DNA of 38,767 nt from Flavobacteriaceae bacterium (lineage in GTDB: Bacteria > Bacteroidota > Bacteroidia > Flavobacteriales > Flavobacteriaceae). The translations under genes and the position numbers were made by a program. Each line of letters opens with the position of its first letter. The stretch's first letter is position 1. The stretch lies in NCBI GenBank assembly GCA_023258055.1, contig JALRAI010000006.1, forward strand, positions 1 to 38,767, written 5' to 3'. Shown here piece after piece: positions 1 to 38,767 of this stretch. The notes beneath the pieces are model-generated. The model did no database searches and was not told where the DNA came from. It worked only from the letters and a program-made list of their open reading frames with translations.

Positions 1-140
1 GTGTCGGTTTCAATAGCATTGATGGCTTCAGTACCACTGCGCACTGGGGTTACCCTGTAATTTCTTTGTTCAAGGAATAAAATATGTGGTTTTAACAAAT
101 CAATTTCATCGTCAACCCAAAGGACTTTAATCTCATTCAT
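1..140 (-). CDS. porX: PorX, type IX secretion response regulator (5' fragment)
   Basis: Only the first 46 or so codons are present; the gene runs off the left edge. Reading the minus strand from the ATG at 140-138 gives a response-regulator receiver start, MNEIKVLWVDDEIDLLKPHI, with the acidic pair D10-D11 of the phosphorylation pocket. The stretch WVDDEIDLLKPHILFLE is what I recall of PorX, in which the receiver domain is followed by a PglZ-type alkaline-phosphatase-like domain; that part lies outside the window. PorX works with the sensor PorY and controls type IX secretion genes in Bacteroidota. The gene is divergent from the HD-domain hydrolase. The family call rests on the N-terminus alone; another receiver-domain regulator is possible. 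Confidence 0.78.
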   Translation of the reverse strand, partial: MNEIKVLWVDDEIDLLKPHILFLEQRNYRVTPVRSGTEAINAIETD

Positions 141-145
141 ATACG

Positions 146-153
146 TATATTTG
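146..153 (+). promoter_or_regulatory. Candidate -7 promoter box for the HD-domain gene
   Basis: TATATTTG fits the Bacteroidota -7 element TANNTTTG on the plus strand. A TTG at 17-23 bases upstream is not evident, so only the -7 box supports it. It would give a leader of about 85 bases before the TTG start at 242. Confidence 0.4.
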
Positions 154-241
154 TCTTGCGCTTTTCTAGTAATAATAACCTTTGAGGACGCGTTTTAGTA
201 TGCTAAAAATACACCTAAAGGTGCTAATTAATCGTTAAAAT

Positions 242-1468
242 TTGAGTAATTCTCACAAGTTAAAAATTATCAATGATCCGATTTATGGATTCATACCGGT
301 TCACAATGAATTAATATTTCAAGTCATTGAGCACCCTTTTGTTCAGCGGTTGAGACATATTTCTCAAATGGGGCTGAGTTATTTAGTTTATCCGGGCGCG
401 CATCACACCAGGTTTCATCACGCTTTAGGCGCTATGTTTTTAATGCAGCGAGCTGTGTCTGTGCTGCGTCAAAAACGAGTAGCGATTTCAAGCGATGAAG
501 AAGAAGCTTTGTATTTGGCTATTTTACTACACGACATAGGCCATGGTCCGTTTTCCCATGGGTTGGAGGGAATTATTGTGCCGGGTATGTCCCATGAAGG
601 ACTGTCTTTATCGATCATGGATCGGTTAAATGATGAGTTTAAAGGAGCTTTGAATTTGGCTATAGAAATATTTACCGGTAGGTATCCAAAACAGTTTCTA
701 AAGCAACTCGTCTCTGGTCAACTCGATATGGACAGACTTGATTTTTTACGAAGAGATAGTTTCTACACGGGAGTTGCCGAAGGTTCTATAAGTGCCCAAC
801 GACTCATTGCGATGCTGCATGTGGTTAATGATTGTTTGGTGGTAGAAGAAAAGGGTATACATTCAGTCGAAAACTTTTTAGTGGCCAGGAGGCTCATGTA
901 CTGGCAAGTCTATTTGCATAAAGCTTCACTCTGTGCAGAGCATGTTTTGATGAAGATTATTGCACGAGCCCGAGAATTGTCCCAAAAAGGCATGTCCATC
1001 GGCATCCATGGACCTTTGAATTACTTTTTAGCTCGTAAAAGTGATGAAGGTTTATCCGCCGAAGATCTCGACTATTTTTTGAAACTAGACGACATTGATG
1101 TATTGGCTGCCCTTAAACTTTGGGTGGACCACGATGATTTTGTGCTCAGTCAATTGTCCAAAACAATCATTAAACGCCGATTGTTTAAAATAAAAATAAA
1201 AGAAATCCCTTTTTCCGCAGATAAATTGCAAGAAAAGCGTCAAAAATTTGCGCAGAAACACAACCTTTCGCTCCACGAAGCATCTTATTTTGTGTTTACT
1301 GGAAGCATTTCTAATCTAGCCTACAATCGATCCAGAGAGAATATTCAGCTTCTTCGCAAAGATGGATCGCTGATTGACGTGGCACAAGCCAGCGATCAAT
1401 TGCACATTAAAGCCTTGTCAGAAAAGGTGGTGAAGTATTTTCAATGTTATCCAAAAACCCTTGAATAG
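242..1468 (+). CDS. HD-domain phosphohydrolase (dNTPase/SAMHD1-like superfamily)
   Basis: A 408-residue cytoplasmic protein with the HD metal-site pattern in order: HHTRFHH at 54-60, LLHDIGHGPFSH at 95-106, and LDMDRLDFLRRD at 161-172. These residues form the metal centre in the HD superfamily that includes dNTP triphosphohydrolases and SAMHD1. The substrate cannot be told from sequence; a nucleotide phosphohydrolase is likely. The start is a TTG at 242: an in-frame TAA lies just upstream (236-238), and the first residues (MSNSHKLKIINDPIYGF) look like a family N-terminus. It sits directly before lpxD, 38 bases away. The box at 1461-1488 suggests lpxD has its own promoter, so co-transcription is optional. 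Confidence 0.85.
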   Translation: MSNSHKLKIINDPIYGFIPVHNELIFQVIEHPFVQRLRHISQMGLSYLVYPGAHHTRFHHALGAMFLMQRAVSVLRQKRVAISSDEEEALYLAILLHDIGHGPFSHGLEGIIVPGMSHEGLSLSIMDRLNDEFKGALNLAIEIFTGRYPKQFLKQLVSGQLDMDRLDFLRRDSFYTGVAEGSISAQRLIAMLHVVNDCLVVEEKGIHSVENFLVARRLMYWQVYLHKASLCAEHVLMKIIARARELSQKGMSIGIHGPLNYFLARKSDEGLSAEDLDYFLKLDDIDVLAALKLWVDHDDFVLSQLSKTIIKRRLFKIKIKEIPFSADKLQEKRQKFAQKHNLSLHEASYFVFTGSISNLAYNRSRENIQLLRKDGSLIDVAQASDQLHIKALSEKVVKYFQCYPKTLE

Positions 1469-1488
1469 AAACGCTTTTTTTATATTTG
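1461..1488 (+). promoter_or_regulatory. Promoter of the lpxD cluster
   Basis: TTG at 1461-1463, a 17-base spacer, then TATATTTG at 1481-1488. This fits the flavobacterial form TTG-N17-23-TANNTTTG. The upstream half lies inside the last codons of the HD-domain gene, whose stop is at 1466-1468. Transcription would start about 15 bases before the lpxD ATG. Confidence 0.65.
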
Positions 1489-1506
1489 CACATTGATACC
1501 ATTTGA

Positions 1507-2535
1507 ATGGAATTTACAGCCAACCAAATTGCAGAAATACTTAGCGGCACAGTCGATGGAGATGGGGCAGTAGCTGTTTCTCGATTATCAAAGATCGAAG
1601 AGGGCACAAAAGGCAGCTTAACTTTTTTGGCCAACCCAAAATACACCAATTACATTTACTCAACTCAGGCCTCGATTGTCATTGTTAGTCAAGATTTTAA
1701 GCCAGAGCAAGACATACAGGCGACCTTAATTAGAGTAGAAGACGCCTACAGCGCCTTCTCAACGCTTTTGTCATATTACAACCAGGTTAAGATGAACAAA
1801 CAGGGCATTGAACAGCCTGTTTATATTTCTGATTCTGCACGCTACGGAGAAAAATGTTACATCGGTGCCTTTGTTTACATTGGTGAGAACGCGGTCATTG
1901 GTGACAATGTAAAAATTTATCCCAACGCCTATATCGGAGATAATGTGGTGATCGCAGATAATGCGGTTGTTTTTTCCGGGGCCAAAATTTACTCTGAAAC
2001 CCAAATCGGTGAGGGGACTGTAATTCACAGTGGGGCAATAATTGGAGCCGATGGCTTTGGTTTTTCTCCAAATGACAAAGGAACCTACGATAAAGTCCCA
2101 CAGATAGGTAATGTAATCATTGAATCTAATGTGGATGTGGGTGCTGGTACAACTATTGATCGCGCGACTCTTGGTTCGACCATTATCCGAAGCGGTGTTA
2201 AGCTCGATAATCAAATACAAATTGCCCACAATGTGGAAATCGGCAAGAATACTGTGATTGCGGCGCAAACCGGTATTGCTGGATCAACTAAAATCGGCGA
2301 AAATTGTATGATTGGCGGCCAGGTCGGGATTGTGGGCCATATTACCATCGGTAACAATGTCAAAATTCAGGCCCAAAGCGGTATTGGCCGCTCCATTAAG
2401 GACAATGAGGTGCTCCAGGGATCTCCTGCCTTTAATTATGGCGAATACAGCAAGAGTTACGTTCACTTTAAAAATTTACCCAAAATTGTTCGAGCGTTTG
2501 ACGCTTTAGAAAAAAAAGTCAATAATGACAAATAG
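1507..2535 (+). CDS. lpxD: LpxD, UDP-3-O-(3-hydroxyacyl)glucosamine N-acyltransferase
   Basis: Third step of lipid A synthesis: transfers a 3-hydroxyacyl chain from ACP to the 2-amine of UDP-3-O-acyl-glucosamine. The 342 residues match the usual LpxD length. An N-terminal uridine-binding domain (about 1-105; [11 protein letters not shown] at 36-46) is followed by a long left-handed beta helix of hexapeptide repeats (about 108-300). The catalytic histidine is H241 in [11 protein letters not shown], aligned with the E. coli motif QIAHNVVIG. The conserved ADGFGF block is at 181-186. The gene overlaps lpxC-fabZ by 11 bases, so the two are translationally close. A separate shorter LpxD-like gene lies at 5372-6307; this longer one is the canonical enzyme. 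Confidence 0.95.
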
Positions 2536-3925
2536 TAATGGCAAGCAAACAACCATCGCCTCAGAAGTTTCTCTGACCGGCGTTGGCCTGCATACAGGAA
2601 AAAATGTTACCCTAACCCTAAAGCCTGCACCTGAAAATTACGGTTATAAATTTGTTCGCGTAGACCTCGAAGGTGCCCCTGTTATTGAGGCTGATGCTAA
2701 TTATGTAGTCAATACTCAGCGCGGGACAAATCTCGAGAAGGAGGGCGTAAAAATTCAAACCTCAGAGCACGTTTTAGCGGCCTTGGTCGGTATGGAGGTG
2801 GATAATTGTATTTTAGAGTTAGACGCGCCGGAACCCCCAATTATGGATGGTTCATCTAAATTCTTTGTCGAAGCGATTGAAAAAGCGGGCATTGTAGTTC
2901 AAGAGGCGGATCGCGAGGAGTTCGTTGTGGATGAGGTCATTTCGTTTTTGGACGAAGAGACAGGTAGCGAATTGACCATTATTCCGGCCAAAGAATATCA
3001 GGTCACCACAATGGTTGATTTTGGAACCAAAATATTAGGGACCCAAAACGCCACATTAAATACCCTGAGCGATTTCAAAGAAGAGATTTCGAACTCCAGA
3101 ACATTTAGTTTTCTGCATGAAATTGAGATGTTATTAGAGCATGGGCTTATCAAAGGAGGGGATTTAAACAATGCTATTGTTTATGTGGATAAGGAGTTGT
3201 CCGAGGGCACCATGGATAAGCTACGAGCGGCATTTAAAAAGGATAAAATTTCGGTCAAGCCAAACGGAATTCTGGACAATTTGACCTTGCACCATCCTAA
3301 CGAGGCTGCTCGTCACAAATTACTCGATGTTCTAGGGGATTTAGCCTTAATCGGCACGCGCATTCGTGGAAAGGTCATTGCCAATAAACCAGGACACTAC
3401 GTCAATACCCAGTTTGCGAAAAAACTCAGCAAAATCATCAAGGACCGCAAGAGACACGCGGTGCCGAAATTTGACGTTTATAAAACCCCTGTTAAGGACG
3501 TAAATCAAATTATGGCTATGTTGCCCCATCGTCCTCCTTTTTTGTTGGTGGACAAAATATTGGAGCTGGGTTCTGATCGTGTGGTGGGTTTGAAAAACGT
3601 TACCATGAATGAGCCATTTTTTGTAGGCCATTTTCCAGGAGCACCTGTAATGCCTGGGGTTTTGATTGTTGAGGCTATGGCACAAACCGGTGGAATATTG
3701 GCCTTGAGTACGGTCCCAGATCCCGAAAATTATTTGACCTTCTTCATGAAGATTGACAATGTTAAATTTAAACATCAAGTGAATCCCGGGGATACATTAG
3801 TATTTACCCTAGATTTAATTACCCCAATTCGACGCGGGATAGTTCATATGGCAGGAAAAGCTTATGCGAATGATCGCATGGTTACAGAGGCTGAACTTAT
3901 GGCCCAAATTGTAAAAACAAAATAG
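2525..3925 (+). CDS. lpxC-fabZ: LpxC-FabZ fusion: UDP-3-O-acyl-GlcNAc deacetylase / 3-hydroxyacyl-ACP dehydratase
   Basis: A 466-residue bifunctional enzyme. Residues 1-305 are LpxC, the zinc deacetylase that commits the cell to lipid A; zinc ligands are H82 (TSEHVLAAL), H264 and D268 ([11 protein letters not shown]). Residues about 325-466 are FabZ, the hotdog-fold dehydratase of fatty-acid synthesis, with catalytic H369 ([17 protein letters not shown]) and E383. This fusion is a known feature of Bacteroidota. It puts two enzymes that compete for 3-hydroxyacyl-ACP in one chain: one draws it toward lipid A, the other toward phospholipid. The start ATG lies inside the end of lpxD, and lpxA follows after 3 bases. 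Confidence 0.96.
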
Positions 3926-3928
3926 TAC

Positions 3929-4711
3929 ATGAATCAACCACTGGCTTACGTTCATCCTGGTGCGAAAATCGCAAAAAACGTTGTAATTGAACCATTTACA
4001 ACTATACACAATAATGTTGTTATCGGTGAAGGCACTTGGATAGGATCCAATGTAACGATAATGGAAGGGGCGAGAATCGGTAAGAATTGTAATATTTTCC
4101 CCGGTTCGGTTATCTCAGCCATCCCTCAGGACTTGAAATTTAAAGGAGAGGAAACCACAGCCGAAATTGGAGACAATACCACAATTCGTGAATATGTTAC
4201 CATAAATCGCGGGACTATTGACCGCGGAAAAACTGTGGTGGGAAAAAATTGCTTGATCATGGCTTATTGCCATATCGCACACGATTGCATCGTTGGGGAT
4301 AATTGTATATTTTCAAATAATAGCACTCTGGCGGGGCACATCAATGTGGGTGACTACGTGGTTTTGGCAGGGATGACCGCTGTACATCAGTTTTGTATGA
4401 TCGGTAATCACGCCTTTGTTACCGGAGGTTCGTTGGTTCGTAAAGATGTACCTCCATACGTTAAGGCGGCTCGTGAGCCCTTGTCTTATGTAGGAATTAA
4501 CTCGGTCGGTTTAAGACGCCGAGGCTATTCAAGTGAGCAAATCCGTGAGATTCAGAGCATTTATCGCATTTTATATCAAAAAAATTATAACAATACCCAA
4601 GCCGCACAAATCATAGAGGCAGAACTTGAGGCGACGCCCGAGCGTGATGAAATATTGCAGTTCATTAAGGACTCCAAACGAGGTATCATGAAAGGGTATT
4701 TTCAAAATTAA
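3929..4711 (+). CDS. lpxA: LpxA, UDP-N-acetylglucosamine O-acyltransferase
   Basis: First enzyme of lipid A synthesis: moves a 3-hydroxyacyl chain from ACP to the 3-OH of UDP-GlcNAc. The 260 residues match the E. coli enzyme (262). Hexapeptide repeats form a left-handed beta helix over about residues 1-180, followed by a helical tail (SYVGINSVGLRRRGYS). The catalytic histidine is H118 in HIAHDCIVG, with H115 at the position of E. coli H122. The block PQDLKFKGE (66-74) matches PQDLKYQGE. It begins 3 bases after lpxC-fabZ, so lpxD, lpxC-fabZ and lpxA form one operon; lpxB is not in the window. Confidence 0.96.
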   Translation: MNQPLAYVHPGAKIAKNVVIEPFTTIHNNVVIGEGTWIGSNVTIMEGARIGKNCNIFPGSVISAIPQDLKFKGEETTAEIGDNTTIREYVTINRGTIDRGKTVVGKNCLIMAYCHIAHDCIVGDNCIFSNNSTLAGHINVGDYVVLAGMTAVHQFCMIGNHAFVTGGSLVRKDVPPYVKAAREPLSYVGINSVGLRRRGYSSEQIREIQSIYRILYQKNYNNTQAAQIIEAELEATPERDEILQFIKDSKRGIMKGYFQN

Positions 4712-4722
4712 TAAGCATTTAT

Positions 4723-5289
4723 ATGGCAACGACTTCAGACATTCGAAAAGGATTATGCATTAGATTCAATCACGACATCTATAAGATTATTGAGTTTTTA
4801 CACGTAAAGCCTGGCAAAGGTCCGGCCTTTGTGCGCACCAAGTTAAAAAGTGTCACCACGGGTAAAGTCGTGGACAACACCTTTTCGGCAGGTCATAAAA
4901 TTGATGATGTTCGCGTGGAAACCCATAAATTTCAATACCTCTACAGTGAGGGTACGATCTATCACTTCATGAATACAGAGGATTACAACCAGATTCAATT
5001 GCCCGAAAGCACCCTAGATCGGCCAGATTTGATCAAGGAAGGTGAAGTGGTCACGGTGGTCATCAATTCAGAAGATCAGATGCCGTTATCTGTTGAAATG
5101 CCGGCACACGTTATTTTGACAGTAACCGAGACTGAGCCAGGGGTCAAAGGAAACACGGCGACCAATGCCACCAAACCTGCGACTGTTGAAACTGGAGCAC
5201 GCGTCAATGTGCCTTTATTTATCAACGAAGGGGACAAAATTAAAATCGATACTGAAAAAGGTCAGTATCAAGAACGTATGAAGGATTAA
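4723..5289 (+). CDS. efp: Elongation factor P
   Basis: Binds the ribosome between the P and E sites and relieves stalling at polyproline runs. The 188 residues match EF-P exactly: an N-terminal KOW-like domain followed by two OB domains (S/T-rich end near EKGQYQERMKD). The tip loop is VKPGKGPAF with K32 at the position of E. coli K34, which is lysylated in enterobacteria; no modifying enzyme is visible here, so its state is unknown. The start is the ATG 11 bases after lpxA. Its place at the end of the lipid A operon suggests co-expression with it. A terminator follows directly. Confidence 0.96.
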   Translation: MATTSDIRKGLCIRFNHDIYKIIEFLHVKPGKGPAFVRTKLKSVTTGKVVDNTFSAGHKIDDVRVETHKFQYLYSEGTIYHFMNTEDYNQIQLPESTLDRPDLIKEGEVVTVVINSEDQMPLSVEMPAHVILTVTETEPGVKGNTATNATKPATVETGARVNVPLFINEGDKIKIDTEKGQYQERMKD

Positions 5290-5312
5290 TTCCTCCGGGC
5301 TCACAAAAAATT

Positions 5313-5350
5313 AATCCCGTTTTTGCTCCGGCTAAGGCGGGATTTTTTTA
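5313..5350 (+). terminator. Rho-independent terminator after efp
   Basis: Stem aatcccg (5313-5319) pairs with cgggatt (5338-5344), followed by a run of T from 5343 to 5349. It closes the lpxD-efp operon only 22 bases before the next start codon at 5372. Confidence 0.8.
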
Positions 5351-5371
5351 TTTTAGTGTGAAATAATCGCT

Positions 5372-6307
5372 GTGAAATTACCACAAACTCATACTCTTAA
5401 ATTTATTGCCCAGTTACTTGATTGTCGTTATGTTGGGGCTGATAATTTTCCTGTCGAAGGTTTTAATGAAATCCATGTTGTGACGCCAGGGGATATTGTA
5501 TTTGTGGATCATCCCAAGTATTATGACAAGGCATTAAACTCCGCGGCGACCATTGTTTTGATAAACAAAGAGGTCGATTGCCCACAGGGTAAGGCACTAC
5601 TTATCTCCGATGATCCTTTTAGGGATTTCAATAAATTAAAGGATCATTTCAGACCGTTTGTCCCATCTACAGCGATGATCTCAGACACGGCAAAAATTGG
5701 CGTGGGTACCGTTATTCAACCAGGCTGCTTTATTGGGAATCACGTGCGTATTGGCAAGGACTGTCTTATACACCCTAATGTGGTGCTTTACGATCATACC
5801 GAAATAGGAGATCGAGTGGTGATACATTCCGGCAGTGTCTTAGGGGCAGACGCTTTTTATTACAAAAAACGTCCCGAGGGTTATGACCCCTTAAAAAGCA
5901 GTGGTCGAGTAATCATTGAGGATGATGTACACATCGGTGCGGCTTGTACTATAGACAAGGGTGTAAGTGGGGACACCACCCTTAAAAAAGGGGCTAAGAT
6001 CGACAATCAGGTGCATGTGGGCCACGATAGCGTCATAGGACGCGATTGCCTGATTGCTTCTCAAGTTGGTGTGGCAGGTTGTGTGGTAATAGAGGATGGT
6101 GTTACGATCTGGGGACAGGCAGGCATAACCAGTGCCATCACCATAGGGGCAGGATCTATTATATCTGCCCAAAGCGGTGTCAGTAAATCGCTTGAGGGCG
6201 GAAAATCTTATTTTGGCACACCTGCAGAGGAGTTTAGAAAAAAATATAAAGAATTGGCAGCCTTACGTCAGTTGCCAGAAGTCGTTGAACAATTAAAAAA
6301 GAAGTAA
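5372..6307 (+). CDS. LpxD-like acyltransferase, second copy
   Basis: A 311-residue paralogue of LpxD. The N-terminal domain keeps the LpxD pattern (GDIVFVDHPKYYDKAL at 40-55 against [11 protein letters not shown] in the first copy). The hexapeptide beta helix spans about 103-275, and the catalytic histidine is conserved at H218 (QVHVGHDSVIG). The substrate loop differs: ADAFYYKKRPEGYDPLKSSG replaces [21 protein letters not shown], and the tail is short and charged. The start is a GTG at 5372. It may add a different acyl chain or act on another nucleotide sugar such as a surface-polysaccharide precursor. The family is clear, the substrate is not. The end overlaps the next start by one base (TAATG). 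Confidence 0.85.
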   Translation: MKLPQTHTLKFIAQLLDCRYVGADNFPVEGFNEIHVVTPGDIVFVDHPKYYDKALNSAATIVLINKEVDCPQGKALLISDDPFRDFNKLKDHFRPFVPSTAMISDTAKIGVGTVIQPGCFIGNHVRIGKDCLIHPNVVLYDHTEIGDRVVIHSGSVLGADAFYYKKRPEGYDPLKSSGRVIIEDDVHIGAACTIDKGVSGDTTLKKGAKIDNQVHVGHDSVIGRDCLIASQVGVAGCVVIEDGVTIWGQAGITSAITIGAGSIISAQSGVSKSLEGGKSYFGTPAEEFRKKYKELAALRQLPEVVEQLKKK

Positions 6308-6693
6308 TGGGACCAAAAAAACTGGTCAAAGCATTTTACAATGCTCATGTGGTGGAAGACGCGAATATAGTTTCTAGGTTTTTTCATAAAAATCTTGAGC
6401 TTACTTGGTTTAGTAGTCATGGCAAAGTGGTTATGGGTTTTGATCAACTCGATGCCTTTTTCAAAGAAATAAACAAGACCTATTATGACCTCAGAGTTGC
6501 CGTGCATCACCTTGTAAAAGAAGGTAATACAGTGGCTGTGCGTTGTACTTATTTCGCGCGGACCATTGAAAATCCCGATGAGGAATTAGCTATTTCTCAT
6601 TTTAATGCTTTCTGGGAAGTATCTGATGGCATCATCGTTAAAGGGCACATGATGAGTCAACCAGCTAGTGCGCCTGATTGGCAGCCTTTATAA
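6307..6693 (+). CDS. SnoaL-like / NTF2-fold protein
   Basis: A small 128-residue protein with the look of the NTF2/SnoaL cone fold: an N-terminal helix pair (KKLVKAFYNAHVVEDANIVSRFFHKNLELTW has the usual spacing), then a strand-rich half ending in ISHFNAFWEVSDGIIVKGHMMSQ. The fold is used by ketosteroid isomerases, cyclases and many binding proteins; no catalytic pair can be assigned with confidence. Its start codon shares one base with the stop of the LpxD-like gene, so the two are probably translated together. Function unknown; a role linked to the acyltransferase is only an inference from position. Confidence 0.7.
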   Translation: MGPKKLVKAFYNAHVVEDANIVSRFFHKNLELTWFSSHGKVVMGFDQLDAFFKEINKTYYDLRVAVHHLVKEGNTVAVRCTYFARTIENPDEELAISHFNAFWEVSDGIIVKGHMMSQPASAPDWQPL

Positions 6694-6805
6694 TCAGTAT
6701 TGGCCTAGAATTTGCCCACCTTGTAGAAACACAGAGGCCGGTGCAAATCACATTTAAGTAGATTAAAGAAGCAATAAATTCCTTTTTTAAACGGGGGCAA
6801 AAGTT

Positions 6806-6813
6806 TAATTTTG
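6806..6813 (+). promoter_or_regulatory. Candidate -7 promoter box for sucD
   Basis: TAATTTTG fits TANNTTTG and lies 33 bases before the sucD ATG. No TTG is seen 17-23 bases upstream, so the upstream element is weak or absent. Confidence 0.45.
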
Positions 6814-6846
6814 CGCCTCATTAACCCATCAAAAAAAACACCCACA

Positions 6847-7719
6847 ATGAGTGTATTGGTAAATAAAAATTCAAAAATTATTGTTCAAGGATTTACAGGA
6901 AGTGAAGGGACTTTTCACGCCAGTCAGATGATTGAATATGGCACTAATGTAGTCGGTGGGGTTACCCCAGGCAAAGGGGGGCAAACCCATTTGGATCGAC
7001 CAGTGTTTAATACCGTAGCTGAAGCTGTAGCCAAAGTTGGTGCAGATACCAGCATAATCTTTGTTCCACCGGCATTTGCCGCTGATGCCATTATGGAAGC
7101 GGCTGAGGCTGGAATAAAAGTCATTATTACCATTACCGAGGGTATTCCAGTAGCCGATATGATAAAAGCGGCTGATTACATTAAAGATCGCGATTGTCGC
7201 TTAATCGGCCCAAACTGCCCAGGAGTCATCACTCCAGAAGAAGCAAAAGTTGGTATCATGCCTGGTTTTGTATTTAAAAAAGGACCTGTAGGTATTGTTT
7301 CTAAATCGGGAACTTTGACCTATGAAGCAGCAGATCAGGTGGTGCGTCAAGGCTTAGGCATTACCACGGCCATTGGAATCGGTGGAGACCCTATTATCGG
7401 CACCACCACTAAAGAGGCACTTTCTTTACTTATTAATGATCCAGAAACCCAGGCGGTAGTCATGATCGGTGAAATCGGCGGACAATTAGAGGCCGATGCG
7501 GCGCATTGGTATGCGGCCAGTGGCAGTGATAAGCCAGTTGTAGGGTTTATCGCTGGAGAAACCGCTCCGGCAGGACGTACCATGGGACACGCTGGGGCTA
7601 TTGTCGGTGGTAGTGATGACACAGCACAGGCCAAAAAGAAAATCATGCGCTCATGTGGTATTCACGTGGTGGATTCTCCAGCTGAGATCGGTAAAAAAAT
7701 TGCCGAACTACTTAAATAA
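6847..7719 (+). CDS. sucD: Succinyl-CoA synthetase (ADP-forming) alpha subunit
   Basis: Alpha subunit of the TCA-cycle enzyme that makes ATP or GTP from succinyl-CoA. It carries the CoA-binding Rossmann domain (IIVQGFTGSEGTFH, 11-24) and the phosphorylated histidine H248 in TMGHAGAIVGG, matching H246 of E. coli. From the ATG at 6847 it is 290 residues, the usual length. A longer in-frame start, TTG at 6811, is unlikely because it lies in the promoter box. The beta subunit gene sucC is not in the window, which is common in flavobacteria. fabG follows after 20 bases. Confidence 0.95.
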   Translation: MSVLVNKNSKIIVQGFTGSEGTFHASQMIEYGTNVVGGVTPGKGGQTHLDRPVFNTVAEAVAKVGADTSIIFVPPAFAADAIMEAAEAGIKVIITITEGIPVADMIKAADYIKDRDCRLIGPNCPGVITPEEAKVGIMPGFVFKKGPVGIVSKSGTLTYEAADQVVRQGLGITTAIGIGGDPIIGTTTKEALSLLINDPETQAVVMIGEIGGQLEADAAHWYAASGSDKPVVGFIAGETAPAGRTMGHAGAIVGGSDDTAQAKKKIMRSCGIHVVDSPAEIGKKIAELLK

Positions 7720-7739
7720 CAACTAAACCAAAAACAGCA

Positions 7740-8486
7740 ATGAAATTACTCGAAAATAAAGTAGCCTTAATTACCGGTGGTAGTCGTGGAATTGGTAAGG
7801 GAATTGTCGAGGTATTTGCGGCGCACGGAGCCCACGTGGCCTTCACTTATAATTCCTCAGCAGAGGCGGCAAATGCTATGGCCCAAGAACTGTCCAAGGA
7901 CGGGGTAAAAGTTAAGGCTTACCAGAGCGACGCCGCAAAGTTTGACCAGGCCGAGACTTTAGTTGCGCAAGTTTTAGAGGATTTTGGTAGTGTTGATGTG
8001 CTTATCAATAATGCCGGGATTACCAAAGATAATTTGCTCATGCGTATCAGTGAGGAAGACTTTGATCGTGTGATCGAGGTTAACCTAAAGTCTGTATTCA
8101 ATATGACCAAAGCCGTCCAAAGAAGCATGCTCAAGCAAAGACATGGCAGCATCATCAATATGAGTTCTATTGTTGGGGTCCAAGGCAATGCAGGTCAAAC
8201 CAATTATGCTGCTTCGAAGGCTGGAATCATTGGATTTTCGAAGTCCGTTGCCCTTGAATTGGGATCGCGCAATATTCGCTGCAATGTGATTGCACCAGGA
8301 TTCATAGAAACTGAAATGACTCAAAAACTCGATGAGGCCACCGTTCAATCATGGCGTGATGGTATTCCACTAAAAAGAGGTGGAACTCCAGAGGATATTG
8401 CCAATACCTGTCTTTATTTAGCGAGTGACCTTTCAGCTTATGTTACGGGTCAAGTACTTCACGTAGACGGAGGTATGTATACCTAA
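7740..8486 (+). CDS. fabG: 3-oxoacyl-ACP reductase FabG
   Basis: NADPH-dependent reductase of fatty-acid elongation, 248 residues, short-chain dehydrogenase fold. The cofactor loop is TGGSRGIGKG (12-21), the structural motif NNAGITKDNL is at 90-99, and the catalytic S143, Y156 and K160 sit in MSSIVG and NYAASKAG. The spacing from Ser to Tyr (13) matches E. coli FabG. The C-terminus YVTGQVLHVDGGMYT is typical. It lies just after sucD and before the VWA-type membrane protein. The family contains many other reductases, but conservation here is at the FabG level. Confidence 0.92.
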   Translation: MKLLENKVALITGGSRGIGKGIVEVFAAHGAHVAFTYNSSAEAANAMAQELSKDGVKVKAYQSDAAKFDQAETLVAQVLEDFGSVDVLINNAGITKDNLLMRISEEDFDRVIEVNLKSVFNMTKAVQRSMLKQRHGSIINMSSIVGVQGNAGQTNYAASKAGIIGFSKSVALELGSRNIRCNVIAPGFIETEMTQKLDEATVQSWRDGIPLKRGGTPEDIANTCLYLASDLSAYVTGQVLHVDGGMYT

Positions 8487-8513
8487 TTTATTTGGCCTAT
8501 ATTGGTCCTGTCA

Positions 8514-10547
8514 ATGGAACCATTTTTACAAAATCAATGGCTTTGGATGATCATTTTGGTCCCCATGTCATTGATTTTGTCGTTTTATCTCTACGCAAAA
8601 GTTAGCTTGCCCAGCAAGGGGATCAGGTCTTTGCTCATTGTTTTGAGAACGATTTCATTGATCTTAATTTTTATCATTCTGATAAACCCACAAATTAGAC
8701 AAAAATCCGTGTCCCTGGTTTATCCTCAGCTCAGTATTCTACTGGATCAATCCAAGTCCATTGCCGACAGTACAGCTATAGCGGTTTTTATGGATGAATG
8801 GAAAAATGATCAGGAGCTCAATAGTAAATTCAAAATAAGCTGGTATGGTTTTGGTCAAGAGGTACAACCTCTGGTATCACTGAATTTTAAGGAAACTCAA
8901 ACCAATATTGGTGGAGCGGTTAGAAATCTCGATCGTATTCTGGGTCAATCTCAAGGTCTCATACTCGCGATGACCGATGGTCAGCAGACTGAGGGGCCAA
9001 ACTACGCTTACTACAAGTCAAAGAACCGGCCGATTTATCCCGTAATTGTAGGGGATACGATTTGGCCCGAGGATATTGCGATTCAGCGGGTTACCGCTAA
9101 TCCTGTAGTGCGCAAAGGCCAGGCTTTTGAGGTCGAAATATTAATTAATCGTTCTGGTTCCTCAAATTTGATAACTACCCAGCTTGAGGCTTTTCAGAAT
9201 GGAAGAAAAGTAAAGACCATACCCGTAAAATTTCCAGAAGGAGCTACGCGTCAACTGATACAAACAGAACTTTTTACAGATAAACTAGGGTATCAGACAT
9301 TTAATTGGGTTTTAAATTCGATTCCGGCAGAACAAATCACTTTTAACAATACGGCTACTTTAAATATAGAAGCGATTGATGAGCAAAGACGTATTTTACT
9401 GGTTTACAATAATGTACATCCAGATATCGGGACCTTATATAGAGGGCTTATGGCCGATGATCGTACTGAAGTGATTCAGGCCAGGCCAAACAAAGCCTTA
9501 TCGCTTTTAGAGGACGTTGACGCTGTGATTTTATATCAACCCAGTCAGGAGTTTTCTGAATTGATGGGCCTTATGGCCAATAAACCCATCAATACTTGGA
9601 TTATCTCTGGACCCCAAACACAGTGGTCTGAAATCTCTAGGATACAACCCAACATTAAAAAAGAGCTAATTGGGGTACATGATGCCTTATTTACCAGGTC
9701 TAATCCCAGCTTTTCTTTATTTCAAAGTCCCTGGAATCAATGGAGTGGTCTCCCGCCTTTAGTTTCAGATATTGGTCAATTAAGCATTGAGGTTCCACAT
9801 CAAGTTCTTTTGAGCCCAATGATTCAAAATCAACCGCTGAATAGTGTTCAGCTTGGGTTTTTTGAAGATAATGGTGTGCGCTGGGTCTTATGGGATGGCA
9901 TCGATCTTTGGCGTTGGAGAGTGGAAGCCTACAGGCAGTCTAACGCACACGAGGCCTTTGATTCGTTTCTGGGGATTATCGCCAAATACCTGAGCAAACA
10001 TCGAGATAAAAGCAGACTCAAGTTAGATTACAAAGCCGTCTACACACAAATGGCTCAAGCGGAATTCTACGTTCAATACCTGGATAAGACCGATGCTTTG
10101 GACTTAACCGCTAATATTGAGATGCGTTTGACCCATAAGCTGAGCAATCAAGTTATAGTGCGACCGCTATTGGCTGACAATAAACAGTATAAGTTAAACT
10201 TGAGTGATTTGCCTGTGGGGACTTATGATTTCACGGTGCGGGTTATTGGAGGCGAGGATCAAAAATCAGGTCAATTTGAAATTGCTCCTGCCGACAATGA
10301 ATTTGGGCAGGGCTTTGCGAAAATTCAACCCATGAGACAGTGGGCTGAGTTGAATCAAGTTGCACTCCGAGATCTGTCTCAGATGAGTGAATTCAAAGCA
10401 TACCTAAAATCTCAAAAAGAATTTTTACCACGTGAAGTGGTTACTTTTAAAAATCTAGACTTCATAAGATGGTATTACGCTCTAGCTTTCTTAATTTTGA
10501 TCAGTGCTTTGGAATGGTTTATCCGGAAATACAATGGACTGATATAA
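8514..10547 (+). CDS. VWA-type membrane protein, function unknown
   Basis: A 677-residue protein from the ATG at 8514 (a TTG at 8502 is a less likely start). Two hydrophobic segments lie at about 11-28 and 38-58, and a third near the C-terminus (YYALAFLILISALEWF), leaving a large middle part outside the cytoplasm. Right after the second segment is a von Willebrand A-like domain with the metal-site pattern D-x-S-x-S (D78-S82, LLDQSKSIAD) and a later TDGQQTEG turn. A second Rossmann-like stretch (RRILLVYNNVHPDIGTLYRG) resembles the glutamine-amidotransferase-like modules found in such proteins. Related architectures occur with Bat and MoxR systems, but no MoxR ATPase is present here. Function not assigned. 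Confidence 0.75.
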   Translation: MEPFLQNQWLWMIILVPMSLILSFYLYAKVSLPSKGIRSLLIVLRTISLILIFIILINPQIRQKSVSLVYPQLSILLDQSKSIADSTAIAVFMDEWKNDQELNSKFKISWYGFGQEVQPLVSLNFKETQTNIGGAVRNLDRILGQSQGLILAMTDGQQTEGPNYAYYKSKNRPIYPVIVGDTIWPEDIAIQRVTANPVVRKGQAFEVEILINRSGSSNLITTQLEAFQNGRKVKTIPVKFPEGATRQLIQTELFTDKLGYQTFNWVLNSIPAEQITFNNTATLNIEAIDEQRRILLVYNNVHPDIGTLYRGLMADDRTEVIQARPNKALSLLEDVDAVILYQPSQEFSELMGLMANKPINTWIISGPQTQWSEISRIQPNIKKELIGVHDALFTRSNPSFSLFQSPWNQWSGLPPLVSDIGQLSIEVPHQVLLSPMIQNQPLNSVQLGFFEDNGVRWVLWDGIDLWRWRVEAYRQSNAHEAFDSFLGIIAKYLSKHRDKSRLKLDYKAVYTQMAQAEFYVQYLDKTDALDLTANIEMRLTHKLSNQVIVRPLLADNKQYKLNLSDLPVGTYDFTVRVIGGEDQKSGQFEIAPADNEFGQGFAKIQPMRQWAELNQVALRDLSQMSEFKAYLKSQKEFLPREVVTFKNLDFIRWYYALAFLILISALEWFIRKYNGLI

Positions 10548-10641
10548 ATCAGTCACATCTCGAGTCGCCAGGGAAGAAACATTTGAAAAGTCACTTTAAA
10601 TAATGGTCATTTTAATTCTTACAAAATAAACGCATAACATT

Positions 10642-11457
10642 ATGGAAAAATTACCAAAAGCAGGAGTGCCTGCCATTACCTTAATCATATTTGCAGTGAT
10701 CATACTGGCAAAATCAGCAATAACCATTGGCTCCGGAGAAGCTGGAGTTTTGTATAAAACCTTTGGTGGTGGGGTAGTCACTGATCAGCCGCCACTTGGT
10801 GAAGGTTTTCATCTGGTGGCGCCTTGGAATAAAGTCATTGTATATGAAGTTCGTCAACAAGAATTGTTTGAGAAGATGAAAGTACTCTCATCGAATGGAT
10901 TGGAAATTCAGATCGATGCTTCGGCTTGGTATCAACCCATTACCCCTGATTTAGGTAGGCTGCATCAAGAAAAAGGGGAAAATTATCTAGAGCGTATTAT
11001 TCAGCCTGCTATACGCAGTGCTGCCCGTAGTGTTGTCGGGCGCTACACTCCAGAACAGCTTTATTCTTCAAAGCGTGACGCGATTCAAGACGAAATTTAC
11101 ACCGAGACTAAAAAGATACTTGATCGTCAGTATGTGCAGCTCAATGAAGTCTTAGTGCGCGATGTAACGCTTCCACCGACGATAAAAGACGCTATTGAGC
11201 GTAAACTTAAGCAAGAACAAGAGTCTCTAGAGTATGAGTTCCGTTTGGTTACGGCCCAAAAAGAAGCAGAGCGTCAAATCATCGAGGCCCAAGGTAAGGC
11301 CGATGCCAACCGTATCTTAAGTGCCTCTTTGACGGATAAAATTTTGAGCGATAAAGGTATTGAAGCCACCATCAAATTATCTGAATCAAACAATTCAAAA
11401 ATCATTGTCATTGGTTCTGGTGAAGATGGGTTACCACTTATTTTAGGCAACAACTAG
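10642..11457 (+). CDS. Prohibitin-family SPFH protein
   Basis: 271 residues with one N-terminal membrane anchor (about 8-28, VPAITLIIFAVIILAKSA) and an SPFH/prohibitin domain (about 30-210). The prohibitin hallmark block is visible: GEGFHLVAPWNKVIVYEVRQ at 53-72, then VGRYTPEQLYSSKRD and a coiled-coil stretch rich in E, A and K (QEQESLEYEFRLVTAQKEAE). Prohibitin-like SPFH proteins form ring or cage assemblies at membranes and often hold membrane proteases such as FtsH. It lies 94 bases after the VWA-type gene, and aroQ begins 12 bases downstream. Partner unknown. Confidence 0.88.
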   Translation: MEKLPKAGVPAITLIIFAVIILAKSAITIGSGEAGVLYKTFGGGVVTDQPPLGEGFHLVAPWNKVIVYEVRQQELFEKMKVLSSNGLEIQIDASAWYQPITPDLGRLHQEKGENYLERIIQPAIRSAARSVVGRYTPEQLYSSKRDAIQDEIYTETKKILDRQYVQLNEVLVRDVTLPPTIKDAIERKLKQEQESLEYEFRLVTAQKEAERQIIEAQGKADANRILSASLTDKILSDKGIEATIKLSESNNSKIIVIGSGEDGLPLILGNN

Positions 11458-11469
11458 AATAGCTGATCT

Positions 11470-11886
11470 ATGGGCAAAATAGTCATTTTACATGGACCTA
11501 ATTTGAATCTTTTGGGTAAACGTGAGCCTGATATTTACGGTGCTCATGGTTTTGATGACTACTTGCAAAACTTGCGCGATAGATTTGGGGGGCATGAACT
11601 GGTTTACGCCCAAACAAATATTGAAGGAGAGCTCATCGATTTATTGCACGAGCATGGATTTTCTGCAGACGGGATTATCCTAAATGCTGGGGCTTACACC
11701 CATACTTCTGTGGGTATTGGAGATGCCGTTAGGGCCATAGAGACTCCTGTTGTTGAGGTCCATATCTCGAATACCTTTGCACGTGAGGACTTTCGCCATC
11801 ATTCATATATTGCGCCGTATGCCGCAGGTGTAATTGTGGGTTTTGGGCTCAAGGTATATGATTTAGCCTTGAACTATTTCAAATAA
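11470..11886 (+). CDS. aroQ: Type II 3-dehydroquinate dehydratase
   Basis: Third step of the shikimate pathway: dehydrates 3-dehydroquinate. The 138 residues fit the small dodecameric type II enzyme. The start ILHGPNLNLLGKREPDIYG holds the active-site loop with R18 and catalytic Y23; the second catalytic residue is H98 in VEVHISN, and the RHHSYIAPYAAGVIVGFG block closes the fold. It starts 12 bases after the prohibitin-like gene, so it is probably in the same transcript, which the terminator at 11884-11916 then ends. Confidence 0.95.
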   Translation: MGKIVILHGPNLNLLGKREPDIYGAHGFDDYLQNLRDRFGGHELVYAQTNIEGELIDLLHEHGFSADGIILNAGAYTHTSVGIGDAVRAIETPVVEVHISNTFAREDFRHHSYIAPYAAGVIVGFGLKVYDLALNYFK

Positions 11887-11916
11887 AAAAATCCTCGAAA
11901 GAGGATTTTTTTTTTG
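11884..11916. terminator. Bidirectional terminator between aroQ and lpdA
   Basis: Stem aatcctc (11890-11896) with loop gaaa pairs with gaggatt (11901-11907). It is flanked by A-run 11884-11891 on the left and T-run 11906-11915 on the right, so it can stop both the plus-strand aroQ transcript and the minus-strand lpdA transcript. Confidence 0.85.
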
Positions 11917-11936
11917 CTTGTGTTTTATTTGTACAC

Positions 11937-13313
11937 CTATAGGTGAATTACCTCATCGTAGGCCGCTGCTACAGCTTCCATTACTGCCTCACTCATGGTA
12001 GGGTGTGGGTGGATGGCCTTTAACACTTCATGGCCTGTGGTTTCGAGTTTACGCGCTACAACCGCCTCGGCAATCATATCAGTCACCCCAGCGCCAATCA
12101 TATGGCATCCAAGCCATTCACCGTATTTGGCATCAAAAATAACTTTTACAAAACCATCTTTGGCTCCTGAGGCACTGGCTTTTCCACTGGCAGAAAATGG
12201 GAATTTCCCCACTTTGATCTCATAGCCTTGCTCTTTGGCTTGGGCTTCTGTTAGCCCGACACTGGCTATTTCAGGTGAAGTGTAGGTACATCCAGGGATG
12301 TTGCCGTAATCAATAGGTTCAGCATGCATTCCGGCGATTTTTTCTACACAGGTTATGCCCTCAGCAGAGGCTACGTGGGCCAAAGCTGGTCCGGGAACCA
12401 CATCGCCTATGGCGTAATATCCTGGAATATTAGTGCGATAGAATTCGTCTACGGTAATTTTCCCTTTATCGGTGACAATCCCTACTTCTTCAAGTCCTAT
12501 ATTTTCGATATTGGCGGCGATACCCACGGCAGAAAGCACGATATCTGCATGTAATTCTTTCATGCCGTCTTTAGTTTTGATATTGGCTTTTACGCCTTTT
12601 CCCGAGGTATCAACACTTTCCAAAGCAGCATTGGTCATTACGTTTATACCGTTTTTCTTAAATATTTTCTCAAATTGCTTTGAGACTTCTTCGTCCTCGA
12701 GTGGCACAAGATTCGGCAAATACTCCACTATGGTGACCTCTGTACCCATACTGTTGTAGAAATTTGAAAATTCAACCCCTATAGCCCCACTGCCCACTAC
12801 AATCATAGACTTTGGTTGCTCTTTCAGGGTCATGGCCTCACGATAGCCGATGACTTTCTTACCATCTTGAGGCAAATTTGGTAAAGCACGAGAGCGGGCC
12901 CCCGTAGCGATGATGATATGCTCTGCGCTGTAAAGTGTGCCGTCTACCTCGACTTTTTTACCGGGCTTTAAGGTTCCGTACCCACTGATGACTTCGATCT
13001 TATTTTTTTTCATCAAAAACTGAACGCCTTTGCTCATCCCTTCGGCCACAGATCGACTGCGTTGAACCACTTTTGAAAAATCTTTGTCAAATTCACTTAC
13101 ACTAATACCGTAGTCTTCAGCGTGTTTGATGTAATCAAAAACTTGGGCACTTTTTAGAAGCGCTTTGGTTGGGATACAACCCCAATTAAGACAAACGCCC
13201 CCGAGATTTTCCTTCTCGATTACAGCGGTTTTAAGTCCTAATTGTGACGCGCGAATCGCCGTTACATATCCACCAGGGCCACTGCCTAACACTATTACGT
13301 CAAAAGATTTCAT
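11937..13313 (-). CDS. lpdA: Dihydrolipoyl dehydrogenase (E3)
   Basis: Flavoprotein that reoxidises the lipoyl groups of the pyruvate and 2-oxoglutarate dehydrogenase complexes. From the ATG at 13313 it is 458 residues: FAD loop GSGPGGY (10-16), redox cysteines C41 and C46 (GGVCLNWGCIPTKA), NAD domain motif VVGSGAIGVEF, and the C-terminal catalytic pair H437 and E442 (HPHPTMSEAV). The frame could be read from 13400, but that extra 29-residue stretch crosses the terminator hairpin of the gene upstream, so the shorter start is preferred. A -7 box at 13343-13350 fits this. Gene stands alone between two terminators. Confidence 0.95.
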   Translation of the reverse strand: MKSFDVIVLGSGPGGYVTAIRASQLGLKTAVIEKENLGGVCLNWGCIPTKALLKSAQVFDYIKHAEDYGISVSEFDKDFSKVVQRSRSVAEGMSKGVQFLMKKNKIEVISGYGTLKPGKKVEVDGTLYSAEHIIIATGARSRALPNLPQDGKKVIGYREAMTLKEQPKSMIVVGSGAIGVEFSNFYNSMGTEVTIVEYLPNLVPLEDEEVSKQFEKIFKKNGINVMTNAALESVDTSGKGVKANIKTKDGMKELHADIVLSAVGIAANIENIGLEEVGIVTDKGKITVDEFYRTNIPGYYAIGDVVPGPALAHVASAEGITCVEKIAGMHAEPIDYGNIPGCTYTSPEIASVGLTEAQAKEQGYEIKVGKFPFSASGKASASGAKDGFVKVIFDAKYGEWLGCHMIGAGVTDMIAEAVVARKLETTGHEVLKAIHPHPTMSEAVMEAVAAAYDEVIHL

Positions 13314-13342
13314 TGATTCAAAATTTTTGGGTTGAACGCCAG

Positions 13343-13350
13343 CAAATTTA
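13343..13350 (-). promoter_or_regulatory. Candidate -7 promoter box for lpdA
   Basis: CAAATTTA on the plus strand, read as TAAATTTG on the minus strand, fits TANNTTTG. It lies 30 bases upstream of the lpdA ATG and just after the msrB terminator hairpin. No clear upstream TTG. Confidence 0.45.
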
Positions 13351-13358
13351 CAAAATAA

Positions 13359-13381
13359 AAACCCGGTTTTAAACCGGGTTT
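13359..13381 (-). terminator. Terminator overlapping the 3' end of msrB
   Basis: A palindromic stem, aaacccggttt (13359-13369) against aaaccgggttt (13371-13381), followed on the minus strand by TTTTATTT. The last codons (N, P, V) and the TAA stop of the msrB gene form one arm, so the hairpin starts within the coding sequence. A T-run on the other side makes it possibly bidirectional. Confidence 0.8.
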
Positions 13382-13791
13382 TCTTTAGATTTTTCATCAA
13401 AACTTATCGATAGCGAATTTACGCAGTATCGCTGTCCTGTTTGGGTGGGGCCGTCTGGAAAGACATGGCCCAGGTGACCTCCACATTTTTGACATAAAAT
13501 TTCCGTGCGTATCATGCCATGACTTGTGTCCCGCTCATAGGCAACCGACTCAGGAATGCTGCGATCAAATGAGGGCCATCCACATCCGCTGTCAAATTTT
13601 GCCTCACTGTTAAATAAATGAGTACCACAGCCTGCACAGCGATAAAGTCCAGAGCGGTATTCGCTGTTAAGCGCTCCGCTAAAGGGGCGCTCGGTACCTT
13701 TTTGGCGCAAAATGCGGTAACGCTCAGGTCCCAGCTGTTCTAGCCATTGTTGCTCTGTTTTTTCCACTTCCTCTTGCTCTGTTTTTTTCAT
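13369..13791 (-). CDS. msrB: Peptide methionine-R-sulfoxide reductase, cytoplasmic
   Basis: Reduces methionine-R-sulfoxide in proteins. The 140 residues have no signal peptide. Zinc cysteines are C52 and C55 (CAGC), C100 and C103 (CQKC); the catalytic cysteine is C123 in RYCVNS and the resolving cysteine is C70 in SGCGWPSF, so it can form the disulfide recycled by thioredoxin. The N-terminal 20 residues are charged and Gln/Glu-rich. Its end overlaps a terminator hairpin. A second, exported MsrB lies 111 bases upstream on the same strand, and the pair differs at the resolving residue. Confidence 0.95.
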   Translation of the reverse strand: MKKTEQEEVEKTEQQWLEQLGPERYRILRQKGTERPFSGALNSEYRSGLYRCAGCGTHLFNSEAKFDSGCGWPSFDRSIPESVAYERDTSHGMIRTEILCQKCGGHLGHVFPDGPTQTGQRYCVNSLSISFDEKSKENPV

Positions 13792-13902
13792 AATTGTGCT
13801 TCTAAAAATAGACTCGGTATTGCTAATAAAAGTCTTTTAAAATCTGTTATTCTGCGTTCTTGTGCTGCGGCTTTGCTCGTCCGGGCGCTATTTTGATCGT
13901 AT

Positions 13903-14376
13903 TTACTTGGGAATAAATTTTAAGGCTGCACCATTGATACAATGACGCATACCTGTGGTTTCTCTGGGGCCGTCAGCAAATACATGACCCAGATGTCCCC
14001 CACAATTGGCGCAGTGTTCTTCGGTCCGGGCATAGCCTAGGTCATAATCTGTGCTGTAGGCAATGGCGTTTTGTAGGGGTCGGTCAAAAGAAGGCCACCC
14101 TGATCCACTGTCAAATTTCGAGGCAGCGTCAAAAAGTGGAGCTCCGCAACCACCACAGTGAAAAGTGCCAGGGCGGTATTCCCTGTTGAGTTTACTGCTG
14201 TTTGGTGGTTCTGTCGCTGCTTTTCTCAGTACGCGATAGGCCATTGGGCTTAATTCCTTTTGCCAGACCGAATCTGGTTTTTCCACAGCAAAAACTTCTT
14301 CCTTTTTTTGGGCTTTAGAGTCACAGGAATTGAGCGTTAGAATCGACACCAAGGATAATATTAAAGTACTGCGCAT
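13903..14376 (-). CDS. msrB: MsrB-type methionine sulfoxide reductase lipoprotein
   Basis: 157 residues with a lipoprotein signal (hydrophobic 3-14, lipobox LNSC with C18), so it should act in the cell envelope. Zinc cysteines are C74, C77, C122 and C125 (CGGC, CANC) and the catalytic cysteine is C146 in RHCINGA. The usual resolving cysteine of SGCGWPSF is Ser92 here (SGSGWPSF), so regeneration must work without that disulfide or use another cysteine. It lies 16 bases downstream of the lipoprotein gene at 14393-14887, and the two are probably one transcript. Confidence 0.92.
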   Translation of the reverse strand: MRSTLILSLVSILTLNSCDSKAQKKEEVFAVEKPDSVWQKELSPMAYRVLRKAATEPPNSSKLNREYRPGTFHCGGCGAPLFDAASKFDSGSGWPSFDRPLQNAIAYSTDYDLGYARTEEHCANCGGHLGHVFADGPRETTGMRHCINGAALKFIPK

Positions 14377-14392
14377 AATTCATTTTCTTTAG

Positions 14393-14887
14393 TTAGTTTC
14401 CTAAAAATTCAAAAGAACCTGATTGTTCAATATCCTCCATACTCCAGTCAGCACTCCCATATTCAGCAGGGACTATAGCAATTCTGAAGAGTTGGTTTTG
14501 CGTCCACTGGGATCCCAGGGTATTGAGGTCAAAATTCCCGTCTAGGAAAAACTTCACGTCAAAATAGGTGTGATTAAAGGTGTATAAAAAGGTGCCACCA
14601 CCTCCATTAAAATAAGTGGTGGGTAAGGGGGTCCATATATCTGCTGTATCGAAAACACCTTCATGGCGGTAAACCAAAATGGCGTCACTTTCAAAAACTT
14701 CTATGTCAAGAGGTAGAGTCACGACTTGCTGATAGCCATTGCCTTGGTCGAGATCAACACTTACTTCAATAACTTTACCCAAAATATTGACTCCTGGTAC
14801 TCCCGGAGGCCCCTCAGGACCTTCACAAGAGAGGAATAAAAAACTCAGACTAAAAAGGGATAAAAATATAGTTCTCATAATTTTCAT
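14393..14887 (-). CDS. Lipoprotein with short collagen-like stretch, function unknown
   Basis: A 164-residue protein that I do not recognise. A lipoprotein signal ends at LFLSC (Cys21 from the first ATG; a later ATG at 14878 gives Cys18). Next comes a short Gly-Pro-rich stretch, CEGPEGPPGVPG, as is common just after the lipid-bearing cysteine in Bacteroidota. The rest looks like beta strands with many aromatic residues (TFLYTFNHTYFDVKFF) and an acidic end. It begins a minus-strand transcript with the exported MsrB. An envelope role is inferred only from the signal and neighbour. Confidence 0.7.
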   Translation of the reverse strand: MKIMRTIFLSLFSLSFLFLSCEGPEGPPGVPGVNILGKVIEVSVDLDQGNGYQQVVTLPLDIEVFESDAILVYRHEGVFDTADIWTPLPTTYFNGGGGTFLYTFNHTYFDVKFFLDGNFDLNTLGSQWTQNQLFRIAIVPAEYGSADWSMEDIEQSGSFEFLGN

Positions 14888-14913
14888 TTTAAAAGGGAGT
14901 ACAAAAGTTAGGC

Positions 14914-14921
14914 CAAAAATA
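14914..14921 (-). promoter_or_regulatory. Candidate -7 promoter box for the lipoprotein-msrB transcript
   Basis: CAAAAATA on the plus strand, read as TATTTTTG on the minus strand. It lies 27 bases upstream of the first ATG of the lipoprotein gene. No clear upstream TTG. Confidence 0.4.
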
Positions 14922-15014
14922 AGTCAAATCACTTTTTCTGGCTCATCCCTTTAAATAATTGGTTAACTTGGACCTAAACTAGTGGATCATCGCAAAAGAC
15001 AAGACTGACTTTAA

Positions 15015-16346
15015 ATGAAACAAGCAGAATTACATAATTATCGAGGGAATAAGCGCTATATCAACGCATGGGCCTTTTACGATTGGGCGAATTCAGCCTA
15101 CAGTTTGGTTATTTCTTCAGCAATTTTTCCGATTTTCTATGGGGCACTCTTTTTAAGCGCGGCCACGGAGACTGTCGAAATTTTTGGCGGACAAATTCGC
15201 CCGACTCCACTGATAAGTTATGTTACTGCAGCAGCTTTTGTCGTTGTGGCTATATGCTCTCCTTTGCTTTCGGGCATTGCCGATTTCCTCGGAAACAAAA
15301 AAGCCTTTATGAGGTTTTATTGTTATTTGGGGTCTTTGTCTTGTATGGGTTTGTATTTTTTTGACTTAGAGCATATATATTTTGGGCTTTTATGCTACTT
15401 TTTTGGCTTGATTGGCTTTTGGGGCAGTATCGTTTTTTACAATTCCTTCCTGCCTGATATCGCCCATCCTGAGGAGCAAGATGCAGTGAGTGCCAAAGGT
15501 TTCTCACTGGGATATATCGGTAGCGTTCTCTTGTTAATCGTTAATCTTGCTATGGTTATGAAGCCTGAGGCTTTTGGCTTCGAGGCCTCAGGTGCGGGCA
15601 GTATGGAGGCAATGCGCTGGTCGTTTGTTATGGTAGGGCTCTGGTGGATGGGGTTTAGCCAGTACACTTTTTATGTTCTCCCCAAAGGGGTGAGTCAACC
15701 GCATAAATTAACTCGTTTAATAGTGTTTAACGGCTATGCAGAGCTCAAAGGCGTGTATAATGCCCTCTCAGAGAACATAAGACTCAAGCGTTACCTAGTG
15801 GCTTTTTTTGTTTACAGTATGGCGGTGCAAACCATTATGCTTGTGGCTACCTATTTTGGAGAGCAAGAAATAGCATGGCCAGACGAAGGAGCAAAAACAA
15901 CGGGGCTTATTGTGAGCATCCTCATTATTCAATTGCTAGCCATGATTGGTGCCCAAATGACGGCAAAGGCTTCAAGAAAATTTGGCAATCTCAAAACCCT
16001 GATCGCAATTAATAGTGTTTGGGCCGCTATGAGTATTTATGCCTATTTTATGATCAGTCCTGTTCAATTTTATTTGGCAGCGGCCATCGTAGGTCTAGTC
16101 ATGGGCGGTATACAGTCCCTGAGTCGTTCGACCTACGCAAAGTATTTGCCTGACACTGAGGATACAGCTTCCTATTTCAGTTTTTTCGACGTGGCAGAGA
16201 AAATCGGAATCGTCATAGGAATGTTGCTCTATGGGTTTATCGATCAAATCACAGGAAGCATGAGAAACTCCGTATTGTTTTTAATCGTCTTTTTCATTTC
16301 AGGGATCATTTTACTGTTGCGGGTTCCCGAGAAAATTAAGCATTGA
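15015..16346 (+). CDS. MFS transporter of the UMF1 (Atg22-like) family
   Basis: 443 residues with about 12 hydrophobic segments. The N-terminus INAWAFYDWANSAYSLVISS is the hallmark of UMF1/Atg22-like transporters, which in yeast export amino acids from the vacuole; the bacterial substrate is unknown. Further support is IVGLVMGGIQSLSRSTYAKY, a typical conserved loop and helix. It is divergent from the lipoprotein-msrB pair, starts at the ATG at 15015, and is followed 53 bases later by a large lipoprotein gene, possibly on the same transcript. No TANNTTTG box is seen upstream. Confidence 0.88.
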   Translation: MKQAELHNYRGNKRYINAWAFYDWANSAYSLVISSAIFPIFYGALFLSAATETVEIFGGQIRPTPLISYVTAAAFVVVAICSPLLSGIADFLGNKKAFMRFYCYLGSLSCMGLYFFDLEHIYFGLLCYFFGLIGFWGSIVFYNSFLPDIAHPEEQDAVSAKGFSLGYIGSVLLLIVNLAMVMKPEAFGFEASGAGSMEAMRWSFVMVGLWWMGFSQYTFYVLPKGVSQPHKLTRLIVFNGYAELKGVYNALSENIRLKRYLVAFFVYSMAVQTIMLVATYFGEQEIAWPDEGAKTTGLIVSILIIQLLAMIGAQMTAKASRKFGNLKTLIAINSVWAAMSIYAYFMISPVQFYLAAAIVGLVMGGIQSLSRSTYAKYLPDTEDTASYFSFFDVAEKIGIVIGMLLYGFIDQITGSMRNSVLFLIVFFISGIILLLRVPEKIKH

Positions 16347-16399
16347 TTACACAATTTTTACTTAAGTTTGCGTTACATACCTATAGCAAATCTTGCCCT

Positions 16400-17815
16400 A
16401 TGAAGAAATACTTGGTTCGCGGTTTAATTTTGACCGTTTTCAGTCTGTTTTTGTTTTCAGCATGTGAAGACGAACCATTAACTGGTGATTTCGTCACCGA
16501 AGAAGAAGCCAATGACACCAGTGTGTTTACGGCAACAATTAACGGAGAAGCTTTTTCCGCATCAACCACTACCGGGCAATTGATTAACGGGGTATTGCTG
16601 ATGACCGGTACGGATTATTTTGGCAATATTATTTCTATTGTCATTACCAATATTGGGACATGTACATTTGACTTGACCCAGGAGATTAACCCTACGAGTT
16701 TTATTCTAGAAGCCCCTACCGAGGCCCCTTATGAGGTGCTCAGCAGCCTAGGTGGTTCAGGTACAGCGGTCATTGAAGCATACGATCAGGACAATCAAAC
16801 GGTCAGTGGTTTATTTACTTTTACCGCCATCAGAGAAGTTAGCGATGGGGCAGGAGGAACCATTACCGAGTCCGTGGTGGTGACCAATGGAGTATTTACC
16901 GATATCCCGTTTACCTTAGTCGATGGGTCTTTGGATCCATTTGAGTGTGATAATGGTGGTGTTGATCCAGGAGATGACCCAGGCGATTCCGGTATTGTTG
17001 ACCCAGAAAGTAGCTTTTTTGCCCTTGTAGATGGTCAGGAATTCATCGATGAGACCTTTGTAGCTGAAATCTTGATGGTGGGGAGTGATGAAGTTGTGAA
17101 ATTAACGGCTACCGCACCAACGCTTGAGCGCATGGAGTTCTTTATTCCCATGGGGCTTAGTGTTGGGACTTATGAGTTCGATCCTATTTTTAATGGATCA
17201 AACCTCACCGTAGCTTATACCGACAGCCAGGGTACTGAAGCCATGACATCTATGTCGGGCTCTATTACTTTTGAAGAATACGGAAATATCACCGGTAAGC
17301 TCGCCGCGACATTTGCCTTTACGGCTACAGATCCTATTGGTATCAATGAGGGTGAAGTCTTGGTGACTGAAGGGGTTTTTATAATGGATTATCGCCCAGA
17401 CGCAGCCATTGCAGAAAATACAATGAGTGCTGAGGTAGATGGGAGTAGTTTTGCAGCGACTTCTGTGGAGGTCTTGCTTAACCCGAGTTATGATACGACT
17501 TATGTTCAATTAACAGGAATTGATGCTGATACAAATCGATCCATAGCCCTTAGCTTTCCTATTGATGTTATGCCCGGAACCTATGCGTTAACAGCCAGTG
17601 TTGAGACAGGCGTGGAGAGTGTAGGCCTGTATAACCCGGATATTGAAAATGCACAGCTTTATTATGCTGCCCCAGGTCAATTGATCATAACCAGTTATCA
17701 GTATTCTGATGGAGTTATTGAAGGGCAATTTAGTTTTATCGCCCTTGATCCTAATGGTTTTTACATCGAAGAATATTCCATTGAAAACGGTGTATTTACC
17801 CTGACCATACCTTAA
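16400..17815 (+). CDS. Lipoprotein with three DUF6252-like repeats
   Basis: 471 residues from the ATG at 16400; an upstream in-frame start at 16343 is less likely because the signal peptide MKKYLVRGLILTVFSLFLFSAC begins at the later Met with lipobox FSAC and C22. The mature part holds three similar beta-rich units at about 41-170, 215-345 and 350-471. Each begins with a small-molecule-like turn (TATINGEAFSAS, FFALVDGQEF, SAEVDGSSFAA) and ends with a GLFTFTA or GQFSFIALDP strand and an NGVF turn. An acidic Asp-Gly linker (DPGDDPGDSGIVDPES) separates the first two. The pattern is that of the DUF6252 family. Function unknown; probably surface-exposed. Confidence 0.75.
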   Translation: MKKYLVRGLILTVFSLFLFSACEDEPLTGDFVTEEEANDTSVFTATINGEAFSASTTTGQLINGVLLMTGTDYFGNIISIVITNIGTCTFDLTQEINPTSFILEAPTEAPYEVLSSLGGSGTAVIEAYDQDNQTVSGLFTFTAIREVSDGAGGTITESVVVTNGVFTDIPFTLVDGSLDPFECDNGGVDPGDDPGDSGIVDPESSFFALVDGQEFIDETFVAEILMVGSDEVVKLTATAPTLERMEFFIPMGLSVGTYEFDPIFNGSNLTVAYTDSQGTEAMTSMSGSITFEEYGNITGKLAATFAFTATDPIGINEGEVLVTEGVFIMDYRPDAAIAENTMSAEVDGSSFAATSVEVLLNPSYDTTYVQLTGIDADTNRSIALSFPIDVMPGTYALTASVETGVESVGLYNPDIENAQLYYAAPGQLIITSYQYSDGVIEGQFSFIALDPNGFYIEEYSIENGVFTLTIP

Positions 17816-17854
17816 GTATTGGGATAATTCCCGAAACACTTAGCAAAAAAATAA

Positions 17855-17883
17855 AATACCTGGTTTTCCGGGTATTTTTTTTG
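17855..17883 (+). terminator. Rho-independent terminator after the repeat lipoprotein
   Basis: Stem aatacctgg (17855-17863) pairs with ccgggtatt (17868-17876) with one G-T pair, followed by T-run 17875-17882. Confidence 0.85.
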
Positions 17884-17949
17884 GTTTTAGTGCGATATGG
17901 CATAACTATTGACCTAATTGCTGTAGACAGTCAGTGTAATAGTCGATTA

Positions 17950-18021
17950 TTAGCGCTAAAGCACTGAAATAATGGAGATAAACAATAAAGTGATGATGGT
18001 TACACCGACCCGTGGTGTGAC
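17950..18021 (+). promoter_or_regulatory. Palindrome and hairpin in the lon leader
   Basis: TTAGCGCTAA at 17950-17959 is a perfect 10-base palindrome. Farther down, gttacacc (17999-18006) pairs with ggtgtgac (18014-18021) over a 7-base loop with one G-T pair. The hairpin ends 20 bases before the lon ATG. No TANNTTTG box is seen here. A regulatory role (operator or RNA thermometer) is an inference. Confidence 0.4.
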
Positions 18022-18041
18022 ATAATGACCGAGATATAACT

Positions 18042-20498
18042 ATGTCAAAAGCCAAACTTATTAATCTAGACAGTTTGTCATTTAAAGACTTGAACGAGGA
18101 TGCAGAGTTTATTCCTTTGCTCAGTGCTGAAGACGAACAAGCAATGTCTTCTGAAGAGTTACCAGAGACCCTGCCTATTTTGCCTTTAAAAAATACGGTA
18201 TTGTTTCCAGGAGTAGTGATTCCCATTACTGCAGGTCGCGATAAGTCCATTAACCTGATCAATCAAACCAATCAAGGCAGTAAGGTTATTGGGGTGGTGG
18301 CCCAAAAGGAGGAGGCCCAAGAAAATCCTGAATCAAAAGATATTTACCAGGTGGGTACAGTAGCCCGTATCCTGCGCGTACTTAAAATGCCTGATGGCAA
18401 TGTCACCGTGATTATTCAAGGGAAAAAGCGCTTTGAAATTGATCAGGTCGTTACTACAGACCCATTTCTCACAGCCACAATTAAAGAAGTTGATGAAAAG
18501 CGGCCAGAGAAGGATGACAAAGAATTTAGTACGATTATCGATTCAATTAAAGAATTGGCCATCGACATTATCAAGGATAGTCCTAATATTCCATCGGATG
18601 CCGCTTTTGCGATAAAAAATATTGAGAGCACTTCTTTTTTGATCAATTTTGTTTGTTCTAATTTGAACATCACGGTTCCGGAGAAACAAAGTCTTTTGGA
18701 GATCAATAGCCTCAATGATCGCGCCTTACAAACCCTTAAATTCTTAAATATAGAACTGCAGAAATTATCGCTAAAAATGGACATACAGTCCAAGGTTGAA
18801 AGCGATATGTCTCAGCAGCAAAGAGAGTACTTTCTGCATCAGCAGATGAAGACCATTCAAGAAGAGCTGGGGGGAACTTCATATGAGGCTGAAATAGAGG
18901 AGATGCGCCTGGCCAGTAAAAACAAAAAGTGGTCTAAGGAAGTGGGGCAGCATTTTGAGAAAGAACTCGGTAAACTTCAGCGCATGAATCCTCAGGTGGC
19001 CGAATTTAGTATTCAGCGCAATTACCTAGACCTTATGCTTGAACTGCCATGGTCTGAATTCAGTCAGGATGTTTTTGACCTTAAGCGGGCGCAAAAAATA
19101 CTCGACAGGGATCATTTTGGTTTAGACGACGTAAAAAAGCGCATCATCGAATATTTGGCTGTGCTCAAGTTGCGCAAGGATATGAAATCGCCTATTTTGT
19201 GTTTGTACGGACCTCCTGGTGTGGGTAAAACTTCTTTGGGTAAATCTATTGCAGAAGCCCTTGGGCGTCAATATGTGCGCATGTCACTGGGTGGCCTGCG
19301 TGATGAGGCTGAAATAAGAGGACACAGAAAAACTTATATCGGCGCTATGCCGGGTCGTATCCTTCAAAGTATTAAAAAAGCAGGAAAAGCAAACCCTGTA
19401 TTTGTTTTGGATGAGATTGATAAGCTCTCTGCGAGTCATCAAGGCGATCCATCATCGGCCATGCTCGAGGTTTTGGATCCGGAACAGAATAATGCTTTTT
19501 ACGACAACTACTTAGAATTGGGTTACGACCTTTCTCAAGTAATGTTTGTGGCCACATCTAATAGTTTGAGTCACATTCAGCCAGCGCTTTTAGATCGTAT
19601 GGAGATTATTGAGGTTTCGGGCTATACCATAGAAGAGAAGGTGGAAATTGCCCACCGACATTTATTGCCTAAGCAGCTAAAGGAGCACGGTTTAAACAAA
19701 GGGCATTTGAAAATCCACAAGCGCCAGTTGGCCTTTATAGTTGAGGGTTATACCCGAGAGAGTGGGGTGCGTGGGCTAGAGAAAAAAATTGCCAAAATGG
19801 TCCGTTATGCCGCCATGAATATCGCCATGGACCAGCCTTATACGGTTAGTGTGGATCAAAAAACCATTGAGGAAGTTTTGGGCGCTCCAAAGCTTGAGCG
19901 CGATAAGTATGAAAATAACGATGTGGCTGGTGTGGTTACGGGTCTTGCTTGGACACGAGTGGGTGGTGACATTCTTTTTATAGAGTCGGCCATCTCAGAA
20001 GGGAAAGGGCAATTGACGATGACCGGAAATTTGGGTACGGTGATGAAAGAATCCGCTACCATTGCTCTTGAATTTATAAAATCACATGCCGAGCCTCTGG
20101 GTATTGACCCTCAAGTCTTTAAAAACAACAACATTCACATCCACGTGCCTGAAGGGGCCACCCCTAAAGACGGCCCTAGTGCAGGTGTTACCATGCTCAC
20201 ATCTTTAGTGTCCTTATTTACGCAGCGCAAGGTCAAAAAGAGTTTGGCCATGACTGGAGAAATCACTTTACGCGGAAAAGTCTTGCCCGTGGGTGGTATT
20301 AAAGAAAAGATCTTGGCAGCAAAGCGGGCAAGAATTAAGGAAATCATTTTATGTGAAGGCAATCGCAAGGATATTTTGGAGATCCCAGAGCATTATCTCA
20401 AAGGATTAACCTTTCATTATGTCACGGACATGATGGATGTGGTTTCTATTGCTGTGACCAAACAACGCGTAAAAAGTCCGAAAAAGCTTTGGGACTAA
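18042..20498 (+). CDS. lon: ATP-dependent Lon protease
   Basis: Degrades misfolded and regulatory proteins in the cytoplasm. The 818 residues include the N-terminal substrate domain ([19 protein letters not shown]), a coiled middle, the AAA+ module with Walker A GPPGVGKT at 390-397 and Walker B FVLDEIDK, and a C-terminal serine protease domain with catalytic S713 (DGPSAGVTM) and K756 ([12 protein letters not shown]), spaced 43 apart as in E. coli (S679, K722). The N-terminal 30 residues before this domain are acidic and specific to this group. The start ATG follows a hairpin leader. A stand-alone gene. Confidence 0.97.
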
Positions 20499-20580
20499 AA
20501 CAAGACCTACTTTTATTTGGCTTGAAAATAAAGTATCATTGTAGTCGTTAATCAAACCAGTGATTGATACCATTAGGATA

Positions 20581-21597
20581 ATGAGATTGTGGCCTTTGAC
20601 GATACTGATGATATGCACCCAATTGGGTATGGCACAAGTAGGGGGCTCAGCAACCTATCAATTTTTAAATTTGGGCGTGAGCCCCAGACAGGTCGCCTTA
20701 GGGGGTAAGATCGTCACTAATTTTGATTACGACCCAACCCAAGCCCTTTTAAATCCTGCGACCATAAATCCTGCAATGGACAATCAATTGTCCGTTAACT
20801 TTAATAATTACGTGTCCGACATCGCTTACGGCACAGCGAGTTATGCTTATTTATGGGACAGAAGGACTCAAGTATTACATACAGGAATTACCTACATCAA
20901 TTACGGGCGTTTCGCGGGCTATGATGAGCAAGGCCAGTCGACCTCCTCTTTTACCGGAGGAGAACTTGCCGTCTCTGTGGGCCATGCCAAAAACATTCCT
21001 TATACGGATTGGTATTTTGGGGGTAATCTTAAATTTATTTCTTCAACACTTGAGCAATATAACTCAACGGGGATTGCGCTAGACTTTGGCGTGCTTTACC
21101 GCAACGAGGCCGAGGGCTTAAATTTTGGCTTGGTGGCCCGAAATTTTGGCGCTCAATTAGACCCTTATGACATTACCGCTGAAAAACTTCCTTTTGAATT
21201 GGTAGCCGGAGTTTCTCAGGATTTAGAAAATATTCCCGTGCGTTGGCATTTGACCATGGAACACTTGGAAAACTGGCGGCTGGCTTTTGCTAATCCCAAT
21301 AGAGATGAAATTGATTTAGAAGGAAACGCCACGAGTGAAAACATCAATTTTATTGACGAAATCATAAGACATGCCATTGTTGGGGTTGAACTTTTTCCTG
21401 ACAAAGGATTCAATTTGCGTCTGGGTTATAGTTTTAGACGCGGCGAGGAGTTACGTATCCTAGATCAGCGTTCCTTTGCAGGTTTGAGTGCAGGTTTTGG
21501 GATTAAATTAAATAAATTGCGCTTTAGTTATGCCTACAGCCGTTTTAACAACGCGGCGGCAACGAGCTTTTTTGGGTTAAACATGAATCTACAATAA
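20581..21597 (+). CDS. porQ: PorQ, type IX secretion outer-membrane protein
   Basis: 338 residues from the ATG at 20581, with signal peptide MRLWPLTILMICTQLGMAQ; an upstream GTG at 20560 would only lengthen it. The mature start GGSATYQFLNLGVSPRQVALG is that of the PorV/PorQ family of beta barrels, and the ending FSYAYSRFNNAAATSFFGLN is a typical last barrel strand. PorQ acts with PorZ, PorU and PorV in the attachment complex that anchors type IX cargo to A-LPS. The porQ-cmk-rpsA order is typical of flavobacteria. Its stop overlaps the cmk start by one base. Confidence 0.88.
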   Translation: MRLWPLTILMICTQLGMAQVGGSATYQFLNLGVSPRQVALGGKIVTNFDYDPTQALLNPATINPAMDNQLSVNFNNYVSDIAYGTASYAYLWDRRTQVLHTGITYINYGRFAGYDEQGQSTSSFTGGELAVSVGHAKNIPYTDWYFGGNLKFISSTLEQYNSTGIALDFGVLYRNEAEGLNFGLVARNFGAQLDPYDITAEKLPFELVAGVSQDLENIPVRWHLTMEHLENWRLAFANPNRDEIDLEGNATSENINFIDEIIRHAIVGVELFPDKGFNLRLGYSFRRGEELRILDQRSFAGLSAGFGIKLNKLRFSYAYSRFNNAAATSFFGLNMNLQ

Positions 21598-22286
21598 TGC
21601 GACGTATCATAATAACCGTTGATGGTCACTCTTCTACAGGAAAAAGTACGGTAGCCAAACAAATGGCTGCTGAGCTCGGTTACATATACATCGATAGTGG
21701 TGCCATGTACCGCTCTGTGACTCTTTACGCCATAGAACATGGTTTGATCTCCCAAAATGCTTTAGACAAGTCAGCACTGCTGGAGGCCTTGCCAGAGATA
21801 AAAATCAATTTCTCATGGGACAATGGAGTCAATAAGACTTTACTCAATGGTAGAGATGTTTCTGAGCTAATTCGAAGCATGGAGATTTCGGAAATGGTCA
21901 GCCGTATTGCGGCTTTGCCGGAGGTTCGCGCCAAAATGGTTGAGATTCAGCGGTCATTTGGAGTCTCAGGTGGGGTTGTTATGGATGGACGCGATATAGG
22001 TTCGGTTGTTTTTCCTGAAGCTGAATTAAAGATTTTTATGACGGCCTCTGCTCAGGTTAGGGCCCAAAGAAGGCATGCAGAGCTTTTGGCCTCTGGTCAA
22101 GAGGTAACTTATGAAGCAGTTTTAGAAAATCTACAGTCTAGGGACACCATGGATTCTGAGCGTGCTGTATCCCCCTTGATTGTGCCTGAAGGCGCTATTG
22201 TTATTGACAACAGCGAGATGAATCAGCACGATCAATTCAATATGATACTGCAATTGGCTCAAGATAGAATTTTTGGGCGTGTTTAA
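21597..22286 (+). CDS. cmk: Cytidylate kinase
   Basis: Phosphorylates CMP and dCMP for RNA, DNA and sugar-nucleotide pathways (the last links it to CMP-Kdo). The 229 residues match the family: P-loop GHSSTGKST at 10-18, SGAMYRSVT for nucleotide binding, and the DGRDIGSVVFPEAELKIFM block. The ATG shares a base with the porQ stop (TAATG). It is followed by rpsA, with its own promoter. Confidence 0.95.
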   Translation: MRRIIITVDGHSSTGKSTVAKQMAAELGYIYIDSGAMYRSVTLYAIEHGLISQNALDKSALLEALPEIKINFSWDNGVNKTLLNGRDVSELIRSMEISEMVSRIAALPEVRAKMVEIQRSFGVSGGVVMDGRDIGSVVFPEAELKIFMTASAQVRAQRRHAELLASGQEVTYEAVLENLQSRDTMDSERAVSPLIVPEGAIVIDNSEMNQHDQFNMILQLAQDRIFGRV

Positions 22287-22350
22287 TCCCCAATAGACGA
22301 CTGATTGATAACCAGCCAAAATTCGCATCAATAAACTGATTTTTAATGTT

Positions 22351-22380
22351 TTGATATTCCGTGGGAATATTCTATTTTTG
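22351..22380 (+). promoter_or_regulatory. Promoter of rpsA
   Basis: TTG at 22351-22353, a 19-base spacer, then TATTTTTG at 22373-22380. This is the best match in the window to TTG-N17-23-TANNTTTG. Transcription would begin near 22386, giving a leader of about 140 bases. Confidence 0.7.
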
Positions 22381-22384
22381 CCAC

Positions 22385-22512
22385 CCTTTTTGACGCCAAC
22401 CAAAGGCAAAAAGGATCAAAAAACTGATTTAATCCTTCTGTGGACTTACAGCGTTAGCCTTTGGGTAAACCGCAGAATACAAATGGTTATTCCAAGCCTA
22501 ATTTGGAATACC
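22385..22512 (+). promoter_or_regulatory. Structured leader of rpsA with two hairpins
   Basis: Hairpin one: cctttttg (22385-22392) pairs with caaaaagg (22407-22414), with a further short stem inside. Hairpin two: ggt (22485-22487), a bulged T, then attccaa (22489-22495) pairs with ttggaatacc (22503-22512). It ends 11 bases before the start codon at 22524, and no Shine-Dalgarno sequence is seen after it. Such leaders on rpsA autoregulate S1 in enterobacteria; here it is only a candidate. Confidence 0.5.
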
Positions 22513-22523
22513 AAATTTATCAA

Positions 22524-24359
22524 ATGGCTGAACAAGCAAACAACGAAGCTGTTGAAACTCAAGAAACAGCGGCAGTAGAAGCAAAAAAAGCAGATACTGG
22601 AGTTCAGAATCCTGAACAATTTCTAAAAGATTTTAACTGGCACAACTACGAAGAGGGCATTGATCCTGTCGATGAAGGTCAGTTAGAAGAATTCGAAAAA
22701 CTCGTAGCACAAAACTTTGTCGATACTTTGAATGATGAGGTCGTAGAAGGAGTAGTGGTGCATTTAACTGATAGAGATGCCATCATCGATATCAATGCAA
22801 AAAGTGAAGGTGTAATCTCACTTAACGAATTCCGTTACAATCCAAATCTTAAAGTTGGGGACAAAGTTGAGGTGTTGATCGATGTGCGTGAAGACGCTAC
22901 GGGTCAACTCGTATTGTCTCACCGTAAAGCGCGTACCATCAAAGCTTGGGATCGCGTGAATGCGGCGCACGACGAAGGATCTGTAGTAAACGGATTTGTA
23001 AAATGTCGTACCAAAGGTGGTATGATTGTAGATGTATTTGGTATTGAGGCGTTCTTGCCTGGGTCACAAATTGACGTAAAACCAATTCGTGATTACGATG
23101 TCTATGTAGGAAAAACTATGGAATTCAAAGTGGTTAAAATCAACCACGAATTCAAAAACGTAGTGGTATCTCACAAAGCCCTTATCGAAGCAGATATCGA
23201 AGAGCAGAAGAAAGAAATCATCGGTCAACTAGAAAAAGGTCAAGTCCTAGAAGGTGTTGTGAAAAACGTAACATCTTACGGGGTATTTGTCGATCTTGGT
23301 GGTGTTGATGGATTGGTGCACATTACGGACCTTTCTTGGTCTCGTATTAACCACCCAAGTGAAATCGTGGAGCTGGATCAAAAGCTAAACGTTGTTATCT
23401 TGGATTTTGATGAAGATAAAACACGTATCCAGTTGGGTATGAAGCAGCTTAGTGCCCACCCATGGGAGGCTCTAGGCGACGAATTAAAAGTTGGTGATCA
23501 CGTCAAAGGAAAAGTAGTTGTAATCGCTGATTACGGTGCTTTTGTTGAGGTTGCTGAAGGTGTAGAAGGACTGGTTCACGTGAGTGAAATGTCTTGGTCT
23601 ACACACTTGCGCAGTGCACAAGATTTTGTCAATGTAGGCGATGAGGTAGAAGCAGTTGTTTTGACTCTAGACCGCGAGGAGCGCAAAATGTCTCTTGGTA
23701 TCAAGCAATTGACGCCAGATCCATGGACTGACATCACTACTAAATACCCTGTAGGTTCTAAGCACACAGGAATAGTGCGCAACTTCACCAATTTTGGAGT
23801 CTTTGTAGAACTTGAAGAGGGTATTGATGGATTGATCTACATTAGCGATCTTTCTTGGACTAAGAAAGTGAAGCATCCAAGTGAATTTACTTCTATCGGT
23901 GAAAAACTAGAAGTAGTGGTTCTTGAATTGGATGTTGAGGGTCGTAAACTAAGCCTTGGCCACAAGCAAACTATGGATAACCCATGGGATAAGTATGAGG
24001 CTGAGTTCGGTGTAGGGACCAAGCACACCACCAAAATTGACGAAATGGTCGACAAAGGTGCTGTGATTAACTTTAATGATGACATCACTGCTTTTGTCCC
24101 TAAACGTCACTTAGAAAAAGAGGACGGTAGTATGCTTAAAGCTGGTGAAGAAGCTGAATTCGTAATTATTGAGTTCAACAAAGACTTTAAAAAGGTCGTT
24201 GCTTCTCACATGTCTATCCACAAGGAAGAAGAAGCTAAGATTGTCAAAAAAGCGGCTAAAGCTGCTGCTCAGCAGGCTGAGGAATCAAAGCCAACCTTGG
24301 GTGACGCCAATGCGAAGCTTCAAGAAATTAAGGACAAAATGGAAGGTAAAGGTCAATAG
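22524..24359 (+). CDS. rpsA: Ribosomal protein S1
   Basis: Binds mRNA at the small subunit and helps start translation. The 611 residues from MAEQANN hold six S1 domains in order: VVVHLTDRDAIIDIN (1), GFVKCRTKGGMIVDVFG (2), GVVKNVTSYGVFVDLGG (3), GKVVVIADYGAFVEV (4), GIVRNFTNFGVFVELEE (5) and TTKIDEMVDKGAVINF (6). The first two and last are less canonical, as usual. The N-terminus is acidic and the C-terminus is rich in K, A and E (AKIVKKAAKAAAQQAEE). The frame stays open upstream to 22461, but the ATG at 22524 gives the expected start. Bacteroidota mRNAs mostly lack Shine-Dalgarno sites, so S1 is important. Confidence 0.95.
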   Translation: MAEQANNEAVETQETAAVEAKKADTGVQNPEQFLKDFNWHNYEEGIDPVDEGQLEEFEKLVAQNFVDTLNDEVVEGVVVHLTDRDAIIDINAKSEGVISLNEFRYNPNLKVGDKVEVLIDVREDATGQLVLSHRKARTIKAWDRVNAAHDEGSVVNGFVKCRTKGGMIVDVFGIEAFLPGSQIDVKPIRDYDVYVGKTMEFKVVKINHEFKNVVVSHKALIEADIEEQKKEIIGQLEKGQVLEGVVKNVTSYGVFVDLGGVDGLVHITDLSWSRINHPSEIVELDQKLNVVILDFDEDKTRIQLGMKQLSAHPWEALGDELKVGDHVKGKVVVIADYGAFVEVAEGVEGLVHVSEMSWSTHLRSAQDFVNVGDEVEAVVLTLDREERKMSLGIKQLTPDPWTDITTKYPVGSKHTGIVRNFTNFGVFVELEEGIDGLIYISDLSWTKKVKHPSEFTSIGEKLEVVVLELDVEGRKLSLGHKQTMDNPWDKYEAEFGVGTKHTTKIDEMVDKGAVINFNDDITAFVPKRHLEKEDGSMLKAGEEAEFVIIEFNKDFKKVVASHMSIHKEEEAKIVKKAAKAAAQQAEESKPTLGDANAKLQEIKDKMEGKGQ

Positions 24360-24388
24360 TGATCTGAATCTGACAGACTTAATATCAA

Positions 24389-24417
24389 AACCCGGCAGTC
24401 AAACTGCCGGGTTTTTT
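24389..24417 (+). terminator. Rho-independent terminator after rpsA
   Basis: Stem aacccggcag (24389-24398) pairs with ctgccgggtt (24404-24413) over a 5-base loop, followed by T-run 24412-24417. A strong GC stem. Confidence 0.9.
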
Positions 24418-24453
24418 ATGCCCGATTATGACGAAAAATTAGCCAAAAACACT

Positions 24454-24461
24454 TAAATTTG
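24454..24461 (+). promoter_or_regulatory. Candidate -7 promoter box for the pyrR operon
   Basis: TAAATTTG fits TANNTTTG and lies 29 bases before the pyrR ATG. No TTG at the usual spacing. No leader long enough for a PyrR attenuator is seen between it and the gene. Confidence 0.45.
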
Positions 24462-24490
24462 ACCCCTGAATCCGATTCAGATCTTTTCAC

Positions 24491-25030
24491 ATGAGCCAAA
24501 AAGTGCTTTTAAACGCAACGGAAATCCAGATCGCACTGCACCGTTTGGCTTGCCAACTCATTGAAAATCACAACAACTTTGAAAACACTGTCCTAGTGGG
24601 TCTTCAGCCTCGTGGGGTGTATTTAGCAGAACGCATTAAGTCTTTACTTGTAACAGATTACGGTATTGATCATGTATCCTTAGGTTATTTGGACATTACT
24701 TTTTTTAGAGATGATTTCAGACGCTCTGAAAAACCATTAGAGGCCAACAAGACACAGATTGATTTTATTGTCGAAGGCAAGAAAGTCGTGTTTATCGATG
24801 ATGTACTGTTTACGGGACGAAGCATACGGTCGGCCCTTACAGCGATTCAGAGTTTTGGACGACCTCAGGAAATCGAACTTTTGGTCTTAATCGACAGGCG
24901 TTTTAGTCGTCATCTGCCCATACAGCCTGATTATCGTGGTCGTCAGGTGGACGCCATTAATGGCGAAAAGGTTTTGGTGCGTTGGCAACAAAAAGATGGA
25001 GAGGACGCAGTATATCTCGTGGAGCAATAA
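24491..25030 (+). CDS. pyrR: PyrR: pyrimidine regulator / uracil phosphoribosyltransferase
   Basis: 179 residues with the PRPP-binding motif VVFIDDVLFTGRS (99-111) and the VGLQPRGVYLAERI loop at 36-49. The PyrR family both binds RNA to control pyr operons and has uracil phosphoribosyltransferase activity; which applies here is not shown, since no anti-terminator leader is visible. pyrB follows after 3 bases, which supports a pyrimidine role. First gene of a long operon. Confidence 0.9.
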   Translation: MSQKVLLNATEIQIALHRLACQLIENHNNFENTVLVGLQPRGVYLAERIKSLLVTDYGIDHVSLGYLDITFFRDDFRRSEKPLEANKTQIDFIVEGKKVVFIDDVLFTGRSIRSALTAIQSFGRPQEIELLVLIDRRFSRHLPIQPDYRGRQVDAINGEKVLVRWQQKDGEDAVYLVEQ

Positions 25031-25033
25031 AAT

Positions 25034-25960
25034 ATGAAGGAATTAAGTGTATCGCATTTACTCGGCATCAAATACCTCACTAGTGAGGATATTCAGTTGA
25101 TCTTTGAAACTGCTGATCATTTTAAAGAGGTTATCAATCGTCCGATTAAAAAAGTACCCTCGCTTCGAGACATTACCATTGCCAACTTATTTTTTGAAAA
25201 CAGTACGCGTACCCGACTCTCTTTTGAACTGGCCGAAAAAAGACTGTCGGCTGATGTGGTAAACTTTTCTGCCGCTTCATCATCAGTAAAAAAGGGAGAA
25301 ACGCTAATCGATACAGTTAATAATATTCTGGCCATGAAAGTGGATATGGTGGTGATGCGCCACCCGAATCCCGGTGCTGGAATCTTTTTGTCTAAGCACG
25401 TCAATGCACGCATTATTAATGCAGGTGATGGGGCGCATGAGCATCCTACACAAGCCCTATTGGACGCTTATTCTATTCGTGAATCCCTGGGCGAAGTCTC
25501 GGGTAAAAAGGTGGCTATAGTGGGTGACATATTACATTCACGTGTCGCCTTGTCTAATATTTTTGCTTTGACTAAGCTCGGGGCAGAGGTAAAGCTGTGT
25601 GGTCCAAAAACACTAATACCCAAACATGTAGAGACCTTAGGAGTGACTTATGAACCCTCACTACAAAAAACCATTGAATGGTGTGATGCGGTCAATATGC
25701 TCCGTGTCCAAAACGAGCGCATGTCCATGAGTTATTTTCCCTCCACCCGCGAATACGCTCAACAGTATGGTTTAACTCTGGATCATCTAAAAGCTCTAGA
25801 TAAGCAAATAATTGTGATGCACCCAGGGCCGATCAATAGAGGTGTTGAAATAACCAGTGCAGTAGCGGATAGCCCGCAAGCCATTATACTGGATCAGGTT
25901 CAAAATGGTGTTGCGATTCGAATGGCTGTAATTTACTTATTGGCCGCAAAGATTAAATAA
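25034..25960 (+). CDS. pyrB: Aspartate carbamoyltransferase catalytic subunit
   Basis: Joins carbamoyl phosphate and aspartate in the first committed step of pyrimidine synthesis. The 308 residues carry the carbamoyl-phosphate loop ENSTRTRLSFE (S57-T58-R59-T60-R61) and the mobile loop SSSVKKGETL near K86-K87. The aspartate-side motif NAGDGAHEHPTQALLD follows. No regulatory pyrI gene is adjacent. It lies between pyrR (3 bases before) and a 110-residue gene that starts on the very next base. Confidence 0.95.
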   Translation: MKELSVSHLLGIKYLTSEDIQLIFETADHFKEVINRPIKKVPSLRDITIANLFFENSTRTRLSFELAEKRLSADVVNFSAASSSVKKGETLIDTVNNILAMKVDMVVMRHPNPGAGIFLSKHVNARIINAGDGAHEHPTQALLDAYSIRESLGEVSGKKVAIVGDILHSRVALSNIFALTKLGAEVKLCGPKTLIPKHVETLGVTYEPSLQKTIEWCDAVNMLRVQNERMSMSYFPSTREYAQQYGLTLDHLKALDKQIIVMHPGPINRGVEITSAVADSPQAIILDQVQNGVAIRMAVIYLLAAKIK

Positions 25961-26293
25961 ATGAAGTTTACGGTTCAAGATCACATAGTTGTAGTCACTG
26001 ATTTGCCTGCAGAGGATTCTGAATTGACCCAAGAGTTTTTAGACCATAAATCTGAGTGGGAAAATAGTCATATTGTTTTGGAGATAGGAGACTGTGGGCT
26101 CACTACAGAAGACATTTATCGCGCCATTGCCTCAATTTTAGCCGAGCAAAAAAAAGCAAAAAAATCTTTTGTTCTTGTAGACGAACCTGAGCGGCTCAAA
26201 CAATACCCAGAAGACCTCTCTGCGGCCCCAACCCAGGATGAAGCCTTTGATCTTATCGAGATGGAAGAGATCGAGCGTGATTTAGGCTTTTAA
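25961..26293 (+). CDS. Conserved small acidic protein, STAS-like, next to rnz
   Basis: 110 residues; I recognise the family only by position and tail. The pattern of strands and helices (MKFTVQDHIVVVTDL, HIVLEIGDCGLTTEDIYRAI, KSFVLVDEPERL) looks like a STAS/anti-sigma-antagonist fold, with a conserved acidic end DEAFDLIEMEEIERDLGF. It starts on the base after the pyrB stop and ends one base before rnz, so it is translated together with RNase Z, and the pairing is, as I recall, common in flavobacteria. Possibly a partner of RNase Z; unproven. Confidence 0.65.
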   Translation: MKFTVQDHIVVVTDLPAEDSELTQEFLDHKSEWENSHIVLEIGDCGLTTEDIYRAIASILAEQKKAKKSFVLVDEPERLKQYPEDLSAAPTQDEAFDLIEMEEIERDLGF

Positions 26294-26294
26294 T

Positions 26295-27239
26295 ATGGGC
26301 TTACACTTACATATATTGGGCTGTCATTCGGCCACCCCTAAAACCAATGCCGCGCCCAGTGCCCAGATACTCGAGATGGATGGCCATATGTTTTTGATTG
26401 ATTGTGGGGAGGGGACTCAAGTGGCTCTACGTCGCAACAAAATCAAATTTGCACGCATTAAACAGATTTTTATTTCTCATCTTCACGGTGATCATTATTT
26501 CGGGCTATTTGGTTTAATCGCGACCTTCAATTTATTAGGCAGAACAGAGCCTTTAGATATATTCGGACCTAAAGGTTTGAAAGATATCGTTTTAATGTCT
26601 TTAAAACTCGGGGAATCATGGACAAAGTTTCCCTTGCGCTTTCATGAATTATCCCAAAGTCAGAGTGTTTTAATCTATGAGGATCAAACCGTATCGGTGC
26701 GTACTTTGCCGCTGGATCATCGGGTATATACCAATGGTTTTCTATTTGAGCAAAAGCCTAGATTGCGTCCACTCAATGCTCAAGCGGCCCATGAATTAAA
26801 AGTACCCTCGGCTTATTTTAACAAGGCTAAGCAAGGGGGTTGGGTGCAGGATGAGTTAGGCAATCCTATTGACTTTAAAGCCATTACTTTTGACCCACCT
26901 CCCTCTATTTCATATGCATATTGCAGTGATACGGCTTATTATCCACCTCTTGCTGATATGATTCAAGGGGTAACTTTATTGTATCACGAAAGCACTTTTT
27001 TAAGTCAGCATGAAGAATTATGCGGTCCCACAAAACACAGCACTGCGCGTCAGGCCGCAGAAATAGCACTAAAAGCCCAGGCTAAGTTTTTATTGTTAGG
27101 CCATTATTCTGGGCGATATAAGTCTCTGGAGGACTTTAAAATTGAAGCCAGTGCAGTTTTTCCACAGGTAACACTCGCTCGTGAAAACACCGCATTTAGT
27201 CTAGCGCACGGCGGGGTTTCTGAGTTAACCGAAATTTAA
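26295..27239 (+). CDS. rnz: Ribonuclease Z
   Basis: Cuts the 3' trailer of tRNA precursors. 314 residues of the metallo-beta-lactamase fold: zinc motif HLHGDH at 62-67, IDCGEGTQ near 35-42, SDTAYYPPL and HESTF, and GHYSGRY near the C-terminus. The N-terminus LHILGCHSATPKTNAAPSAQ is typical of the short RNase Z form. It starts one base after the small acidic gene. pdxH follows after 54 bases. Confidence 0.93.
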   Translation: MGLHLHILGCHSATPKTNAAPSAQILEMDGHMFLIDCGEGTQVALRRNKIKFARIKQIFISHLHGDHYFGLFGLIATFNLLGRTEPLDIFGPKGLKDIVLMSLKLGESWTKFPLRFHELSQSQSVLIYEDQTVSVRTLPLDHRVYTNGFLFEQKPRLRPLNAQAAHELKVPSAYFNKAKQGGWVQDELGNPIDFKAITFDPPPSISYAYCSDTAYYPPLADMIQGVTLLYHESTFLSQHEELCGPTKHSTARQAAEIALKAQAKFLLLGHYSGRYKSLEDFKIEASAVFPQVTLARENTAFSLAHGGVSELTEI

Positions 27240-27293
27240 TTTTCCAGCTCATCAAACTGCCTAAAATCTTGTAAATTGCAAATAAATAGAGGT

Positions 27294-27959
27294 ATGGCTG
27301 AAAACCTTCAACATTACAGAAAATCCTATCAAAAAGGAGCCCTGAGCAAACAGGATGCCGCACAGGATCCTATGGATCAGTTTCAAATATGGTTTGACGA
27401 GTTAAAGGCCTTAAATCTGGATATTGAGATCAATGCGATGCATTGTACGACTTTGGACGCTGAGGGATTTCCTCGAACTCGCGTGGTGCTTTTAAAAGGT
27501 TTTGACCCCCAAGGATTTCAATTTTACACTAATTACAACAGTCAAAAGGGACAGGATATTGGGCGACACCCACAAGTGTCTTTGTCTTTTTTTTGGCCTG
27601 AGTTAGAGCGCCAAGTGCACATTATTGGCAAAGCTCAGCGCCTGTCCCCAGAGGAATCAGACGCTTATTTTAATGTTCGGCCCCGCGGAAGTCAAATCGG
27701 GGCACATGTCAGTGAACAAAGCACTGTAATTGAATCAAGATCTGTTTTACAAAGTCGCTTAGCTGATCTTGAAAAGGAGTATCAAGGCCGCGAAATACCG
27801 CGCCCTGAGCATTGGGGTGGTTTTCGCGTGGTCCCACAGGGCTATGAGTTTTGGCAGGGTAGAGAAAATCGTTTACACGATCGATTGCGTTATAGACTCA
27901 CATCAGATAACGAGCCAGAGACAAAGCCCTCATGGATCATCGAACGATTAGCGCCGTAA
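27294..27959 (+). CDS. pdxH: Pyridoxamine 5'-phosphate oxidase
   Basis: FMN enzyme that makes pyridoxal 5'-phosphate. 221 residues from the ATG at 27294 (an upstream TTG at 27276 is less likely). Family blocks are YTNYNSQKGQDIGRHPQ, LSFFWPELERQVHI, RPRGSQIGAHVSEQS and the C-terminal GYEFWQGRENRLHDR. Usual length is about 215 residues. Confidence 0.95.
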   Translation: MAENLQHYRKSYQKGALSKQDAAQDPMDQFQIWFDELKALNLDIEINAMHCTTLDAEGFPRTRVVLLKGFDPQGFQFYTNYNSQKGQDIGRHPQVSLSFFWPELERQVHIIGKAQRLSPEESDAYFNVRPRGSQIGAHVSEQSTVIESRSVLQSRLADLEKEYQGREIPRPEHWGGFRVVPQGYEFWQGRENRLHDRLRYRLTSDNEPETKPSWIIERLAP

Positions 27960-27977
27960 ACAAGCCTTTAGTGATTT

Positions 27978-28466
27978 ATGAAGCGCAGTATCTATTTTTT
28001 AAGACATGCTAAATCATCTTGGGAGACTGGGGTGGAAGATGTCAAAAGACCATTGAACCCGCGTGGAAAAAAAGACGCTTTACTCGTAGCTAACTTTGCG
28101 GCCAAACAACTAAAGCGACCGGATTTTGCCGCTGTGAGTGTGGCCAAGCGCACCCGCCAAACGGCTCAATACTTTATTGAAGCCTTTAATATACAGGAGA
28201 ATAAGGTGCGCGTAGAACCTACCCTCTATGATTTTTCAGGTGAAGCCGTGTTGCGTTTTATCAAAACCTTGGATGCTAGTCATAAAATCGTTATGCTTGT
28301 AGGGCACAATCACGCCTTTACTGCGCTGGTGAATATGTTAGGAGATAAAAATATTGATCATGTGCCGACCTGCGGTATGACCGTTATTGATTTTGAGAGC
28401 GACGATTGGCAAAAAATATCAAGAGGAACGACAAGAGAAACTATATTTCCAAGAGACTTTAAATGA
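27978..28466 (+). CDS. sixA: SixA-like histidine phosphatase
   Basis: 162 residues, histidine-phosphatase (phosphoglycerate-mutase-like) fold. The catalytic motif is LRHAKSSW with H10, and the second histidine lies in VGHNHAFT. Further support comes from KRPLNPRGKKDA. SixA removes phosphate from histidine phosphotransfer proteins in E. coli; the substrate here is unknown. The stop overlaps the ppk1 start (ATGA). Confidence 0.88.
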   Translation: MKRSIYFLRHAKSSWETGVEDVKRPLNPRGKKDALLVANFAAKQLKRPDFAAVSVAKRTRQTAQYFIEAFNIQENKVRVEPTLYDFSGEAVLRFIKTLDASHKIVMLVGHNHAFTALVNMLGDKNIDHVPTCGMTVIDFESDDWQKISRGTTRETIFPRDFK

Positions 28467-30565
28467 TGATGGCGGAATCCAAAAAATATTACGATCGATT
28501 TATCAATAGAGACCTCAGCTGGTTAAAATTTAACGGCAGGGTGTTGCAAGAGGCGAAGGACCCTTCAGTTCCGCTTATCGAACGATTGCGATTTTTGGGA
28601 ATATTCTCGAACAACCTGGACGAATTTTTTAAAGTGCGCTATGCCACAATTAAAAGAATTGTTGAGGCCGGCAAGGTCGGGCGCAGTGAATTAGGGGGTA
28701 TTTCCGCAAAAGATTTACAGGAGGAAATCACACAGACAGTTATCGCTCAGCAGCAACTAAGTCTTGATATTTTGGGCGGCATTCAAAAAGAACTGGCCAA
28801 GACAGGGATTCATGTCATCGATGAGCACCAAATTACCCCCGATCAAAGTCAGTTCATTACTGATTACTTTTTACGAGAAGTCAGCCCAGCTTTGGTCACC
28901 ATAATTTTAACTGGATTAGAGACTTTTCCCGCGCTTAAGGACAGTGCAGCTTATTTGGCTGTGCGCATGGTATTGAGTGAAACAGAACCTCAAAATAAGA
29001 AGACCCTAGAACCACAGGTTAATTATGCCCTCATTGAAATTCCTCGGGTAATCGACCGTTTTGTGGAACTTCCTGAAAAAAATGGTCAGAAATACATCAT
29101 ACTGCTCGATGACCTGATCCGTCATTGTATGGGCATTATTTTTAGCATTTTCTCCTATCAAGAGATTTCTGCCTATATGATTAAGATCACGCGTGACGCT
29201 GAACTTGATATTGATTCGGATTTGAGCCGCAGCTTTTTAGATAAAATTTCTAAAAGTGTCGCGCGACGTAGCTCTGGTGATCCAGTTCGTTTTGTCTATG
29301 ACCGGGATATTGATCCTGAAATGCTGAAGTTTTTTATGGATAAAATGAAAATCGAAAGCACTGATAGCGTCATTCCAGGCGGGCGATACCACAACAGACG
29401 GGATTATATGAAATTCCCGAGTTTGGGGCGTCATGATTTACTCTATGAAACAAAAGTTCCCCTGCGCATCAAAGGACTTAATTTTGAGGGCAGTCTTTTG
29501 GCCAAGATTGCCAAAAAAGATTATCTACTCCACGCGCCTTATCAAAGTTTTAGGTATGTGGTGAAGTTTCTGCGCGAAGCTGCTTTAGACCCTCAAGTCC
29601 AATCTATTAAAATCACCATTTATCGATTAGCCGAGGTGTCGCATATCGCGAGCTCACTGATTAATGCGGCTAAAAATGGTAAGGATGTCGTGGTGCAGAT
29701 TGAGCTTCGTGCTCGTTTTGACGAAGTGGCTAACATCCATTATGCAGAACAAATGCAGGAAGAAGGGGTGCGCATGATTTTTGGCGTTAAAGGATTAAAG
29801 GTGCATTGTAAGGCCTGTGTTATCGAGCGACTCGAGGCTGGCAAGGTAAAGCGTTATTCGTTTTTAAGTTCTGGTAATTTTAACGAAAGTACGGCGCGTA
29901 TCTACACGGATTACACCCTGTTTACGGCTAATGAGGGCATTGCTAAAGACATCGGCAAGGTCTTTAATTTCTTTGATGTGAATTATCGCGTAAAAACCTA
30001 TAAACACCTTGTCGTATCTCCGCATTATACTCGTGGGGTATGGGAGCAATTGATCGAGCGTGAGGTAAAAAACAAGAAAGAGGGTAAGGCTGCAGGAATT
30101 CAGCTCAAGCTCAATAGCCTCAGTGATTATCGCATGATTGATAAATTATATCACGCGAGTCAAGCTGGGGTGCACATAAAAATAATTGTTCGAGGTATTT
30201 GTTGTTTAATCCCAGGTATTAAAGGGCTTAGCGAGAATATTGAAGTAATTAGTATTGTCGACAAATTCTTAGAACACACGCGTCTTTATATTTTTAATAA
30301 TAATAACCAGCCCAAATATTTTATCTCTTCTGCGGATATCATGGGACGTAATTTAGACACCCGTGTTGAGATTAGCTGCCCAATTTATGACGGGGATATT
30401 CAAAATGAGCTTCAGGAAACCTTTGATATTAGCTGGCAAGACAATGTGAAAGCACGCCTGATTTCTGCTACTCAGGACAATGCTTATGTGAGGGAAGGCG
30501 GTCCAGCAATCCGTTCACAATTTGCTATTTACGATTATTATCAAAAGAAATTGGAGTCCGAATGA
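28463..30565 (+). CDS. ppk1: Polyphosphate kinase 1
   Basis: Makes long-chain polyphosphate from ATP, reversibly. 700 residues with the N-terminal NRDLSWLKFNGRVLQEA and NNLDEFFKVRYA motifs and two catalytic histidines: H448 in KVHCKACVIE, the autophosphorylated one, and H605 in EHTRLYIFN. Three tandem ATG codons (28463, 28466, 28469) leave the exact start open. The gene overlaps the SixA-like gene by 4 bases and ppx by 4 bases. Confidence 0.96.
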   Translation: MMMAESKKYYDRFINRDLSWLKFNGRVLQEAKDPSVPLIERLRFLGIFSNNLDEFFKVRYATIKRIVEAGKVGRSELGGISAKDLQEEITQTVIAQQQLSLDILGGIQKELAKTGIHVIDEHQITPDQSQFITDYFLREVSPALVTIILTGLETFPALKDSAAYLAVRMVLSETEPQNKKTLEPQVNYALIEIPRVIDRFVELPEKNGQKYIILLDDLIRHCMGIIFSIFSYQEISAYMIKITRDAELDIDSDLSRSFLDKISKSVARRSSGDPVRFVYDRDIDPEMLKFFMDKMKIESTDSVIPGGRYHNRRDYMKFPSLGRHDLLYETKVPLRIKGLNFEGSLLAKIAKKDYLLHAPYQSFRYVVKFLREAALDPQVQSIKITIYRLAEVSHIASSLINAAKNGKDVVVQIELRARFDEVANIHYAEQMQEEGVRMIFGVKGLKVHCKACVIERLEAGKVKRYSFLSSGNFNESTARIYTDYTLFTANEGIAKDIGKVFNFFDVNYRVKTYKHLVVSPHYTRGVWEQLIEREVKNKKEGKAAGIQLKLNSLSDYRMIDKLYHASQAGVHIKIIVRGICCLIPGIKGLSENIEVISIVDKFLEHTRLYIFNNNNQPKYFISSADIMGRNLDTRVEISCPIYDGDIQNELQETFDISWQDNVKARLISATQDNAYVREGGPAIRSQFAIYDYYQKKLESE

Positions 30566-31485
30566 TGTTGATGGAAAAATACGGTGGTATTGATATCGGG
30601 TCAAATGCGATTCGTCTTTTGGTGGCTACGGTGACAAAATTGGATGATAAACCTGCGCGATTTAAGAAAACGTCCTTAGTGCGGGTCCCAATTCGTTTAG
30701 GTGCTGATGTTTTTTTAAATGGAGCCATATCTGCTTTGAGTATCGATCGCATGATTGATGCCATGAGCGCTTATCGATTACTTTTAAAAAACCACAATGT
30801 AGTGCGTTATCGGGCATGCGCTACATCAGCGATGCGCGAAGCCAGCAATGGTTTAGAAGTAGTCAAACGCATTAAGGAAGCCACGGGTATAGAGATTGAA
30901 ATCATCGATGGTGAAATCGAAGCCGATATCATTGCCGCAACTGATTTTGGTAATTTTATCGGTACAGAAAAAACTTTTCTCTATGTAGATGTTGGTGGAG
31001 GAAGCACGGAGTTTACCCTTTACAGTCAAGGGCAAGTCATTGTCTCAAGATCATTTAAATTAGGGACCGTAAGGATATTAAATGACATGGTCCGTGAGTC
31101 GATGTGGGAAGAGGTAAAAGCCTGGATCACAGAGGTGACCGCGCCTTATGACAAAATTAACGTGATAGGATCGGGGGGGAATATCAACAGTATTTATACC
31201 AAGAGTGGGAAAAAAATAGGAAAGCCTCTAAGTTATTTTTTCTTGGTGAATTATTTCGAACTTTTAAAATCCTTGACCTATCACGAACGTATTTACGAAC
31301 TTGAAATGAATCCAGATCGCGCCGATGTAATTATACCAGCAACAAAGATTTATTTATCTGCCATGAAATGGTCTCGGGCAAAAAATATTTATGTGCCCAA
31401 AATTGGTTTGGCTGATGGAATGGTAAAGCGCATGTTTCAAGACCCCACTCAGGGACACTCTATAGACACGCTGCTGAATTACTAA
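30562..31485 (+). CDS. ppx: Exopolyphosphatase, Ppx/GppA family
   Basis: Removes phosphate from the ends of polyphosphate or pppGpp. 307 residues of the ASKHA fold with IDIGSNAIRLLV (10-21) and YVDVGGGSTEFTL; the enzyme is short, lacking the C-terminal HD-like part of E. coli Ppx. It overlaps ppk1 by 4 bases, so synthesis and breakdown are coupled in one operon. Its stop codon abuts the stop of miaE on the other strand. Confidence 0.92.
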   Translation: MMLMEKYGGIDIGSNAIRLLVATVTKLDDKPARFKKTSLVRVPIRLGADVFLNGAISALSIDRMIDAMSAYRLLLKNHNVVRYRACATSAMREASNGLEVVKRIKEATGIEIEIIDGEIEADIIAATDFGNFIGTEKTFLYVDVGGGSTEFTLYSQGQVIVSRSFKLGTVRILNDMVRESMWEEVKAWITEVTAPYDKINVIGSGGNINSIYTKSGKKIGKPLSYFFLVNYFELLKSLTYHERIYELEMNPDRADVIIPATKIYLSAMKWSRAKNIYVPKIGLADGMVKRMFQDPTQGHSIDTLLNY

Positions 31486-32091
31486 TTAACCGTGAATTTG
31501 CTCGGTTTTACTGAGATCTTTCATAATTTGAGCTTCAAATTCTAAAAGATCTTGCCATTTTTGATCGACGATTTCTCTTTGGCCGTATTGACGGGCAAAC
31601 TTCAAAAACATGGTGTAATGGTTAGCCTCACTAATCATCAATTTTCGATAAAAATCGGCTAATTTTTTATCCTCGAGTTCTTCACTCAGTAGGCGAAAGC
31701 GTTCACAGCTTCTAGCCTCGATAAGAGCGGCGTAGAGCAATCGGTGGATTAATTGATCATTACGACTGCCGCCTTTGGGAAAAAACTTCATTAAAGCGTT
31801 TACATAGGCGTCTTTACGTTCACGCCCTAAATGCCCTCCGCGCTCAATTATGCGGTCATGGACCATTTTAAAATGACTCATCTCTTCTTGAGCCAAAAGA
31901 GTCATCTCGGCCACAAGCTCCGTATAATCAGGGTAACCGATGATGAGTGAAATGGCCGTTGAAGCCGCTTTTTGCTCGCAATAGGCGTGATCAGTCAAGA
32001 TCTCATCGATATTTTTAGCGACAATATTGACCCATCTTGGGTCTGTGGGTAATTTTAATCCTAACATTACAGGGGGATTTTTTTGACTCAT
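31486..32091 (-). CDS. miaE: tRNA-(ms2io6A)-hydroxylase MiaE
   Basis: Hydroxylates the isopentenyl group of ms2i6A at position 37 in tRNAs reading U-starting codons. 201 residues of ferritin-like helices with diiron ligands E39, E70, H73 (EEMSH), E125 and E155 with H158 (EANHYT). The first residues LGLKLPTDPRWVNIVA are typical. It lies 9 bases after dnaX on the same strand, so the two are one operon. Confidence 0.93.
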   Translation of the reverse strand: MSQKNPPVMLGLKLPTDPRWVNIVAKNIDEILTDHAYCEQKAASTAISLIIGYPDYTELVAEMTLLAQEEMSHFKMVHDRIIERGGHLGRERKDAYVNALMKFFPKGGSRNDQLIHRLLYAALIEARSCERFRLLSEELEDKKLADFYRKLMISEANHYTMFLKFARQYGQREIVDQKWQDLLEFEAQIMKDLSKTEQIHG

Positions 32092-32100
32092 ACTTATTGT

Positions 32101-33885
32101 TTACACGTCGAGATCCAGGCTTGAGCGCAACACTTCCAGTAGTGGGTTTTGCTCTTTGAGCTGAGCATATTTTTCTTCTGGAGTGTAGGCATAACGCTTT
32201 ACAGCACTTTCTACTACATTTATGTTTAGACTCAATTGGTCATTAGAGAGTTGATCCGCCAAATAAGCCATTAAAGGTCCTTTGTCGCGCTCTACCTCCA
32301 CGCGAATGGTATCGTTAGGGAAGGTAAGTGTGATCTCGGTGCCATTGACCTCGGGGCTTTCCATGGTCAAATGAGAATGTAAATTAAACTTGCCTTCTTC
32401 TTTCATCTGATTGGCGTATTGTTTCCAAGCCTTTAGCAATGCTTCTGCGCTAAATTCTTCGGTTCTTATTTCACCAGGAGCGGGGCCCGAGGCTTTATGC
32501 TGTGCCTCAAGTTGCTTTTTTTCTTGAATGCTTTTTAGTGAGAGAGAGGAAACTCCTGTGCGTTTGCCCTCAAGTTTGATGTCGATTTTACGGATTTTAT
32601 TAGGGCTAGGTTTTAAGCCTTCGACCTCTTCGGATGGTTGATCGGCTTGACCTGAATTGATGTTTGTGGACTCTGTTTCGGTATCTGCCCTATGATTTAA
32701 GTCATCAGTAGGGAGTACAGCCGAATTCTCTTGAACCGATGAGCTATCAGTCGGCTTGAGTTGCGCAGCGGGAATTATGTAGGGCTGACTATTGGGCTTT
32801 TTTTTTTGCTCTAAATCATTTAGAGAAGCCAATTGCATCAAACAGAGTTCAATGAGCAATCGCGGATTACGACTATTTCTGTAATTCAGGGCGCATTGAT
32901 TGGCAATGTCCAGGGCGGTCATTAGCCACGAACGATCTGCCGATTGAGCTTGTCTGGAGTAATCTTGTTTTACATTTTCCCCAACTTCCAAAAGCGGAAT
33001 TGTTTGTGGGGTTTGGGCTACTAGTAAATCTCTAAAATGAGAACAAAGACCATTTATAAAGTGTTGTCCGTCAAAACCTTGCGCTAATATTTCATCTAGT
33101 TGAAGTAAGAGTTCCGGTATACCGCCTTTTAACATTAAATCAGTAATGCTAAAATAGTATGAGTAATCCAGAATATGAAGATTTTCAGCGACCGCCTCTC
33201 TGGTGATACTGTTTCCACAAAAGCTCACAATACGGTCAAAAATAGAAAGGGCATCACGCATGGCGCCATCGGCCTTTAAAGCCATCAAGTGTAAGGCATC
33301 ATCTTCGGCTTGGATTCCTTCGGCCTGGGCTACACGTTGTAATTGTTCTTTGATGTCTTCAACGGTTATGCGCTTAAAGTCAAAAATTTGACAGCGCGAT
33401 AAAATCGTCGGAATGATTTTATGCTTTTCGGTGGTGGCCAAAATGAAAATCGCATGGGCGGGTGGCTCCTCAAGTGTTTTTAAAAAGGCATTAAAAGCGG
33501 CAGAGGACAACATGTGCACCTCGTCGATTATGTACACCTTAAAACGGCCGGTTTGCGGTGGGATGCGTACCTGATCTATCAGGGAACGGATGTCTTCTAC
33601 AGAGTTGTTTGAGGCAGCATCAAGTTCAAAGATATTAAAGGCGAAGTCTTCGTCGGGGTGAACGGCCCCATTGAGATTGTCTGCGCTATCCTGATTGATT
33701 TTTTTGGCTAAAATACGCGCACAGGTCGTTTTTCCCACACCACGTGGTCCAGTAAACAAAAGGGCTTGAGCCAAATGATTGTTACTGATGGCATTATCTA
33801 GTGTACGGGTAATGGACTTTTGTCCCACCACCTGATCAAACCCTTGTGGTCTGTACTTTCTCGCCGATACTATAAAGTGTTCCAT
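32101..33885 (-). CDS. dnaX: DNA polymerase III subunit gamma/tau
   Basis: Clamp-loader ATPase that loads the sliding clamp and joins polymerase cores. 594 residues: Walker A GPRGVGKT (46-53), Walker B YIIDEVHM (118-125), arginine-finger motif SRCQ (163-166), domain III, then a linker and a lysine-rich C-terminal part. The four-cysteine zinc module that usually lies between Walker A and the ELDAASN block is missing: residues 62-86 (KINQDSADNLNGAVHPDEDF) have no cysteine. No obvious slippery heptamer was checked. miaE follows after 9 bases. Confidence 0.95.
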   Translation of the reverse strand: MEHFIVSARKYRPQGFDQVVGQKSITRTLDNAISNNHLAQALLFTGPRGVGKTTCARILAKKINQDSADNLNGAVHPDEDFAFNIFELDAASNNSVEDIRSLIDQVRIPPQTGRFKVYIIDEVHMLSSAAFNAFLKTLEEPPAHAIFILATTEKHKIIPTILSRCQIFDFKRITVEDIKEQLQRVAQAEGIQAEDDALHLMALKADGAMRDALSIFDRIVSFCGNSITREAVAENLHILDYSYYFSITDLMLKGGIPELLLQLDEILAQGFDGQHFINGLCSHFRDLLVAQTPQTIPLLEVGENVKQDYSRQAQSADRSWLMTALDIANQCALNYRNSRNPRLLIELCLMQLASLNDLEQKKKPNSQPYIIPAAQLKPTDSSSVQENSAVLPTDDLNHRADTETESTNINSGQADQPSEEVEGLKPSPNKIRKIDIKLEGKRTGVSSLSLKSIQEKKQLEAQHKASGPAPGEIRTEEFSAEALLKAWKQYANQMKEEGKFNLHSHLTMESPEVNGTEITLTFPNDTIRVEVERDKGPLMAYLADQLSNDQLSLNINVVESAVKRYAYTPEEKYAQLKEQNPLLEVLRSSLDLDV

Positions 33886-33895
33886 AATGCCTTAA

Positions 33896-33903
33896 CAAAT
33901 ATA
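33896..33903 (-). promoter_or_regulatory. Candidate -7 promoter box for dnaX
   Basis: CAAATATA on the plus strand, read as TATATTTG on the minus strand. It ends 10 bases before the dnaX ATG, so the mRNA would have almost no leader. Confidence 0.45.
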
Positions 33904-33968
33904 AAAAGCCACAGTTTTAATTCCCCGAATTCAGTTTGTATTATTTCGTGAGTTATCAACATTTCTGC

Positions 33969-33976
33969 TAATTTTG
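33969..33976 (+). promoter_or_regulatory. Promoter box of the RNase P RNA gene
   Basis: TAATTTTG fits TANNTTTG and ends 4 bases before the first base of the RNA at 33981, the spacing expected for the -7 element. The upstream TTG is not clear. Confidence 0.65.
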
Positions 33977-33980
33977 TCAC

Positions 33981-34280
33981 GCAGGCCGCCTTATCGCTTC
34001 ATCTTTTGATGAAGAGGAAAGTCCGGGCACCACAGGGAGGCATAGCGGCTAACAGCCGTCGGTTCGTCAAGGCGAATTAGGACCAGTGCAACAGAAAGAA
34101 TGTACAGATCATGCTGTAGTGAAATCAGGTAAACTCTATGCGGTGAAATGCCACGTAAACCCACGTTTGAAGATTCCCGTCTGAGTGGGAGGGTAGGCAG
34201 ATTGAGTGGTTCAGTAATGAATCATCTAGATAAATGATAAGGGTCCAGAAATGGATACAGAATCCGGCTTACAGGCCTGC
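33981..34280 (+). ncRNA. rnpB: RNase P RNA (class A)
   Basis: The RNA that cuts the 5' leader of tRNA precursors, about 300 bases. The 5' end gcaggcc (33981-33987) pairs perfectly with ggcctgc at the 3' end (34274-34280) to make helix P1. Conserved core sequences are present: GAGGAAAGTCCGGGC after the P3 hairpin and ACAGAATCCGGCTTA near the end. A T-run (34281-34285) after P1 ends transcription. The gene lies on the plus strand between dnaX and rsmD, both on the minus strand; its last base is 3 bases from the rsmD stop. Confidence 0.95.
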
Positions 34281-34283
34281 TTT

Positions 34284-34829
34284 TTATTCAAAAAAACTAA
34301 AGACTGATCCTCCAAATTTTCTGGAGTGTAACCAGTGCTCATGCTCGGAGAAATCTCGGTCTTTATCGTGTTCTAGAATCAACTGACCGTTTTCGGCCAA
34401 AAGCTGGCGCTCAAATATTGTTGAGACCAAATTCAGCAATTCTTCTTGCTCTAGAGCGTATGGGGGGTCGGCAAATATAAAATCGTATGTCCCACTATGC
34501 TGCTCTAAGAACTTTTTCACCGCTCCTTGAAAACAATGAATCGGCAGTTCGAGTAATTGGGCAGTCTGTTCAATAAATTTAATACAGCCTCGGTTTTGAT
34601 CTACGCAATCGATGCGCTCGGCACCCCGTGACCCAAACTCATAAGCAATATTTCCGGTGCCGCTGAATAAATCTAGAACCCTAGCACCGAATAAACCTCC
34701 GCTATGGTGTAAAATATTAAATAAACCCTCCTTTGCAAAGTCAGTGGTGGGGCGTACAGGCAGATTTTTAGGGCCTCGTATTTTGCGCCCTTTATGTCTT
34801 CCTGAAATAATTCTTATTGACTGATGCAT
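34284..34829 (-). CDS. rsmD: 16S rRNA (guanine966-N2)-methyltransferase RsmD
   Basis: Methylates G966 of 16S rRNA. 181 residues with start RIISGRHKGRKI, SAM-binding block DLFSGTGN (53-60) and catalytic DPPY at 121-124. The start lies inside the end of the DUF3822 gene (16-base overlap). Its stop codon shares bases with the T-run of rnpB. Confidence 0.93.
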   Translation of the reverse strand: MHQSIRIISGRHKGRKIRGPKNLPVRPTTDFAKEGLFNILHHSGGLFGARVLDLFSGTGNIAYEFGSRGAERIDCVDQNRGCIKFIEQTAQLLELPIHCFQGAVKKFLEQHSGTYDFIFADPPYALEQEELLNLVSTIFERQLLAENGQLILEHDKDRDFSEHEHWLHSRKFGGSVFSFFE

Positions 34830-35629
34830 TGCAAGGGCAGTTCTTGATATTGAGCTAGATTATGGATTGGTCTCGGGGCTTTACTATAGTAGGTCACATC
34901 ACGCACAAACTGATACAAAAGATCGAAAAGTTCACCCCGCTCTGTGGCTGTACCACCCAAATATACCGGTACTTGCTCTGGATTTAAATCAAATTGCTCA
35001 AAACCGAATAAAAGGTAATAAAGCACATCTTCAGGAGTCTGAAAACTATAGGTGTTACACATGAGCAATTTTTTGGATTGCCATACGATTAAATCAAAAT
35101 GATCTTGATGAAGGTAAATCATGGCCTGAGCCTGATTCACCATGTTTTGTCCTAAGAGATGACGCAGCAATACCGAAGTGCTGTGTTCATAGGTAAAACT
35201 GCCAAAACGCTCAAAAAACCAATTGTTGACGTTTGTAAAAGGCAAATAAACCACCACCAAATCTAAAGCGTCAATAGTGTCAAAAGCGACCAGGTCATTA
35301 TCGAGTAAGTGGGTGTTAAACTTCAAATAATCCAAGCCTCGAGAAGGGTCAAAAACATCTTTGGGTACTACAGTATACCAAGACGATTGATGTACCAAAC
35401 GAATAGTTTGATCCCCCTGGATATTGAGCATTTCTCTTTGGCGACCCCAAAATTGATCCAGAAATTGGGTGAGCCCTTGAGCTGTAGTGGAAACTGGAAA
35501 CTGCTCACTCAGGTATAGGGCGTCTTTGGGTTGTCCTGGTCCCAAAAAAGAAAGTCCGGTCAAAGAAACTTGAACGGACCAACTTTTGTTGTTTTTTTCA
35601 GTAGTATTATTTGTCTTTGACTGTGTCAT
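34814..35629 (-). CDS. DUF3822 family protein
   Basis: A 271-residue protein of unknown function; I recognise the family by its context and by sequence stretches such as LSFLGPGQPKDALYL and VPVYLGGTATERGELFDLL. It looks like an ASKHA-type (actin-like) fold in two halves. The preferred start is the Met at 35629; a longer start at 35650 would add 7 residues. The gene overlaps rsmD by 16 bases and the upstream membrane-protein gene by 23 bases, so all three are translated together. Confidence 0.75.
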   Translation of the reverse strand: MTQSKTNNTTEKNNKSWSVQVSLTGLSFLGPGQPKDALYLSEQFPVSTTAQGLTQFLDQFWGRQREMLNIQGDQTIRLVHQSSWYTVVPKDVFDPSRGLDYLKFNTHLLDNDLVAFDTIDALDLVVVYLPFTNVNNWFFERFGSFTYEHSTSVLLRHLLGQNMVNQAQAMIYLHQDHFDLIVWQSKKLLMCNTYSFQTPEDVLYYLLFGFEQFDLNPEQVPVYLGGTATERGELFDLLYQFVRDVTYYSKAPRPIHNLAQYQELPLQCISQ

Positions 35630-36272
35630 AAAGTTTTGGCCAGTTTCCACTGGTATTGACTTCGTCCATCGATCCTACTTTGACGTATGGTCCGTTAACA
35701 CCATCCACTGAATTGACTTGTTTTTCTTGAGCGATCAAGTCGGCATCTAGTCCTGCTAGGATTACATCTTTTGAAGCGCGCGCCTCAAATACTTGGTAGA
35801 TGGTTCCGTTTTTGTCAATTGTTCCTGCGCGCAATTCGAATTTCTGATCTGAATCTGGAATATTCATCATGGTCGTATAGCGCTGAGATCCTGGATAGAT
35901 AGAGTCTTTGATAGAGGCAAATGAAAGGGTGTCTATAATCACATCTTCGATATAATATCCTCCTTTTTGTGGGTCAAGTCCAAAAGCACGGTTACGCGCA
36001 ACATCAGCATAACTCGTGTCACGACGTGCCGTGATAGCAAATTTTGCGGTATCGAGGAATTGAACTAGACTGTCAAAATCTGCGGTGAATTTACCATTGA
36101 GTTCTTGATAGGCTAATTGACCTGCCTTAATATCTTTTAACTTAGCGATAACCGCAACGTATCTTTTTTCTTTGGTTTGGTTGAAATGTACTGGGCCGAT
36201 AATTGAATTGTAAAGCTTGTAACCCAAGAAGATGATTAGGATCCAAAGTACGAGTTTAATTCCGAGTTTCAT
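35607..36272 (-). CDS. Membrane-anchored protein, function unknown
   Basis: 221 residues with one N-terminal membrane segment (about 7-24, LVLWILIIFLGYKLYNS) and an exported part. The first soluble helix (VAVIAKLKDIKAGQLAYQ) followed by a strand and YADVARNRAFGLDPQKGGYYIED has a pilin-like feel, but there is no prepilin cleavage site, so this is only an impression. It heads a minus-strand operon with DUF3822 and rsmD. Function not known. Confidence 0.6.
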   Translation of the reverse strand: MKLGIKLVLWILIIFLGYKLYNSIIGPVHFNQTKEKRYVAVIAKLKDIKAGQLAYQELNGKFTADFDSLVQFLDTAKFAITARRDTSYADVARNRAFGLDPQKGGYYIEDVIIDTLSFASIKDSIYPGSQRYTTMMNIPDSDQKFELRAGTIDKNGTIYQVFEARASKDVILAGLDADLIAQEKQVNSVDGVNGPYVKVGSMDEVNTSGNWPKLYDTVKDK

Positions 36273-36313
36273 TGATCTGTTTTAAGTTGAAAAAAGGGTC
36301 TTTACTACCAAGG

Positions 36314-36321
36314 CAAATCTA
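36314..36321 (-). promoter_or_regulatory. Candidate -7 promoter box for the membrane protein operon
   Basis: CAAATCTA on the plus strand, read as TAGATTTG on the minus strand. It lies 42 bases upstream of the ATG at 36272. Confidence 0.35.
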
Positions 36322-36365
36322 CAATATTTTTTCAATCATAAAAGGAATTTGGGAAAAAACCTAGC

Positions 36366-36373
36366 TATATTTG
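36366..36373 (+). promoter_or_regulatory. Candidate -7 promoter box for the helicase gene
   Basis: TATATTTG fits TANNTTTG and lies 22 bases before the ATG at 36396. A TTG at 36349 is present with a spacing of 14, slightly short. Confidence 0.5.
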
Positions 36374-36395
36374 ACCTGAGTTTTCCCTTGTTTTA

Positions 36396-37820
36396 ATGAC
36401 CATTACAGAATTCGAAAAAGCCCTAAAAAAGGCGTTGGCACATACACCAACCCCAGGACAGGAGCAGGCTATTTTATCTATGTCTGAATTTTGTGTAAAT
36501 CGCCAGGCAGATCGTGTTTTTTTGCTCACTGGCTATGCTGGTACAGGTAAAAGTACCCTAATCGGGGCTTTAGTCCGAACTTTGGACCAATTCAAGCGTT
36601 CCAGTGTGCTGATGGCCCCCACAGGTCGTGCAGCCAAAGTAATCAGCCAATACAGTAATCGAGAGGCGTTCACTATACACCGAAAAATCTACGTGCCTCG
36701 AAGTCAAAAGGGTGGTGGGATTAAATTCGCCTTGCAAGCCAACAAACATCGCAATACCTTGTTTATCGTCGATGAGGCTTCTATGGTTCCAGATACCAAT
36801 ACCGATGCTAAAGTTTTTGACGGCCAATCCTTACTAGATGATTTGATGACCTATGTCTATAACGGCCAGGGATGTCAGCTCATGTTTGTGGGTGATCTTG
36901 CCCAATTACCTCCGGTACACCTTAACATCAGTCCTGCTTTAGACCCCGATGTATTGCGCATACAATTTCACAAAACTGTGATCCAGTTTGCCCTTACAGA
37001 GGTTGTACGTCAAAAAGAGCAAGGGGATATTGTCTCCAATGCCACCAATATTCGTCAGTGGATACAGCAGGACACTCCTGAGCAATTGCATTTTGAATTG
37101 GGCCGACAAGATGAAGTTATTCGTCCTTTTGGGGGACAAGAAGTTTTGGAGGCTTTAGAACAGGCTTTTTCCAAGGATAATTTGGATCAAGCAGTAGTCA
37201 TCGTTCGTTCAAATAAGCGGGCTAATTTGTACAATCAGCAGATCCGTCAGCGTATTTTATTTCGCGATCAAGAGCTTTGTGTGGGCGATGTGCTTATGGT
37301 CGTTAAAAACAATTATTACTGGTTAAAGCCTGCTGATTCTGCAGGTTTTATCGCCAATGGCGATATCATAGAAGTCCTAGAGATATTTGAATTCCTTTCA
37401 ATTTATGGGTTTGATTTTGCTAAGGTCCGGGTGCGTATGCTCGATTACCCTGGTCAACCCCCGTTTAATACGGTTTTGTTATTAGACACCATCAACAGCG
37501 AGAGCTCCAGTTTGACTTACGAACAATCCAATGCGCTTTATCAGGCTGTGCGCGAGGATTACGCAGAGGTCAAGTCAAACTACAAGAAGTTTTTGGAAAT
37601 AAAAAACAATCAATTTTTTAATGCCCTTCAAGTAAAGTACAGCTATGCCATTACCTGCCATAAATCTCAAGGGGGGCAATGGGATCGAGTTTTTGTCGAA
37701 CAGCCATACCTTAAAGAGGGCATCAACAAAGAATATCTTCGCTGGCTTTACACCGCGATGACTCGGGCAAAAAATCAGCTTTATTTGTTGGGCTTTTCAA
37801 AGGAATATTTTGAGGCCTAA
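36396..37820 (+). CDS. RecD-like superfamily 1 helicase
   Basis: 474 residues of the RecD/Dda type. Walker A GYAGTGKST is at 46-54, Walker B FIVDEASM at 123-130, and motif III is FVGDLAQLPPV. The C-terminal part has the UvrD_C_2 pattern YAITCHKSQGGQWDRVFVE and the last motif LYTAMTRAKNQLYLL. Superfamily 1B helicases unwind DNA 5' to 3'. Its gene precedes the kdsB gene after 93 bases, with a separate box between them. Confidence 0.88.
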   Translation: MTITEFEKALKKALAHTPTPGQEQAILSMSEFCVNRQADRVFLLTGYAGTGKSTLIGALVRTLDQFKRSSVLMAPTGRAAKVISQYSNREAFTIHRKIYVPRSQKGGGIKFALQANKHRNTLFIVDEASMVPDTNTDAKVFDGQSLLDDLMTYVYNGQGCQLMFVGDLAQLPPVHLNISPALDPDVLRIQFHKTVIQFALTEVVRQKEQGDIVSNATNIRQWIQQDTPEQLHFELGRQDEVIRPFGGQEVLEALEQAFSKDNLDQAVVIVRSNKRANLYNQQIRQRILFRDQELCVGDVLMVVKNNYYWLKPADSAGFIANGDIIEVLEIFEFLSIYGFDFAKVRVRMLDYPGQPPFNTVLLLDTINSESSSLTYEQSNALYQAVREDYAEVKSNYKKFLEIKNNQFFNALQVKYSYAITCHKSQGGQWDRVFVEQPYLKEGINKEYLRWLYTAMTRAKNQLYLLGFSKEYFEA

Positions 37821-37884
37821 AACCAACCCAAAGAGCATTTTTGTATCTTGAGAATATAATAGGCGTTTAATCCATTAAACTTTT

Positions 37885-37892
37885 TATTTTTG
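37885..37892 (+). promoter_or_regulatory. Candidate -7 promoter box for the kdsB fusion gene
   Basis: TATTTTTG fits TANNTTTG and lies 21 bases before the TTG start at 37914. No TTG at 17-23 bases upstream. Confidence 0.45.
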
Positions 37893-37913
37893 ACCCCTAA
37901 AAGACAACGACCA

Positions 37914-38767
37914 TTGAAAATTATTGCGATGATTCCGGCGCGTTACGGTGCCTCTAGATTTCCAGGAAAATTAATGCAAGACTTGGGTGGTAAGCCTGTG
38001 ATTGTCAGAACATATCAGGCGGCAAAAGCCACTGGTTTGTTTGATGAGGTTTATGTCGTGACGGACAGTGATGTTATTTTTAAGGAAATAGAGTGGCATG
38101 GTGGACAAGCCTTAATGAGTCAAAAAGATCACGATTGTGGGACAGATCGCATCGCTGAGGCTGTGGTCGATATGGATGTAGATATCGTGGTCAATGTGCA
38201 AGGAGATGAGCCCTTTACCAGTAAAGAAGGTCTAGCTCAAGTCTTGAGTGTTTTTGATGGTCCAGATGCGGACCAAATAGATCTCGCCTCGTTAATGACT
38301 GAAATTCAAGATTGGCGTGAGATCAGTGACCCTAACGCCGTAAAAGTCGTGGTGGATAAAGAAAATTATGCCTTGTATTTTTCGCGAAGTCCAATTCCTT
38401 ACCCAAGAGACAAGAACACTGCGGTACAATACTTCAAGCACAAAGGAATTTACGCCTTTAGAAAGCAAGCCCTTTTGGATTTTTACAATCTGCCGATGAC
38501 CATACTCGAGGCCACTGAAAAAATCGAATGTATACGCTTTTTAGAGTATGGAAAGCGTATCAAAATGGCAATTTCAAATACCCAAGGCATCGAAATTGAT
38601 ACGCCAGAGGATCTCGTTCGTGCCAACAAGGTCCTTAAAGAAGAAAAACGATTGCCCATCAACAATAAGTACCGCAATTTCCCTATGGTGCCCAAAGTGG
38701 TTTATGGAAATGGTTGTTTTGAGCAACTGGCGAGTATTTTAGGGCCTCAGCGTAAAGAAAAGGCCCC
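37914..38767 (+). CDS. kdsB: KdsB-KdnB-like fusion (3' end outside window)
   Basis: The frame is open from the TTG at 37914 to the end of the window, 284 codons. Residues 1 to about 245 are KdsB, which makes CMP-Kdo or CMP-8-amino-Kdo for the lipopolysaccharide core: [13 protein letters not shown] (7-19), VNVQGDEPF, and IDTPEDL (228-234). After about residue 245 there is no stop; a short linker ([15 protein letters not shown]) leads into [18 protein letters not shown] (259-276) and QRK (279-281), which looks like the start of KdnB, an iron-dependent alcohol dehydrogenase that oxidises Kdo at C8. E. coli KdsB ends near 248 residues. The start is TTG because no in-frame ATG lies before the family motif. 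Confidence 0.85.

Follow-up and report, generated by a model that had tools for sequence, protein, structure and literature searches.

The last open reading frame (ORF) of a 38,767-nucleotide stretch of Flavobacteriaceae DNA, analysed here as a whole and called the window, runs from a KdsB domain into the beginning of a KdnB domain. The product of this fused gene is best read as a predicted bifunctional Kdo 8-dehydrogenase/CMP-Kdo8N synthetase. We regard it as highly probable that one protein unites two enzymatic activities of the Kdo8N route in separate catalytic domains, with a predicted N-terminal KdsB, a short flexible linker and a C-terminal KdnB. Sequence comparisons document the fusion, the identity of its domains, the conservation of their catalytic residues, a single origin in the tree and co-occurrence with KdnA.

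Results

The 3' end of the window carries the first part of the fused gene

The window corresponds to the entire contig C176 of the source genome (G000), a 1.78 Mb assembly that is 75% complete and consists of 209 contigs. The 5' portion of the fused kdsB-kdnB gene lies on the + strand at 37890..38765 and comprises 292 codons, with no stop up to the contig end. Its start is uncertain, either TTG 37890 or TTG 37914; the ORFs of two other genera (L007, L008) begin at the latter. KdsB is followed in frame by about 33 KdnB residues, and the ORF ends only where the contig does. We attributed residues 9-250 to the KdsB (CMP-Kdo/Kdo8N synthetase) domain (37914..38639, +), the next 8 residues to the inter-domain linker (38640..38663, +, with BLAST-based boundaries as applied to the relatives) and the following segment to the start of the KdnB domain (Kdo 8-dehydrogenase, Fe-ADH family; 38664..38765, +). 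The upstream neighbour (36396..37820, +) encodes a helicase with AAA and UvrD_C domains and stands outside the pathway; a similar ORF is also found upstream in the same-genus loci that were read.

Residues 12-224 match the cytidylyltransferase family PF02348 (1.2e-50, 172.8 bits for a cut-off of 22.6), and the window protein passes the TIGR00466 kdsB model with 197.9 bits (cut-off 155.2). The hint of KdnB that the original prediction had picked up is correct but weak on its own, since the last 41 residues of the ORF reach only E values of about 0.005, to two Shewanella KdnB-type PDB sequences (3rf7, 0.0048; 5k8c, 0.0051) and to no others.

The complete gene in relatives and its continuation in the source genome

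A homologue search covered 60 relatives. Five of the seven sampled genomes of the same genus contain a complete fused gene of 617 aa, and two other genera contain a complete one of 609 aa that includes the whole of KdnB. These genes bear out the proposal that the frame passes beyond the end of KdsB into KdnB. One member of the genus, G005, gave no match to the fusion query. Another, G007, carries the KdnB part on a contig (C198) that opens with 92 unrelated bases and a stop ahead of the linker. These bases (L050 1-92) match nothing among the loci compared except 15 bases of L033, and they are joined exactly at the linker; they represent either a chimera at the edge of the contig or a genuine break, and this junction cannot be judged because of the unmatched bases and the stop at the contig edge.

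Searching the window genome for Fe-ADH sequences identified a single location, at the very start of contig C130, where the KdnB domain resumes after 66 codons. The frame found there (L031/L036 3-782) encodes 259 aa whose top solved match is the S. oneidensis KdnB structure 5k8c (7.4e-106). It is followed by an acyltransferase gene, as is the fusion in relatives, and C130 and C176 are ordered like the two sides of the fused gene in G001. Aligned to the relative, the two pieces span residues 1-292 and 359-617, with codons 293-358 uncovered. As the gene is split over two contigs in this way, its continuity in G000 is inferred from gene order. No stop or frameshift soon after 38767, which the original prediction had named as evidence against a fusion, was seen; the 66 codons beyond the contig end are uncovered.

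The C130 piece is unusually divergent from the genus. It shares 76.8-82.2% identity with the other members (82% with G001, 77% with G003), compared to 85.3-95.8% among these members. For the KdsB part, on C176, identity reaches 96% with G001 and 93% with G003. This divergence raised the question of a foreign contig, which was rejected: the other genes of C130 are as far from G001 and G003 as the genes of C176 are (G000-G003 being similar to G001-G003), and a tree places the KdnB piece with the genus (SH-aLRT 99, end branch of 0.26). On both grounds C130 was kept as the likely continuation and is probably the right contig for the rest of the gene; the divergence may reflect a fast-changing or partly recombined KdnB.

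Both halves match their solved counterparts and keep their catalytic residues

The 617-aa relative L003 was used to assign the C-terminal half. Both S. oneidensis KdnB 5k8c (residues 260-616 of L003, E 1.4e-129) and S. denitrificans 3rf7 (5.7e-131) align to this whole half, and the next Fe-ADH structure is far behind (8.2e-25). The domain thus belongs with KdnB, as had been proposed, and not with an unrelated family. Full-length L003 also exceeds the cut-offs of the Fe-ADH domains PF00465 (90.2 versus 31.3 bits) and PF25137 (53.6 versus 27 bits). Its residues 10-251 match the KdsB-type structure 1gq9 (5.1e-47), and E. coli KdsB (3k8d) and KpsU (1gqc) align over the whole N-terminal half, here fused to KdnB.

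We then inspected the catalytic residues in a redundant set of 132 fused loci. The KdsB residues A17, R18, K27, D86, D106, E107, H184 and D237 are kept in all of them and Y19 in 131; we assume the active-site roles of these residues, including D106 and D237. In the KdnB half, D452, H456, H519 and H533, an Asp-His-His-His set that we take to be the metal residues of Fe-ADHs, are present in 131 loci, and the remaining locus ends too early. D106, D237 and the other checked KdsB residues are present in the window, and the C130 piece keeps its checked KdnB residues, including the metal residues.

Wherever synonymous change could be measured, purifying selection is indicated on both sides of the junction. 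For the KdsB part of G000, w was 0.026 against G001 and 0.014 against G002, and the G003-G004 KdsB comparison gave 0.016. For the 33 KdnB residues of the window, w was 0.012, 0.010, 0.093 and 0.067 against G001, G002, G006 and G003, respectively. It was undefined for the C130 piece because synonymous change is saturated, as in many pairs.

An AlphaFold2 model of the fused relative L112, computed from 57 aligned rows, reached a mean pLDDT of 83 and a pTM of 0.58; a first model based on a 7-row alignment (pLDDT 44) was discarded. The fold of the L112 model corresponds to KdnB (5k8c and 3rf7, TMt 0.93) and KpsU (1h7e/1gqc, TMt 0.91), and its KdsB half scores 0.86-0.91 against KdsB structures (3k8d, 1gqc). 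The linker, residues 252-265, has a pLDDT below 50, and the relative placement of the two domains was left uninterpreted. Across fused loci the linker is 7-20 residues long.

The fusion is confined to one branch of the Flavobacteriaceae in these samples

At least 40 of the 397 sampled Flavobacteriaceae genomes, from 25 genera, carry the fusion. In 38 of them it forms a single frame, each re-read as one ORF; in G231 it is cut by a contig end and in G000 it is divided between contigs. G176 and G282, where both halves are spanned with stops in between, were discarded as adjacent genes. In a second sample, which overlaps with these genomes, a fused ORF of 609-632 aa was found in 79 of the 80 named loci listed (of 425 confirmed), L188 lacking it. 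The named carriers include Aequorivita, Aquimarina, Ulvibacter, Altibacter, Gilvibacter, Marixanthomonas and Patiriisocius. The window MAG is fragmented and incomplete and its gene is cut by contig ends, so that an assembly artefact joining two genes had to be considered; it is rejected, with a probability close to nil, because this fused ORF recurs in isolates and in independently assembled genomes, including Aequorivita, Aquimarina, Ulvibacter, Gilvibacter and others.

No fusion was detected outside the Flavobacteriaceae in a phylum sample of 395 genomes, 15 of which, outside the family, matched at E 1e-100; the only one spanning both halves, G530, has a stop between them. Tabulated frames of 838-945 aa at some KdnB matches suggested KdsB-HAD-KdnB triple fusions, and these were also rejected, the DNA of L192, L193, L195, L196, L197 and L207, together with L194 (tabulated at 618), containing separate ORFs. 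Separately, a record titled Candidatus Rokubacteria (L113, OMJU01000038.1) contains a flavobacterial fusion at 95% identity, with the gene positioned as in G002:C38, a contig from the genus of the window; its title looks mislabelled.

To follow the history of the fusion, 197 two-domain loci were reduced to 148 by removing near-copies (ungapped comparison) and to 111 by thinning at 90% identity, G038 being represented twice in the final set. The KdsB+KdnB tree was obtained by a quick search with SH-aLRT support only. Its 54 fused and 57 split rows call for two state changes, compared to about 37 for shuffled labels. Two changes are again obtained when the KdnB C-part is analysed by itself, and the fused set together with L239 then occupies a branch with a support of 97; in the two-domain tree the SH-aLRT of the fused clade is 90, under 95. 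The simplest history would be one fusion in the ancestor of the group extending from Aquimarina to Aequorivita/Ulvibacter, and one re-split in G217. In the latter genome (L239), placed within the fused clade, kdsB ends 7 bases ahead of kdnB (4301-4307) with a change of frame, which is either a re-split or a sequencing frameshift. With both genes apart again in this locus, the fusion appears not to be indispensable. Taken on these comparisons, the fusion is real, old and, in these samples, confined to one Flavobacteriaceae branch.

KdnA accompanies the fusion in the genome but not at the locus

The original prediction also expected a KdnA-type aminotransferase gene next to the fusion. Such a gene does exist in G000, where contig C175 encodes a 396-aa protein whose best solved match over 391 residues is S. 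oneidensis KdnA (5k8b, E 4.4e-140; next match, 5.3e-55), but it is unlinked to the fusion gene. KdnA, KdnB and KdsB are thus all encoded in this genome, on C175 and C176/C130, together with KdsC on C128 and a member of the Kdo transferase (WaaA) family on C168. The expected adjacency does not hold: kdnA is absent from the examined flanks of all 94 fused loci.

At the level of genomes, KdnA co-occurs with the fusion. It is encoded in 38 of the 40 fused genomes, G223 (96% complete) and G322 (76%) being those where it was not found, and in 211 of the 220 genomes that have at least two hits or the genes side by side, our proxy for separate KdsB and KdnB. Conversely, none of the 109 genomes with a single unfused hit contains it, and three further genomes have kdnA with no hit. 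KdnA combined with either a fused KdsB-KdnB or at least two hits taken as separate proteins is therefore found in 249 of the 397 sampled genomes. No plasmid copy of kdnA was found at E 1e-80.

These data bear on the possibility that the C-terminal domain is another Fe-ADH acting on some other substrate, and that the KdnA-like protein is an unrelated sugar aminotransferase. The Fe-ADH and DegT families are large, and no NCBIfam model named KdnB or KdnA is among the matches. The wide gap that separates the Shewanella KdnB-type structures, and likewise KdnA, from the next matches, and the co-occurrence of KdnB and KdnA with each other and with KdsB, nevertheless make this very improbable.

The gene actually following the fusion encodes a PF01553 PlsC-like acyltransferase in 86 of the 94 fused loci, some of which come from one genome. 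Four of the remaining eight loci end at a contig end, two have an acyltransferase nearby and two are without. In G000 this PF01553 acyltransferase gene occupies L036 790-1350, downstream of the KdnB end, and it follows kdnB in fused and split loci alike; lipid A or the inner core might be the target of this putative enzyme.

Most split Flavobacteriaceae loci that were read contain, between kdsB and kdnB, a gene for a HAD-family hydrolase of about 233 aa (L192 6054-6758, L194, L196, L207 and others), sometimes accompanied by a CAT-fold acetyltransferase (L038 8774-9391). No HAD hydrolase gene was found near the fusion among the 94 fused loci. A role of this gene as a KdsC replacement was discarded as unnecessary, since KdsC scores above its cut-off in G000, and likewise in 29 of 31 genomes.

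Unfused kdsB and kdnB lie side by side in L042, L202, L203 and L273/L296, and the kdnA, kdsB and kdnB families are adjacent in the Bacteroidota loci L042, L282, L288 and L289. Distant kdnA-kdnB pairs, with kdnB at 47-52% identity and no close KdsB adjoining, were also observed in other Bacteroidota families (L290-L294, in G789, G601, G558, G657 and G509); they could serve another sugar.

A glutamate at KdsB position 235 goes with kdnB

Two residues before the conserved Asp237, the window encodes a glutamate (Glu235, codon GAA, 38592..38594, +), a candidate amine-recognition residue. Glu occupies this position in all 148 KdsB rows from loci with kdnB. In genomes without kdnB it is found in 6 of 33 KdsB, the others having Gly (26) or Ser (1), and Gly stands at the aligned position of E. 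coli KdsB and KpsU. Outside the family, KdsB encoded near kdnB also has Glu in L282, L285, L286, L288, L289 and L296. In L290, L293 and L294 it has Ser or Cys; these KdsB represent a distant lineage, at 32-37% identity, and are perhaps not the partners of kdnB. Within the family, L295 has Gly at 235 although a kdnB-like gene is present. When independent pairs were compared, four were supported, of which about two were concordant and none discordant (median p 0.5), so that the association of Glu235 with kdnB falls short of significance, the independent contrasts being too few. Our working hypothesis is that Glu235 contacts the 8-amino group. Lys185 was considered as a second selectivity residue and dropped because it follows lineage, with Ile or Val in 11 of the 148 rows with kdnB and Lys in 8 of the 33 without.

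The same comparison weighs on another reading of the protein, in which the KdsB domain would activate ordinary Kdo as an essential housekeeping enzyme, KdnB would provide a minor or conditional side path and most LPS would carry Kdo. G000 has a single KdsB hit, close homologues of its KdsB function in genomes that have neither kdnA nor kdnB (109 of the 397, each with one unfused hit), and Glu235 also occurs in some KdsB where kdnB is missing. The contrast between Glu in every row with kdnB and Gly in most rows without argues against it, as does the KdsB of Shewanella, which is reportedly Kdo8N-selective according to the work of Gattis in 2013. We consider this reading unlikely and retain the bifunctional Kdo8N enzyme. 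The fused KdsB may also accept Kdo, as its close relatives serve genomes that lack kdnA and kdnB.

Discussion

The substrate of each domain, the occurrence of Kdo8N in LPS and any gain from the fusion are inferred. Kdo produced by KdsC would enter the route and the KdnB domain would oxidise its C8 to the 8-aldehyde, which the separately encoded KdnA would transaminate to Kdo8N. The KdsB domain would then convert Kdo8N to CMP-Kdo8N, and WaaA would pass the sugar to lipid A. Joining the two enzymes could fix their stoichiometry, bring them into proximity and allow the CTP-driven last step to pull the unfavourable oxidation forward.

Whether the fusion has any such effect is a separate question. 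Neighbouring genes may simply have been joined neutrally, the enzymes working as when separate, with neither channelling nor docking of KdnA. This proposal concerns the effect of the fusion and is compatible with the bifunctional enzyme described above; we lean slightly towards it. It fits with the adjacency of kdsB and kdnB in unfused loci, with a linker that varies in length and is modelled at low confidence, with the re-split in L239, and with the middle enzyme, KdnA, being neither fused nor near in any of the 94 fused loci. Against it, one can argue that a single gain kept over 25 sampled genera, with a single re-split, has persisted longer than a wholly neutral change might. A more ambitious proposal goes further than the bifunctional enzyme: Kdo8N, in print a hallmark of Shewanella, would be the ordinary inner-core sugar of most Flavobacteriaceae, the fused enzyme of one lineage would work around a docked KdnA, and the Gly-to-Glu change at KdsB 235 would set the selectivity for the amino sugar. 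We put it forward as speculative and rather doubtful in its entirety.

The KdsB-KdnB fusion is a new arrangement of known enzymes. The kdnA-kdsB-kdnB gene cluster, which we take to be present in Shewanella, comprises the same three families, but here kdsB and kdnB form one gene and kdnA lies elsewhere, the C175 protein resembling S. oneidensis KdnA and being unlinked to the fusion. Similarly, 5k8c (3-deoxy-alpha-D-manno-octulosonate 8-oxidase) and 3rf7 are separate proteins, whereas their counterpart here forms the C-terminal domain in a chain of 609-632 aa, and Glu235 in the KdsB domain of this chain differs from the Gly of E. coli KdsB and KpsU.

In open-literature titles and abstract starts, a scope outside which most subscription papers fall, we found neither a KdsB-KdnB fusion nor Kdo8N in flavobacteria. 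A passage of a 2014 review states that Kdo8N was confirmed in other bacterial species, two of its three references concerning Shewanella (PMC4052302), and an excerpt of another article lists KdnB as the catalyst of the first step (PMC5125639). The C8 signal of Kdo8N lies near 44 ppm in NMR (PMC6357163). Kdo8N-type genes have been annotated outside Shewanella, judging from extracts that mention a Kdo8N cytidylyltransferase in a Pseudoalteromonas strain (PMC9966250) and kdnB in Leptospira (PMC8510873).

An old and well-defined bifunctional enzyme in cultured Aequorivita, Aquimarina, Ulvibacter and Gilvibacter would offer a test case for Kdo8N channelling, and Glu235 could serve as a simple marker of KdsB selectivity and as a residue to mutate in studying it. 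The prediction is that Kdo8N, reported mainly from Shewanella in the open literature searched, replaces Kdo in many flavobacteria. If made, it would sit between the lipid and the sugars of the outer membrane, and a positive charge at C8 of the inner-core sugar would be expected to alter the charge of this membrane and its binding of cations or peptides.
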